Origin: Eutreptiella sp. 'Long Island Sound 2002'
Lineage: Eukaryota > Euglenozoa > Euglenophyceae > Eutreptiales > Eutreptiaceae
Length of the DNA stretch: 64,000 nucleotides
Reading direction: 5' to 3'
NCBI GenBank assembly: GCA_964036045.1
Contig: OZ038378.1
Location: 39,619,228-39,683,227, forward strand
The notes beneath the pieces were generated by a model that saw only the letters and a program-made list of their open reading frames with translations, searched no databases and had not been told where the DNA came from. Every line of letters starts with the position of its first letter. Within the stretch, counting starts at the first letter, position 1. Of this stretch, positions 1 to 64,000 are shown one piece after another. The translations under genes and the position numbers were made by a program.

Positions 1-305
1 TCGTTGCTACATTGAAGCCGTCGCCGAATCCGAAAGAATTATTCAATAGGTTTAGGTCATGCGTGCTCACTCAAGCTGTTGGCAACAACTTGTGATTTTA
101 TTATTCTGGCCAGGGGGGCTCTAATTATAAAGCAATATCCTCATCGTTGACTGCATATTCCATTCGATGTTGGTACAGAAATTCTGTTGCACCCACTGTT
201 CTTTTAGACATGATGTGCTGAAGAGGGCCCTGCTAGGGCCGCAAAGCTTACATTCGTGGTGCGGACGACGTTTGAACTCTGCATTGAGTGCCGGAGTGTT
301 TGCGC
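1..305 (+). repeat. PLE upstream pseudo-LTR
   Basis: This segment matches about 3585-3871 with scattered differences. Shared landmarks are GAAGCCGTCGCCGAATC near the start, ATCGTTGACTGCATATTCC in the middle, and CCCTGCTAGGGCCGCAAAGC near the end. The direct orientation and position on both sides of the PLE ORF fit a pseudo-LTR. It starts at or before the window edge. Confidence 0.75.
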
Positions 306-766
306 TGGGTACTTGCCTTTTTCTCTTGTTGGTCTTATCATTTTGCTTTTGGACGTGGCGAGAAACTTCTCACAATTTCTGCATTCTCGCAAGAAGACTG
401 AAACAGTCTAAGCGCTCAAGAACACCGGGGCTGCTTGTATTGATTTCAAATTTGGAAACTGCTTGAACCCCGAGGGAACAAACCACTTGTGGCAATCCAT
501 TACAACATCGTGATGTTACCGCCATTGGGTGGGTTCCTATGAAGAATCCAAAGTGGAACGTTTCGTCCGTACCACTCATCTTGAAAAAGCCCCGCTTATC
601 CCATTTGATGCCATATAGAGTATTCTGCGCGAAGACATTGGCACACAAGAAGCTACCATGGTCACTTGTGAATGGGTTTCAAAAATCCACGATGACATTC
701 AGAGAAGGGCGCCAAATATTCAAAGCTACGATTGAAGTGGGAGTCAAAAAACTATCCACAACGCCA

Positions 767-1382
767 CGTTCGAGAAAAAATTGGAGTTCCTCGCAAAGAA
801 CATTACCAACGCCAAGAAGTTGAGTGCGGATACACTCAATACGTTATTGGATTTGATTGATGTGTACTCTAATGGGATGAATTTATTTGTGGATGAAGTT
901 GTTCGAGAGAGCGATGATCAAATGGATGAAATCCCGCTCAAGGAATCCGACAACAAAATCTAGCCCCAAGCGATGTGGCTTTCTCAATCAAGGAGAAGAA
1001 AGATGAGGTGTTGACAAGCATTGTGCAAGCCAAACAAACAACACGAACTCTCTCAAATGTCGCGTATACAAGGTGGGAAAATTTTCAAGCTTCCAAATCC
1101 GCAAGAAAGGCACTCACGATGGAGAACCTGAAAGTTAAGGAGGAAATCGAAGAGGCTTTCAAGAGAAGAAACAATGATGATAGAAACTCAACACCAATTT
1201 CGATCATTGAGGTGAACCGGATGTGCGACATGCTCATCAAGGCCATGGAAGACCTTGTTTTCCGTGGGAATCCCAAAGCGCCAAAATACGGGTCGGCTAC
1301 TGAAGACGCAAGGAGTGGGCGAAGGAAAGGGAATGATGGCGATTGCCGACACACTCGAAACAAGAGCCCTCCAGCGCACTAG
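767..1382 (+). pseudogene. PLE protein N-terminal fragments
   Basis: Two open stretches in different frames (about 767-963 and 975-1382) encode charged, lysine- and glutamate-rich sequence such as EFLAKNITNAKKLSADTLN and EEIEEAFKRRNN. They lie directly upstream of the recognisable RT region, where PLE proteins have a poorly conserved, often helical N-terminal extension. A stop at 961-963 and a frame change show that this copy is broken. The assignment rests on position and composition; no domain is recognised here. Confidence 0.45.
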
Positions 1383-2372
1383 CGAAAGAACCAAAAGAGT
1401 GGACCCTCCAAAACGCCAACAGGTCTGATACGTTCAAAGAGCACTCCGAACACTCTCTCTCATGCATCAGTGAAATCCGCCAGAGACAAAAAGAAGACGA
1501 TCCACCGACAACAAAAATAAGCAAAGAAAAAAAAAGGGCAGCGGGTGGATCAAAAGAATGGGAGCACAACAAACACCAAGCATTGATGCACCCCTCCCAC
1601 ATGGAAGAGTACTCGAAAAACGCAATGCTTATTGTGTTGGACGGTGATAGAGTGGACCCCATCCCTCCCCATCTTGAATCTGTGCTAGGTTTAGGTACCA
1701 AATATGTGCCTTACCCGCTTGTTGCCTCATTCAGGAGCAAGAACCTTGGACCCATTGTTAATGAGTTTATTGATTTGAGGCGTCGGCCCTATTGGAGCAC
1801 CTTTTTTCACTTGATAATGCTCGATGGAGAAGTGCCACCACAATCCACTCAAATAACCAATCTGAAAACCAAGTCGGGTATGTTTCCACCTCACAAGGTT
1901 TTGGAGAGACTCGGTGGAAAATACCATACCATCAACAATTGGATTGAGAGGTATAAAGACATTGCCCTCTTGCATTTGAGTGAAGAACATGGACAAGGTC
2001 AATCACACCAGGGTACCAGACTGGCCTTCCACCTTTTCGCTGACTTCCTGAGTGACCATATCGTGTTGAGGGGTGATAAAGACGGCTCCGCCACTGTGAT
2101 GTTTGTTCAGTGCTATAAGAGGGAGATTGAAATTGACACGGACAGTGTGTTAAACGGATCGAAGGTATACCAAGAAATTGGTGACGCCAATGTAAATGAA
2201 AAATGGGAGACCAATGCTTTGTCTTGGCATCGGACGCTACAAGAGTTGGTGGTTGGGTACCCTCCTATCCTACAGATTGCCAAGGTTCGGAAAGAAGCCT
2301 TGCCTCCCATAATTCAGATTACCCGTGAAAACACACAAGTCCACGTGCCTAAAGAACCGAGGGGGTTTTGCT
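1343..2372 (+). pseudogene. PLE protein, region upstream of RT core
   Basis: This frame encodes a segment ending in LRGDKDGSATVMFV, which resembles the conserved DKG motif that precedes the RT core in Penelope proteins. It is followed by a stretch that should lead into the RT fingers. Near 2361-2371, in a G-run followed by a T-run (GAGGGGGTTTTG), the homologous reading moves to another frame, where GFASRPLVGLTRC continues the RPL-type motif. A one-base indel in the homopolymer explains this most simply. It is the central part of the same protein as the next entry. Confidence 0.6.
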
Positions 2373-3599
2373 TCGAGACCTCTGGTTGGCCTCACGCGCT
2401 GCAGCACCACAGGTACCTCATTCGTTCTTGCCGTGAAAGGCAACATTTTTTGGAAGCTCGATCGCCTACAGGATCCAATGGGAACACTGCTCTCTGACAC
2501 GGTTGATCTAATTGAACGTTTGGGTAAACTTGGTCCCCTGACCCCATTGTATGTCTGCACTACCTGCAGCTTCTCTGCACTCTACACGAATATATCCTGG
2601 GATAACATGATTTTGGCTTGTAATTTCTGGTCAAACTGGTCAAAATACCTGCCGGCGACTACACTGGTTCATCCCCCTCAAGAAGAAGGGGAACTCATGG
2701 ATCTTCTCAACAGTGGATTGGATGCACAAACATATCTGGGTTTCCGGGACTGTTTTCCTTTTTGTGATTTTGATTACGACAGGGAACGAACTGTAGGGCG
2801 CTTCCTTCTGAAAGTGATTTATAGACATTCACCTTTTCTGAATGAGGGGGTTGGCATCTACCTACAGCGCCTTGGCTGGGCGATCGGTACCAATGCAGCC
2901 CCCACTTGGGCTACCCCTGCACTACGTGCGTATGAAATCACCACTCCCCTGCGCCTGCACCCCTCCCTTTGTCCAACCCCAATTTTCTGCTTTATTGATG
3001 ATATTTGCCTGCTCCGGAAACCAGTTGAGAAAGAGAGGTTGGTGACTGCACTGCGCCAGATCTACCGTGACAATTTGAAGCTTGCGTTTGAATGTTGCAT
3101 GGGGAGAACTGGTATTCCCTTCCTGGACCTGTGCATAATTAGCCTGAACCCCTTACGCACAGGGGTGTATTTCAAGGGGACACACAGTTGCACTTACATC
3201 CCATGGTCCGCTAACCTCCCGGTGGCTACGAAAGCAGGGTGGATATCTGGTGAATGTGTCAGGTATTTGAGGATCTGCAGTGAAGAATACTTCTATCTGC
3301 TTGCATGGCGTGGACTTAGAGCAGCGCTGGCTTTGTGGGCCCCCCCCAGACGCCTGTGGCTTTCTGCACCCCCGGTCAAGTGGAGACACAAGTGCTCAGT
3401 GATGAATATCAGGAGAAATCAAATCGGCGATGAGGGAAATGAAGTCATCCCTCGGGTTGGGTTGGGCCTCTTTTTCCCAGAGGTTTTGTACTGCGTGCAC
3501 TGCATCACAGTTGCATTGCACTGTCTTGGTCTAAAATTGTTTCTCGCATTTCATCCTGTGTTCCCTACTTGCCTGGGACAAGATTTTTTGCTACAGTGA
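2360..3599 (+). pseudogene. Penelope-type reverse transcriptase
   Basis: This is the RT catalytic region of a Penelope-like element, which copies element RNA into DNA. Visible motifs in order are RPLVGLTRC (template-binding region), ALYTNISWDNM near 2578-2610, GWAIGTNAAPTWA near 2875-2912, FIDDICLL at 2991 with the catalytic aspartate pair, GIPFLDLCI near 3112 and the SANLP block followed by CVRYLRICSEEYFYLL. The ORF continues about 100 residues beyond this into a tail ending CLGQDFLLQ, without GIY and YIG motifs. This segment is open, but it is cut off from its N-terminus by the frame change near 2365, so it is called part of a pseudogene. A second copy of the tail is at 13235-13540. Confidence 0.82.
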
Positions 3600-3871
3600 A
3601 GCCGTCGCCGAATCTGAAAAAAATACTCAATAAGTTTAGGCCACCCGTGCTCACTCAAGGCGCAGGCAACAACTTGTGAATGTATTATTCCGTGCAGTGG
3701 CGCTTTAATTATGAAGCAATATTCTGATCGTTGACTGCATATTCCTTTCGGTGTTGGCACATAAATTCTGTTGCGTCCACTGTTGCTTTAGACTCCATGT
3801 GCTGAGTAGGGCCCTGCTAGGGCCGCAAAGCTTGCATTTGTGGTGCAGACGCCGTTAGAATTCTTTATTGA
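3585..3871 (+). repeat. PLE downstream pseudo-LTR
   Basis: Second copy of the terminal segment seen at 1-305. It overlaps the last codons of the RT ORF and runs to the microsatellite at 3871. Further copies of this tail occur at about 13544-13650 and 27212-27309, which are two arms of one interrupted PLE. I searched both strands by eye for a hammerhead core (CTGANGA with GAAA), known from some PLE terminal repeats, and did not see one. Confidence 0.75.
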
Positions 3872-3888
3872 GTAAGTAAGTAAGTAAG
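3871..3888 (+). repeat. TAAG microsatellite at PLE 3' end
   Basis: Four to five AGTA/TAAG tetranucleotide units follow the PLE 3' pseudo-LTR directly. Short simple repeats at the PLE end may be target sequence or an element tail; one copy cannot decide. Confidence 0.8.
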
Positions 3889-4807
3889 GGCGGCCGTGTC
3901 CGCAGCCTGATCTGGCATCCCCTTGTTTGTTTTACATGGTGGCCACCTCTGGCCGGAAGAAGAGCGCTCCACCATCAGTTCACCTGGGGACCCCTGTCTC
4001 ACATCACGACCGAGAACTTCAACCAGTTTCCCTTGGGGCATGACCGGCTGTAGGTTTCCTTCAGTCGCTGTCCTCACGGTCTCAGCGCCATCCAGTCACC
4101 CGTCGAAGGATCCTCCGGCTTCCCCCCCCTAGCACAGCCTTTAGGGTGCCTGCAGGCAGGCTTCCTGTGGATACCCTTCGCCAACAGCGCAGCATTGCTC
4201 TCAGCCAGATTCCACCACTCCCCATCTCTCACCCAGTTTGCTCCCGGATGCACTTGGTTTCCACGTTCCACGTTTCCACCCTCCCCCGGGTTCGGCTCAC
4301 GCGTGAACCTACGTGAACTCGGGCCCTTGACCAGGGGGCCTCAGGGTCAACCCTCACCCCTGCGGACACCTCACCGCCGTCGCGGGGTTCAGGGCATTTT
4401 CCCAACTTCCCGTGGTCAGGCTCCCCATGGTTGGCCCATGGTTCACCACTCCATGGCGACTGGCTTCCCACATCCACGGGGCTGTTGAATGGTGCTTTCT
4501 GTCACCCATTCTTCCCTGCTCTGATTTGTTCGCAACCCCGCGATGTCCCGTTCCCGACATCCCGTCACCGACCCAATCCCCGCTTCCCACGGTTTCCCGT
4601 CCCCGACAGGCTGTTGTGCGGCCCTTGCCACACCCCTTTCCTTGCCCCGTCCACTCATCCCATCCCTCATCCCGTGATGATGCCTCACCGGGCCGCCAGC
4701 AACCCAGTGGCGCGGGCCTCCTGACGGTGGACCGTTTTGTGCACCTTGCACGGGCCGCTCCTATCCCATCCCCTTTTCCCGCACACATGGTGCGTCCTCC
4801 TGACCAG
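3889..4807. other. GC-rich intergenic stretch, no gene recognised
   Basis: Several overlapping open frames exist on both strands, as expected for GC-rich sequence with few stops, but none shows a recognisable domain and frames on opposite strands cover the same bases. I see pyrimidine-rich blocks (around 4540-4700) and no tRNA or other structured RNA. Confidence 0.6.
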
Positions 4808-5890
4808 TCCAGGATGATCCAGTCCGGGGCTTCTGGCCACATTTCCCATGTCAAGGCCCTATTGGCCTACCTGTGTATTGGTACGAGAACACAGCGCCTC
4901 TATACGGCTGTGGCCCAGCAGGGACGCCACTAGACGTACCCTTACTAGGACTTGGAGGGGACGTGTGTTCTGTATGCATGCACGGCATGTGGTCTAGCTG
5001 TCCTTGACGTCGTCGTTCACACCTCGCCATCCCTGGCAGATGGCCCTTCGGATGTTTGTCCCTCACCATTCCTGGCTGAGGGTCCTTCTTTCTTCTGTCC
5101 CCGCCATACCTGGCTCGGGCGTTTTGCTGTGTGTGCGATCTAAGCCCTTCGTTACGCAGGGTGGGCAGCCCTAGTGATCCACCTGTGTTTGTGCACAAGA
5201 ACACAGCGTTTTTTTTGCGGCTGTGGCCTAGCAGGGACGCCACTACACGTACCCTCGCTAGGGCTTGGAGGGATGGAGTGCTCTGTCGTTGTGCACCGCT
5301 TGCGTACGTGGTGGTTTTCGCTTTCGTTCCCGCCATTCATGGCTTGGGCATCTTGCTGTGCGTGTGTCTCCGCCCTTGGTATTGCAGGGTGGGGGCCCTG
5401 GGTGCACCACTTCACCCTACGTGTCCCACCTACGGATGGGTTGACTCATGCATGGTGGGGGTGCGGAGAGGCGTAGCTACCAGCACTCACATCTGGCCTC
5501 CTATACCCGGATTACCCGGCGGGCCTCTGCGCGGCCTGTCGGGCACGGCTCCTGCGCCGACAGGCGATCAGTCCCGGATGATCCAGTCCGGGGCACCAGG
5601 CCGCTACTTGTCCGGGAGGGGGATGATCCAGCCCGGGAGGGGAGACGAGTACGTTGTGTCTGACACTGTTCCCCCAACTCCCCCTGCCTGTACCTACTCC
5701 TGATGTAGTCTCAGAATGTGGGCTATCCGAGCTTTCCAGCTCCATACACTTTGATGACGAGACTGAGCATGACACCTTCTTCGTGCAGACGTGCGTTGGC
5801 GAAGTCGAGAAGGACCTCCTGCTGCTGCGGCTCCTGCTGCTTGATCCTTGCTGCTTGATCTGCCCTCGATGATCCAGTCCAGTGCGTCAG
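4808..5890 (+). repeat. First cluster of GC-rich stem-loop repeats
   Basis: Members of the dispersed stem-loop family with the core GGATGATCCAGTCC occur at about 4808-4830, 5573-5593, 5618-5640 and 5866-5890. The copy at 5573-5593 has arms CCCGGA and TCCGGG around the loop TGATCCAG. This cluster is sparse compared with those at 7.1-8.1 kb and 11.8-12.9 kb. Confidence 0.75.
4868..5300 (+). repeat. Two-copy direct repeat, about 313 bp apart
   Basis: The segment around 4868-4960 recurs at about 5182-5272. Shared landmarks are GAACACAGCG, GGCTGTGGCC and AGCAGGGACGCCACTA followed by ACGTACCC and AGG(A/G)CTTGGAGGG. The intervening sequence holds repeated pieces ending CCTGGC. It is a diverged tandem duplication with no convincing coding sequence. 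Confidence 0.65.
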
Positions 5891-5929
5891 GTCTCATTTC
5901 ACCGGATGTTGCTTAGCCCACGCAAAGTG

Positions 5930-7130
5930 CACCCCCTTTTTTAACCGAGCGCCAAAGTTTTTTCATCGAAAAAAATGTTTCTTTTTGCCATTTTGAAGGT
6001 CTGTTTTCCACGGCCTCCCAAAGGATGCATTATTTACCAAGTTTGCCCATTTTTGAGCTGTTTTCAGACGGGTAAAACAATAATTTTTTAGTCCAAATCA
6101 GAGGGCTTACCGGTCATTTTCCCCCGAAAAAAAATTTCGTTCGCAAATTTGAAGTATACCAATTTTTGGAACTTTTGAAAAACTATCAACGATGGGCGCT
6201 GTTGACACGACGTGTGCATGTCCAAGTGAAAAACTAATTATTATAGGAGGCTGAGTGCTTGAGGCCTCGCGCACTCAGCCACCTGAAGTAAGGTTTTTTG
6301 GCCTTTTTGAGATCAGTTTTTGAAATCGCAAGTGGCGTGAAGCAAGAATGGAGCAAAAGCAAAACTGCAAGATTCGATATGGGTTGAAGGGTTACACAGC
6401 GAGACACTCAGTGCACCAGGCCTCGCGCACTCAACATGCTAGAACAATGGTTTTTTTTGATACCCCTGACCACTTGCATTCTAGCAATCGCCTCAAAAAG
6501 GCTTTTTGAGATTCCTCCCTTTTGGAATCCTGTCAAAACAGTAAGCTCAAGAGTAGCGTTCAGACACTCCTCCTGTAGGGCACCTTGTTTCATACGTCCT
6601 GTGACCCGAAGCTTCTGAAAAACTGTTATACAGCCGAGACGATAGGAGGCTGGGCACCTGATTTGAGGGTAAAACAACTGAAAAACGCGTGTTTAGCGAG
6701 AACTGAGGGGGACCCGCTGTTTAAATGAATTGCACCTCACATGGTGCATGGCGTGAAAAAGAAATCCATTCATTGACCACTCTTGCTGCTGACATGACCC
6801 GAACGGTATGGCATGAGGCATCTGTTGCAACATTAGAGCCTCATTTGGCATGGAATACTCTTTGTCCAGGATCAGTAGGAAATACACCTTCTACATGATT
6901 GTGTGCGCGAGGCCTCGCGCACCCAACATGCTAAAAAAAAGGTTTTTTGATACCTTTGACTACTTGCAATCTGCCGACGGCCTCAACAAAGGCTTTTGAG
7001 ATTCGCCCGTTTTCGAATCCTCAGTTTTCAGGTGGAAACACGGGGAAATTGCATGTCATATTCTTGCACACAAATGCTGTCCTTGGGGTGCAGAACAGGG
7101 TGCAGTTTGCGTGGGCTAAGTGTTGCTCTC
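5930..7130. other. AT-richer non-coding block with internal repeats and palindromes
   Basis: Base composition drops sharply against the flanks and poly-A/T runs are common. A segment around 6410-6540 recurs at about 6906-7025, sharing CAACATGCTA(G/A)AA, GGTTTTTTGATACC and a GCCTCAA-AAGGCTTTTGAGATTC stretch. Near-palindromes containing GAGGCCTCGCGCAC mark the start of each unit. No long ORF has a recognisable domain. The regularity suggests a degraded element family or tandem duplication of about 500 bp. Confidence 0.6.
6903..6922. repeat. Perfect 20-bp palindrome
   Basis: The sequence reads GTGCGCGAGG followed by CCTCGCGCAC, an exact inverted repeat with no spacer. Related imperfect versions are at 6249-6280, with 10-bp perfect outer arms GGCTGAGTGC and GCACTCAGCC around GAGGCCTC, and near 6405-6430. 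Confidence 0.9.
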
Positions 7131-7149
7131 ATCGTGCTTTGCCCGCTCC

Positions 7150-8090
7150 TTATTTTGCCCCGGATGACCCAGTCCAGGGCAGTTCATGCCCTCGTCACCG
7201 CTCTGCTACATCACCGCGGCCTCGTCCTGGTCTCCACATCAATGCGTCACCACAGCTCCTCCTCATCGCTGCTTCACTGCTTCTCCGCGGCCTCGTCCTC
7301 TTGGGTGCTGCTCCCCGTCACCACGGCCTTGTCGACTTGGTTAAATCACTGCATCACCACGGCCTTGTCCTCATCATGGTTGCACTGCCTCTATTCGGCC
7401 TCGTCATCATCTCCGCTTCTCTGCAGCACCATGGCCTTGTCCTCATGGCTGCTTCTCTGCATCACCGCAGCCTCATGCATAGGTCTGTTTCTCCGCTTCA
7501 CCACAGCCCCGTGTTCATCAATGCTGCAGTGTGTCTCCTCGGCCTCATCCTCATCTTGGTATCACTGCATCTCCATGGCGTTGTCGTTTGAGCTGCTTCC
7601 GGACATGTCTCCATCGCTGCACCACCTTGGCCTCGGCCTCTTGTCTCCTTCGCCTCTAGCCGCCACTTTCTCCTGGACGTTTCAGCCAGGGGGGTGTGGG
7701 CTCCTCCTGCGTGATCCGCTCCGGGCAATCCTGCCCGGGTGGGATCGCCACATATCCACGGACGATCCACCCCTGGGGGTTGTGGCAGCTCCTTCTTGTT
7801 CTGCCCCAGATGATCCAGTTCGGGGCGTCAGCCCGCCACTTGTCCCTGGATGATCCTGTCCGGGGTGCGGCGGCTCCTGCCGCTTAATCCGCCCGGGTTC
7901 ATCCAACCCGGGGCGTTAGGCTGTGGGCTGTCCCCGGATGATCCAGTCCAGGGGGCGGCAGCTCATGCTGCTTGTTCTGTCCCGGTTGATCCAGTCTGGG
8001 GCATCTGGAGTCCTTTCTCCACATTTTGCTGTCGTTTTGTTCTTGCTGCTCCTTCTTATTTTGCCCCAGATCATCAGGTCCAGGGCATTG
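7150..8090 (+). repeat. Composite repeat copy A: 36-bp array plus stem-loop cluster
   Basis: From about 7190 to 7600 a degenerate unit of about 36 bp repeats, built on CTGCATCACCACGGCCTTGTC with CTCATGGCTGCTTCT. From 7157 and again from about 7804 to 8086, stem-loops with the GATGATCCAGTCC core occur, including 7892-7912 with perfect 8-bp arms CCCGGGTT and AACCCGGG around CATCC. The stretch around 7480-7970 is duplicated at 10208-10705. Open frames across it read short leucine/histidine/serine-rich repeats in more than one frame, so I treat them as by-products of the repeat. Confidence 0.75.
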
Positions 8091-8211
8091 CATGGCCTCC
8101 TCGCCGCAATGCTGCATCTCCGTGGCCTCCTTCCGGTCTCATCTTCACTGCATGGATGGACGAGTGAGCGCCCCGCAGCGACGTCCCGCACACGCAACCC
8201 ACAGCACAACA

Positions 8212-9640
8212 GACCGAGCGAGCACACCGGTGAACAGGAGCCAAGTGGCCCAGGACACCGCACACACAGGCAACGCACCAAGCGGGCACACCGGTAAACA
8301 GGAGCCAAGTGGCCCAGGACACCGCACACGCAAAACAACACACCGAGCGGGCACACCGGTGAACAGGAGCCAAGTGGCCCTGGACACCGCACACGCAACA
8401 CAACAAACCAAGCAGGCACACCGGTGAACAGGGGCCAAGTGGCCTAGGACACCGCACACGCAACACAACAAACAACGCGGGCACACCAGTGAACAGGAGC
8501 AAAGTGGCCCAGGACACCGCACACGCAAAGCAACGCACCGAGCGGGCACACTGGTGAACAGGAGCCAAGTTGTCTGGGACACCGCACAAGAGAAACAACA
8601 CACCGAGCGAGCAGACCCGTGAACGGGAGCCAAGTGGCCGAGGACACCGCACACGCAGCACAACAAACCACGCGGGCACAGCGCTGAACAGGAGCCAAGT
8701 GGCCCAGGACACCGCACACGCAAAGCAACGCACCGAGCGGGCACACCGGTGAACAGGAGCCAAGTGGCCCAGGACACCGCAGACACAGGCAACCCACCGA
8801 GCGGGCACATCGGTGAACAGGAGCCAAGTGGCCCAGGACACCGCACACGCAAAGCAACGCACCCAGCGGGAACACCGGTGAACAGGAGCCAGGTGGCCCA
8901 GGACACTGCACACACAGGCAACGCACCGAGCGGGCACACCGGTGGACAGGAGCCAAGTGGCCCAGGAGACCGCACACGCAAAGCAACGCACCGAGCGGGC
9001 ACACCGGTGAGCAGGAGCCAAGTGGCCCAGGACACCGCACACTCACTACAACACACCGAGCGGGCACACTGGTGAACAAGAGCCAAGAAGCCGAGGACAC
9101 CGCACACACACAACACAACACTCCGAGCGGGCACACCGGTGAACAGGAGCCAAGTGGCCCAGGACACCGCACAAGCAAAACAACGCACCAAGCTGGCACA
9201 CCGGTGAACAGGAGCCAAGTGGCTCAGAACACCGCACAAGCAAAACAACGCACCAAGCGGGCAGACCAGTGAACAGCAGCCAAGTGGCCCAGGACACCGC
9301 ACAAGCAAAACAACGCACCAAGCGGGCACACCGGTGAAGAGGAGCCAAGTGGCCCAGGACACCGCACACACAGGCAACACACCAAGCTGGCACACCGGTG
9401 AACAGGAGCCAAGTGGCCCAGGACACCGCACACGCAACACAACAAACCACGCGGGCACACCGGTGAACAGGAGCCAAGTGGCCCAGCACACCGCACAAGC
9501 AAAGCAACACACAGAGCGGGCACACCGGTGAACAGGAGCCAAGGGGCCCACGACACCGCATAAGCAAAACAACGCACCAAGCGGGCACACCGGTGAACAG
9601 GAGCCAACTGGCCCAGGACACCGCACACACGTGCACACGT
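8212..9640 (+). repeat. 64/65-bp minisatellite, about 22 units
   Basis: A unit of 64-65 bp repeats head to tail. Landmarks in each unit are GAACAGGAGCCAAGTGGC, CCAGGACACCGCACA, a variable CGCAA-CAACGCACC piece, and GCGGGCACACCGGTG. Successive GTGAACAGG landmarks fall at 8231, 8295 and 8360. Units differ by point changes and small indels, mostly in the CACACGCAA part. The array is open in several frames on both strands, giving long cysteine- and proline-rich readings on the minus strand; the unit has no coding signature and these are not called as genes. Confidence 0.92.
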
Positions 9641-10207
9641 AGGGCGGCCGAGGGACAGAAAAGAACCAACACCCCATGGGTCGGGCGCACTGGGGCGACC
9701 CAGCCGACTCACCGGGTCAGCAGCAGGCGCGGTACCCCAAGGCCACTGGTCCGAGCCCGGTCAGGCTGCATCAGGGACCATGGCAAACGTCACCTGGAGC
9801 CATGGAAGCAACCGTTGACAGGCGAGCCGGTACACAGTCCAGGAGGGGGTTGCCTGCCAAGCAGAGAGGCCCCGCAACGCAGGCCACAAGCATGAGGCGG
9901 CCGTATTGTAGACTTGTGGGAGCAATACCCCTTGTGCTGAGAGATCCTCCACACGGCTGGGCAGCCCCCAGAGCTGCCGCCAAAAGGAGGAGCATGTGGC
10001 CCTACACATGGACACATGTGGGGACACCCTCCCACCTGGGACACCTGGACCGGGTGGCCGCGACACTGCCTTCCAAAACACCTGCGGGAGCAGCTTAAGA
10101 GGCACGTGACCTAGGGCAGGGGGAGGGACAGGATGTCCCCTTGGTAAGACCTTCTTCCTGCATTGTCAAAGGAGGCGTCCCAAGCTCCTGTAGATACCTA
10201 CCTACCT
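9641..10207. other. Unique sequence between satellite and composite repeat
   Basis: No repeat unit continues from the minisatellite and no protein domain is recognised, although open frames occur on both strands because stops are rare. Nothing resembling an RNA gene was seen. Confidence 0.5.
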
Positions 10208-10710
10208 ATCTGGCCCTGTTTCTCCGCTTCACCATGGCCCCGTGTTCAATAATGCCGCACTGCGTCTCCTCGGCCTCGTCCTCATCTTGGTATCACTGCA
10301 TCTCCATGGTGTTGTCGTTTGAGCTGCTTCCAGACATGTCTCCATCGCTGCACCACCTTGGCCTCGGCCTCTTGTCTCCTTCGCCTTTGGCCGCAACTTT
10401 CCCCTGGACGTTTCAGCCAGGGGGGTGTCGGCTCCTCCTGCGTGATCCGCTCCGGGCAATCCTGCCCGGGTCGGATCGCCACATATCCCCGGACGATCCA
10501 CCCCTGGGTGTTGTGGCCGCTCCTTCTTGTTCTGCTCCAGATGATCCAGTCCGGGGCGTCAGCCCGCCACTTGTCCATGGATGATCCTGTCCCGGGTGCG
10601 GCGGCTCCTGCCGCTTAATCTGCCCGGGCTGATCCAATCCGGGGCGTTAGGCTGCCAGCTGTCCCTGGATGATCCAGTCCAGGGGGCGGCAGCTCCTGCT
10701 GCTTGTTCAC
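10208..10710 (+). repeat. Composite repeat copy B, segmental duplicate of 7480-7970
   Basis: This segment aligns almost end to end with about 7480-7970, from TGTTTCTCCGCTTCACCA through GAGCTGCTTCC and GCCAGGGGGGTGT to the stem-loops. Stem-loop members lie around 10484-10505, 10537-10560, 10575-10598, 10621-10646 and 10661-10686. The last has arms CCCTGGA and TCCAGGG, a paired change relative to CCCCGGA/TCCGGGG. Confidence 0.85.
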
Positions 10711-11815
10711 CTCCCCCCCCATGGGGGGCTTTTAATTGGGGGGCCGGGGAATGGGGCCCCGCCCCCCTCTAAAAGCAGTCCTTATGCCATTATATACAAT
10801 GCGCGCGCCGAAACGAAACATATCCCAAAAGTGTACGATGCAGCCCCTCCAAATGACCGCCTCAAAGAGCTGATTTGCGCCGTCGTATTTGTTTCGATTA
10901 ATCATGGCTGTTTTGCAAAGTTAGGACATTTACAAGGTTTTAACTTCTTTACCAGCATCCACTGATTCCATATAAGCTAGGGATGCGATTTAAAGGTGCA
11001 CCAGCAAAGTTGAGGTGCCGAACAACACTATATATAAGCCACAGGCTCCAAATCTCAAGAAATCTATTTGACATATCATTTATTTGCTGTGCACGGATGC
11101 ATTTCGCAGTCGCCGGCATTTGCGATCTTTCATTTTGACTGTCCAAAGTGAAATCGGGCTACCATGCACCAAATTTGGATCTAAGACCAGATTTATAAAT
11201 GATTCTGAAAGCCTCGTGTTGCTGTTCAATCGAGAAACCGCCGTCGTTTTGTTTTAGCATCGCTTTTCGATTTGACGGTTTTCAGCGCCCACAGCTGCCT
11301 TTTTCAAGCTCAAGAATGGAAAGAACAACCCCAAAATGGCCAAAATTGATCTTGATTTGGTCAAAATCCGATACAATAGGCCCGAGTTATGAATATGTCA
11401 ATTGTATGCTATTTGCACCCTGTATCGCTAATCTTGCCCAATGCACCCTCCCTGTCCTTGCGCTGCTAGCTTAAACATAAGGCAAAGGAGTGTTTTTGCG
11501 TTTGTTTGTCACCACCCGGCTCAATTTCCGACATAGAAAAGTGACCCGAAAATGGCTAAAAACGTAATAAGGCTTTTCTTTTGATGGTGCTTTGCACCAG
11601 CAAAGGAAAAGCCACACCAAGCACGAAAGACGAAGGATTCATTTAACCTTACTTTTCCACACCCTCCGCAACATATCATGTATCATTGCTTCATTGAAAT
11701 TTCCTCAACATGCTCATCTTTCTTTGTTATAATACGTGATCATGCACGTGCATATCGTGCAATCTGAATTCGTCGTCTGACAGATACCCTTCGGAGGCGA
11801 TCACAGCCCGCACAC
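10711..11815. other. Non-coding unique sequence, AT-richer
   Basis: After a short GC-rich C/G-run segment (10711-10780) the sequence becomes AT-rich and holds only short open frames without recognisable domains. No repeats shared with the rest of the window were noticed. Confidence 0.5.
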
Positions 11816-11819
11816 TGCC

Positions 11820-13030
11820 CTTCCCAATCTCGTGGAGCCCCCCTCCGCTTGTTCTGTCCCGGTTTATCCAGTCCAGGTTGTCTGGCTGCCACTTGTCCCC
11901 GGATGATCCAGTCCGGGGGGGTTGGCTCCTGCTGCCTGTTCCGCCCCAGGTGATCCAGTCTGGGGCGTCTGGGGTCCTTTCTTCGCATTTTGCTGTCGTT
12001 TTGTTCTTGCCGCTCCTTCTTTTTTTGCCCCGGATCATCCAGTCCAGGGCATTACATGGCCTCCTCACCGCAACGCCGCATCTCCGTGGCCTCCTGCCGG
12101 TCTCATCTTCACTGCATCTCCTCGGGCTCCTCCTCTTTGCTGCTGCACTGCCTCTTCTCGGCCTCGTCTTCTTATTTGCTGCGCTGCATCCCCACGGCCT
12201 TGTCCAGTTGTGTGCATCTCTGCATCACCACAGCCTTGCCCTCATAATGGTTTCACTGCAACTCCTTGGCCTCGTCTGCATCACCGCTTCTCTGAATCAC
12301 CATGGCCTTGCCCTCATGGCCGCATCTCTGCATCAGCGTGGCCTTATTCTCCGGACTGCCTCTCTGTTTTCCCTTCGCCCCGCCACATCTATGCTGCACC
12401 GCATCTCCTTGGCCTCGTCCTCAGCCCTGTATCACTTCTCCTCCATGGCGTTGTTCTTTGTGCTGCTTCCGGACCTGTCCGGGGAGTGGTGGGTCCTCCT
12501 GCTCAATCCGCCCCAGACCATCCTGCCCAGGGCATCTGGCCTCTTCTCCCCGGATGATCCTGTCCTGGGGGTTGTGGCCGCTCCTTCTTGTTCTGCCCCG
12601 GATGACCCAATCCAGGGCGTCTCCCGCGACTGGCCCCAGGATGATCCAGTCCGGGGGGCGGCGGCTCCTGCTGCTTGTTCCGCCTCGGATGTTCCAGTCC
12701 GGAGCGTCCGCCGCCACTTGTCCACGGATGATCCAGTCCGGGGGGCGGCGGCTCCTGCTGCTTGTTCCGCCCCGGATGATCCAGTCCGAGGCGTCAGGTC
12801 TCATTGCCCCGCTTGTTGCAGTCCTTTCGTTTTGGCCACTCCTTCTTGCTTTGCCCCGGATGATCCAGTCCAGGGCACTCCTTGCCCTCGTCTCCGTTTC
12901 GCTGCTTCTCCATGGCCTCTCCACGGTCCCCCATTCTCTGCATCTCCACGGACTCCTCCTCTTCGCTGGTTCACTGCTTCTCCTCGACCTCATCCTCTTG
13001 GCTGCTGCTCTGCTTCTCCACGGCCTCGCG
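11820..13030 (+). repeat. Composite repeat copy C: 36-bp arrays and dense stem-loops
   Basis: Stem-loops with a GATGATCCAGTCC-like core lie at about 11866, 11896, 11944, 12029, 12508, 12548, 12596, 12633, 12683, 12721, 12769 and 12855. Between them (about 12050-12460 and 12880-13030) is a 36-bp array. One frame reads a 12-residue periodic peptide with the pattern A-S-L-H-H-H-G-L, for example ASLNHHGLALMAASL. Layout and sequence match copy A. The periodic peptide follows from a repeat length divisible by three and is not good evidence for a gene. Confidence 0.78.
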
Positions 13031-13234
13031 GCGCTGCGCTCTGTGCGGGGCGGCCCCTTGGAGGGCGCCCCTCGCCGGCTTGGGTGTTGCCTGGCACAGC
13101 CTCCCGTGCCTTGGTTGTGTGCTTGTGGTGCGCGCTGTCGGGGTTTGCGGGACCCGGCGGCCGTTGTTGCCTGGCACCTGGTCCGGTTGGCCGTCGCCGT
13201 GGTGCCTTTCCCCATCCTGGCGGCTCGCGCCGGA
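13031..13234. other. GC-rich spacer before truncated PLE
   Basis: A GC-rich stretch of about 200 bp with no stem-loop repeats and no recognised coding sequence. It ends where homology to PLE copy 1 begins at TTCTATCTGCTTGCATGG. Confidence 0.5.
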
Positions 13235-13650
13235 TTCTATCTGCTTGCATGGCATGGACTTAGAGGAGCGCTGGCTTTCTTTGGCTACTCCAGACGCCCG
13301 TGGCTCACTGCACCCCCGGTCAAGTGGAGACACAAGTGCTCAGTGATGAATTTCAGGAGACATCGAATCGGCGATGAGGGAAATGAAGACTTTGGTCGGG
13401 TGGGTTGGGCCTTTTTTCCCCCACAGTTTTTGTACTGCGTGCACCGCATCACTGATGCATTGCACTGTCTTGGTCTAAATTGGTTTGACGCATTTCATCC
13501 TGTGTTCCTTACTTGCCTCGGACCCCATGTTTTGCTATAGTGAAGCCGTCGCCGAATCTGAAAGAACATTTCAATGAGTTTCGGTCACGCGCGCTCACTC
13601 AAGGCGCAGGCAACAACTTGTGAATGCATTATTCTGTGCGATGGCGCTAT
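13235..13650 (+). mobile_element. Penelope-like element copy 2, left arm (5'-truncated, interrupted)
   Basis: Homologous to copy 1 from 3291 onward. It encodes the last 100 or so residues of the PLE protein, including APPVKWRHKCSVMN and IGDEGNE, up to a stop near 13540, followed by the pseudo-LTR. The PLE sequence stops at GGCGCTAT (13650), where the large LTR element begins. It resumes at 27212 with GCTATGAAAC and then TTCTGATCGTTGACTGC. This copy is truncated at its 5' end, as is usual for target-primed insertions, and was later split by another element. Confidence 0.85.
13646..13650. repeat. Target-site duplication, left
   Basis: GCTAT directly before the element end TGTAAAAC. The partner is at 27212-27216, directly after the other end. 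Both lie inside PLE tail sequence. Confidence 0.65.
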
Positions 13651-13685
13651 TGTAAAACTTCACCTACGGCTCAAATCGTTTTACA
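13651..13685. repeat. 35-bp LTR tip with 8-bp inverted ends
   Basis: Begins TGTAAAAC and ends GTTTTACA, an exact 8-bp inverted repeat, with CACCTACGGCTCAAATC in the middle. A near-identical copy is at 17571-17605. Confidence 0.85.
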
Positions 13686-16157
13686 GCTGTTCTGGGGCTA
13701 CCATCCCCGGGTCGACCTTCTCCAAGCCCATGCGGCCTCCTCTCATGCACGCGTAGCACAAGCAGAAGACCACTCACATCCACATTGAGTCCCTCAACTC
13801 AGTGAGCATCCATCGGGATTGCGAAATCGAAGCAATCCCTTTGAGGTCTAAACAACAAAGGAAAGAAAGCATGTACAAAAGGTCATAGGAACATGTAAAA
13901 CCTCCCAAACATGTCCCGGTTAGGGTAAGGTACAGAAATCAACATAGGTCACAAAGGAAGAGGCATCAAGGCAGGAGAGGGGGGGACAAAGGGAGCCCAC
14001 TCTCCCACTCAGCACATCCTGGGTAGCCTGATTCAGGATCCCCAAGGAGGAAGAACAAAACATGCAAAAACAACAAGACATCGGTAAGGCCCATTGGCTG
14101 TCAAAGCCTACCCTGGTGGGGGGGGTGTCACTCTTAAATCCCGGCACTACAGGACCCCAGTAGCGGGGGTTTAGTGCCTACACTCACTCACCATCCTCCC
14201 CAAATATCCCAACTGAAGTCCCCTTGGGGCAGGAGATAGCCCCATCACACCACCGTAGGGGGGTGGTGGTCCCGGGTGCCTAGAAATTCTGTGGAAAAGG
14301 GGGTAAAGTGGTATATCACCCATACCACCTCAGGATCCTACATCCCAAAGGGAAACAAGGGTAGTTGGGGGTAGCCAGGACCTCCACCCTGACACACGTA
14401 GAGGGGCAGGACCCAACTCCACGCGGGCTCTGAGGCCTAGCATGGGAAGCAGGGTACAAAAACAGGCAAAACGAAAAATCAGAGGTTACCCACTTCAACA
14501 CACTGTCCCGCCGAGGCAAAGGGAATTCAAAGGATTCCATGTGGGCACATCCAAAGGGCATCAGTCAAACATTATGCCCACCAGATATCCGAGTCTGTCT
14601 CCCTGATACCGTGTCACTGTCACAAGTCTGGTAGGCTGCGCACTTTGGTGAAATTCCCCTTAAGTGAAAAACAAGGGAGAAAAGAATGCAAATAACTCCC
14701 GCATAGGGTCAGCCTAAGGTCGAGGGAAGTGCATGCACGAAGGATCTGGGGAGGAGTTGATTGTCCTAAAAGGGTTGCCCCTACCTCTCCCTCAGGTTGG
14801 AGCAGGGCAACAAACTCCAATACCCACTTTTTGAGGTCATTTTTGGGGACCTCAAAAAGGGCTTATGCATACATTCCTGAGTCAGATTTGAAGTCCAAAT
14901 TGAGGCGACATATGTGTTGGTCCGATCCTATAAGGGTAGGCCATAACCCAAACTCCTCAAATATATTAAAAATTGACACTGATGAGAGGCCATGGGTAAC
15001 ATATTGGCCCAAATCGAGAAGATGGCCTATCTTTTCCATGGCCCAGAAGTGACCTCATGAAATTTGGAATTTTCAACAAAATTCCAGAGAAAATTCAAAA
15101 CAGTGAACCTGTGTACCAGTAACCTTCCAACAAATGCTCAATACAAAGTAGAGAGCACCATTGAAACATAGGAAAATCCCCCAAGGTCCAACTCTTCATG
15201 GGTTCTATACTGTTTACCCGCCAAGTGACTACATGACAGGGTGGTTTTCAGGGTCGATAATGTACATCTCTGGGACCATGTAAAACCACTATCCTATACA
15301 CTTGGCAGACTTGGTTCCAATGGATTGGGTAAGTGATAGGGCATACCGACACAAGTTCAAATACCCAAAGTACACCCATTGGAGAGGTCTTGGGTCAAGG
15401 ATCAAGGAGATTTGGCCCAAAGACCCAAAAGAACCAAGTGAATGAAGTGAACACACAAAATTTGAAATCTCCGAAACGTTTTACAGATTGCAATCGAGTG
15501 GCAAGCTCAAAGTGAGTTATAACCAAGTAAAAGCATGTACGTGGAGTGGAAAGCATGTTCTTTCATTAGAATCAACAACTGGGCTCGAACTCAACATGTA
15601 CATGAAGATATGAGTTCAAAAAGTCAACCCATAACTGAGTAAATTTGGGCAATGTTCACATGACCAAATTTACTACAAGCGAAAATTGACCAAAATGGCA
15701 CATAGAAAATTGGTGGTAGCGTAAGGGAAAAAATCGGCGACAACCTATGGTGACCATATATGATTAGTAGGGACCATGGAGACCACGAATGATTCAGGGT
15801 TCGACCGAAAACTCAATAGTAGTGGATCTCCATGGTCACCACAAGTGAACACATGAAAAAACAAAAATTCAAGACACAATCACCAAAATTTTTGTGTGGC
15901 CCTATGTACAATGAGTCACGGCCGAACAAAGTACATTAACGAACGTGGACTTATGCCACAACACGCACAAACAATACTTAGACTCGAACTGGACGCGAGC
16001 TTGGAGATCCAAGCTCGAAAAGTAGGCCCATGACAGGCCAAAAATGAGTGATTTTTGGCATAAAATGACTATGCCAAAATGAGCTCAAAAAAGTTTAAAA
16101 CTTCGAACCAAAAGATGTCAAAAGCATCGAAACGCAACCAAAACTCGAACATATATT

Positions 16158-16236
16158 GTTCGTACTCACCAAGTACGAACAAAATGAGCTCTTACTTATT
16201 TTCCGTCGCCACTATATCTTGGAGATATAGTGGCGA
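16158..16236. repeat. Two adjacent stem-loops in the LTR
   Basis: The first has 9-bp arms GTTCGTACT and AGTACGAAC around CACCA. The second has perfect 13-bp arms TCGCCACTATATC and GATATAGTGGCGA around TTGGA (16206-16236). The second is preserved exactly in the other LTR at 25971-26001; the first has one mismatch there. Possible roles are a transcript terminator or processing hairpin, or an RNA packaging signal. The function is unknown. Confidence 0.8.
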
Positions 16237-17472
16237 ACTTTGAGCACATGAAAACAAAGTGCTCAAAATGTCGAAACTAAAATTGACGCCAAAAATCACC
16301 AATGGCTCAAATGGACTCGAACCAAAGTGATAATGAAACGGGAGACTCGTTGCTATGACACCAAAAACGAAATTACGGAAAAACACGACAATGACGCGAC
16401 ACACAAACTCGACAAAGTGGCATCATGAACACAACGAAAATGCACTATTTATGCATGAAAGTGGGTCCCACCATGGAGTGTGGTGACCCACCACGACCAT
16501 ATCTCGACATTGCACAGGGAAGGAAAGCCAAACCAAAATGTATACCAATGTTGGCTTCACCCTGGAATCATCGAAATCAACTTGAGCTTGAGACTCACCA
16601 TGCTCTCTTCACCACAACCAAAACTCAATTCAATCTTAATAATTAAGGCATATCTCCAAACTGGCTTGCAACTCACACAAACAAATAACATACCATTGTA
16701 GAGGAGAGTCATGCCATTCCATTGCATCTCTTCTCAAGAGGAATGGATGGAAAATCTCAATTTACGGTTAGGTTGAAGTGACTACATGAAATGCGTAAGA
16801 TATGCATGCCATGCCTAATCTAACAATGGGGGGTAAAAGAAAAAGGCACCGTAAGGTGCCGGCAACGATGCCTAAGCTATCCCTATACTTTAAATGGCTG
16901 GGCATCATGACGTTAGGGGGTTTTTGAAAATAGTGGCACCGGAACCTGAACTTTTAATTCCCTATCATAAACTAAGTGTTGACTATTACAACCGTGCAAT
17001 CAGGAATTAATTCAGGTCAACAGGATGGACTTTCCATAAAGGCCAGTTCATGGTCTCGCGATTTGGGTCGCCAGATCCCAACTGGCAGTTCGCCCGCGAA
17101 TCGGCGCGACGCCGGTTCACCACCAGGCCGCTGCCAATATCTAACTTCTGTACCTATGCGAATTTAAGGCAAATTCGCATAGGTATCAACAGGGCAATGA
17201 ATTCCCTAATGATGTATACAAAAGCGGCGGAGAAACACGCCGAGTTCCCTGATATCCCTACTGCAGGCTCAAGTCAAAAGACCAATGAGAGGAAAGGTTA
17301 AGGGGGGATGAAGGCTAACAATATCCCCTATCAAGTCCCATAGTGTGGGCCTTTAATAGGCTACACAAAGGGATGACGGGGGTCAGCACAAGGAGGAGTA
17401 TGTGTCCCCATAACCGGGGATCAGGCCCCACAGGGGGGGCCGAGGGGCGCAGGGCATGACGGAAACCAAACA

Positions 17473-17485
17473 CTCCCCTCCCTAG
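17473..17485 (-). promoter_or_regulatory. Polypurine tract before the minus-oriented 3' LTR
   Basis: The plus strand reads CTCCCCTCCCTAG after LTR end CCAAACA, so the minus strand reads a purine tract AGGGAGGGGAG directly upstream of LTR start TGTTTGG. This is the expected primer position for plus-strand DNA synthesis and supports the minus orientation. Confidence 0.65.
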
Positions 17486-17570
17486 CTCAACGACACCGTT
17501 GAAGCGGAAAAAACAAAGGTGGTGATGTCGTGACCCAGAACCAGGAAAAAACAGGGATGGGATGGGTGGG

Positions 17571-17605
17571 TGTAAAAATTCACCTACGGCTCAAATCGTT
17601 TTACA
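17571..17605. repeat. Second copy of the 35-bp inverted-ended motif
   Basis: Starts TGTAAAAATTCACC and ends CGTTTTACA; it differs from 13651-13685 by one base in the left arm. On its right is CTCCCCTCC, resembling the polypurine-tract complement that follows the LTR at 17473. An imperfect inverted partner lies at 17662-17688 (AAAAACGATTTTAGCCGTG), so a larger hairpin is possible. Confidence 0.75.
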
Positions 17606-20600
17606 CTCCCCTCCTCAGCCCAGCAATCGTGCTGGCGAAAACTGACACGGAAAAACGATTTTAGCCGTGTGGTGTCCCTCTGCCCATCAGTGCTTCTGTT
17701 GGGCTGAACTATCAGGTTAGCACAACAACCTACTGCAGTTCTACACATTCAAATGAAAAACAAACAACACAGAAAGTCAATCAGTTAAAACTCAAGGTAT
17801 GCTGTGACAGGAGGAAATGGTTTAGGCATGCCATCATTATCCTCTGTCCAGCACCTATCCAGATTGAAGACTGAATGTTCTATCAAGACAATGGCTGCCC
17901 ACTTCCATGAAGGAAGGGCCCACGTGCCAACAGTGGGTGAAAAAAAAGAAACAGATGACAGTCCATTCAGTGGGCTGGGACCCATACCTTCAGTGGGCGT
18001 TAGATCCCATCAACCCCAACAATGCAGAGAACAACAATGTACAGATTGCTACTGATCATCCAGGATCAGTCAGGATTCAGGGTAGAGGTACTGCAGAGGC
18101 TATGCCAGCGCCTGCAGTGCCTGGATTTAGTCAGACTACTTGCAGCATACATATTTCAGTCAGAATACTCAGCATACCTTACTTCAGTTTCACTCAGGGA
18201 CACCAAAAGTTCCTGTACTCATACCACAAGCAGTGCTGTTTACAGCCACAGCCTCCACAAGAGCTTACATTAGGGGGAAGCTTTGAGGTGCCCCCTTAGC
18301 CATGGCGGCTCTGTGGACTATTTCAGGAAGTTGCTGCGACCGTTTATGCACCTCAGACTGGTCCAGTGTCAACCCCCTGCAGCTGCCAGGTTTCTGGCCG
18401 ATACCTGGGTTCACATGGCCATTTCCCCTCGTAACCCTATCCCTGGTTACCCAGCCATGGGATTGTACAAGAACTGACCCAACTTGGTCATCAGTGGATC
18501 TTCTGGACCGGTCTGACTCCAAGACCTTACACTGCTGCAGTGCAGAACAGACTCTTCAGGGCCTCTTGGTGTTGGTGCTGCACCAGAAGGCCAGAAAAGT
18601 CCTCTTAACAGCCCATGTGTTGGGGATGTCCACAGCCCCAGTGGCTGCAACCTACGCACTGTACTGGGTTCTGGACTCCACTCCAACACTGAATGTGCTG
18701 CCTAAGTACACGTATATGGTGGGTGCTCCGCATATGGGGGCCTGCACTTGACTGCACTACCCAGCGGGTCCCGCTGTTTGCAGTCCAACAACCTGTTTCT
18801 TCTTTGATTGGCCCTTCTAGTTGTGTTTGGGTGTTGGCGACCCCGAGCAAGGGGACTGCTGCAGTTTGGGAGCCAATTTCAGGCACACATAGGCTGGACA
18901 CTACCCTGTGTTGCTGCCAGTCTGGGGCCTATCTGCCCAAGTTGGTGGCCTGGGCGTGTCAGCTCCATACGGACAGCAATTATGATTGTATATGTATCAG
19001 TGGGAGATGGGTTGAGTGCCCATCTCCTGTGGTAGAGGAAGAGCGATTACTGTAGGCGTATGGACCCAGGATATGGAGGTCGTACCGCCTCAAGTCCAGA
19101 CCTGATGGTCTGATGGACTACTTTGGCTTAACGGCTCCCCTTGGATCCTGAATTACATCCTGATGAATGTATTTACTATGGGTGTCCCAACCTCTGCCTG
19201 CAGGACAGGGGGGTACAGAAGATATGACATACATATGCACATATAAGGGAAAGGAGAAAACCTACACATTCCCCAGAGCCCCAGAGACTTGCAACTGGGC
19301 GGTCTGGTTCCCAGAACCCCAGAGACTTGCAACTGGGAGGTCTGGTTTGGTACTGTGGGTAGGCAGCGCCCACAGTGAGATGTCAGGACACTTCAGATCA
19401 CAGTCAACACATCACTACTACACCCGAAAGCAAGACACACTTGGCTCAGGCAGGCAGGTAGGCATCAGCTGTCCACATACGGCCTACACTTGGGGGCGCT
19501 GTAAGAAGACTACCCCAGACCGGGGACTCCCCTAAGGTTGACTTGGGGTTCCCACTGAGTGCAGGTCCTCCAGACCCTCGCAGGGTAACCACAAGGCTGT
19601 GGTGGCACTCTTTGACGATGCGTGAGTGCATTCATAAGGTAGATTGTCCGTCTACCCGGGAATAATAGACCTTGCTGGATCTGGTGGGCCCCCACTGGAG
19701 GACATTGTTCACCCCCTGCTGCCAAGCACACTCCTCACACGCACTCCACTCACCAACTCACACATTCCGCGGTGTTCCAGCGGGCTGATGGGGCGTTTCG
19801 CCGTGGTCTCCTAAGAGGCCACGGTTGGAGCTAAGCTGGACGGCAGGACACCGTCCTGCCGGTCCCTAAGGTCCATGACACTGACGTTCATGGCACCACG
19901 CTCATGCCCTCATCACCCGAGAGAGACTCGAAATCCTGCTCAGGGGCAACCAATCCTGGCACAGGCCGCGATCATCTTGGTCAAGTCCCCAGAGACTTGC
20001 AACTGGGCGGCAGGACCTTGATCGGACGGCTCTGGCTGGATAGGAAAGGGGAAAGGAAAAAAGAAGGAGGGGATGTCGTCGACCATCACCTCCTTGGTGC
20101 GGTCACAGTCCGTCACAGCTGCCAGGACCCGTACGCTGCAGCGACAGGGCTCACCGGTCGTTGGCACTTCAGGCTTTTCTGGCTGTGCAGACTAGGGTGC
20201 CTTCACCTGAGAGCACAATCCAGCCAAGGGGGACGTCATAATGCATAGGGCGTCCACGAGCTGTGGGTCGCCCTTTGCTGGCATCGCAGCAGGGGGAGTA
20301 TCTTATTCAATCCACCCTCTGGAACTCTGTGAAATCCCAGCCTGGGTGGCTATACTCCCGGACGGGGCGAGCAGGACTGATATGCTGTTAGCATAGCCCC
20401 ATTCATCGGATGGGGACTCTGGGTTACTGCTCTCAGGGGTAGTCCCAGTCAGTCTTTGGACCTCATTCAGTCCTTCGCTCAAGCCCTGTTCAGGTGTGAA
20501 TCCTGCTGGAGTCAATGGCAGCAAACTGCTCAGCATTTCTGGACAAATGGGCGTGGCATCAGGACCAATCTCACAGTGGGTCCCTGCCGGTGGTTGCGAA

Positions 20601-22216
20601 ACCTGTAGAGGTCTCACCATTCTGTCCTTGCCTGCTGATTGTGTGTTCACAGGTGTGTATGTGGGATTGACGTCCAACCGTCGGGGTAGCCACCAGCTTT
20701 CGCTGGGCATCCCTGACTCAGACCCAATAAGGAGCGGAAAGAATAGGTCTTGAGTGGGTTGGCATGTCATGACATCCTGAAAGCCAGGGGTCTCGCCAGA
20801 GCACCCCCTACCTTCTCATCCATGCCATCTCATGCCCAATCACTAGGTCCATGGCACTCAGTCCATGGCACCCTGGGCATATTCTACCCAATCAGCAGGG
20901 CTAAGGCATAGGGTCCATGATCCCAGACCCCAGATCCAGCCATACCTCAGGGTAACGTCCCTCCGGTGTCCCAACACCGCCTCCCTTATGGAGGGCTGGC
21001 ACCCCGAAGGGTCCAACCCCCTGGCGTCGCCTTCATGCGGGGTATATCCCGCCGTACCCACCTGTATTCCTCCGGCGCGACTCGTAGATCGCTGCCTGGG
21101 TACTGTCCTTGCGGGGGGTCCAAAATTGGCATTAATAAAATTTGAAAAACTGGTCCCCTCGCTGGGCGCGCCATGCTCTGCCTTCCTCAGGGTCTGTCAC
21201 CCACTGTCCTTCAGGATATTGGTGGGGCTGCCCTGGTCAAGGCCTTCCCCCTCCATTTGTGGTCACTCCCCTCCCCAACGGTTTCCAGCGCTTCGCGCTA
21301 CTCCCACCCCGCCTTGGCACTGTGCCCTGCAGTGGTGCTCCTGGTTTACCTGGTCCCTTCGTGTCCGGTTGCCCCACTTGCGCAGATATGCGCTCCGGTC
21401 GCCCTTAGCCCACTACTCCCATCATCAGCCACATCCTGTGCAGCCTCCGGGCTGGGAAGTGCCATGAGGATACCCACACAGCACCCGGCTCAGTGTGACA
21501 GTAATGTCCCACTGGTGATAGGACGTGGGGCTCCCTTCCACTCGGTGACCTGGCACTCCCATGGCACCATAGCTGGCCCATGCACTGGGGGGGGGGGGGT
21601 CCCCACAGGGGTAGGGCGTCCTGACCTACCCCTCACAACTGCAGGTCCATGGCACTCAGTCCATGGCACCAATGAGGCATTGAAAAATGAGGTACAGGTC
21701 CCATACCAACCTGGGCTTTCGCCTGCGGCACTTAACCTTAAGGGGGGGGGCAGGTTCTGATACTGAAACTGGTGACCTATCTTGACGACGAACTGCCCCG
21801 GTCGCGGTCCACCCCTAAAGGGCATTTCTATCCACCCACGGACTGAGAAAGGAAGTGAAAGAAACTGGAGACAGGCCGATTGCAACGGCTCAGGCCCCAC
21901 ATCACCACAGCTGCAGATTTTCTGGGGCTCTGGCCATCATAGGCTGACATACCCCTATAGACACTCAGAATCGGCCATTGCACTGATTCCTATGTACAAC
22001 AGTGGCATAGACCGGTTGCGACGGCTCGAGCCCAACATGGATCAATCCTGCTGACAAACACAAAAAGTAACACCCTGCAGGTCTGCTGGTTTCTGCTCCC
22101 GTCTGGTGGATCCCCGTTACCCACAGGGACCCCTATAAACATCCAGACTGGGCTGAAAACCAGAAACCAGATCTGCATATAACTTAATGCTCGTCTTGGC
22201 AGGGTAGTGTCACTCC
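17606..22216 (-). other. Internal region of the LTR element without recognisable genes
   Basis: About 4.6 kb with only short open frames and no RT, integrase or protease motifs on either strand. A short piece at about 17926-17953 (CAACAGTGGGTG followed by eight A and GAAACAG) resembles 48488-48516 near the 3' side of the decayed minus-strand gypsy element, so parts may derive from a related element. A run of about 12 G lies at 21586-21597. Confidence 0.5.
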
Positions 22217-22289
22217 TGGCCTGGCCAGCCACAAAAGGCGCCGTTCAGTGCAAAAAAAAAAAAAAAAAAAAAAAGGGTAGTGTCACTCC
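22201..22289 (+). mobile_element. Tiny poly(A) retroposon with 16-bp target duplication
   Basis: AGGGTAGTGTCACTCC occurs at 22201-22216 and again at 22274-22289. Between them are about 35 bp ending CCGTTCAGTGC and then 23 A residues (22252-22274; the last A is shared with the duplication). A 3' poly(A) tail plus a long direct repeat is the hallmark of LINE-mediated retroposition, here of a very short or heavily 5'-truncated RNA. The insert lies inside the older LTR element. The source RNA is not identified. Confidence 0.85.
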
Positions 22290-22358
22290 CCGTAGGTCAT
22301 CCGGTTGCACCTGAGTACAACCGCAGGCACGTCCCCCGCATGGCAGATCCCAAGGGCT

Positions 22359-23376
22359 TCAGATTAGGTAGTAGCACTCGGGAGCGATGAATCCCCATAA
22401 TTGTTGGAGGCGATTGAGCGAGCGTGGTGGCGCGGGCTGTGGAGCCTCCACAGGGCTGGGGTTGATCGCCAGCATGTCCTGCATGGTCTTGGGGACCTCC
22501 TCAGGGCAGGGGCAAGTTGCCACAGTGCCCTGCTCGTTCGTGGTCGCCTCCTCAGCCTGCGCAGCCCCTGAGGGGGCGCATGGGGCATCCTTCTCGGCCT
22601 CCTTGACCCCTGAGCGGACATCCCTGAGTTCCAAGGGGTCCTCCATGGGGCTCTGCGGTTCGGCCGCGGTGGTCAACTCCATGGGCTCCTCTGGGGGGGC
22701 TGAATGGGGTTGATTCGGCCCCATCTCAGCCCCGGCGGGCGCACGGGGGGTCATTCAGGAGCTCGGGGGCGTCGCTCAGGACTGTGGAGTCATCGGGGGC
22801 CGGCGACGGGGCCTTTGGGGCTGGTTCGGGCCCTTCACATTGCCGTCGGCTCTTCACTTGTCGGCCTGCTCGACATCCTCTTCGGCAACATCGGCGTGGT
22901 GTGCTCGTCCCCGTTGTTGGTGTCCGCGGTTCCCATGATCTCTTTGATGAACTCGAAGGCGCCGGCCATTGTTGAGTTGGCGGCGACCATTGGGGCTGCC
23001 CTTCAACTGATGGGCGCCTCTAGGGCTGCGAGGGGGCGGCCACTGAGATAGGGGCCTCCCCTTGGGGGGATTGAGGCGCCTGGCTCAGGGGGTGGTCCTG
23101 AGCTGGGGCTGCCGGGCTCGGTGGATGCAAGGAGGTCGGTAGGGGGGCGCTGACGGCCTCCTCTATCACTGAGATCCTCTTCTCCATGGACTCCAAGCGC
23201 TCCTCGATGGCCAGGGCTGGCCTGCATACCCGCAGGGCAGGACCCAAGTCAATGACGAAGTCCTCCAAGATAGGGAGGCGCGCCATGCCGCATTGGATGG
23301 TGAGGCGCTCTCTCCCGGACTCTTCCAACTCCATGAGGGCCTTGGTGAGGGCATCCATGCTCCCCTTGAAGTCCAT
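22359..23376 (-). pseudogene. gag: Gag-like fragments of the pol-less LTR element
   Basis: The minus strand reads a protein from an ATG at 23376 (MDFKGSMDALTKALMELEE) through a probable coiled coil (AIEERLESMEKRISVIEEAV) and a proline-rich tail, to a stop at 23020. Open pieces in other frames continue with AGAFEFIKEIMGTADTNN (about 22850-22960) and a proline/glutamate-rich stretch ending ECYYLI (stop at 22359). Position just downstream of the 5' LTR, helical content and proline-rich linkers fit a gag-type protein; no zinc knuckle is seen. The open frame extends upstream into the LTR to about 23556, so the true start is uncertain. Homology to known gag is not shown. Confidence 0.45.
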
Positions 23377-23468
23377 CTCCGAGGGATTGACACTTTCCGA
23401 GGATAAGGGGCTTGATTTGCGCCTTACCGATGGCGCTCGGGATGTGGGGCTGGAAGTTGCTTCGATTT

Positions 23469-26400
23469 GCTGTTCCGGGGCTACCATCCCCGGGTCGACC
23501 TTCTCCAAGCCCATGCGGCCTCCTCTCTTGCACGCGTAGCACAAGCAGAAGACCACTCACATCCACATTGAGTCCCTCAACTCAGTGAGCATCCATCGGG
23601 ATTGCGAAATCGAAGCAATCCCTTTGAGGTCTAAACAACAAAGGAAAGAAAGCATGTACAAAAGGTCATAGGAACATGTAAAACCTCCAAAACATGTCCC
23701 GGTTAGGGTAAGGTACAGAAATCAACATACGTCACAAAGGAAGAGGCATCAAGGCAGGAGAGGGGGGGACAAAGGGAGCCCACTCTCCCACTCAGCACAT
23801 CCTAGGTAGCCTGATTCAGGATCCCCAAGGAGGAAGAACAAAACATGCAAAACAACAAGACATCGGTAAGGCCCATTGGCTGTCAAAGCCTACCCTGGTG
23901 GGGGGGGTGTCACTCTTAAATCCCTGCACTACAGGACCCCAGAAGCGGGGGTCTAGTGCATACACTCACTCACCATCCTCCCCAAATATCCCAACTCAAG
24001 TCCCCTTGGGGCAGGAGATAGCCCCATCACACCACCATAGGGGGGTGGTGGTCCCGGGTGCCTAGAAATTCTGTGGAAAAGGGGGTAAAGTGGTATATCA
24101 CCCATACCACCTCAGGATCCTACATCCCAAATGGAAACAAGGGTAGTTGGGGGTGGCCAAGACCTTCACCCTGACACACGTAGAGGGGCGGGACCCAACT
24201 CCACACGGGCTCTGAGGCCTAGCATGGAAAGCAGGGTACAAAAACGGGCAAAACCAAAAATCAGAGGTTACCCACTTCAACACACTCTCCCGCCAAGGCA
24301 AAGGGAATTCAAAGGATTCCATGTGGGCACATCTAAAGGGCATCAGTCAAACATTCTGCCCACCAGATATCCGAGTCTGTCTCCCTGATACCGTGTCACT
24401 GTCACAAGTCTGGTAGGCTGCGCACTTTGGTGAAATTCCCCTTAAGTGAAAAACAAGGGAGAAAAGAATGCAAATACCTCCCGCATAGGGTCAGCCCAAG
24501 GTCGAGGGAAGTGCATGCACGAAGGATCTGGGGAGGAGTTGATTGTCCTAAAAGGGTTGCCCCTACCTCTCCCTCAGGTTGGAGCAAGGCAACGAACTCC
24601 AATACCCACTTTTTGAGGTCATTTTTTGGGACCTCAAAAAGGGCTTATGCATACATTCCTGAGTCAGATTTGAAGTCCAAATTGAGGTGACATATTGGTT
24701 TGGTCCGATCCCATAAGGGTAGGCCATAACCCAAACTCCTCAAATATGATAAAAATACACTGATGAGAGGCCATGGGTAAAATATTGGCCCAAATCGAGA
24801 AGATGGCCTAACTTTCCCATGGCCCAGAAGTGACCTCATGAAATTTGGAATTTTCAACAAAATTCCAGAGAAAATTCAAAACAGTGAACCTGTGTACCAG
24901 TAACCTTCCAAAAAATGCTCAATACAAAGTAGAGAGCACCATTGAAACATAGGAAAATCCCCCAAGGTCCAACTCTTCATGGGTTTTTTACTGTTTACCC
25001 GCCAAGTGACTACATGACAGGGTGGTTTTCAGGGTCGATAATGTACATCTCTGGGACCATGTAAAACCACTATCCTATACACTTGGCAGACTTGGTTCCA
25101 ATGGATTGGGTAAGTGATAGAGCATACCAGAACAAGTTCAAATATTCAAAGTACACCCATTGGAGAGGTCTTGGGTCAAGGATCAAGGAAATTTGGCCCA
25201 AAGAGCCAAAAGAAGCAAGTGAATGAAGTGAACACACAAAATTTGAAATCTCCAAAACGTTTTAGAGATTGCTATGGTGTGGCAAACCCAAAGTGAGTTA
25301 GAACCAAGTAAAAGCATGCACGTAGAGTGGAAAGCATGTTCTCATTTTGAGATCAACAACTGAGTTCAAACTCAACATGTACATGAAGATCTGAGTTCAA
25401 AAAGTCAACCCATAACTGAGTAAATTTGGGCAATGTTCACATGACCAAATTTACTACAAGCAAAAATTGACCAAAATGGCACATAGAAAATTGGTCGTAG
25501 CGTAAAGACAAAAATCAACGACAACCCATGGTGACCATATATGATTAGTAGGGACCATGGAGACCAGGAATGATCAGGGGTTCGACCAAAAACTCAATAG
25601 TAGTGGATCTCCATGGTCACCACAAGTGAACACATGAAAACAAAAATTCAAGACACAATCACTAAAATTTATGTGTGGCCCTATGTACAATGAGTCACGG
25701 CCGAACAAAGTACATTAACGAAAGTAGACACATGCCACAACACTTGTACTCGAACTCGACGCGACCTTGGAGATCCAAGCTCGAAAAGTAGGCCCATGAC
25801 AGGCAAAAAAAGGGTGATTTTTGGCATTAAATGACTATGCCAAAATGAGCTCAAAAAAGTTTAAAACTTCGAACCAAAAGATGTCAAAAGCATCGAAACG
25901 CAACCAAAACTCGAACATATATTGTTCGTACTCACCAAGTACAAACAAATGAGCACTTACTTATTTTCCGTCGCCACTATATCTTGGAGATATAGTGGCG
26001 AACTTTCAGCACATGAAAACAAAGTGCTCAAAATGTCGAAACTAAAATTGACGCCAAAAATCACCAATGGCTCAAATGGACTCGAACCAAAGTGATAATG
26101 AAACTAGAGGCCCGTTGCTACGACACCAAAATGACGCGACACACAAACTCGACAAAGTGGCATCATGAACACAACGAAAATGCAGTATTTATGCATGAAA
26201 GTGGGTCCCACCATGGAGTGTGGTGACCCACCACGACCATATCTCGACATTGCACAGGGAAGGAAAGGCAAACCAAAATGTATACCAATGTTGGCTTCAC
26301 CCTGGAATCATCGAAATCAACTTGAGCTTGAGACTCACCATGCTCTCTTCACCACAACCAAAACTCAATTCATCCTTTATAATTAAGGCATATCTCCAAA

Positions 26401-27211
26401 CTGGCTTGCAACTCACACAAACAAATAACATACCATTGTAGAGGAGAGTCATGCCATTCCATTGCATCTCTTCTCAAGAGGAATGGATGGAAAATCTCAA
26501 TTTACGGTTAGGTTGAAGTGACTACATGAAATGCATAAGATATGCATGCCATGCCTAATCTAACAATGGGGGGTAAAAGAAAAAGGCACCGTAAGGTGCC
26601 GGCAACGATGCCTAAGCTATCCCTATACTTTAAATGGCTGGGCATCATGACGTTAGGGGGTTTTCGAAAATAGTGGCACCGGAACCTGAACTTTTAATTT
26701 TCTATCGTAAACTAAGTCTTGACTATTACAACCGTGCAGTCAGAATTAATTCAGGTCAACAGGATGGACTTTCCGTAAAGGCCAGTTCATGGTCTCGCGA
26801 TTTGGGTTGCCAGATCCGAACTGGCAGTTCGCCCGCGAATTGGCGCGACGCCGGTTCACCACCAGGCCGCTGCCAATATCTAACTTCTGTACCTATGCGA
26901 ATTTAAGGCAGATTGGCATAGGTATCAACAGGGCAATGAATTCCCTAATGACTAATACAAAAGCGGCGGAAAAACACGCCGAGTTCCCTGATATCCCTAC
27001 TGCAGGCTCAAGTCAAAAGACCAATGAGAGGAAAGGTTAAGGGGGGATGAAGGCTAACAATATCCCCTATCAAATCCCATAGTGTGGGCCTTTAATAGGC
27101 TACACAAAGGGATGACGGGGGTCAGCACAAGGAGGAGTATGTGTCCCCATAACTGGGGATCAGGCCCCACAGGGGGGGCCGAGGGGCGCAGGGCATGACA
27201 GAAACCAAACG
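23469..27211 (-). repeat. 5' LTR of the pol-less LTR element
   Basis: Second copy of the long repeat. It begins (plus strand) with GCTGTTCCGGGGCTACC and ends GAAACCAAAC, where the last LTR base differs from the other copy. At 23468/23469 it passes straight into internal sequence, without the 35-bp terminal motif that ends the 3' LTR. A deletion across the LTR end and primer site is the simplest explanation. Confidence 0.78.
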
Positions 27212-27216
27212 GCTAT
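27212..27216. repeat. Target-site duplication, right
   Basis: GCTAT directly after the 5' LTR end (minus orientation). It matches 13646-13650 and is followed by PLE tail sequence. Confidence 0.65.
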
Positions 27217-27309
27217 GAAACAATGTTCTGATCGTTGACTGCATATTTCTTTCGGTGTTGGTACATAAATTCTGTTGCATCCACTGTTGCTTTAGACATA
27301 ATGTGCTGA
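27212..27309 (+). mobile_element. Penelope-like element copy 2, right arm
   Basis: Continuation of the PLE pseudo-LTR after the LTR-element insertion. It reads TTCTGATCGTTGACTGCATAT and ATAAATTCTGTTGCATCC, matching 3731-3782, and stops near GTGCTGA where unrelated sequence begins. Confidence 0.82.
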
Positions 27310-29380
27310 ATTTTAAAATTCCCAGACCAGCTGTGAATTACCTAAATTCTGCTAGCAAAGTTTACCCCTCGACTCCTTCTTCGTAAGGGAAGGATGACCT
27401 TGTCCTAGTCACCCTTGGATCTACACCACGACACTGCAATGCAACAAGAGCAAGAAGTCCACAGTTGAATCTCGATCCAAGTATCAACAATAATGAGAAT
27501 AAGAAATAGACATCTTCTGAAAGGAAGGGAAGAACAATGGACAAATATGAACACAAGACCTCATACCTGACCTACATACAAATGGGCAGTTTCCGCTCTC
27601 AATTGGTGTTTGAGATGTAGAGTCGGGAAGTGCCCTCAAAACAGACAAAATTCAGCAATTCTATTTTACAATAACATGTCCTAATGGACTGCACACAAGG
27701 TCCCACAGCGAAAGCAAGGGAGCAATGGACACTCAGGACTTAGGACTCGAAAAATCCACCAATACTGCATCCAAGGGGGCGTCCATACGGGTGCACCAAA
27801 GACCTCACAAATGGCAGAAAATAGGCAACATCGAAGTAATTCCCATGGGTGCCCCGGAAAGCCAAGGTGGAGCCCATGGCTCGTGGGATAGGAAGCAGGA
27901 CCTAAGACTCATATCTAAGTGCAAGACTTGAAATTGGGTCCGGGCTCCTCATGGGCATAAGGATGTGGGGCCTCCAATTGACCACATGGGGGGCTGAAAT
28001 TGCAGTCCCAAAAAGGGGGGTTTTGGCATACCCAAACATGAGCCAAAATTGAAAGTATCCCCAAGGGTACCCCTCCATGGTGGCTTGACGACGGAACTCA
28101 ACTTTCGGTGTGGGACTCAATGGGAGTCAAATGTGGGCCCCCAAGTACTTTGTTTCCAGAGATCTCCATGAGCCATGGCATGGTGATAGCCGGACTTGTA
28201 CTCACAAGTGCCAAAATGGCAAAATTAACAACAGTCACCTTGCCATAGCTCCTTGTGAGTGGGCGCTTTGGTTCGCCCACGTGCTGTGTGAGTCATGAGG
28301 ACCAATGTGCATAGGTTACATACCATAAGTGGTCCATTGGTCCATGCGTCTGGCATGCACGAGGGGGCTGAACATAGTGCGCGTCGGGCCAAAAATATAG
28401 GAAATGGCAGAAAATGGTCAAAAATGAGCACACTTATGGTGGGGAAAAATGTAGCACATGTCCGACTTGGACCAGGGTGTGCCCTAGAATTAGTGTCCAG
28501 TCCTATGTGTCCAACATACCTTTTGGGCGTCGCCCAAACACCTCTGGATTCTGGAATGGCAGAGCCGCGAAATGAGCCCATGGTTTGGAATTGGCCCAAA
28601 TTGCCCACATGGTGGCCAGGTGTGCCAAGCCCAGGGAAACCTATTGGCTAGGTCCAAGATATGATGGGCACCGAAGTATGTACTCTCATAACTTACTTGG
28701 GGCATGATGTCAATCCAGCGCAAGGCTGACATACAAGGTTGCCACTTGACATCATGACGGCCCAGAAATGGTAAAATTTCTGAAAAAACAAGCAGAATGG
28801 ACTTGAAATCCACACAGTTATATTACAATATCTCCGGCTTGAACTGAGTAGCCCGCAAATCCCCTCACACACTATGTCTTCGTACAATGCACCTTCGAGT
28901 CCACGCTTGGGGTCCACTTGGGATGCCATGGAAAGTTACTCGCGCTGCTCCCCAAGTGGGCACGCGGAAGAATGGAAAAATGCAAATAACACACCTTGCT
29001 TGCACAGCATTGCTTCGGGTGTGCTCTCCATGGGTTTTTGCGTGAAGGTTAGACTTTCGAGTGTTGGTTTGCGTTATGAAGAAGGGCTCCGCTTAATATG
29101 GGGTCCTTTGGCGTGGTTGTCTTGGAATGGTACACCCGCAAAACGGGCACACGAAATGACCCATATTTGCCCAACAACCCTACCCAAGCCTTATATACCC
29201 AACCTAGTGGCCTAGGATCACAGTATGCCTATATTCTTATCTAACCTTGGTCCTTGAACAAACATGCAAGTGCTTGGGTTGGAAATCCACCTCATCTTCG
29301 ATTTTTGACATGCAAGCACAAAATATTGCCAAGTTGGTTATAATGGACGTATATGCACACTCCGGGGAAGCCAAGTGATA
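27310..29380. other. About 2 kb with no gene recognised
   Basis: Only short open frames with no domain. It begins with a 26-bp motif around CCAGACCAGCTGTGAATTAC that recurs at 47049-47074. Style and base composition (many CCAAAATGGC-like words) resemble the LTRs in this window, so it may be a remnant of another LTR element, but no partner copy is present. Confidence 0.45.
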
Positions 29381-32215
29381 TGACCCGGATGTTAAGGCAT
29401 TCAAAGAGGCAGATTATGAAGCGGTACCCAGAACCTATGGCCCATGGCCCGGAGGCCTGTGAGCCGTCACACCCGTGCGGAAGCCGTCGACACCGGCTGT
29501 CAGCGGGATATCCCTGTTCTCTAACCCGCGGAATCTGGAATCTGATTTCTAACCAATAAATGGATGTAGAATGACCTCAATTTTATTGTCTTAGGCGATT
29601 TTCGTTCGGAAATCGGTGAAATACCCGATTTCTACCGCGATTTCTAATTGTCGTGAAATCGCTGCCTGATGTCGCCTGTTCGCGCGCCTTCGTCGCTTCT
29701 CCGTGGCGAGTTTTGTGATTGACTTTTCTCAGGTACCTGTGAGGTTCTAAGAGAACTTAAGGGCTGAATCTAGAGGGTATTTAATGTACTTTCATCTGGT
29801 GTGTACACCAGAATTTTTCGCCGTTGCGTTTTCGAGAAAATCAGCGCGCAAGGCTTTCCCTCGATCGCTCGAACTCATGGTTCTCAAGCACCATGAGTTC
29901 GGACGGAACCCTACACTCCCCCCCTATGCCTTTCATCCATGCCCCTTTCACGTGGGCATATTACTTTGTATAGGGAAGCGGGCAATGGCGGTGTTTTAGG
30001 CAGCCTATGGGTTTCGCAAACCCAAGTCGTTTGCGTGCGCAAACGCTAACTTTGTGGCCTTGTGAGCATGAACGTTATTAACCGAACACAATGCTCACAA
30101 TACCAAAAGCCCGAGGCCATTTTCGTTTTTTGAGCCAACTCAACGATGGCTCCACGCAATTCAATGCGTACCAAAACTCTATTTTCGAAAGAGGGCAAGT
30201 TTTGGTCGAAAATTAGGCCAAAATGGCCAAACTGCGGAGGTTCATACTTGAAGCCTATGGTGAGTTGAGCCTTGAACCAAGACAATATGTAAAGTAGAGA
30301 CCACGAAGGACATCGTGGATGGCTTGGTTGATTTTTACAACCTTGTCTCCCATTTTATATAATTTCGCCTTGTGAGCACGCGTGCCATACTGCCTCTTTG
30401 CACACGCGCTCATATGCAAGCACTAATGACACGAGTGGGCGGAGACAATCTAACCATAGTGTGCATATTTGAAAGCACCTACTATGGGCCTACTCCAAAG
30501 GTGTTTACTCATATTTTTGCTCCTCAAGGTCCCAAGGATATGTTCATGCCAATATCGCCGATATATGCACTTTTTCCCATAAATAGTGTGCTTCAAGGAT
30601 TGAGGTGTTAAAAATGCTTTCATTGTGCTTTGAACCTCAACCCTTGTTGCAAAAGGGAAGCAAAGCTTCGGTTTGCATCCATGCAAAAGCCCGAGGCTCC
30701 TTTCTCTCGTGATACGGAGATACCATATTTGGAGGGACCACTCTTGGGTGAATTTTGGCCGTTTTGCCCAAAATGGCCACAAACTCCTTCTCCCCCTGAT
30801 TTCACCCCCGAGGTTGCGTGCGCCACTTGACCAAGGGTAAGGGCAATTCGGAGAGGGCACACAAACCCGCATCGAATGGGGTGTTTCCCCATGTGGCCTC
30901 TCCTCCCAATGGGAGAGTTGTGAGTCACCCAATTTGGGGTATGTTGCCATTCTGCCCCATTTGTGTGTCACTTTCCCTCCAATGGGAAAAATAGCTAGAG
31001 GCGATCATGAGGGTTGGCAAGTGGCATATATTGGGACCTAAGTCCCATGTGTTTATAGCATTTTTGGTTGGAAGAATTCTCACCGTGGCCATGGAGATAT
31101 GGAATCATGAGTGCGGGCCATTTTGGCCAAATTTCGCTGTTTTTGCCATTGTATGCTATATTGGAATTACCATATCTCCATGGGGCACGGGATCTAGCCC
31201 GGGAGAAATGGCAATTATTGTAGCATATGACTAAGGGTTGAATGCCATCGAGTTTCGTATTTGCTCCTCTGGCTCATCCGGAGTTATTCAACTTTTGGTG
31301 CGATCCACGATCCCCCCTTTGCACCGCATGTTGCTTTCTGCCCCGTCCGTGTGGTCATCCCCTCGGTGAACAGTAAGCAGCCAGCGTGACAGCAAGCGAT
31401 AACCCAGGGCATGGGACCAAAGGGGATATCAAGGGTTGTGAATCAAGGCTTGGCGCGTCAATATCGCCAAGATTTCCTACCCTGGACGGTCGCCCGAAAT
31501 TTGGCAATTATGACCCCACTTGACGAACCCGTGGTGCCCTGATGCCGGGACCTCAGAGGGAACCAGGTTGGGTGAGGGCTCCAGGAAGTTGGTATGCGAA
31601 GGGCATAGGGTCAGTTGCCTCGTCCCTACCTCTGGCGGGTCCCGACGAGGGGTCAATTTTGGAGTTTTCGGAGCAATCATCAGTTTGGGCTGAAACAGCC
31701 CATTTTCAGCTACCAACTCCTAGGGGATAATGGCGGGGCCAAATCTCTGTCTCCAATGGGAGTTGGGACCTGCCGTTAAGGGAGCATAGGGAGCCACTGT
31801 CGGTTGACCTTGGAGCCCCTTGGTTCCGAGGAGCTCGCCTGTGGCTGGGCGGGACACCTCCCTATTCGCAGGGTTTCAGGGTCCGGACTGAGCAGGGCAT
31901 GGGTTGTGTTTGAGCCCCCGCCCCCACCAGCCACTGAGAGGGTCGGACCTGGGATTGGGATACGAGTTGGGACTGAGTGTCTATTGTCCTGTAGTGCCCT
32001 TACCCCAGTCCAGTCTCAACCCCATGTGTACATATCCTGATGTGTTGCTGTACATACTTTTGTTCCCTTGTTTCAGAGTGGCAAGGATCCTGAAACGCTT
32101 TGTCACATGACATGAGCGCATTGATGCCCCTGTGAGCGTAGTGCTTTGCCTGCCTGCTCACTTGCGCGTGTCCACCGCAGCGTCCCGTGGCCAGGCCCCC
32201 CACGGGAACGCGTCA
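29381..32215 (+). repeat. 5' LTR of the chromovirus
   Basis: Starts TGACCCGG and ends ACGCGTCA. It is matched over its whole 2.84-kb length by 43436-46284. It contains a perfect 14-bp inverted repeat (CCATGGAGATATGG at 31089-31102, complement at 31170-31183) also kept in the 3' LTR. Near the end is TGAAACGCTTT (32091-32101), complementary to the bases just after the LTR. If transcription starts there, R plus U5 would be about 125 bp. Short open frames inside are mirrored in both LTRs and have no domain. Confidence 0.92.
32091..32101 (+). promoter_or_regulatory. Putative self-primer sequence in the LTR
   Basis: TGAAACGCTTT is the exact reverse complement of AAAGCGTTTCA at 32216-32226. In Tf1/sushi-type elements the 5' end of the RNA folds back onto the primer site and is cleaved to prime reverse transcription. 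The 3' LTR version (46160-46170) has one mismatch, TGAACCGCTTT. Confidence 0.65.
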
Positions 32216-32226
32216 AAAGCGTTTCA
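32216..32226 (+). promoter_or_regulatory. Putative primer-binding site, self-complementary type
   Basis: AAAGCGTTTCA begins at the first base after LTR end CA. It does not begin TGG, as a tRNA 3'-end site would, and no such site is seen in the next 30 bases. Its 11-nt complement lies within the 5' LTR. Confidence 0.65.
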
Positions 32227-32645
32227 CCGCCGCGGGGTTACCCAGCCCTCGCGTGCCACTCGGGGCCACCAAACCCGAGCAGCGCGGCGCAGCAGCTCGC
32301 AGCTCGCAGCTCGCAGCGCAGCGCAGCGGCTCGCAGCGCCGCCCAGCGACAGCGCCGAGTTCGTCACGGAGCCAGCAGCGCCGTCCAGAGCATCGCACTG
32401 ACCGCGCCGCGACCGTGAAGGAGGTGGACAGACCAGGACTCCCTCATCAGCGAGTCCTATCGGCCGACCAGCAAGGCCGCACACCCAGTCGCGTCAACCA
32501 CCTCCACAACCACCGGCTGACCAGCACCAGCCGCACTCCCAGTCCAGTGCTGCAGCACCCGCCTCAACAAACACCACCAGGACCAGTTCGTTGAGCGGAA
32601 CGAGTGCACACCAAGGACCTCAAGACCAACTACGCCCCCGCTGCC
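32227..32645 (+). other. Chromovirus 5' leader
   Basis: GC-rich untranslated stretch between primer site and gag ATG. It contains a short degenerate repeat of AGCTCGC / AGCGC words at about 32280-32345. The gag frame is open back to a GTG at 32604, but the first ATG in frame is 32646. Confidence 0.6.
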
Positions 32646-35600
32646 ATGGTAAACTGGCAAGAAGCGGGTAAGACGTGGCCGCGGCCCCACCCCCATGCAG
32701 CGCACCTGCTGTGTGGGTTGATTTGGGACCAGCACTACCGCCACAGCCAGCCCCAGTGCGAAGGCGGCATGCCCGGGAGCTTCGAGCTCCGCACGGACAG
32801 GGCTCCCGACCGCCTGCAGGCCGTGGAGGACTGGCTGCGGGCGGAAGGGTTTGCCTTCCGCTTCCAGCAGAGGCGCTGGAGGACCTGGACCCGGCCGGAC
32901 AGGCCCGGCGAAGGGCTGCGCCCCGTCGGGATTGAGGAGGACGGGAACTCCAATGAGTACCTGTCGGGCACCTCGATCAATGTCTCCATGTGGGACATGA
33001 TCGAAAAGAACTTCCCGGAACCGGGGAGCGAGCGCAGGCTGCAGGGCAGCAGCAGCAGCGCGTCTCCGGGGAAGGAGAAGCGGTCTGCCGGGGACAGGAA
33101 GCGGGACCGGAAGTGGCGGGAGTACCAGGAGTCCCTGGCCGCCGAAGCCGCCCAAGGCGCCAGGGGCGGAACCCCAGCCCCCAGGCCCGAACGGACCGGT
33201 GGCGGTCACCACCCCGGCCACACCACCCTTGGCGACTACTTCCAAGTCGCCAAGCAGACCAAGGCCAAGCCCCGTCCGCTGCTCCTGAAGAAGTCAGGCC
33301 CCAGCAGCGACGTGGAGTCCGCCTACCGCGGGAGGATGCCAACCGACCAGGCCAGCTCCAGCAGCAGCGTCGCTCCCGACCAAAGGGACGTGGCGCGCGG
33401 CTGTGAGCGCGCCTGTGGGGTGCCCTGCAACCTTCCGGTTGCCCGGCAACGGGCCATGCGGCAGGACGCTGCCATGGAGGGCGCCTCCGGCATCGCCCAG
33501 CAGGAGGCTGCAGAGTGGGCGCATGGCATGGCCATCCACGCCTCGACCATGGCGGCCCTTGCAGCTGGACTCACGGCCGTAGCCGCCCATGGGGCAGCGA
33601 CTGCCCAGGTCAACGGTGAGGTGGCGGCAGCCGACGAAGAAGCCCGCCTGACGCAGGAGGCCATTGCCTGCAAGGAGGCCGAGGTGAAGGCGCTGGAAGA
33701 GGCGCTTGCCCAAGAGAGGGCAAAGAAGGAGGCGGGGGAAAGGGCCCACGCCGAGGCAACGCCTAAGGCCCAGGCGGACGCCGCCAAGAAGGACGCCATC
33801 GAGGCCGCGCGACGGAAGGTCGCTGAGGAGAGGGCCAAGACGGAGGCGGAGTTGGCGGCGTTGGAAGCGGAGAAGGCTCGGCTGCAGCAGGCCCGGGAAG
33901 CCGAAGCGGCTCGTGCCCGGGAGGAAGCCGAAGGGCGAGCTGCCGCAGCCACCGCTGCCGCAATGGAGGAGGCAGAGGCCAAACTCCGCCGCGAGACTCC
34001 CCCGGGAGGATCACGAGTGGAGACCCTTCGAAAGCTTTTCAAAGGGGAAGCCTCCTCCAAGATGACGCTGGACGAGGCCGACACGGGCAGCAGTGGGAGC
34101 AGTGGCCCCACTGCCAACCGACGGAGGAAGGGTAAGGGGAAGACCCCCGAGAGGCCAGGGAGGCCAGCGGGCGGACAACCCCACGACAGCGACCCCTTCT
34201 TCACTGCCAGCGACGGGGATGAACGAGACCGCCGACATCGCCGAGTGGTGGCTTGGACGGGCGGAGGAGGCGGAGACGTCCCCATGGAGCCGGAAGGTGA
34301 GGACGAGGATCCCCCTCCTCCCTACCGGAGCTCGGAGTCTTCCGAGACCGAGACGCTCAGGTGGGCTGACATGGACGAGGATGACGACATGGACTTCGAC
34401 ATCACGAAGAAGCGCCCATCCTCGGACCCACCGAGGCGACCTGGCGGAGACCCACCGGAACCCTCTGGCAGAGGACCATCAGGACCCCCTGGAGGACGCC
34501 CACCGAGTGGACCCCCTCGAGGCGGACCACCGGGCGGGGGAGGACCCCCTGGACCGGGCGGACCCGGCGGAGGCCCTCCTGGAGGACCCCCTGGAGACCC
34601 CGACGACCCACCAGAGAACGGCGATCCGGATACCACCTGGCGGTGGATTGTCTACCTCCGCAGGAGGGTCCAGTTCCTCGAGCGCGAGGTAGACACGGGC
34701 AAGGCCGAGATGACTCGCATCGCCAGGGTCGCCGCGCGCTCGCAGAGAGAGCTGGACATCGCCAAGATCGAGATGGTCAAGAGCGCCGGCGTCGCCACCG
34801 CCACCCTGAAGCTACTGGACATCGCCAGGGGCGAGACCAGGTCGCTGAACAAGGTCATCAGCGGCCTGCAGCAGAGGCTGGACGCGCTGGAAGCCCGTGG
34901 GAGCGTCGGCAGCGACCACCCACCCCTGGAGTCTGGCTCGTCGGACGACGGCTGGGGACCCGGACCAGGTCCAGGCAGACCCCACGCCCCCGGCGGAGCC
35001 CCCAGGAGTCGCCCCAGCGCCAGTGCCCCGTCTCTCAGCGCCCCCTCTCACCACAGCGCGGGCCGCCGCAACGAGCGCGTGCCGCACGGCAGTGGCAGTG
35101 AGGATTGGCGCGATGAGTGGCTCAGTTTCGACTACCACAACCACCGTGTTCCACCGCGGACACCGGTACGTCCCCGACGCCCTGCACCAGCCCCGGAGCC
35201 AATCCCAATGGCCCGCGGACGTTATGGTGGACTCAGGGATGAAGTCCCCGGAGACGTGGAGTGGGATGTCGGGATGTTGGCGGAGGAAGACCTGGAGGAG
35301 TTCGACATTAGCCCGCCGCGTGGTGTACGACGGGAGGCCGCTGAGCGCAGCCGCCAGCGCCGTGATGAGGAGGCGTACATGGAAGGAGTACGGCGTGAAC
35401 ATCTGGGTTCAGCGTACATGGAGGAACCGCGGCATAGCCACAGGGATTCCATGGAGGAGATGGACGTGGCGGCTGTGGGAGTCCGTGGGTGGGGCCGATG
35501 GGAACCTCGGTCGACCTCGCGGCCGGCGTTCATGGTCTCCAAGGCCGCGGATGCCGCCGTGTGGGAAGACTTGAAGGACATCAAGCCCCCCATGTACGAT

Positions 35601-37007
35601 GGCAACCCCCTCAACCTCGACCGCTTCTTAGAGAATCTGGACGATTGGGGGGTGACCGTCACTGAAGACATACATCCCGCAGATGCGGAGAAGTATGTCT
35701 TCAGACGGTTCAGGTACCGCCTGCCGGAAGTGCTCCAAGAGCTTTACTTCGTGGCGACCAAGGAGGGGAAAATCAAGACCCTCAAGGAAGCTAAGAAGTG
35801 GCTCAACGAGCAGGAGCGAGTGGACGCTCCGCAGGTGGCTGCCAAACGGTGGAAGTCCATCAAGCTTCAGCATGATGGACGGGAGATCCGCCTACAGGAC
35901 TGGCGAGACTTCCGAGGGCAATACACCCTCTTCCGCCGCAACGTGGAGGACTGGAACGAGGGTGACGAGCAGGCTCGCCTGCTCTCCATGCTGCCGGAAG
36001 CATGGATCAAGAGGGTCACCAAGGAGGAAGCCAAGAGGGCCAAGTCCAACCACACGGTCAAGATGATGCTCCCCAAAGAGTATCATACGAACGTGGTGTC
36101 TTGGACGGGGAAGAACGTTGCCCGGGATGTCAAACGGCACTCCCTGCGGAACGCTCTCCTCATCACCGTCTCGGGCGATCTCGAGAAGACCGCGATGTGG
36201 CGCCTTGACGAGTGTGACGTGAGCGGCCAGACCATCCGTCTGCAGCCCATCCCGGCGCAGATGAGCTGCGACGAGATCCTGGAGTGGGTTGGAGAGGAGG
36301 TGCTCAAAGAGTACCGGAACCTCCACCACACCCGCGGGTTGAGGCCCGGCGACCGCGACGTCAACTACGTTGGCGAGGGACCTGGCGGGGAAGCTGCCAT
36401 GGACCCAGCGGGAGCCGGCGGCGATGAGATTCTCGTCGACGATGACGAGGACGATGAGCCCGCCGAAGTGGCCGTTTGCGCCTTCGTGGCTGACAACCTG
36501 AGCGCGGGGAGCAAACAGGGAAGCTGGAAGCCCCTGCAGCCGGGTTGGAAGAAGAAGGAGAAGAGGGACCCTCGCCGCATTGGCGACCCTCCGCTGTCCT
36601 TTGGGGAGTTCATACGGGCTCACCCTCAGGGCTGTTTCGTGTGTTATGGGAGGAAGAAAGGCTTCAACCATGACCACCGAACTGGCCCCATCCACCAGGC
36701 TGACACGGAGGCCTACAAGAAGGCGCACGGGTCGAAGAAGCGTGCACCCGCGGGTATCCGGGAAGCCAAGGTGGAGGTGGACAAGGACGAGCTCTCCAAG
36801 CTGATGTCGCAGGGGACCGAGTTGGCAAAGGAGATCCAGGAGATCAAGAGGAACTGGGACCCCAGGTCGGACAACAAGAACAAGGAGAACAACCAGAATG
36901 ACCAGAACAAGGACAAGGACAAGAAGACTAGAAGGGGAAGGAAGAAGGGCGTCAACGAGGTTGATGCGGAGGAGAACACCCCTACTTCCACAACCGACGC
37001 CCCTTAG
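32646..37007 (+). CDS. gag: Chromovirus Gag, unusually long (1453 aa)
   Basis: Structural protein that should form the virus-like particle and bind element RNA. From the ATG at 32646 the order is: a unique N-terminal region; an Ala/Glu/Lys-rich coiled coil (about residues 320-455); an acidic linker; a Pro/Gly-rich collagen-like segment (about 590-660); a second helical stretch with ARVAARSQRELDIAKIEM (about 680-750); a gag core around 970-1240 (NPLNLDRFLENLDDWG, RLPEVLQELYF, QDWRDFRGQYTLF); and a Cys/His motif at 36633-36677 with CFVC then HDH spacing instead of a CCHC knuckle. A Lys/Asn/Asp-rich tail follows. Typical Ty3 Gags are several times shorter. It ends with UAG at 37005-37007, and the same frame stays open into pol. 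GTG at 32604 is an alternative start. Confidence 0.88.
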   Translation: MVNWQEAGKTWPRPHPHAAHLLCGLIWDQHYRHSQPQCEGGMPGSFELRTDRAPDRLQAVEDWLRAEGFAFRFQQRRWRTWTRPDRPGEGLRPVGIEEDGNSNEYLSGTSINVSMWDMIEKNFPEPGSERRLQGSSSSASPGKEKRSAGDRKRDRKWREYQESLAAEAAQGARGGTPAPRPERTGGGHHPGHTTLGDYFQVAKQTKAKPRPLLLKKSGPSSDVESAYRGRMPTDQASSSSSVAPDQRDVARGCERACGVPCNLPVARQRAMRQDAAMEGASGIAQQEAAEWAHGMAIHASTMAALAAGLTAVAAHGAATAQVNGEVAAADEEARLTQEAIACKEAEVKALEEALAQERAKKEAGERAHAEATPKAQADAAKKDAIEAARRKVAEERAKTEAELAALEAEKARLQQAREAEAARAREEAEGRAAAATAAAMEEAEAKLRRETPPGGSRVETLRKLFKGEASSKMTLDEADTGSSGSSGPTANRRRKGKGKTPERPGRPAGGQPHDSDPFFTASDGDERDRRHRRVVAWTGGGGGDVPMEPEGEDEDPPPPYRSSESSETETLRWADMDEDDDMDFDITKKRPSSDPPRRPGGDPPEPSGRGPSGPPGGRPPSGPPRGGPPGGGGPPGPGGPGGGPPGGPPGDPDDPPENGDPDTTWRWIVYLRRRVQFLEREVDTGKAEMTRIARVAARSQRELDIAKIEMVKSAGVATATLKLLDIARGETRSLNKVISGLQQRLDALEARGSVGSDHPPLESGSSDDGWGPGPGPGRPHAPGGAPRSRPSASAPSLSAPSHHSAGRRNERVPHGSGSEDWRDEWLSFDYHNHRVPPRTPVRPRRPAPAPEPIPMARGRYGGLRDEVPGDVEWDVGMLAEEDLEEFDISPPRGVRREAAERSRQRRDEEAYMEGVRREHLGSAYMEEPRHSHRDSMEEMDVAAVGVRGWGRWEPRSTSRPAFMVSKAADAAVWEDLKDIKPPMYDGNPLNLDRFLENLDDWGVTVTEDIHPADAEKYVFRRFRYRLPEVLQELYFVATKEGKIKTLKEAKKWLNEQERVDAPQVAAKRWKSIKLQHDGREIRLQDWRDFRGQYTLFRRNVEDWNEGDEQARLLSMLPEAWIKRVTKEEAKRAKSNHTVKMMLPKEYHTNVVSWTGKNVARDVKRHSLRNALLITVSGDLEKTAMWRLDECDVSGQTIRLQPIPAQMSCDEILEWVGEEVLKEYRNLHHTRGLRPGDRDVNYVGEGPGGEAAMDPAGAGGDEILVDDDEDDEPAEVAVCAFVADNLSAGSKQGSWKPLQPGWKKKEKRDPRRIGDPPLSFGEFIRAHPQGCFVCYGRKKGFNHDHRTGPIHQADTEAYKKAHGSKKRAPAGIREAKVEVDKDELSKLMSQGTELAKEIQEIKRNWDPRSDNKNKENNQNDQNKDKDKKTRRGRKKGVNEVDAEENTPTSTTDAP

Positions 37008-37050
37008 CGGAGCCCCTGCAGCCAAGGGCCCCATCTAGGGCGGTCGCAGG
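37005..37050 (+). promoter_or_regulatory. Possible UAG readthrough site between gag and pol
   Basis: Gag stop UAG is followed by CGG in the same frame as pol, with no further stop until 41982. Seven nt after the UAG a possible stem-loop begins: CCTGC (37015-37019) pairs with GCAGG (37046-37050), and inside it GCCC (37028-37031) pairs with GGGC (37038-37041) around CATCTA. Spacing and layout resemble retroviral stop-codon readthrough signals. The ATG at 37051 is out of the pol frame. Confidence 0.6.
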
Positions 37051-40000
37051 ATGGTGACGTGGGAAGCGCCGAACCATCCCAGTCGGGAGTCGATAAGCAC
37101 AAAGGGACTGCCGCGGGCAGAAGGCCCGGTCCGGCACCCAGTCGCGGAGGCGGGGTGAGGGCAACTGAAGGCACGAACCCTTGCACCCGTCCGTCCTTCG
37201 CGACCAAGAATGTGTTTGATGTACTACAAGATCTATCCGAGAGTATCGGACGATCACCCGGACCGCAGCTGGATGCTGCAGATGGGCAGCCTGAGCCCAT
37301 TGTCCACGACCTGCACCAGTCGCTTGTTGAGCTTCTGGAACGGCCGGAGATCCTGGGCTTGCACGCCTTGCGCCAAGTTGGGCGTGAGCGGCAGTTGCAC
37401 CTTAAGGTCCGTGCCTTATGCGGGGAAGTGAAAAAGGTCTTCGACGTGTTGGTCAACACGGGAGCACAGGTCAGCTTGGTCAAGGCTGGCCTACTTCCAC
37501 CCGAGTGTTTGACCGACAGTCGGAAACCTGTCAGGCTGAAGGTGGCGAACGGCCAGTACATGGTGGGAGGCACGAAGGAAGCGGCAATCGGGCTGCAGTT
37601 CGTGAACCATCGTGAGCTGAGCCGCCCAGACCTCGGCAAGGAAATCCTCCTGCAAGGTAGCTTCTACGAGGCCGAGATGGAATGGGACATGATCGTTTGG
37701 TACGACTTCATGATGGAGACGGACTCCGGCGTCCTCCTGGCCCAGGCCTCCATGACCCTGTACCAGGACGACCGGCTCTCGTGGCTTTCGTCACCTGAGC
37801 ACCATGTGGAATGCCAATGGATCCACCCCGAACACAATCAGCTCGAAGTAGCCGCGCTGGACACTGAGCCAACTGGGGCAGCAAACAAGGAGTACGGCGT
37901 AATGCCGGAAGTGGCAAGCCGAGTGGTCGCGGACCTGGGAGCTTCGGATCTGGCCCTGGATGCGTTCTCTTCAGGAACCTCCGCCCATCTGCGGGTTTGT
38001 GAGAAGTACTGGAGCGCACAGGACTCCGCGTGGAAGAAGCACTGGGGTCCGCATCAGGGATTGATGTGGATCCATTGCCCCCGTTGGGACATTCCAAGAG
38101 CGATAGCGAAGATTCGCAAGGACCGCTCCAAGGCAGTGCTGGTTGTTCCTATGGGATGCACCGAGGAGGAGAGTACCCGACATTGGGTAGTCTCATTGAC
38201 CAACATGACCTTAAACAAGGTCGTCCTACCGGCTGGAGAGAGTGTCTATCAGGACGCTAAGGGACAGCCCATGCCACCCCAGAGATGGCCAACGGAATTC
38301 CACTATGTGGATGGGGGCCTTGATCAGGCCGACACCACGGACTTCGTCTGTGTCAACCGCATCATAGCAGAGCCATGGCGGCAATGCTTTGCGGTTCCCC
38401 CTGTTGACATCGGAGAATCGGAGGACCCCCTCACAGAAGAGGAGCTGGATCTGGTTCAGGGGTATATGGATCAGCCCTTTCACGACTGGGGTAGCCAGCG
38501 TGAGGGCAAGGGCCAGGACAGAGCCTGGTGGGAAGTGGACTCGATCGTCTCTGGTTCCTTTGATGGGAACACCTTCGTGCAGAGGGTGCTGGACCACCTA
38601 TCCAGCCAGGACGAGTCAATCGGGGGTAACCCACCCACCTACGGCGATCTGTTCCGAGGCAAGACCAGAGATGGCCCTTTGTGCCACCTGGGGAGACCAC
38701 CTGAGCCGAAACCGAGCGGGGTCGCTACCCCTCAAGTAAGCTCAGTGGTCCAGGTGCCCGGAAAAGCCAAGGCGGAGTCCGATGATTGCCCCAAGATCCA
38801 GGCGTTGAGGGCCAGGCTGAAGCCGAAGTATGGTGAAACCTTCTTCAGCGGTAAGCCTGTGTTTCCCCCACCGGTGCGTGGACCGTATGGCGAGGCCAAG
38901 ATACGACTGAAGCAGGACCCCCGTGTGTATCGATGCCAGGAGTGTGCCCTGAGGGGCGAGAGGAAAGAGGCCATGGAGAAGATCCTCCGTGACTTCATCG
39001 AGAGAGGCTGGCTTGAGCCGTGCCACTCTGAGTGGGCCTCTCCGTGCTTCGTCGTCCCGGAGAAGGTGGCCGGTGAATGGCGGCTCGTGGTCGACTACCG
39101 CGGCCTAAACGCCCAAACGCAGCACGACAGCTATACGCTGCCCCTCATGGAGGACATGCTGCGAAAACAACACCGGCGGAGGATCTTGACGGTGATTGAC
39201 CTGAAACATGGTTATCATCAGATGCCTCTCGCCGAGGAGTCCCGTGCCTGCACAGCCATGAGCACCCCACTTGGACCTCTCCAGTGGAAGGTGATGCCCA
39301 TGGGCGTTACCAACGGCAATGCGGCTTTTCAGCGGATGCTGGAGAACCTGCTTGAGTTGGTGCGTGACTGTGCGGACCCCTTCGTGGACGACGTCATCAT
39401 CGCGTCCGGGGACCCCAGTATGAGCTACGAGGAGCTCCTGGAGGCACATGAGAGGGACGTCACTCGAGTGCTGGACCTTCTGGTTCGGCACAAACTCACG
39501 GGCAGCAGTGACAAGGCCACCATTGCGGTAAGCGAGGTGGTCTTCGCTGGCCACGTAGTTGGGAACGGGCAGCGAAAGCCCATACCTGGCAAGGTGGCTG
39601 CGATTGAGCACTGGGAAAAGCCCAAGACGGTCTCTGACCTACAGGCGTATCTAGGGTTCTGCAACTACTACTCGGGGTATATCAAGATGTATGCCGAGTA
39701 TGCAGCCCCCATGACGACCATGCTCAAGGGCAACCGAGAGGAGACCAAGAAGGGGTCCAAGAAGGCTCTGGTCTGGACTGCTGACTCCGACCGAGCCTTT
39801 GAGGGGATGAAGCAGGCGCTGCTATCCGCAGTGGGTCTGCACCTCGTGGATCCCGACCGAGGGTTCGTCCTGCGCACCGACGCTTCCGACTACACCGTTG
39901 GCGCTGTGTTGGAGCAAGTGCTTGACGATGGGAGGCACGTGCCCGTGGCCTTCTGGAGCCGAGTCCTGGCGGAAGGCCAGAGACGGACGTGGACGCCCCG

Positions 40001-41984
40001 TGAAAAGGAGGCGTATGCCATCGTCATGGCTCTCAGGAAATGGGCTGGGTACATAGCCCTCCATCCCGTCACCGTCTGCACCGACCATCAGAGTCTGCAG
40101 TCGTGGCACAAGGAGCACGTTGACACCCCCTCAGGTCCCGCCTCCCGACAGGGAAGATGGCATGAGACCTTGGCCAACCTCGACCTCACAGTTGTGTATA
40201 TTCCTGGAAAGGATAACACCGTGGCGGACTGTCTCAGCAGGTGGGCCTATCCCGCCAGCAAGGGCATGACGGATATCTCTGCCCATGGCGATGAGGCTGA
40301 GACCGCTGAAGCCAAGAAGATCATCGAAATGGAGCGCCTGATGGAGGAGGAGGGTGTAAAATGCTTCGTCGTCATGGCTGCGGATGCCCCCCTCGGAACG
40401 AGGATGGGCAGAGCGGTCAGAGTACTCGCCCCTGAGAGAGCTGAGTCCGACAAGTACCTCTTCCCGGAGTCTTTGCTCCAGGACGACTGGACGGACGATT
40501 ACACCAGGTCTGAGGCCTTTGCGGCCGAGTATAGGGCTGTGACCGACCCTGACGACGGGCAGAAGTGGCCAAAGGGGCTGACTGAGGAAGATGGCAAGGT
40601 CTACCGAAATGGTAAGCTGCTAGTACCGGAGTCCCGGGTGCTCGAGCTTTGTGAAGCTTGGCACCACCACATGCTGCACCCAGGGGTCAAGAAGCAAGCC
40701 CTTGACATGCAGCGCCGGTTCGAGATCGACGACATCGTTCTCTACACCGCCATCAAGAAGGTCAGGAAGGGTTGCTCGGTCTGCCAGGCCTGCAATCCCA
40801 ACAACCGGAACGTCAAGGGGGAAGCCCAATGGACCCCGGTTCCTGACCAGCCCATGGAGAGCGTGGCCATGGATGTTTTCTCCATGCCCGAAGTGCACAT
40901 GGGCAAGGAGACCTTTGAGTGTGTGGTTCTTTGTGTGGACCGCCACAGCGGCTACGTAGTAGCCGTTCCGGCACGCAAAAAGGGGTTGCTTGCCAAGGAA
41001 GTGGCAGTCATGATGATTCGTCATTGGCTGACCGTCTTTGACATCCCCCGCACCATTTGCAGTGACCGAGGGCCCCAGTTTACTGGTGGCTGGTTCAAGG
41101 CTATGTGTTCCCTTATGGGAAGACGCCATGCCAAGAGTGTCGCCTATCTCAGCCGGTCTAACGGCCGGGCTGAAGACGCTGGACGGCAGCTGTTCCAGAA
41201 GCTGCGCAGTATTCACATCACCAATCCGCGTCGGAACTGGTTTGAGGAGATGTGGCCTGCTCTGAAGGCCCATCATGACACCCCCACGCCGGGTGGTTCG
41301 TCACCTCACCAGATTCTGTTCGGCAGGGACCCCCTCGGTCGGGGACTTCCCTTGTCTGGTGATGGCATGGCCATGGATGCCAAAGAATTCTTCGCGCGGC
41401 AGGAGCAAACGGCGCGGGACATCCGCCAGCAGCTCGAGAAGGAGCATGCTGAGCGTCAGAAGTCCGCCCCGAGCTCGACAGCGCAGAAGTTCAGGGTGGG
41501 AGACCCGGTGTGGGTGATCAGACCCCGCCCTATGGGCACCCACCGCACCAAAACTTGGTTCACACCTTGGGAGGTGGTTCGCAGGATTGGTGAGGACACC
41601 TACCGCATCAAGGTAGGTCACGGACAGTTCTGGGAGCGCCACGAGAGTCAACTCCGTGTGCGGGAACCCGACCTCCGTGGCCAGCATGTGTCCCTGAGCT
41701 ACGCCGCACATGAGGCTGATTCGGACAACGATTATGATGGGCAGGATGACTATACAGTCGAGAAGATCCTGGCCCAGCGTCCGAACGCCTCGGCACCCGG
41801 AGGCCTGGAGTTCAAGGTTCGTTGGCGAGGCTACGGGCCGTTCCACGACACCTGGGAACCCGTCTCCTGGTTCGTGCCGCGGGTCAATACTCCCTTCATG
41901 GAGTACATCCGCAAGCACAAGTCCAAGATCCATGTCTCGGACTTGGCAGCACTCACCCGGGCGATTGCAGCCAGGGGTGCCTGA
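37008..41984 (+). CDS. pol: Chromovirus Pol: protease-RT-RNase H-integrase-chromodomain
   Basis: The frame is open from directly after gag UAG; the first GTG in frame is 37059 and no ATG lies nearby. Protease: VLVNTGAQVSLV at about 37446-37481, where the catalytic Asp of D-T/S-G is Asn (AAC at 37455). RT: WRLVVDYRGLN near 39078 and FVDD at 39381-39392. RNase H: RTDASDY near 39874, PREKEAY, CTDHQSL, NTVADCLSRW. Integrase: HHMLHPGV then CSVCQAC (HHCC zinc site, 40660-40790), MDVFSMP, CSDRGPQF near 41058 and NGRAED near 41161 (DDE triad). Chromodomain 41751-41883 with YTVEKIL, FKVRWRGYG and DTWEPVSWF supplies the aromatic cage positions, and would guide integration to particular chromatin. Length is normal for a chromovirus Pol. 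The Asn in the protease probably makes this copy defective. Confidence 0.93.
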   Translation, partial: RSPCSQGPHLGRSQDGDVGSAEPSQSGVDKHKGTAAGRRPGPAPSRGGGVRATEGTNPCTRPSFATKNVFDVLQDLSESIGRSPGPQLDAADGQPEPIVHDLHQSLVELLERPEILGLHALRQVGRERQLHLKVRALCGEVKKVFDVLVNTGAQVSLVKAGLLPPECLTDSRKPVRLKVANGQYMVGGTKEAAIGLQFVNHRELSRPDLGKEILLQGSFYEAEMEWDMIVWYDFMMETDSGVLLAQASMTLYQDDRLSWLSSPEHHVECQWIHPEHNQLEVAALDTEPTGAANKEYGVMPEVASRVVADLGASDLALDAFSSGTSAHLRVCEKYWSAQDSAWKKHWGPHQGLMWIHCPRWDIPRAIAKIRKDRSKAVLVVPMGCTEEESTRHWVVSLTNMTLNKVVLPAGESVYQDAKGQPMPPQRWPTEFHYVDGGLDQADTTDFVCVNRIIAEPWRQCFAVPPVDIGESEDPLTEEELDLVQGYMDQPFHDWGSQREGKGQDRAWWEVDSIVSGSFDGNTFVQRVLDHLSSQDESIGGNPPTYGDLFRGKTRDGPLCHLGRPPEPKPSGVATPQVSSVVQVPGKAKAESDDCPKIQALRARLKPKYGETFFSGKPVFPPPVRGPYGEAKIRLKQDPRVYRCQECALRGERKEAMEKILRDFIERGWLEPCHSEWASPCFVVPEKVAGEWRLVVDYRGLNAQTQHDSYTLPLMEDMLRKQHRRRILTVIDLKHGYHQMPLAEESRACTAMSTPLGPLQWKVMPMGVTNGNAAFQRMLENLLELVRDCADPFVDDVIIASGDPSMSYEELLEAHERDVTRVLDLLVRHKLTGSSDKATIAVSEVVFAGHVVGNGQRKPIPGKVAAIEHWEKPKTVSDLQAYLGFCNYYSGYIKMYAEYAAPMTTMLKGNREETKKGSKKALVWTADSDRAFEGMKQALLSAVGLHLVDPDRGFVLRTDASDYTVGAVLEQVLDDGRHVPVAFWSRVLAEGQRRTWTPREKEAYAIVMALRKWAGYIALHPVTVCTDHQSLQSWHKEHVDTPSGPASRQGRWHETLANLDLTVVYIPGKDNTVADCLSRWAYPASKGMTDISAHGDEAETAEAKKIIEMERLMEEEGVKCFVVMAADAPLGTRMGRAVRVLAPERAESDKYLFPESLLQDDWTDDYTRSEAFAAEYRAVTDPDDGQKWPKGLTEEDGKVYRNGKLLVPESRVLELCEAWHHHMLHPGVKKQALDMQRRFEIDDIVLYTAIKKVRKGCSVCQACNPNNRNVKGEAQWTPVPDQPMESVAMDVFSMPEVHMGKETFECVVLCVDRHSGYVVAVPARKKGLLAKEVAVMMIRHWLTVFDIPRTICSDRGPQFTGGWFKAMCSLMGRRHAKSVAYLSRSNGRAEDAGRQLFQKLRSIHITNPRRNWFEEMWPALKAHHDTPTPGGSSPHQILFGRDPLGRGLPLSGDGMAMDAKEFFARQEQTARDIRQQLEKEHAERQKSAPSSTAQKFRVGDPVWVIRPRPMGTHRTKTWFTPWEVVRRIGEDTYRIKVGHGQFWERHESQLRVREPDLRGQHVSLSYAAHEADSDNDYDGQDDYTVEKILAQRPNASAPGGLEFKVRWRGYGPFHDTWEPVSWFVPRVNTPFMEYIRKHKSKIHVSDLAALTRAIAARGA

Positions 41985-43424
41985 TCAGCGCCCTGGGCTC
42001 TCCCCTGATGCAGTTTGAGCGCTTGTGTGGTCGACGGATCGTCCCTCACTTGCTTGCTCTCTTCCATCTTTCGGTGACCTGCCATCAGAGTGGCCATATA
42101 CCCCCCCCTGCTGAATCCAGAGGAGGATGGCCCCTCTCTTCAACTTCTATTCGTCACTCCCCCCCTGCTGAATCCTTGGGAAACCAGATAGGGCGACTGA
42201 ACTTCACATTTTCTGAGCTCTTGGGGCCTTGAAGCCCATACGACGTTGCGCAACGGATGCCGCTGTCATCGGCATTGCAATTTTTTGGTGTGTGGTCTGG
42301 TTCCATGGCACTTGCGGAATCCAGACCAGTGGACGTGTGTCAGCCGACTATATATGGCCTGAACTCAGGCGTTTTCTTGTCCACCCTCCTGCATATGCCT
42401 TATCCTAACCGGGGCGTGGTTTGGCGCTCTGTTCGGAGTGTGTTTACACGCCTATTACCCCGCTCATTGCTTGTTTTTCTGCCCCCCAGGATATGTGCAT
42501 TTGTGTGTCGGCCCATCACCGATAGATGGACTGTTTTTCCCCCCCGGGGGGATGCGAATCGACTACGAAGGCGCCCTGAGTCGCCGTGTACATGCTTTTA
42601 CATAAGGTCCAGCCTGGACCAGTACCTAAGTACAGATCCTTCTGTTTGAGTGCCCGTGATAGCGTTTGCCCTATTCGCTGTGATGTGGAGATCCTGATGG
42701 CGCCAGGCGGGAAGCCCAGTTTCCTGACTACACTCCCAGCGGTCCGCCACTGTCAGTCCCAGTGTGAGCCTGCCGACTCGCAGACGCACTTGCAGTCGGA
42801 TGGGGAAGGTTTGCCTGGGAAACTGGTGGTTTGAGGAGTCGACGCCTCCGCCCACACTGCATGAGGACTCCCTCATGTATGGCATTCGTGGTAATAGGGC
42901 GAGGGAAAAAACGGCCTTGACGCCCGATCCCTTAAGGAGGAGCTCGTTCGGCTGTACCACTCTGGACTCGCGTCGTGGATATGGACATGGTGCGCCCGAG
43001 GAAGGACCCGTGGGGACTCTCCCCCAGCCGGCGGGCCTTGGGAAGCTTGGGGTAGCCTGATGGATCTTTGTGGTCGCTTTCGACCTGTGGGACCACCTCG
43101 GTTGTCGTGTGATGCCTATGTTGGCCGTGTATGCCACTGCCACTGTGGTAGTGACCGTAGCAGCCGGCACCCCGTGCGCCTGGTATGGGTTAACGGGTCC
43201 TTTGGATGCCGAACAATCGCCGCCAGGACCCGGGACTTGATACTTGATACTATACTTGCAGTTACTAACAGCTACAGCACCGTACCTGTCTTACTGTGGG
43301 ATTTGGGCAGCCTAACCTGCTAATCAGCCTGAGGTGAGGATGTAACACCCCCCCCTTCAGGAGATGGTCCTGGGTACCCGCTGCCATGCTTGGGTGTTAT
43401 CGAGCCCCCCCCAGGGTTTGCTCT
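41985..43424 (+). other. Chromovirus 3' untranslated spacer
   Basis: About 1.4 kb between the pol stop and the polypurine tract. Open frames on both strands (the longest 42598-43170, minus) have no recognisable domain and atypical composition, so I do not call a gene. C-runs and the repeated phrase CCCCCCCTGCTGAATCC (about 42101 and 42160) are visible. Confidence 0.55.
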
Positions 43425-43435
43425 AAGGAGGGGGG
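43425..43435 (+). promoter_or_regulatory. Polypurine tract of the chromovirus
   Basis: AAGGAGGGGGG lies directly against 3' LTR start TGACCCGG. It is the expected RNase H-resistant primer for plus-strand synthesis. Confidence 0.9.
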
Positions 43436-46284
43436 TGACCCGGATGTTAAGGCATTCAAAGAGGCAGATTATGAAGCGGTACCCAGAACCTATGGCCCAT
43501 GGCCCGGAGGCCTGTGAGCCGTCACACCCGTGCGGAAGCCGTCGACACCGGCTGTCAGCGGGATATCCCTTTTCTCTAACCCGCGGAATCGGGAATCCGA
43601 TTTCTAACCAATAAATCGATGTAGAATGACCATAATTTCATTGTCTTAGGCGATTTTCGGTCGGAAATCGGTGAAATACCCGATTTCTACCGCGATTTCT
43701 AATTGTCGTGAAATCGCCGCCTGATGTCGCCTGTTCGCGCGCCTTCGTCGCTTCTCCGTGGCGAGTTTTGTGATTGACTTTTCTCGAGTACCTGTGAGGT
43801 TCTAAGAGAACTTAAGGGCTGAATCTAGAGGGTATTTAATGTACTTTCATCTGGTGTGTTCACCAGAATTTTTCGCCGTTGCGTTTTCGAGGCAATCAGC
43901 ACGCAAGGCTTTCCGTCGATCGCTCGAACTCATGGTTCTCAAGCACCATGAGTTCGGACGGAACCCTACACTCCCCCCCTATGCCTTTCATCCATGCCCC
44001 TTTCACGTGGGCATATTACTTTGTATAGGGAAGCGGGCAATGGCGGTGTTTTAGGCAGCCTATGGGTTTCGCAAACCCAAGTCGTTTGCGTGCGCAAACG
44101 CTAACTTTGTGGCCTTGTGAGCATGAACGTTAATAACCGAACACAATGCTCACAAGACCACAAGCCCGAGGCCATTTTCGTTTTTCGAGCCAACTCAACG
44201 ATGGCTCCACGCAATTCAATGCGGACCAAAATTCTATTTTCGAAAGAGGGCAAGTTTTGGTCGAAAATTAGGCCAAATGGCCAAACTCCCGAGGTTCATA
44301 CTCGAAGCCTATGAGGACTTGAGCCTCGAACCAAGGCAATATGTAAAGTAGAGACCACGAAGGACATCGTGGATGGCTTGGTTGATTTTTACAACCTTGT
44401 CTTCTATTTTATATAATTTCGCCTTGTGAGCAGGCGTGCCATACTGCCTCTTTGCACACGCGCTCATATGCAAGCACTAATGACGCGAGTGGGCGGAGAC
44501 AATCTAACCATAGTGTGCATATTTGAAAGCACCTACTATGGGCCTACTCCAAACGTGTTTACTCATATTTTTGCTCCTCAAGGTCCCAAGGATATGTTCA
44601 TGCCAATAACGCGGATATATGCACTTATTCCCATAAATAGTGTGCTTCAAGGATTGAGGTGTTAAAAATGCTTTCATTGTGCTTTGAACCTCAACCCTTG
44701 TTGCAAGGGGGAAACAAAGCTTCGGTTTGCATCCATGCAAAAGCCCGAGGCTCCTTTCTCTCGTGATACGGAGATACGATATTTGGAGGGACCACTTTTG
44801 GGTGAATTTTGGCCGTTTTGCCCAAAATGGCCACAAACTCCTTCTCCCCCTGATTTCACCCCCGAGGTTGCGTGCGCCACTTGACCAAGGGTAAGGGCAA
44901 CTCGGAGAGGGCACACAAACCCGCATCGAATGGGGTGTTTCCCCATGTGGCCTCTCCTCCCAATGGGAGAGTTGTGAGTCACCCAATTTGGGGTATGTTG
45001 CCATTCTGCCCCATTTGTGTGTCACTTTCCCTCCAATGGGAAAAATAGCTAGAGGCGATCATGAGGGTTGGCAAGTGGCATATATTGGGACCTAAGTCCC
45101 ATGTGTTTATAGCATATTGGTTGGAAGAATTCTCACCGTGGCCATGGAGATATGGAATCATGAGTGCGGGCCATTTTGGCCAAATTTCGCTGTTTTTGCC
45201 ATTGTATGCTATATTGGAATTACCATATCTCCATGGGGCACGGGATCTAGCCAGAAGGAAGTGGCGAATATTGTAGCATATGACTAAGGGTTGAATGCCA
45301 TTGAGTTTCGTATTTGCTCCTCTGGCTCATCCGGAGTTATTCAACTTTTGATGCGATCCACGATCCCCCCTTTGCACCGCATGTTGCTTTCTGCCCCGTC
45401 CGTGTGGTCATCCCCTCGGTGAACAGTAAGCAGTCAGCGTGACAGCAAGCGATAACCCAGGGCATGGGACCAAAGGGGATATCAAGAGTTGTGAATCAAG
45501 GCTTGGCGCATCAATATCGCCCAGATTTCCTACCCTGGACGGTCGCCCGAGACTGCCAATTTTGCCATTTTCACAATTATGACCCCACTTGACGAACCCG
45601 TGGTGCCCTGATGTCGGGACCTCAGAGGGAACCAGGTTGGGTGAGGGCTCCAGGAAGTTGGTATGCGAAGGGCATAGGGTCAGTTGCCTCGTCCCTACCT
45701 CTGGCGGGTCCAGATGAGGGGTCAATTTTGGAGTTTTCGGAGCAATCATCAGTTTGGGCTGAAACGGCCCATTTTCAGCTACCAACTCCTAGGGGATAAT
45801 GGCGGGGCCATATCTCTGTTTCAGGGAGGAGTTAGGACCTGCTGTTGAGGGAGCATAGGGAGCCCCGTCGGTTGACTTCGAAGCACCTTGGTTCCCAGGA
45901 TCTCGCCTGTGGCTGGGCGGGACACCTCCCCTACTGGCAGGGTTTCAGGGTCCGGACTGAGCAGGGCGTGGGTTGTGTTTGAGCCCCCACCCCCACCAGC
46001 CACTGAGAGGGTCGGAACTGGGATTGAGATACGAGTTGGGACTGAGTATCTATTGTCCTGTAGTGCCCTTACCCCATTCCAGTCTTCACCCCATGTGTAC
46101 ATATCCTGATGTGTTGCTGTACATACTTTTGTTCCCTTGTTTCAGAGTGGCAAGGATCCTGAACCGCTTTGTCACATGACATGAGCGCATTGATGCCCCT
46201 GTGAGCGTAGTGCTTTGCCTGCCTGCTCACTTGCGCGTGTCCACCGCAGCGTCCCGTGGCCAGGCCCCCCACGGGAACGCGTCA
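43436..46284 (+). repeat. 3' LTR of the chromovirus
   Basis: Matches 29381-32215 from TGACCCGG to CGCGTCA. Differences include about 21 extra bases near 45552-45575 and scattered substitutions. The 14-bp inverted repeat is at 45142-45155 and 45223-45236. Confidence 0.92.
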
Positions 46285-48440
46285 ATTATACCAACTCAAC
46301 ATTATTCTACATGTACTTAGGCGCCCAGTACATGGCAATGCCCAGGGTTTGGAAAATCCCAAAAGCGTATAACCATTTGGGCATATAGAGTTGTAACCCA
46401 ATGGCTAGAATATGAGGGTGATAGTAGCAAACCCTCATCAACATTATGTCGCCCTAGGGGGCTTGAACGCGCGAATCCCTTGTTCTTGGACTTCGGGGAT
46501 TAAAGCGGGTTTTGAGATCTTCTTCACGGGAAAAATCGGCGACTTATGTCAAAACTTAGAGAAAAAAAATGCGGAACACTCGAAGGGTGTTGCGCCGTTA
46601 AGTCCTCAAAAAATCACTTTATAAATTTGGCTTATCAGAGCGCGGCACAGGCGACGCCGTTATTTGCGACTGCGATGACGGGCGCCTGTGGTAACATAAT
46701 AGACCATGATCGAGTTCTGATATAACTCGCTTACAAAGTACAATTGTTGGAATTCCTGACTGCCTGATGCCACTCACGGCAATTAACGACGACGTCGGGA
46801 ATCGAATCGTCTTGCAGTCATTCTGCAACAACTGCAGACAATGAGAAAACTTGGTATCTCAGCGGAAGAAGGGAGATACTTCAGGGACGTCATCATGGTG
46901 CCCATGGGGCGCCAAGAAGGTGCCCCTCACAGGCTGGTCAATCTCAAAACACTGCCCCCCGTAGACACAAGTAGGACTTTTGTCTGGAAAGACCATTTGG
47001 CAATGACCTAGCAGAAATGCACAATAGGGAGGGGAGGGAAGGTGTTCAAATTACCAGACCAGCTGTGAATTACCTAAACACTCCCACCAGCAGCCCCAAA
47101 TATCCCCGCAAGGTGTACTTGGGCGGAACAAACCTCTGAAGATAGGGAATTCACCCTCACCAGCCCACAAATGTGCTCTCCACACAAACAGGACAAACAT
47201 GGCACGATCGCAGGTGACGCCCGCGTATGGCACCCAGCAAAGCACACTGCAGTGACGACAGTAGACAAAACAGAAACTACACCATATCACCTGGGGGTAC
47301 ACCCCGAAAATAGGCCGGTACCCCGGAAACAAAAATCACTGGCTGGCATTCAGCCCAGAGGGTGCAGCAGCTTGGTTATCGCCCCCCTGTAGGAGGACCC
47401 TCTGGCACTCGAGGTTCCCAGGGCATGCTCACACAGGACCACAAATCTGTGGCATCACATACGTTCCCCTAGCCTGGGCAGCTTCCTTACTTGCACTAAT
47501 CGGCCAGTGCCGTTTTCCTGGTCCCTTTGAACCCGTATTTCCTGGCCAGAAACAAGGTTCACTCCCACGGACAATGTGGGTTAGATCTGTATAGTTCTCC
47601 TGAACTCAGTTGAGTTCAGGATGCGAGCTCCTGTAACCGCACCCACGCAACTCGGATTCGAAACTCAGCAAACAACAGCGCTCGCTGTAATAACACTCTG
47701 TAATGTACCATCCGCCTGTATCACTGCATAAAACACCAATCACATCCACTGCAGGCTGCGACGGTCACTCTTGAGGAGGGCAAACAGTCAATGCTGGCTC
47801 AACGGTGTGTCAACGGGGTGACACGCGAAGAAAAGCGGAGAGACAAGCGAGGAAGGTTGGAGAGTAACTAAACAACATAGCAAAGAGATACATGCATGGA
47901 TCCACGTCTGGTTGCAAAGCCCTGACAGAGGTGCACGCCAGCACTCTCCCCATGTCGAGGCACGTCGGAGCGTCATAGGCTGTTGTGGCTACAACAGGCT
48001 GTGCTAGGGGCACAGAATCGGGGTGGCCTGTGCTCACGACGCCTGTCTACTAGGCTGATCAGGAACTAAGTTATTGTAAGACGGCGAGTCGCAGACCGCC
48101 TCTCAGCCGTTCGACGGTGTGTGTCTCTGCGTGCACTCCTGGACTCGGCAACTGTACTGCCCTATAGAATGTCCAGGAGGATGTGAGTCGACGTAGAAAC
48201 AGGGACAGAGTTTCGATGCCACGTCCTTACCGTCCTCACAGATGCACGCTCTTCCAAGGGCAAATACCGTCTGCACCTTGGCGTCATTGCAGCTGCTGGT
48301 TTCTGTCGCATCTGCTGCACGACGACTATCTTGGCCAGACTTGTCTCCTAGGCAACAAGCAAACTGTGGTTCCGGCCGGTTGCGACGGCTCACCCACATA
48401 ACATACAAACCAAAATGATGATGATAACTGACCCGAAAGG
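46285..48440. other. About 2.1 kb with no gene recognised
   Basis: Short open frames only, none with a domain. The motif CCAGACCAGCTGTGAATTAC (47049 onward) is shared with 27322. It sits behind a purine-rich tract (47024-47042) and a TGTTCAAATT that looks like an LTR start, but no matching LTR partner was found. Part of this may be the 3' LTR of the minus-strand element that follows. Confidence 0.45.
47024..47042 (+). promoter_or_regulatory. Purine tract resembling an LTR-element PPT
   Basis: TAGGGAGGGGAGGGAAGG is followed by TGTTCAAATTACC. The shape resembles the PPT and LTR start of the element ending at 17472. Support is positional only. Confidence 0.3.
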
Positions 48441-48849
48441 CTGTACAAAAGGGTGCTTCCCACTCCCGAATCCTGGGAGGACCCACCTGCAACAGTTGGT
48501 GAAAAAAAAGAAAACAGCATTGAGGTTCAGATCAGTCAGTCAGCAAGCAGGGGAAAAACAGCCTCAGCAGAGGTAGGCACAATCCTGGGTCTGGTGAACT
48601 CACCATTACATCAGGATCGTGTCCGGGTACAGCAACAGGAACGGCGATTCACCACCATTTGCAGCCAGAACTGGTTCACCATTCCCTTGGGAGGGTCCTC
48701 CATTCCACAGATTCCGGAGGGTATCAACAAAAGACCCCCCCTGAGGTTCAGGCTGAGGCTCAGGCTCATGCTCAGGCTCAGGCGGCTGAGAGCAAAGAAG
48801 GTTAACCCCCAGTTGCCATCATCCACTTGGACCCTTTGCACATTAAAGT

Positions 48850-49183
48850 TACTGAGCTCCACTCGGAGTCCATGCTGCACATTATATTTCATCCACGTGC
48901 TGTTGATGTTGTGGAGCAAACTGGCGGCGGGGTGCCATTCCAGGCGGGCATGATCTAGGAATTTCACATACCACCACGGCTTGGCACCAGAAAAAGGTTG
49001 GCGGGCACGTTTTTCGCGTCCATTGGCCCCTTTCCCACGCCATTCATGCTTGTCCACCCGCTCCACCACGTACGAATCGTCGTGAATCTCACAAAGCTCT
49101 GCATTGTAATGCAGTGGGGGCTGACGTTCTTCATGGAGCTTCACAAAGGGCTTCAGCCGTTCGACCGATAGGTGCTGCTCCAC
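48850..49183 (-). pseudogene. Chromodomain-like Pol C-terminus
   Basis: The minus strand encodes VEQHLSVERLKPF, the usual end of the integrase C-terminal region. It continues with DDSYVVERVDKHEWRG and WWYVKFLDHARLEWHPAASLL, spaced like a chromodomain (YxVE, WxVK(W/F), WxPxxxL). The match is degenerate and the segment is in a separate frame from the integrase core. Coding becomes low-complexity toward 48611. Confidence 0.6.
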
Positions 49184-49567
49184 CCCATTGTGGTTAACCC
49201 GGTAAACAGGGTCAGAGATCTTGTCAATGATCTCAGCGGGTCCCTGCCATATTCTACCGAGCTTTTCTCGTTCCTCTTCTCGGTTCTGGACTCATACCCG
49301 GTCACCGGCAACGAAAACAGAGGGAGGGTGTTCCTTTAGGAACTTGTCCAACTGTTTTCTGTGTATTTCCTCCAGTTTTTCTCGTACCAATCCCCTTTCC
49401 GCAGCGACCCTCTTAAAAAACTGGGTGGCGTCCTCGCAGCCCTCACTGTCAACCAACGGGGGTATGTCGCCCACCCCTATGGGGTCGCGCCCAAACACCA
49501 GCCGTTGTGGCGAGTAGGGGGCCACTGCCCCAGGGAGGTCATTGAGACCCCACAGGGCCAGTGGCAA
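49184..49567 (-). pseudogene. Integrase C-terminal region, broken
   Basis: Encodes SPQRLVFGRDPIGVGD, a helical segment with REKLEEIHRKQLDKFL, and VFVAGDRV. The reading then meets TGA where Trp is expected (GDRV-stop-V). Beyond the stop the frame continues with NREEEREKLGRIWQGPAEII, so a single nonsense change breaks it. Confidence 0.7.
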
Positions 49568-49570
49568 GGC

Positions 49571-49801
49571 CTACAGCCACGTCTCCTTCTTCCTGATGAG
49601 GTACTGCCGCAGAGTATTAATGGTACTCTGCACAGCCCTGTCAGCGCTGCCATTGGGCTTAGGTCTATATATAATAGACTCGGCCTGTTCAATGCCGGCA
49701 AGATTGCACAGCGCATTGAAGAAGGTGCTGCTGATGATCGACTGAGTGTCAGCTACAATTTCTTTTGGTAAGCCCAAGAAAAATGTACAGCAATGCAGCA
49801 A
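49571..49801 (-). pseudogene. Integrase core, C-terminal half
   Basis: Contains LPKEIVADTQSIISSTFF (second catalytic Asp region) and YRPKPNGSADRAVQST, where the catalytic Glu position after NG reads Asp. The frame differs from the preceding RT-integrase ORF, showing a frameshift near 49790-49800. The altered catalytic residue adds to the evidence of decay. Confidence 0.72.
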
Positions 49802-51774
49802 GAGCTCAGCAGCCTTATGGCTGGCGACCCCTCCTTACAGCAGGGTAAGGCGATCACATATCCTGTCAACCGACAAATTATGACCATGGCACAGTTGGCA
49901 AATATTCCAGTCTTGGTTGACTGGTTACGGACCTCAGGTAAATCCACGAAGTCTATGGCCACTGAGCTGAAAGGAAAGGAGGGTATGGGAATCGGTTTGC
50001 AGGAGTGAGGATGTGGGCCTCGTCTAGCGAGTGCTTGTGCGCAACCCACACAGTCCGACAATGCCTTGGTCACTGTTTCCCACAGCCGGGCATGGGGCAT
50101 GTCAGCGTGAAAACGCCGTACAAACAGCTCGAGGGTCTCTGCCTGACCCCCAGGAGCACATGCATGTTCCGCTCGGATGACTGGAGACACAATGGACTGC
50201 GGGACACAAATTTTACCATCCAGACGAATGTGGGGATGACTCCACTGTGGTCCCTTGGCCCACAGGTATCCATCCATGGAAACCTGATTTACCAGACCCC
50301 TATCCAGGAGCCGTTTGTACGTTCTGTCCGCCCTGTAGTGGGGCATGCAGTCCTCGTACAGTATTTTGGTCTCAGGCGGCACTTTGACCTCAGTGAGGTT
50401 CCAAAAGAGGCTAGCGGCAACCCAGGTAGGATCTCCTTCACTGTAGCATCGTTGGGACGCATCATCTGTCTCATGCAACACAGTGCAGATGGCCTCATCA
50501 GAGTCCACACTGGATTCCGCTTCAGACGAGGAGTCCGCCTCAAGGCTCACACTCACCTGACTGAAGCAAGGCGGAAAGGGGCAACAGGGTTCACAGTGGT
50601 CAGACATGCTCTGGACAGCATTCACCGCGGGGTCGTCCGGGAGCGAACTGCTGTCATAATGTACACTGAAATGCAACCTGTTGACCTGCAACAGCAAATA
50701 ATCGCGCGCCTGCTGTTCCTGCATGTCCTGTGGTGAGAGACGTCCCTTAGGGGCTCTCATCTCCAAAACATTTTGGGGATACTGGTTTGCGGCCATGAGC
50801 TGTTGCTCTTTTTCGCGCTCAGAGGCCTCCCACTGGGTTACCCCTTCCAGATCGGTGTTCGAACCCTGAAGGTTCGTGTCCTCCGCCAGTCCGGCTGGGT
50901 AAGCCCAGCGGGACATCCCATCGCCGGCATCGTTTTTCACTCCCCGTTTGTAGACAACTACAATGTTATACCGGGAGACGAATTCGTGCCACCGGCCGCG
51001 ACGTCCGAATGGACCGACCATGGTACAAAGCTCTTCTTTGTACCATGACTCCAGGGACTTATGGTCAGTGAAAACAGGGACCTGGCGCCCTGATATCCAG
51101 CATATGAACTCCAGTGGACAAGACACCAGGGCGTAAGTCTCCTTTTCCCTCACTGACCATGCTCTCTGGCCCACATACCCGAGGACATTCCCATCAGCGT
51201 CGTATTTGAAGCTGCCCTGGAGTTTTTGACTTAAAAAAGCACAGGGACGCCAGTTTCCCTGGTCGTCCTTCTGTTCGGGGACAGCGCCAATGCCATGGTT
51301 CGACGCATCCGTATGGATTGCAAACTCGCCTTGGTCACTGGGTATATATAGCCTGGAAACCTCACATAAGGATGCTTTGATCTTCTCGAAATTCTCACGC
51401 ATCAGATCAGTCCAACTGATGGTTTGCTTATGCGCTGGGACTTTACTGGTGCGTTTATCAGGATTGTACTTATACTTTCCGGCAAGTGAATCCATGAGCG
51501 GCGCCAGCAGTGACGCGCAGTTCGGGATATGAATCGAATACCAATTGCAGATGCCAAGAAAACTCTTCATCTGCTTTGGCGTCCGAATCATATCCTTGGA
51601 CCACTCCCGCACCGCGGCAACCTTCTCAGGTGCCGGAGAGCGTTGGCCTTCATGCAAGATGTGGCCAACGTACTTCACCTGAGTGTAGAAAAGCAAACAT
51701 TTTTCCTTTTTAACTTGCAAGTGGAACTCCTTTAATACCTCGAGCAATTCACGCGCGAGTTTATAATGTTCCAT
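49790..51774 (-). pseudogene. pol: RT thumb, RNase H and integrase N-terminus
   Basis: The longest surviving piece of this Pol. It starts at the RT end (LQVKKEKCLLFYTQVKYVGH, FLGICNWYSIHI) and runs into RNase H with IHTDASNHGIGAV, REKETYALV, VFTDHKSLESW and GDGMSRWAYPAG. After a variable acidic linker come integrase motifs: a degenerate zinc region with EHACAPGG and CVGCAQA, then VAIDFVDLP with the first catalytic Asp. It ends by frameshift inside the integrase core. Confidence 0.83.
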
Positions 51775-52214
51775 TGTGGCTTGCGAATCGAGGAGTTTCC
51801 CTTCGCCACTTCAAGTGGGTCGCGTACCTACTGGAATGTCATCTATATAGGCTATGATATGGTGTTTAAGGCGGCGAACACACCAGCAGACCAGGCGCTG
51901 AAACGCCTGTGGCCCAACCTTAACCCCCATGGGCAGGACCTTCCACTCAAATGTCCCTGCGGGGCCGCAAAAGGCGGTTAAGTGCCTGCACTACTCCAAC
52001 TAGGGCATCTGGTGGAAGCCATCTTCCTGATCCATAAGGGTCCAGAGATGGTTTCCAGCCTGCCCTTGGAGAAGGTCTTCGATCACCAGTAGTGGGAACT
52101 CATGTCCCTCAAGACACGAGTTCAGGTACCTGTAATTGATGACCAATCTCCATTTGTGGGTTCCTGGTTTCGGAACCAGGAGCCGTCTCGCGACCCAGGC
52201 ACTGTGGGATCGGT
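51775..52214 (-). pseudogene. RT palm, frameshifted
   Basis: No single frame is open, but translated pieces of the minus strand include CLEGHEFPL, DGFHQMPLVGV and HHIIAYIDDIPVG with the catalytic pair at 51835-51849. These are standard Ty3/gypsy RT motifs. Several small indels and stops separate them. Confidence 0.75.
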
Positions 52215-53222
52215 CTATCCATACATTATCAAGGAATCATTGATTTTTCTGTTCATCTCCTCTTCCTTGGTTCCCACAGCCCGTATGGGGTTGCATGCTC
52301 GGGGTTGAGAGCCAGGCTTCAACTCCAATTTGCAGAAACTCACGTCCTTTGGACCTCGCTTCAGGGCATTGGCCTCGATTTTCGCGTATTCGTTCCCCGT
52401 ATGGTCGAATACAGAATCTGCGAACTCCTCGTGGATGCGGTTGCAAAGCTCGGTGGCCAACTCACCGAGGAGCGCACCATGAGCTTCAATCACTGACCTA
52501 TCACTACGTTCTCTGTCCTGAAACAAAGCGGTAGGGGGCGCCAAGAAGGATCCCATGAGGGGTATAGGCTCTCTGAGTACGGGATCCACCTTGGTGCGCC
52601 ACTCAGAAACCTTTTCGCATGACCGCTCGTGCTTATCAAGCGACAGGCCATGCTTGGTCACCTCGGCGAAGGAGCAAAGCATCCAAGCAGGTGGGTCAGT
52701 TTTTGCCTTAATGTCTGGTCCTGTGGATGTACCCTGGTCGGGAACCACATCCTGAACATCAGTGGAGGAGATTTGGGTTAGTTTTGCTGAGGCCTCCTGA
52801 AACTGGTACAGCGCCTTGGTCTCAGCTAGCTGCAGCTCACTGCTTTTATAGCAGGCATTCATCTCCTCAACTTGGAGCTGGACCAAGCGTTCCGGCATTA
52901 GTGAGCGACTGTCCTCGGCCATATCAGGGTCTGGCGTATCCACAGGGCCCTGTCTGAGGAGTGCCAACCTGTGGCACTTGAGCCTCCACCGTTTGCGGTC
53001 GGTACCCTTGGGCCTTTTCACAAATAGGTTAGAACTTTGCCGAGGAGATAGAATATCTTGCCCTTTGTGGGACGTCGGGGTCCCAATAACCTCGTGAAAC
53101 CCTCCCGCAGAGTCTAGATTATACCTGGGCCGGCGCTTCCAGTTGGTAGGATTCACGCCATCTTGTTGGTCACCAAAACAGTTGAAGGCTATGGCCCGAT
53201 ATTGAGTATCAGGCTCCTGCAT
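52215..53222 (-). pseudogene. Pol linker and RT N-terminus
   Basis: Encodes a long charged linker (RLVQLQVEEMNACYKSSEL) and then the start of RT, with FCKLELKPGSQPRACNPIRA and VGTKEEEMNRKINDSL, the spacing seen before the RT palm. It ends at a stop where homology continues in other frames. Confidence 0.68.
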
Positions 53223-54452
53223 ATGTTGTTCTCCATGGACATCCTGAAAAATTGGTTCATCCCGGGGAAGGTCCCATTAATTGACGGTAAATTCCCCTAA
53301 TGACCAGAACCAAGTTTCCTTGGTTCTGACCGGGACAATTATTACTCCGCTTGCGCCATCCCATCGGCATTTTCTGACAATGCGTGCAATCTTGGACTCC
53401 TTGGCGTGCAGAAACATGGTACGGTCAGTCCAGGGTACAAAAAACCCCATGTGGTGACCGTTTTGGTCACAGGTCAGCATTCCCATACGTTCTTTCTGCT
53501 ATCGCCTACTAGAGGTCGACGACGGGTTCGGTTTGGCAGCATGGTCTCCCTGAAACTTGGGTAAGGGGGTAGGCTCCAGCCCAAACTCTTCCCCGGCCCA
53601 ATCGCAGACCATTTCATACCACTCGGAAGTTAAGATACAAGATGCCCCGGTGCATCTCACATATCTGGATCCGCCCTGGCGGTTGCGAATCCTCAGGACC
53701 TTTCCCTTAGCGCGTCGGGCTGGTTTACTGGAAAGAATATGGGCTTGATTGCCCTGGACGTCCATATTTCCACCAACGTCAAAAACTGGTCAGCGAACGA
53801 GGGTGTCACCGAGTAGGTCCTTGGACTCATCCAGTGTATCCACCTCCACATCCGGGAGGTGCTCCTGAGGTACATGCCGCTGGCGCTTCAGTGGGTGTGG
53901 ACCCACATAGTCAACCGACATCTCCATACGGCCCTCAGAATCACACAAATAGCCGAAGCTTCCCATAAATCCCAGGGGTGGGTGGAAATGCAACGACCCT
54001 TCTTCGCTGCATCCATCGGAAGAGGGATCATCGCCATCTTCCGTCTTGGCGTGATGCTCCTGTGATGTTCCTCTGGATAGTCCAGCACTGCGCCTATGTC
54101 TATGTAGTAATCCCAAGCCTTTTCTTCCCCTCCACGGGTACTTGACTCTGGGGTCACCCTGATTGCGTCAGGCGTGGGATCCCTCTTCGGTTGTGGCCCA
54201 CTCTGGTCCGCATCATCCCTGTTTATATCCAGATCCTGACTCTGTAAATGGGGTGTATTTCACACCTTATGGACCTGAGAAATGGGGCTGGATTCAGTCA
54301 ACTGATACTGATCCTGGACCTGAGAAATGTGACCAGAATCAGCCAGCTGATCCTGATCCATCAGGTTCTGTACTTCAGGCTCCACACCTGAGTGTTGGTC
54401 CTCAGCATCCGCTAAGGGCTCATCTTGTATGTGCTCCTCGTGCGAGACGTCA
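53223..54452 (-). pseudogene. Broken protease-RT linker region
   Basis: Open pieces at 53499-53765 and 53790-54157 (minus), among others, lie between the protease and RT segments and are likely remnants of the linker. They include GGSRYVRCTGASCILTSEW and repeated Asp/Gln/Leu-rich words (LMDQDQLADSGHISQVQDQ near 54300). No domain is identified. Confidence 0.45.
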
Positions 54453-54840
54453 TCAAACATGAGGGAATCTCGTGCTGGACTCAGTGTAAGGCCATAACGG
54501 GCAACAAAAGGGTATGCCAGAAAAGTTCTGGGCCCAACGGAGGCCAAATGGACAGTGACTTGCACGGACTTCACTGTCACATGCCCCCCTGTTGTGCCTA
54601 ACCAGCAATGACACGCTGCATTTCACTGCTTGGTTCCCACCAGCCAATCTGTTCTTGCCGGCGCGAACCAAGCGGATGGGCAACTCAGCTTTCGTACAGT
54701 GCATTGCATCAAAGGTTTCCCACCCCGCAACGGCCAATACCTCGCATCCCGAATCTATGAGGGTTGCGATATCACGGAGGGCATTTTCAGGTGTATTATC
54801 TATAGTGTATGCACCTGAAAGTATTAGTCCCTTCTGCGGC
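54453..54840 (-). pseudogene. Retroviral-type aspartic protease, broken
   Basis: The minus strand reads DIATLIDSGCEVLAVAGWE with the catalytic D-S-G at 54747-54755, after a strand-like GLILSGAYTIDNTPENAL. It continues KAELPIRLVRAGKNRLAGG. Near 54580 the reading moves to another frame (VTVKSVQVTVHLASVGPRTF), showing a frameshift. Unlike the 29-46 kb chromovirus, the catalytic Asp is kept here. Confidence 0.75.
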
Positions 54841-55044
54841 CTTTTGGGATTGCCCGGTCAGGGCTCCCTCGGCGGAACCGGCTCACCATCGGTGAGTTGC
54901 ACGGTACAAAGACGAGCTCGTTTCAGACCCAACACGAAGTCCACTTTCAACAGCGGCTTCTTAACATGCAACCCTGGCGTCACTTTACCAGGCCGCTGAC
55001 GCCCCTAGGACTTGGTCCCTTTCGCCGCTGTCTTTGCTTCAAAT

Positions 55045-55869
55045 TCAGCCTTGAGGTGGGGGTGCTTCTTCCAGCACTGATCCACCAGGTGGCCTATCCT
55101 TTTGCAATGGGAGCATTCCTTTGGGCGAACCTGTGCTCTTCGGCGTCAGGTTTCCTGGTCCTGTTTCTGAATAGGGCTTGCCGGGTTGAAAAATCAACCG
55201 CTTTCGGAGGTGTGGGTGTTTTTTCCAACAATTCTCCTCCCTATGCCCAGGAAAACCACAAAAAGGACATTTAGGCCCTTTCTTGGGGACCGGTTGTCCT
55301 ATGGCATTCACATACCATTCATCCCACTCATCAGGTGGTTCCAAAACCTGGGCATTGTTCGCGTTAGGCGGAGCCTCGGATTCCCCGATCGCATTCACCT
55401 GTTCCTCCACGGGCTCGACACCCATGAAATTCAAAGACGCCACGTTGGGGCGCTTATTCAAGGGCAACAGTCGCCATTTCTGGTGATCCTGATGACACTT
55501 GACAGCGTCCTTCTGTCTAGGTTCCACTTGGCAGAAAAAGTAGAACGTGAGGTAGGTGAATTCAAGCCCTCCCGACTTGTTCTCCTCATTAACAAGTTTA
55601 TAAACGAGGCCGTCATGGTGGACCAAAGCGTCCAAGAATCTTTGTCGGGCATGACCAAATGTAACCCCCTCTCGTACTTGACTCCCCCAGTAAATGAAAT
55701 CCTCCATGAAGTTGGAGAGCTCACCTACCGAAAAGTTCTTAGGAACAGTTAGCCCATGGAAAACATGGTCGGGGACATTTTTGTTCACCCGGCGGTTGAC
55801 TTCCCGCAAAACACCCTCTTTTACTTGGGCGTAACTCAGGTTCCTACGGATCATCACTTTCTGAGTGTC

Positions 55870-55871
<2 letters not shown>
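55045..55871 (-). pseudogene. gag: Gag with CCHC zinc knuckle, N-terminus cut
   Basis: RNA-binding structural protein fragment. The N-terminal part (NLSYAQVKEGVLREVN, ELSNFMEDFIYWGSQVREG) is helical like a gag core. A knuckle of spacing C-x2-C-x4-H-x4-C (CPFCGFPGHREENC) is at 55228-55269, and a proline-rich tail follows. The frame is open upstream into the T-tract (as AAA codons), so it has no natural start: coding was severed at 55872 when the T-tract and LINE sequence arrived. Confidence 0.75.

Positions 55872-55901
<30 letters not shown>
55872..55901. repeat. 30-bp T tract at the gypsy/LINE junction
   Basis: Thirty consecutive T between the minus-strand gag and the 5' end of the plus-strand LINE. 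On the minus strand it is a poly(A). It may be the tail of a minus-oriented retroposon, an insertion artefact, or target sequence. Confidence 0.9.
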
Positions 55902-56098
55902 CGATTGACCCTCAGCATTTTGTTGATGGATCCACCAGTAGTCCAGGCTATTCGGTGATTGGAGAAAATCCTGGGCTGTTCAAGTTCTGGAGCCTTTCCC
56001 GCAGTTTTCAAATCATCATCTCAATTCCCGAGTTCAAATCCACGCTCGCAATCTTTCAATTGACGCCAAGCCACCTTTTCGTTCATCCCGAAAACACC

Positions 56099-58810
56099 AT
56101 GAATTTCACCCTATTTGGAAGCTCCAAAGCCGCCGATGATGGCCTTTCAACGCTATTCAACTATTCTCCGTCACACCTCTTTCAAAAACACCAAGCCTCA
56201 AATTCGCCGTTGCAAACACGCTTTCCGTCACGCCAACTTGAAGCCATTGAAGGCAAAATATTTGACACACGCCAACGCATTTTCGTTCCCGAAGTCTACC
56301 GCCGACTACAAGACTACTCCGAGTTTTACCTGGATGTGGAAGGCACCGATATTCAATCCGCCTTCGTTGGGAGCAACTCCACGGAAATTCTAGATCGAGG
56401 TAGGGTCTCTTCCGTTGCGCACAATAACTACAACGAGCTCGAAAAGCTTTTGTTCAAGCACAAGCGTTTCTACCTAAAGCCGTATGAGTTGGACTATTCC
56501 CAAGCCGAAGCCAAGGAGTCTCCACCCACCGCCACCCCGTGGGCTAAACAATTAAGAACCGTGCTAGATAAAGCCAAAGAAGAGAACAAAGACCTCAAAG
56601 GATGGTTCGTTATTCCGGCGTGGGACGCTCAAGTGGTTGCCGCCACCTTTCGCATGCTAGGCTCAACTTCCGCCCTTTTTCCTCTTCTTCCGTACATTTC
56701 TAGCGTGATATGTATGCACGGGGCGCAACTCCGGGACGCCTACAAGGTACAAAGGGACGGCAAAGACTCCTACGAGTTCCGCACGAGCGGCCATCAAACG
56801 ATGCCGTATGTTGCCTTGCTCCTAAACACCTCTTCCTTTGACGGGTGCCGATATGAAGACATCAATTTTAAGTTTGAACCTTTCCGCTTCGCCGCCAAGC
56901 ACGCCCATCCAACGGTGCGAGACCTCCGGTTGCACAAAACACTACGTTTTGAGGTGAGCATAGAATTCCTTGATCACATTGATCCTTCGCCGCCGGAAGA
57001 GAGAGATAAAACTAAACCAAGGCAACGCAAAATTGGAGACGCCCGTGCTTTCATGAAGTTAATGAACGAAATGTTTGTCCCCGCGCTAGCAAACGTATCG
57101 GTGAACACCAAAAATGCCTACTACCCGTTTGGCCACATAGTCCCTTCCGAGAGCCCGCATTGGGCCTACTACCGGTTTGATTGGGAACTCCCATCTCGCT
57201 TTGCCGACGAGCTCATGTTTAAGGTCCGAGAGTGCGCCCAATTCCTCACCGGAGAACTCCTTGCAATGGACATGCACGCTTTGCCGACTACCGAAGTGTA
57301 TCGAGCCGTGATCGCTAGGGACCGAAAGGAAAGAAACAAAGACCTACAAGCTCCGGAAATGCTCACCATGATGATCGCCAACCTGCCCGGTGGACGGGGC
57401 GCCTCACCGCCCCTAGGAGCGATGTTCCGGTCTAAAGATTCCTTGGTCGTGGCGATTGACACCACTCACGCGCCGTGCGACGTCATGAAGACCGGTGTCC
57501 AAACGTTAGCTATCCGCTTCTTCCACTCATGCGGCATTGTCCTCTTTCATGGCATAGATGGGCAATTAGTGCGGTTCTCGTCACGATCCGACGGCAACGC
57601 GAGGTCCGCGCCTTCGGGCGCCCCCGAGCGAGCCCACGCGACGCCGGCCCCGCCCTCATACGACTCATCTAAGGCCCCGAAGACCGCCGTGCTCCTAGTG
57701 GCCCCAAGATCGGCGCACGCTCTCGACTTGCGCGTCCAAGCGGGGTTTCTTGGCCCGTACGTGTCGTTCGAGCCCACGAGGCCTCCCTACGAACACCAAC
57801 AAGCCTACCTCGTGGTCTACGAAAAGGGGGAATCCGCGCTGCTAGCGCATGATTTCAAATATGGAGACGCTGCCTTTGCCCCACTACACCGCAACCTCAT
57901 CGCCCTCGAGAAGATCCTCCCCGCTCAAGACCCGGATGTGGCCGAGCACGAGCAACCCATAGTGCAGCGCCTCCAAGCGGGAGCCGCCTTGGGGTCCACG
58001 GCCTTCGTGTCCCAACTTGTCACCGCCCTTCGTGAAAGGCCCGCTACGGGGCTAACTGAGCGCATCAGCGAGTGGAACGCGGCACCGGAGGACGCCGGCG
58101 CCGCTACGCCAACGCCGGGACCAAGCCGCATCGAAGAGATGTCCGAGACCAGCGTCCCGCTGCTTGCTCCACTAGGAGGCGAGGCGACCACCCTCCTACC
58201 CCCCGACCACGGTGCCCCCACCCCCGCCTCGGATATTCAAATCGACCCCCGCCTCCCCGCTGGTTTTTATTACGTCCGCGACGTATTCTCCGAAAGCCAA
58301 GAGGAAACGGTAAAAAAGATTCTCCACGACAACACGTGGGAGAAGTACCACGGGCGCTCAGTCCAACACTTCGGCCACGCATACCTCGGCCCGAGCAAAG
58401 TCGCCGCCACGTCCCCCATCCCGGAAGAGTTTTCCTCCATCCTCCAAACCTACATTGCCGCGCTGGAGCGGCTAGGCCTCTCACATCCTCCTCCCAACCA
58501 AATCACGGGCACAATGTATCTCCCGGGAGAGGGCATCGGCTACCACGGGGACGACCCCTTGCTAGGCGACCCAGTGTCCATTTTTGGTTCCCAATCGGAC
58601 ACCACAATGTTCTTTAAGAACCCCTCCAACGGGGACTCCTTTCGCATCCGCCTGTTTGCCCGCTCTCTCCTGGTCCTCACGGGGGCCGCACGCCATGAGT
58701 GGCACCACGGTATACCTCGACGGAGAGAAGACGAAGTGTTTGGGCTAACCGTCCCTCGTACCGTCCCTCGCCTCGCTCTAATCCTCCGACACATACCACA
58801 GGCAAGCTAA
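56099..58810 (+). CDS. LINE ORF1 protein with C-terminal AlkB domain (903 aa)
   Basis: The ATG at 56099 is the likely start; the frame is open back to 55865, but that part reads through the T tract as poly-Phe. The first 530 or so residues have no domain I recognise (FSQ/FDTRQRIFVPEVYRRL-type sequence, then long mixed alpha/beta stretches). A low-complexity Ala/Pro linker (about 510-545) is followed by a second unknown segment (about 550-640) and another Ala/Pro-rich linker. Residues 720-903 form an AlkB-type dioxygenase. No RRM or zinc knuckle, the usual LINE ORF1 features, is visible. By position the protein should bind element RNA or assist ORF2. It stops at TAA 58808-58810, about 90 bp before the ORF2 frame opens. 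Confidence 0.85.
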   Translation: MNFTLFGSSKAADDGLSTLFNYSPSHLFQKHQASNSPLQTRFPSRQLEAIEGKIFDTRQRIFVPEVYRRLQDYSEFYLDVEGTDIQSAFVGSNSTEILDRGRVSSVAHNNYNELEKLLFKHKRFYLKPYELDYSQAEAKESPPTATPWAKQLRTVLDKAKEENKDLKGWFVIPAWDAQVVAATFRMLGSTSALFPLLPYISSVICMHGAQLRDAYKVQRDGKDSYEFRTSGHQTMPYVALLLNTSSFDGCRYEDINFKFEPFRFAAKHAHPTVRDLRLHKTLRFEVSIEFLDHIDPSPPEERDKTKPRQRKIGDARAFMKLMNEMFVPALANVSVNTKNAYYPFGHIVPSESPHWAYYRFDWELPSRFADELMFKVRECAQFLTGELLAMDMHALPTTEVYRAVIARDRKERNKDLQAPEMLTMMIANLPGGRGASPPLGAMFRSKDSLVVAIDTTHAPCDVMKTGVQTLAIRFFHSCGIVLFHGIDGQLVRFSSRSDGNARSAPSGAPERAHATPAPPSYDSSKAPKTAVLLVAPRSAHALDLRVQAGFLGPYVSFEPTRPPYEHQQAYLVVYEKGESALLAHDFKYGDAAFAPLHRNLIALEKILPAQDPDVAEHEQPIVQRLQAGAALGSTAFVSQLVTALRERPATGLTERISEWNAAPEDAGAATPTPGPSRIEEMSETSVPLLAPLGGEATTLLPPDHGAPTPASDIQIDPRLPAGFYYVRDVFSESQEETVKKILHDNTWEKYHGRSVQHFGHAYLGPSKVAATSPIPEEFSSILQTYIAALERLGLSHPPPNQITGTMYLPGEGIGYHGDDPLLGDPVSIFGSQSDTTMFFKNPSNGDSFRIRLFARSLLVLTGAARHEWHHGIPRRREDEVFGLTVPRTVPRLALILRHIPQAS
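58258..58807 (+). other. AlkB-like 2-oxoglutarate/Fe(II) dioxygenase domain
   Basis: Oxidative demethylase fold that removes N-alkyl lesions such as 1-methyladenine and 3-methylcytosine from nucleic acid. Visible in order (ORF1 numbering from the ATG at 56099): AGFYYVRDVFSESQEE entry helix; NQITGTMYLPGEGIGYHGDD with iron ligands H816 and D818 (CAC at 58544, GAC at 58550); LLVLTGAARHEWHHGIP with iron ligand H870; and RLALILR with R891 and R897 in the R-x5-R spacing that binds 2-oxoglutarate. All catalytic positions are present, so activity is plausible. Substrate is unknown; element RNA or cDNA is an inference. Confidence 0.87.
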
Positions 58811-58895
58811 CCCACGAAAGCCAGAGGGCCGGGTACCCGCCTCCTGCACTGTCCAGCCCCCTCTACCTGAACACAAAAGGGCCAAGATTCAGTGA
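58811..58895 (+). other. Spacer between LINE ORF1 and ORF2
   Basis: Short gap from the ORF1 stop to the last stop in the ORF2 frame (TGA 58893-58895). No ATG in the ORF2 frame follows before the endonuclease domain, so how ORF2 is started is unclear. Confidence 0.6.
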
Positions 58896-61800
58896 ACCAC
58901 CGGCCCAGTCACGGCTTCCACCATCACAGGCAAGGGGCTAGACGACGAGCTCACCTCGGCCGGGATACCGGCCGACCAAATTCAGCACTTTCTTTGCCTT
59001 AGCCAGCCCAGCCAGCCCGGCTCCCCAGTGCCCCCCCAGCCCCCCCCTATCCCGCCCCCCCCGAGATCCAAAACGCGCCTACGGAAGGGCTACCAACGGC
59101 CTCACCGCCCCCCCATACCCCTCCCTTCAGAACTGCGTTTTCTATCCCACAACTTGCAGAAGAAACCCATAGTGAGCAGCCAAATTCTCCGACACCTCAA
59201 GAACGACTTCGACATCCTCTTCCTCCAAGAAATCAATCACGCCCCCATCCTCCCCCACGTATACGCCTACGGTTCGGGCACTAAAGCCACCATCGTTTCG
59301 AATATCAGCCAAGACAAACACTCCAGAGGCGAGCATGGTTCCGTCTTGGTCTGTTCCCCCCGGCTCTCCCGCTTCGTTACCCCCCTTCCCCGACTAGATA
59401 CAGAAGGGATGCTGGCGGCAGCCGTTCTCACTCTCCCGGGGGCCCCGCCCACCTTGCTGGTCTCGGTATACGCCCCAAGCACGGACGTCCACCGCTCAAA
59501 AATTGAAAACATCCTACGGCCACTCATGCATCAGTATCCTAACCACGTCCTCGGTGGGGACACCAATTGCATAATGTGCCCTGAACTAGACGGATCGAAC
59601 CTCCAAACGGACAACGAATGGCCGTGGCTTCGCAGACAGATCACGAGCGACCCGCCGCGCCTCATCGATACCTTTCGGCACTTTCACCCGACCGAGCGGT
59701 CCTTCTCCCGATACCCCACCCCGTACAGGGCAAGCAGTAGCCGCCTTGACCATATTTTGCTCTCCCCGGCGGCCTCGGAATTTTTTGCCCCCACCTCTGC
59801 AACCATCCAAACCGACGACAAAACGTCAGACCACCACCCAGTCACGTACACCTCTCAAGTCCCCCCTCACCCTTTTACCGAAGCTCCCACAACTAAGAGG
59901 AAAGTTTTCCGAAAACTGACGGAGCGGGAACGCTCCAAGCACCACGACTCCCTTGCCCCCCTGGCGCGGTGGTGCGAGTCTACCCTCCCCCGCTTTGAGT
60001 CCTTGTCCTCGGCGGACATCGAGCTTTTCACAGACGTCGTGCTGGAGGAAGTGGCGACCAGCTACCACAGTATCACCACGCCGTCACGCCCTACCTCCTC
60101 GGCTCTGGTAAAGAAAATCAAAGAGTCCCTGCAAACCCTGCCCCCCCCCAGCCATCCCAACTACCCCGCTTCCATGGACACGCTCAACAAACTCGTCAAG
60201 GAGTGGGAAACCAAAGTGAACAAGGCCGCAACCACCAAAATCCATCGGTGCCTGGTGAGGAAAACTAGGATCAAACGCACCATCAACGAGGCGCTCAACC
60301 CCGTGGAACGAGGTGAAATAACGCTGAAGCGCCCGGGCACCACACAGCTCGTCTCCACCCCCAAAGAAGTGGGCTCTATTTTCTCTTCTACACTCCTCAC
60401 CCTGGGGGGCAGCCTCGAATACGCACCGCCGAACACTCTAGTGGATCGCCTACTCGCACACTCCCCCGCCTGCCCCGAACCCACAAAACACGGCCTCCTC
60501 CCTGACATTACCTGGGAATCGTTACGCAACACGCTTAAGAGGTCCAAGCCCAACAAGGCGGGGGGGCGGGACTTCACAAACAACTACACTTTGCACGTCT
60601 CCCCCCCCCCTATCCAACAATTCATTTGGAAGGTATGCAACTACTACCTCCACCGGCCGTTGCCCGAGAAATGGCTCGAAGCCAACATTATCTTGCTTTT
60701 TAAGAAAGGGGACGTGATGAACCCGGTAAATTACAGGCCTATAGCCTTGCTGAACAGCGTTTACAAAATAATTGCAACACACGCCAACCGAGAGCTACTG
60801 GCAGCGGCCATTGAACATTCCATCATACACCCCACCCAGTTCGGCGGGCTTCCGAACCGCAGATGCCAGGACCACATTTTCAACCTCTTATCCACGTTTC
60901 GGGAATCGGTCGGTAGCTACAGCCTCTACATTGATTTCAATAAGGCTTTTAACTCCGTCCCCCACACCACCCTCTTCACAGTTCTATCCCGCCTGAACTT
61001 TCCTACGCCCCTTGTAAACCTCATTCAATCCTTGTACCGTGCCCCTCGCGACTTCCCAGTGGTGTCAGGTCAAACCCACTCCTCACACCTGCAAACCAGA
61101 GGCGTTCGGCAAGGATGCCCCATGTCACCAATCCTTTTCTGCCTCTACCTGAATGTGCTCCTCTTCGCCTTGCCGTCCCACGTCACTGCACCCCCCTCCC
61201 CACACGAATCGGGCCACGCCTTTGTTGACGACCTCCTCTATCGATCAGAGAATGGGGACCGCATACAGCAAGTTTTAAACTTCTTCGACACGGTCGCCAG
61301 GGAGTGGGGTCTAGACCTTAACCTCAGCAAAACCGAGATCCACGCTATGGGAACAGCTCCCCCCAGAACCTTCACCTCCCCCTCGGGCACCCCCCTGTCG
61401 ACAACAAACCAAAAGACGGGGCAACCACACAATTGCTACAAATACCTAGGGGTATACATCTTCACCGCCAACCATGAGGCACAAACACTGGCATTGGCCA
61501 AGTCGGAAATACGCTCATTTTTCACAACCCTCCAACCCCTCCAGCTCACCCTTTCGGAATACATTCTCTTGGTGAACGTCCAACTCATCCCCATTCTTTC
61601 CTACCGCCTCATGGCACACCCCCTGGCCCTGAACGAGTTGGGGGCCCTACAGGCCATGATCTGGCAAAATGTTGCGCATGACCCCTCCCCGGACAGAGCC
61701 AACAGGATCTCCCGCCTCGTCTCCCCTAAGGCCCGCTACACCCCTCGCCACCAGGGAGGCTTAGGACTCCGCCACTTCACTTTTTCAATTTGCATGGCCC

Positions 61801-63941
61801 TGGTAAACACCGCAATAAGGTACCTCAACGGAGACGGCCCGGCCTCGACAAACGAATCTTTTTCCGAAGCAATGCTCTCCACCACACGCAACCCAATCCA
61901 AGACACCATCATGGACGCATGCCACGCCATAGGCTTCCGATACCACAGCACCGGCCTCTGGGCCTCCTGCCCCCCCTCCCTTTTCCTCCCAAAAGAAAAA
62001 GTCCAGGTCCGGTTCCTAGCCACCAAGCCGGCACCACAATACAGCAAGTTCGGCAACAGATTAAAACGGACGCCCCAGGACCTGGGGTTCCACCTAGGTA
62101 CAGTCACGGAAGTGCACTCAGAATCGGCCACACTCCAGTTTTCGGACGGCACCACCCACACCATCAAAAACCCCGGTCTCCGCCGCAACGAGAAAGAATA
62201 CACCTTTCAAAACCCAGCCATTACTGTCCTCCCTCAACTGGCGGGGCGCCACGAACTGCTCACCCCCCCCCTTCTTCACCCTCAAGAATACATCCTCAAC
62301 CCCCCCCCCGGGCCATACGGCGGGGTCCTACTCGACTCGTCACTGCATGGCGAGCTGTACCGGCTCCCAGATGAACCTCACTCCCTTGACCCCGACGACC
62401 TCGAAGAATGGGGTTGTGAAGCAGCCCTTGCCCTCCTCCTCGCATCGTCCCCCGGCACGACATGGGTGTACTTGGATGGCTCAGCGGGCGCCTTGGGCTA
62501 CGGATCGGCGGCCACCCTGTTTTTTCCAAATGGCTCCAGATGGGTACTGTGCCAAACGTCCCCGTACCAGTCATCAGAGGGGTCGGAGTTCTGGGCCGCT
62601 ATTATGTTCCTACGGTGGGCCCTTGCATCTCACCCGCACCTCACCTTCGCCGTGCTAGGGGACAACCTCCACGTTATCACTGTTCTCTCTCCGAACACCC
62701 CCCCAGGCCTCCCATCACGCTCGCCAGCCGGCACGTGGGAATCCTCTCTCCAGTCCATTCAGGCCTCCCTACGCCCAGGGATGATCCAGGGTTGGGGGTG
62801 GATCAAGGGGCACGCCGGGTTCGTGGGGAATGAAATCTCAGATGCTTACTCAAAGTGGGCCGCCCACGTGATGGTCTGGGACCCCTCCCTCCTTCCCCCC
62901 CCCCCGATAGGGTGCATATCCAGGGGCCCCCTCCCAGTCATACACAAATTGACTACAACCTCAATCAAGCATCTCCTCCCTCGCCACGAACACGAAAACA
63001 TCCACGCACCGTCCAGCTTCCATTTTTACAATCACACTTCGTGGTTCAAAGGCCTCCCTTTCAAATGGTCCTCCGGAAATTTCAACATGGCGCCATTTGC
63101 TTTCCACGACGACTTGCGCCCTCGCCATTGCCACGCTTGCCCCGACCCGCACCCGATGGATGTTATCTCTTTCGTCTCACACTGCCCAACGTGCGAACAC
63201 CTGGTCCAATCCTACATTCAATGCTGGCGCCCCCCCTTCACCACGGTGGTGTCCCAATGGTGGTCCGCGACCACACACGTGGGGGAGAGACGCAATTTCG
63301 TCCGGGGGCTTGTTCCCATGACGCTGTACACCAAACTCACAACCCCCCCCTCCGGCCGAAGAAAACCAGCACACTGTCACGACTTAAAACTCGCCCTGAA
63401 GGATCGTGTTCCCCTGCTCCTCAGCGCCCTATACCGCACGCTGGAATGGCTAAAAGACCACCCCCCCCCAGCCCCGCTCACCCCCCCTACGGGCCCCAAC
63501 TCATGGGGACGCCCCTGGTCGCCCTACAGCACGTCGCACACCGCCCAACAACGCCCCCCCCCCGCCTACCACCCTCCCCCCCCCCTCCCGGACAAAGTCG
63601 CACACAAGCCCCCAAAACGCCCCCGCCCCCCATCTCCTGCGGCACACACCAAAACTCGAAAACACGGCCGCCAGCCCCCAAGGCCCGTCCGGCCTCTATC
63701 ACTGAAACGCGGTACCGCAAGTCAACCCCAGCCAGAGCCTCCGCCCCCCAAACGGCCGCTCACAATCAGGGACATGTTCAACCTCCCCCCCCCCCCTAGA
63801 CCAGCACCCCCCCTCGCCGCCTCCGCCCCCATTTCCGCCCCTTCTCCTCGCATAACAAGGTACTTCGCACCAGCCCCCCCCTCCCCCGCGAGTACAAACT
63901 CACAATCGTCCTCACACTCGTCCAACGTGTCATCTCTTTGA
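58896..63941 (+). CDS. LINE ORF2: endonuclease, RT, RNase H
   Basis: Enzyme for target-primed reverse transcription. Endonuclease: FLSHN near 59142, LFLQEIN near 59220, VSVYAPS, GGDTN (usually GGDFN), SRLDHILLS and SDHHPV near 59828. RT: NYRPIALLNSVYKI near 60729, LYIDFNKAFNSV, GVRQGCPMSPILF near 61102, and FVDD at 61221-61232 (FADD or YADD is usual). RNase H: YLDGSAG (Asp at 62475), SSEGSEFWAA, LGDNLHV, GHAGFVGNEISDAY. Then CHAC-PDPHP and HCPTCEH (63126-63200), a Cys/His motif like those at LINE ORF2 ends, and a proline-rich tail with TIRDMFNLP and ITRYFAP. No in-frame ATG precedes the endonuclease: GTG 59028 is the first near-start, and the open frame reaches 58896. Confidence 0.92.
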   Translation, partial: TTGPVTASTITGKGLDDELTSAGIPADQIQHFLCLSQPSQPGSPVPPQPPPIPPPPRSKTRLRKGYQRPHRPPIPLPSELRFLSHNLQKKPIVSSQILRHLKNDFDILFLQEINHAPILPHVYAYGSGTKATIVSNISQDKHSRGEHGSVLVCSPRLSRFVTPLPRLDTEGMLAAAVLTLPGAPPTLLVSVYAPSTDVHRSKIENILRPLMHQYPNHVLGGDTNCIMCPELDGSNLQTDNEWPWLRRQITSDPPRLIDTFRHFHPTERSFSRYPTPYRASSSRLDHILLSPAASEFFAPTSATIQTDDKTSDHHPVTYTSQVPPHPFTEAPTTKRKVFRKLTERERSKHHDSLAPLARWCESTLPRFESLSSADIELFTDVVLEEVATSYHSITTPSRPTSSALVKKIKESLQTLPPPSHPNYPASMDTLNKLVKEWETKVNKAATTKIHRCLVRKTRIKRTINEALNPVERGEITLKRPGTTQLVSTPKEVGSIFSSTLLTLGGSLEYAPPNTLVDRLLAHSPACPEPTKHGLLPDITWESLRNTLKRSKPNKAGGRDFTNNYTLHVSPPPIQQFIWKVCNYYLHRPLPEKWLEANIILLFKKGDVMNPVNYRPIALLNSVYKIIATHANRELLAAAIEHSIIHPTQFGGLPNRRCQDHIFNLLSTFRESVGSYSLYIDFNKAFNSVPHTTLFTVLSRLNFPTPLVNLIQSLYRAPRDFPVVSGQTHSSHLQTRGVRQGCPMSPILFCLYLNVLLFALPSHVTAPPSPHESGHAFVDDLLYRSENGDRIQQVLNFFDTVAREWGLDLNLSKTEIHAMGTAPPRTFTSPSGTPLSTTNQKTGQPHNCYKYLGVYIFTANHEAQTLALAKSEIRSFFTTLQPLQLTLSEYILLVNVQLIPILSYRLMAHPLALNELGALQAMIWQNVAHDPSPDRANRISRLVSPKARYTPRHQGGLGLRHFTFSICMALVNTAIRYLNGDGPASTNESFSEAMLSTTRNPIQDTIMDACHAIGFRYHSTGLWASCPPSLFLPKEKVQVRFLATKPAPQYSKFGNRLKRTPQDLGFHLGTVTEVHSESATLQFSDGTTHTIKNPGLRRNEKEYTFQNPAITVLPQLAGRHELLTPPLLHPQEYILNPPPGPYGGVLLDSSLHGELYRLPDEPHSLDPDDLEEWGCEAALALLLASSPGTTWVYLDGSAGALGYGSAATLFFPNGSRWVLCQTSPYQSSEGSEFWAAIMFLRWALASHPHLTFAVLGDNLHVITVLSPNTPPGLPSRSPAGTWESSLQSIQASLRPGMIQGWGWIKGHAGFVGNEISDAYSKWAAHVMVWDPSLLPPPPIGCISRGPLPVIHKLTTTSIKHLLPRHEHENIHAPSSFHFYNHTSWFKGLPFKWSSGNFNMAPFAFHDDLRPRHCHACPDPHPMDVISFVSHCPTCEHLVQSYIQCWRPPFTTVVSQWWSATTHVGERRNFVRGLVPMTLYTKLTTPPSGRRKPAHCHDLKLALKDRVPLLLSALYRTLEWLKDHPPPAPLTPPTGPNSWGRPWSPYSTSHTAQQRPPPAYHPPPPLPDKVAHKPPKRPRPPSPAAHTKTRKHGRQPPRPVRPLSLKRGTASQPQPEPPPPKRPLTIRDMFNLPPPPRPAPPLAASAPISAPSPRITRYFAPAPPSPASTNSQSSSHSSNVSSL

Positions 63942-64000
63942 AAAAGCCACACTTACACATTTTCTCACGCCGACCCTCGGCAGCCCTAGCGGCGCGATCA

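Follow-up and report, generated by a model that had tools for sequence, protein, structure and literature searches.

An open frame at position 56,099 of the window, which is the complete 64,000-nt stretch of DNA analyzed here, has the features of a LINE ORF1 and ends in a sequence reminiscent of an AlkB-type demethylase. This raises the question of whether a LINE may encode its own oxidative dioxygenase within the protein that is presumed to package its RNA, and on which molecules such an enzyme would act.

The element and its surroundings

ORF1 (56099..58810, plus strand) starts with an ATG at 56099, continues without interruption for 903 amino acid residues, and ends with the stop codon at 58808-58810; its reading frame is already open from 55865, upstream of the ATG. 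After a spacing of 85 bases, it is followed by ORF2 (58896..63941, plus strand), an open frame of 1681 codons. Encoded by ORF2, also on the plus strand, are an APE-type endonuclease domain (59145..59834; PF03372, E 1.1e-8), a reverse transcriptase domain (60705..61457; PF00078, E 8e-32), and an RNase H-like domain with a weak match (62460..62858; PF00075, E 1.1e-4, 22.8 bits and thus below the cut-off of 25.8). Among solved structures, the nearest relative was human LINE-1 ORF2p (E 1.8e-19). Because of these domains and of the proximity to LINE-1 ORF2p, the element is an APE-type LINE, composed of ORF1 and an APE/RT/RNase H ORF2 with both frames open. The window ends at position 64000, 59 bases past ORF2, so that the 3' end of the LINE lies beyond it.

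The first ATG of ORF2, at 59409, is codon 172 and falls within the endonuclease domain; there is no earlier in-frame ATG, and no ATG in any frame between the ORF1 stop and position 59334. A simple frameshift from ORF1 into ORF2 was ruled out by the stop codons at 58893 in the ORF2 frame and at 58808 and 58868 in the ORF1 frame. Translation of ORF2 may use a non-AUG start codon or reinitiation instead.

The putative 5' end of the LINE (55854..55901, plus strand) consists of TCACTTTCTGAGTGTCTA, followed by a T tract at 55872-55901. The translation of this stretch, HFLSVYFF or SLSECLFF, also precedes the ORF1 sequence in the relatives P0003, P0004, P0011, and P0021, upstream of which the sequences differ. 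Here and below, P-numbers designate representatives of protein clusters, and sequence comparisons cover the representatives only. Alternatively, the common stretch could be a shared short target. The tract is a run of 30 T, that of the relatives being seemingly much shorter as judged from translations, and it is abutted on the minus strand by a frame that resembles a CCHC gag by eye. In the gene model of P0004, a Helitron-helicase-like sequence, again recognized by eye, leads into the 5' end of this LINE family; gene prediction probably read through an insertion here.

Other parts of the window contain further repetitive or mobile sequences. A 65-base tandem repeat with a higher-order period of 259 is present in about 22 copies at 8206-9630, with long open frames on the minus strand, and a frame at 2313-3599 (plus strand) resembles a Penelope-like reverse transcriptase by eye, with no Pfam match at E up to 0.1. 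Within the Ty3/gypsy pol of a chromodomain element (37008-41984), a weak Pfam match to Dam, the DNA N6-adenine methyltransferase, is positioned upstream of the reverse transcriptase at 37833-38387 on the plus strand (E 8e-4, with 19.5 bits compared to a cut-off of 28.1). If this match is real, a DNA-methylase-like domain would reside in a retrotransposon near the AlkB-bearing LINE. Rfam and tRNA scans of the 64,000-nt window gave no match.

The C-terminal domain of ORF1

The sequence-only reading had proposed an AlkB-type domain fused into the LINE ORF1 and had set an empty profile search beforehand as the result that would speak against it. Residues 716-903 (58244..58807, plus strand) matched PF13532 (2OG-FeII_Oxy_2) with 33.6 bits for the domain alone, compared to a cut-off of 31.2, and with 30.5 bits for the whole ORF1. 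This was the sole Pfam match in ORF1 at E up to 1; NCBIfam gave no match for the domain. The observation was confirmed by sequence matches in the PDB, the best of which were human ALKBH8, human ALKBH6, and Ofd2 of S. pombe, and by a domain model predicted by AlphaFold2, in which the AlkB double-stranded beta-helix fold was recovered. The top fold matches of the model again comprised these three proteins, and the DNA-acting AlkB members ALKBH2, E. coli AlkB, and NMAD-1 were matched as well. A chance motif was ruled out by these profile, sequence, and fold matches.

All catalytic residues named in the initial reading are present. H816-x-D818 (58544..58552) and the distal H870 (58706..58708) are the predicted Fe(II) ligands, and R891-x5-R897 (58769..58789) is the predicted 2-oxoglutarate-binding motif, all on the plus strand. 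They are invariant in the five of five rows of A5, a domain profile that includes the window, P0005, and P0039. AlkB-type dioxygenases usually, but not universally, possess an N-x-Y pair that stabilizes 2-oxoglutarate. In the domain, the tyrosine is present as Y807 and the Asn position is occupied by T in the window and P0005 or by A in the distant rows. Ofd2 has a Q at this position in the alignment, yet its structure was solved with 2-oxoglutarate bound. By sequence and predicted fold, the C-terminal domain of ORF1 is a catalytically equipped AlkB-type Fe(II)/2-oxoglutarate dioxygenase.

The position of the domain among the AlkB subfamilies was evaluated by ranking AlkB proteins with solved structures, to which this comparison is limited, against A5. 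ALKBH8 (3.5e-19), Ofd2 (6e-15), and ALKBH6 (1e-12) were at the top, followed at a lower level by ALKBH2 (2e-7), NMAD-1 (6e-5), ALKBH7 (8e-5), and ALKBH3 (2e-4). The m6A eraser ALKBH5 (E 0.036) scored no better than an unrelated antibody chain (0.019), and ALKBH9/10 had no entry there. The canonical repair enzymes for m1A and m3C, AlkB and ALKBH2/3, carry an acidic residue 4 positions after the first iron ligand, for instance D135 in E. coli AlkB. At this position, A5 contains P in four of its five rows and G in P0039, with an acidic residue in none, and ALKBH6 likewise possesses Pro in the alignment with the profile. Because ALKBH5 is far and the +4 position is Pro or Gly, the domain does not stand out as either an m6A eraser or an m1A/m3C repair enzyme. 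The initial interpretation was thus correct in its assignment of a real, catalytically equipped AlkB domain to ORF1, but its suggestion that the enzyme counters m6A marks of the host received no special support, since ALKBH8, Ofd2, and ALKBH6 are nearest.

The remaining part of ORF1, residues 1-715 (56099..58243, plus strand), contains no known domain. It had no match in Pfam and nothing convincing in the PDB profile search (best E 0.24), and AlphaFold2 produced no usable model for residues 1-660 (pLDDT 33). None of the features of LINE ORF1 types I to IV, which are RRM plus CCHC, coiled coil plus RRM plus CTD, PHD, and esterase, was recognized by Pfam in ORF1. A divergent RRM or coiled coil in the N-terminal part is possible.

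Retention of the domain in related ORF1 proteins

Searching for proteins of whole-ORF1 length, scored over the domain, yielded 10 protein clusters. The representatives of the near clusters P0003 (163 member sequences) and P0005 (121) carry the AlkB domain. Over its first 640 residues, ORF1 is 100% identical to P0003 after rounding, with a few residues that differ, and because P0003 represents 163 sequences, the LINE family is multi-copy and young and was probably active recently, as judged from these proteins. When the N-terminal part was used as the query, one distant relative appeared, P0022, with 24% identity. A profile of the window ORF1 and P0022 led to a second ORF1 lineage with P0023 (113 members), P0031 (79), P0041 (50), and more, and to a third, P0039, which is 53% identical to P0022. 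In an alignment of 16 sequences, nine distant proteins, known here from their ORF1 proteins alone, were 23 to 26% identical to the window ORF1. Near and distant lineages probably occur in one genome, as suggested by the identical length of the longest contig (2,587,095) given for P0014 (near) and P0059 (distant).

PF13532 was found at the ORF1 C terminus in 8 of 10 distant proteins scanned, six of them above the cut-off (31.6 to 44.7 bits). The scores of P0005, P0023, and P0041 were 38.0, 41.5, and 44.7 bits, respectively, compared to the cut-off of 31.2. Among all 17 relatives scanned, five remained below the cut-off (P0007, P0008, P0009, P0031 with 25.9, and P0039 with 28.0 bits) and four had no match (P0012, P0022, P0024, and P0026); P0024 and P0026 break off early within the AlkB domain.

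Evaluation of the retention needs to consider how far the relatives extend. The C-terminal end of ORF1 is reached by 14 of 58, eight near and six distant, and all 14 retain H, D, H, R, and R. The other 44 fall short: two of them slightly (P0025 and P0031), whereas eight stop within the domain and 34 ahead of it. P0025 retains the three iron ligands but not the arginines, which lie past its end, and H870 and R897 are lost in P0031, which represents 79 sequences. The expectation that other copies keep the catalytic residues was thus borne out by every relative that extends to the C-terminal end of ORF1, but most relatives are too short, and P0031 has lost two residues. Two rows of the forced alignment, P0051 and P0054, were distrusted because they had no match to the C-terminal part of ORF1.

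Five of the 34 breaks before the domain are no more than about 20 residues from its start (P0012, P0014, P0016, P0028, and P0029). P0012, P0014, and P0016 end in a C-rich region around residue 700, and the sequence of P0012 can be seen to carry on there in a different frame; P0028 and P0029, which end near the domain start, belong to the distant lineage. Overall, the break points are scattered, as expected for decayed or truncated gene models. The early ends of these five sequences were taken for decay and not for LINE copies without an AlkB domain; a domain-free ORF1 subfamily is possible.

Retention carries little weight as evidence within one lineage, where young intact copies are similar in any case, and more between lineages. 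Comparison of the window with P0023 gave 34.8% identity for the domain and 16.5, 28.3, 18.0, and 22.5% for the other four blocks of ORF1. A second alignment gave 35% for the domain and 25 to 33% for the short linker (residues 601-715), the linker of P0039 having 33% (15/46) and thus coming close to the domain. Of the 182 columns shared, 45 are invariant, and these contain all five catalytic residues (hypergeometric P 8e-4). These comparisons suggest that selection for its activity has maintained the domain, which probably has a working role in the element because distantly related elements retain it as well. The simplest reading, drawn without a tree, would be that it joined ORF1 once, before the lineages split; two captures of an AlkB at the same place in ORF1 are less likely. 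A tblastn search with the domain gave no match in phage records, and pattern-led searches for close relatives, from which remote AlkBs would escape, returned 3 plus 85 stretches in viral contigs and 88 in prokaryote contigs, none of which was confirmed.

Possible function and comparison with known mobile elements

An active dioxygenase that acts on the RNA of the element is the reading to which we assign a reasonably good probability. A passage in PMC3905857 describes LINE ORF1 proteins as presumed to package the RNA of their element, and by analogy, the ORF1 protein would bind the element RNA. Fusion to this protein would keep the AlkB domain seated on the RNA, where it may oxidatively strip alkyl groups, either damage or marks placed by the host, from RNA bases inside the ribonucleoprotein. 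The marks or lesions removed would be those that stop reverse transcriptase or attract host control, so that the element RNA might stay readable by reverse transcriptase, hidden from host control, or both. The effects of m6A on retrotransposons are opposite in sign according to a passage of PMC9289625, in which this mark promotes LINE-1 and suppresses ONSEN.

An active dioxygenase may instead modify host molecules, such as the wobble uridine of tRNA in the manner of ALKBH8, another host RNA, or a protein, and tune translation or defense in favor of the element. ALKBH8 as the best match of A5, followed by Ofd2 and ALKBH6, and the missing acidic residue at +4 would agree with this, but the ranking is limited to AlkBs with solved structures and the fusion to a presumed binder of its own RNA favors a target within the element, which makes a host target rather unlikely. 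It is less probable still that the domain acts on DNA, repairing alkylation damage in cDNA or target DNA in the course of target-primed reverse transcription, or removing 6mA from new copies. The fold matches do include the DNA-acting ALKBH2, E. coli AlkB, and NMAD-1; however, a fold is silent on the substrate, and ALKBH2 and NMAD-1 are weaker by sequence than ALKBH8, ALKBH6, and Ofd2. A non-catalytic module for nucleic acid binding or structure would explain the replaced Asn of the N-x-Y pair and the losses in P0031 as representative of a large cluster, but it is improbable to a slightly higher degree, because the five catalytic residues are present in all 14 near and distant relatives extending to the end of ORF1, and Ofd2, solved with 2-oxoglutarate, also lacks this Asn. 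An accidental origin of the fusion, from a fragment of a host gene lying next to or within a single copy or from faulty assembly, is contradicted by the multi-copy relatives, the single uninterrupted frame, and the same order of parts in several near and distant ORF1 families, and it can be practically dismissed.

By carrying its own AlkB, this LINE makes it testable, through inactivation of one residue, whether RNA modification or RNA alkylation damage limits retrotransposons. The element would add an enzymatic type to the classification of LINE ORF1 proteins and offer an RNA-bound dioxygenase whose specificity could be explored. A far-reaching proposal, to which we give somewhat less than an even chance, is that of a new LINE ORF1 class whose RNA-packaging protein doubles as an RNA-modifying enzyme. 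Its AlkB would have been captured from the ALKBH8/ALKBH6 side independently of the orchid elements described below and kept through a deep LINE radiation, where it would rid the RNA of its own element of damage or marks and might act on a substrate novel for an AlkB.

Passages in PMC4120745 and PMC3905857 sort LINE ORF1 proteins into five types, with type IV containing an esterase; the five types as named in the passage of PMC4120745 include no AlkB. Type IV is similar in that an enzyme domain is part of ORF1, but this domain is an esterase and not a dioxygenase. A literature search on AlkB or 2-oxoglutarate dioxygenases together with retrotransposons, LINEs, non-LTR elements, and ORF1 found no LINE-encoded AlkB, which is weak evidence of absence with most subscription papers and Repbase outside its scope. 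Several related publications treat the action of host AlkBs on LINE-1; the pertinent passage in PMC6015446 concerns host ALKBH1. The earlier statement that an AlkB is not known as a standard LINE ORF1 module agrees with this search, but there is a precedent in another kind of retrotransposon, the Ty3/gypsy elements of orchids (PMC9289625).

Human ALKBH8, human ALKBH6, and S. pombe Ofd2, the best sequence matches, differ from the LINE domain in being cellular proteins of another architecture, ALKBH8 with an RRM, that are not encoded by a transposon. Among parasites that replicate via RNA, plant viruses of the Alpha- and Betaflexiviridae and Closteroviridae carry an AlkB for which genome repair has been postulated, as cited in a passage of PMC9289625; they are likened to the LINE by description alone. 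The closest parallel is drawn from that publication's account of Phalaenopsis, where Ty3/gypsy elements encode an AlkB-type dioxygenase with HxD...H and Rx5R, for which RNA binding and m6A demethylation in vitro are reported. The orchid enzyme belongs to an LTR element, is encoded by a separate ALKBH5-like ORF2, is nested within the Arabidopsis ALKBH5 homologues, keeps both N and Y of the 2-oxoglutarate pair, and is described there as a recent acquisition. In contrast, the domain described here resides in a LINE, is fused to ORF1, is nearest to ALKBH8, Ofd2, and ALKBH6, has the N replaced, and is common to ORF1 lineages with 23 to 26% identity. Retention of the active site across such lineages would mean that the activity matters to the element in the long term, which a recent capture of the orchid type could not show. 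A mobile element with its own AlkB is of a known kind; what is new, as far as seen, is the location in a LINE ORF1, together with the AlkB subfamily and how deeply the domain has been retained.
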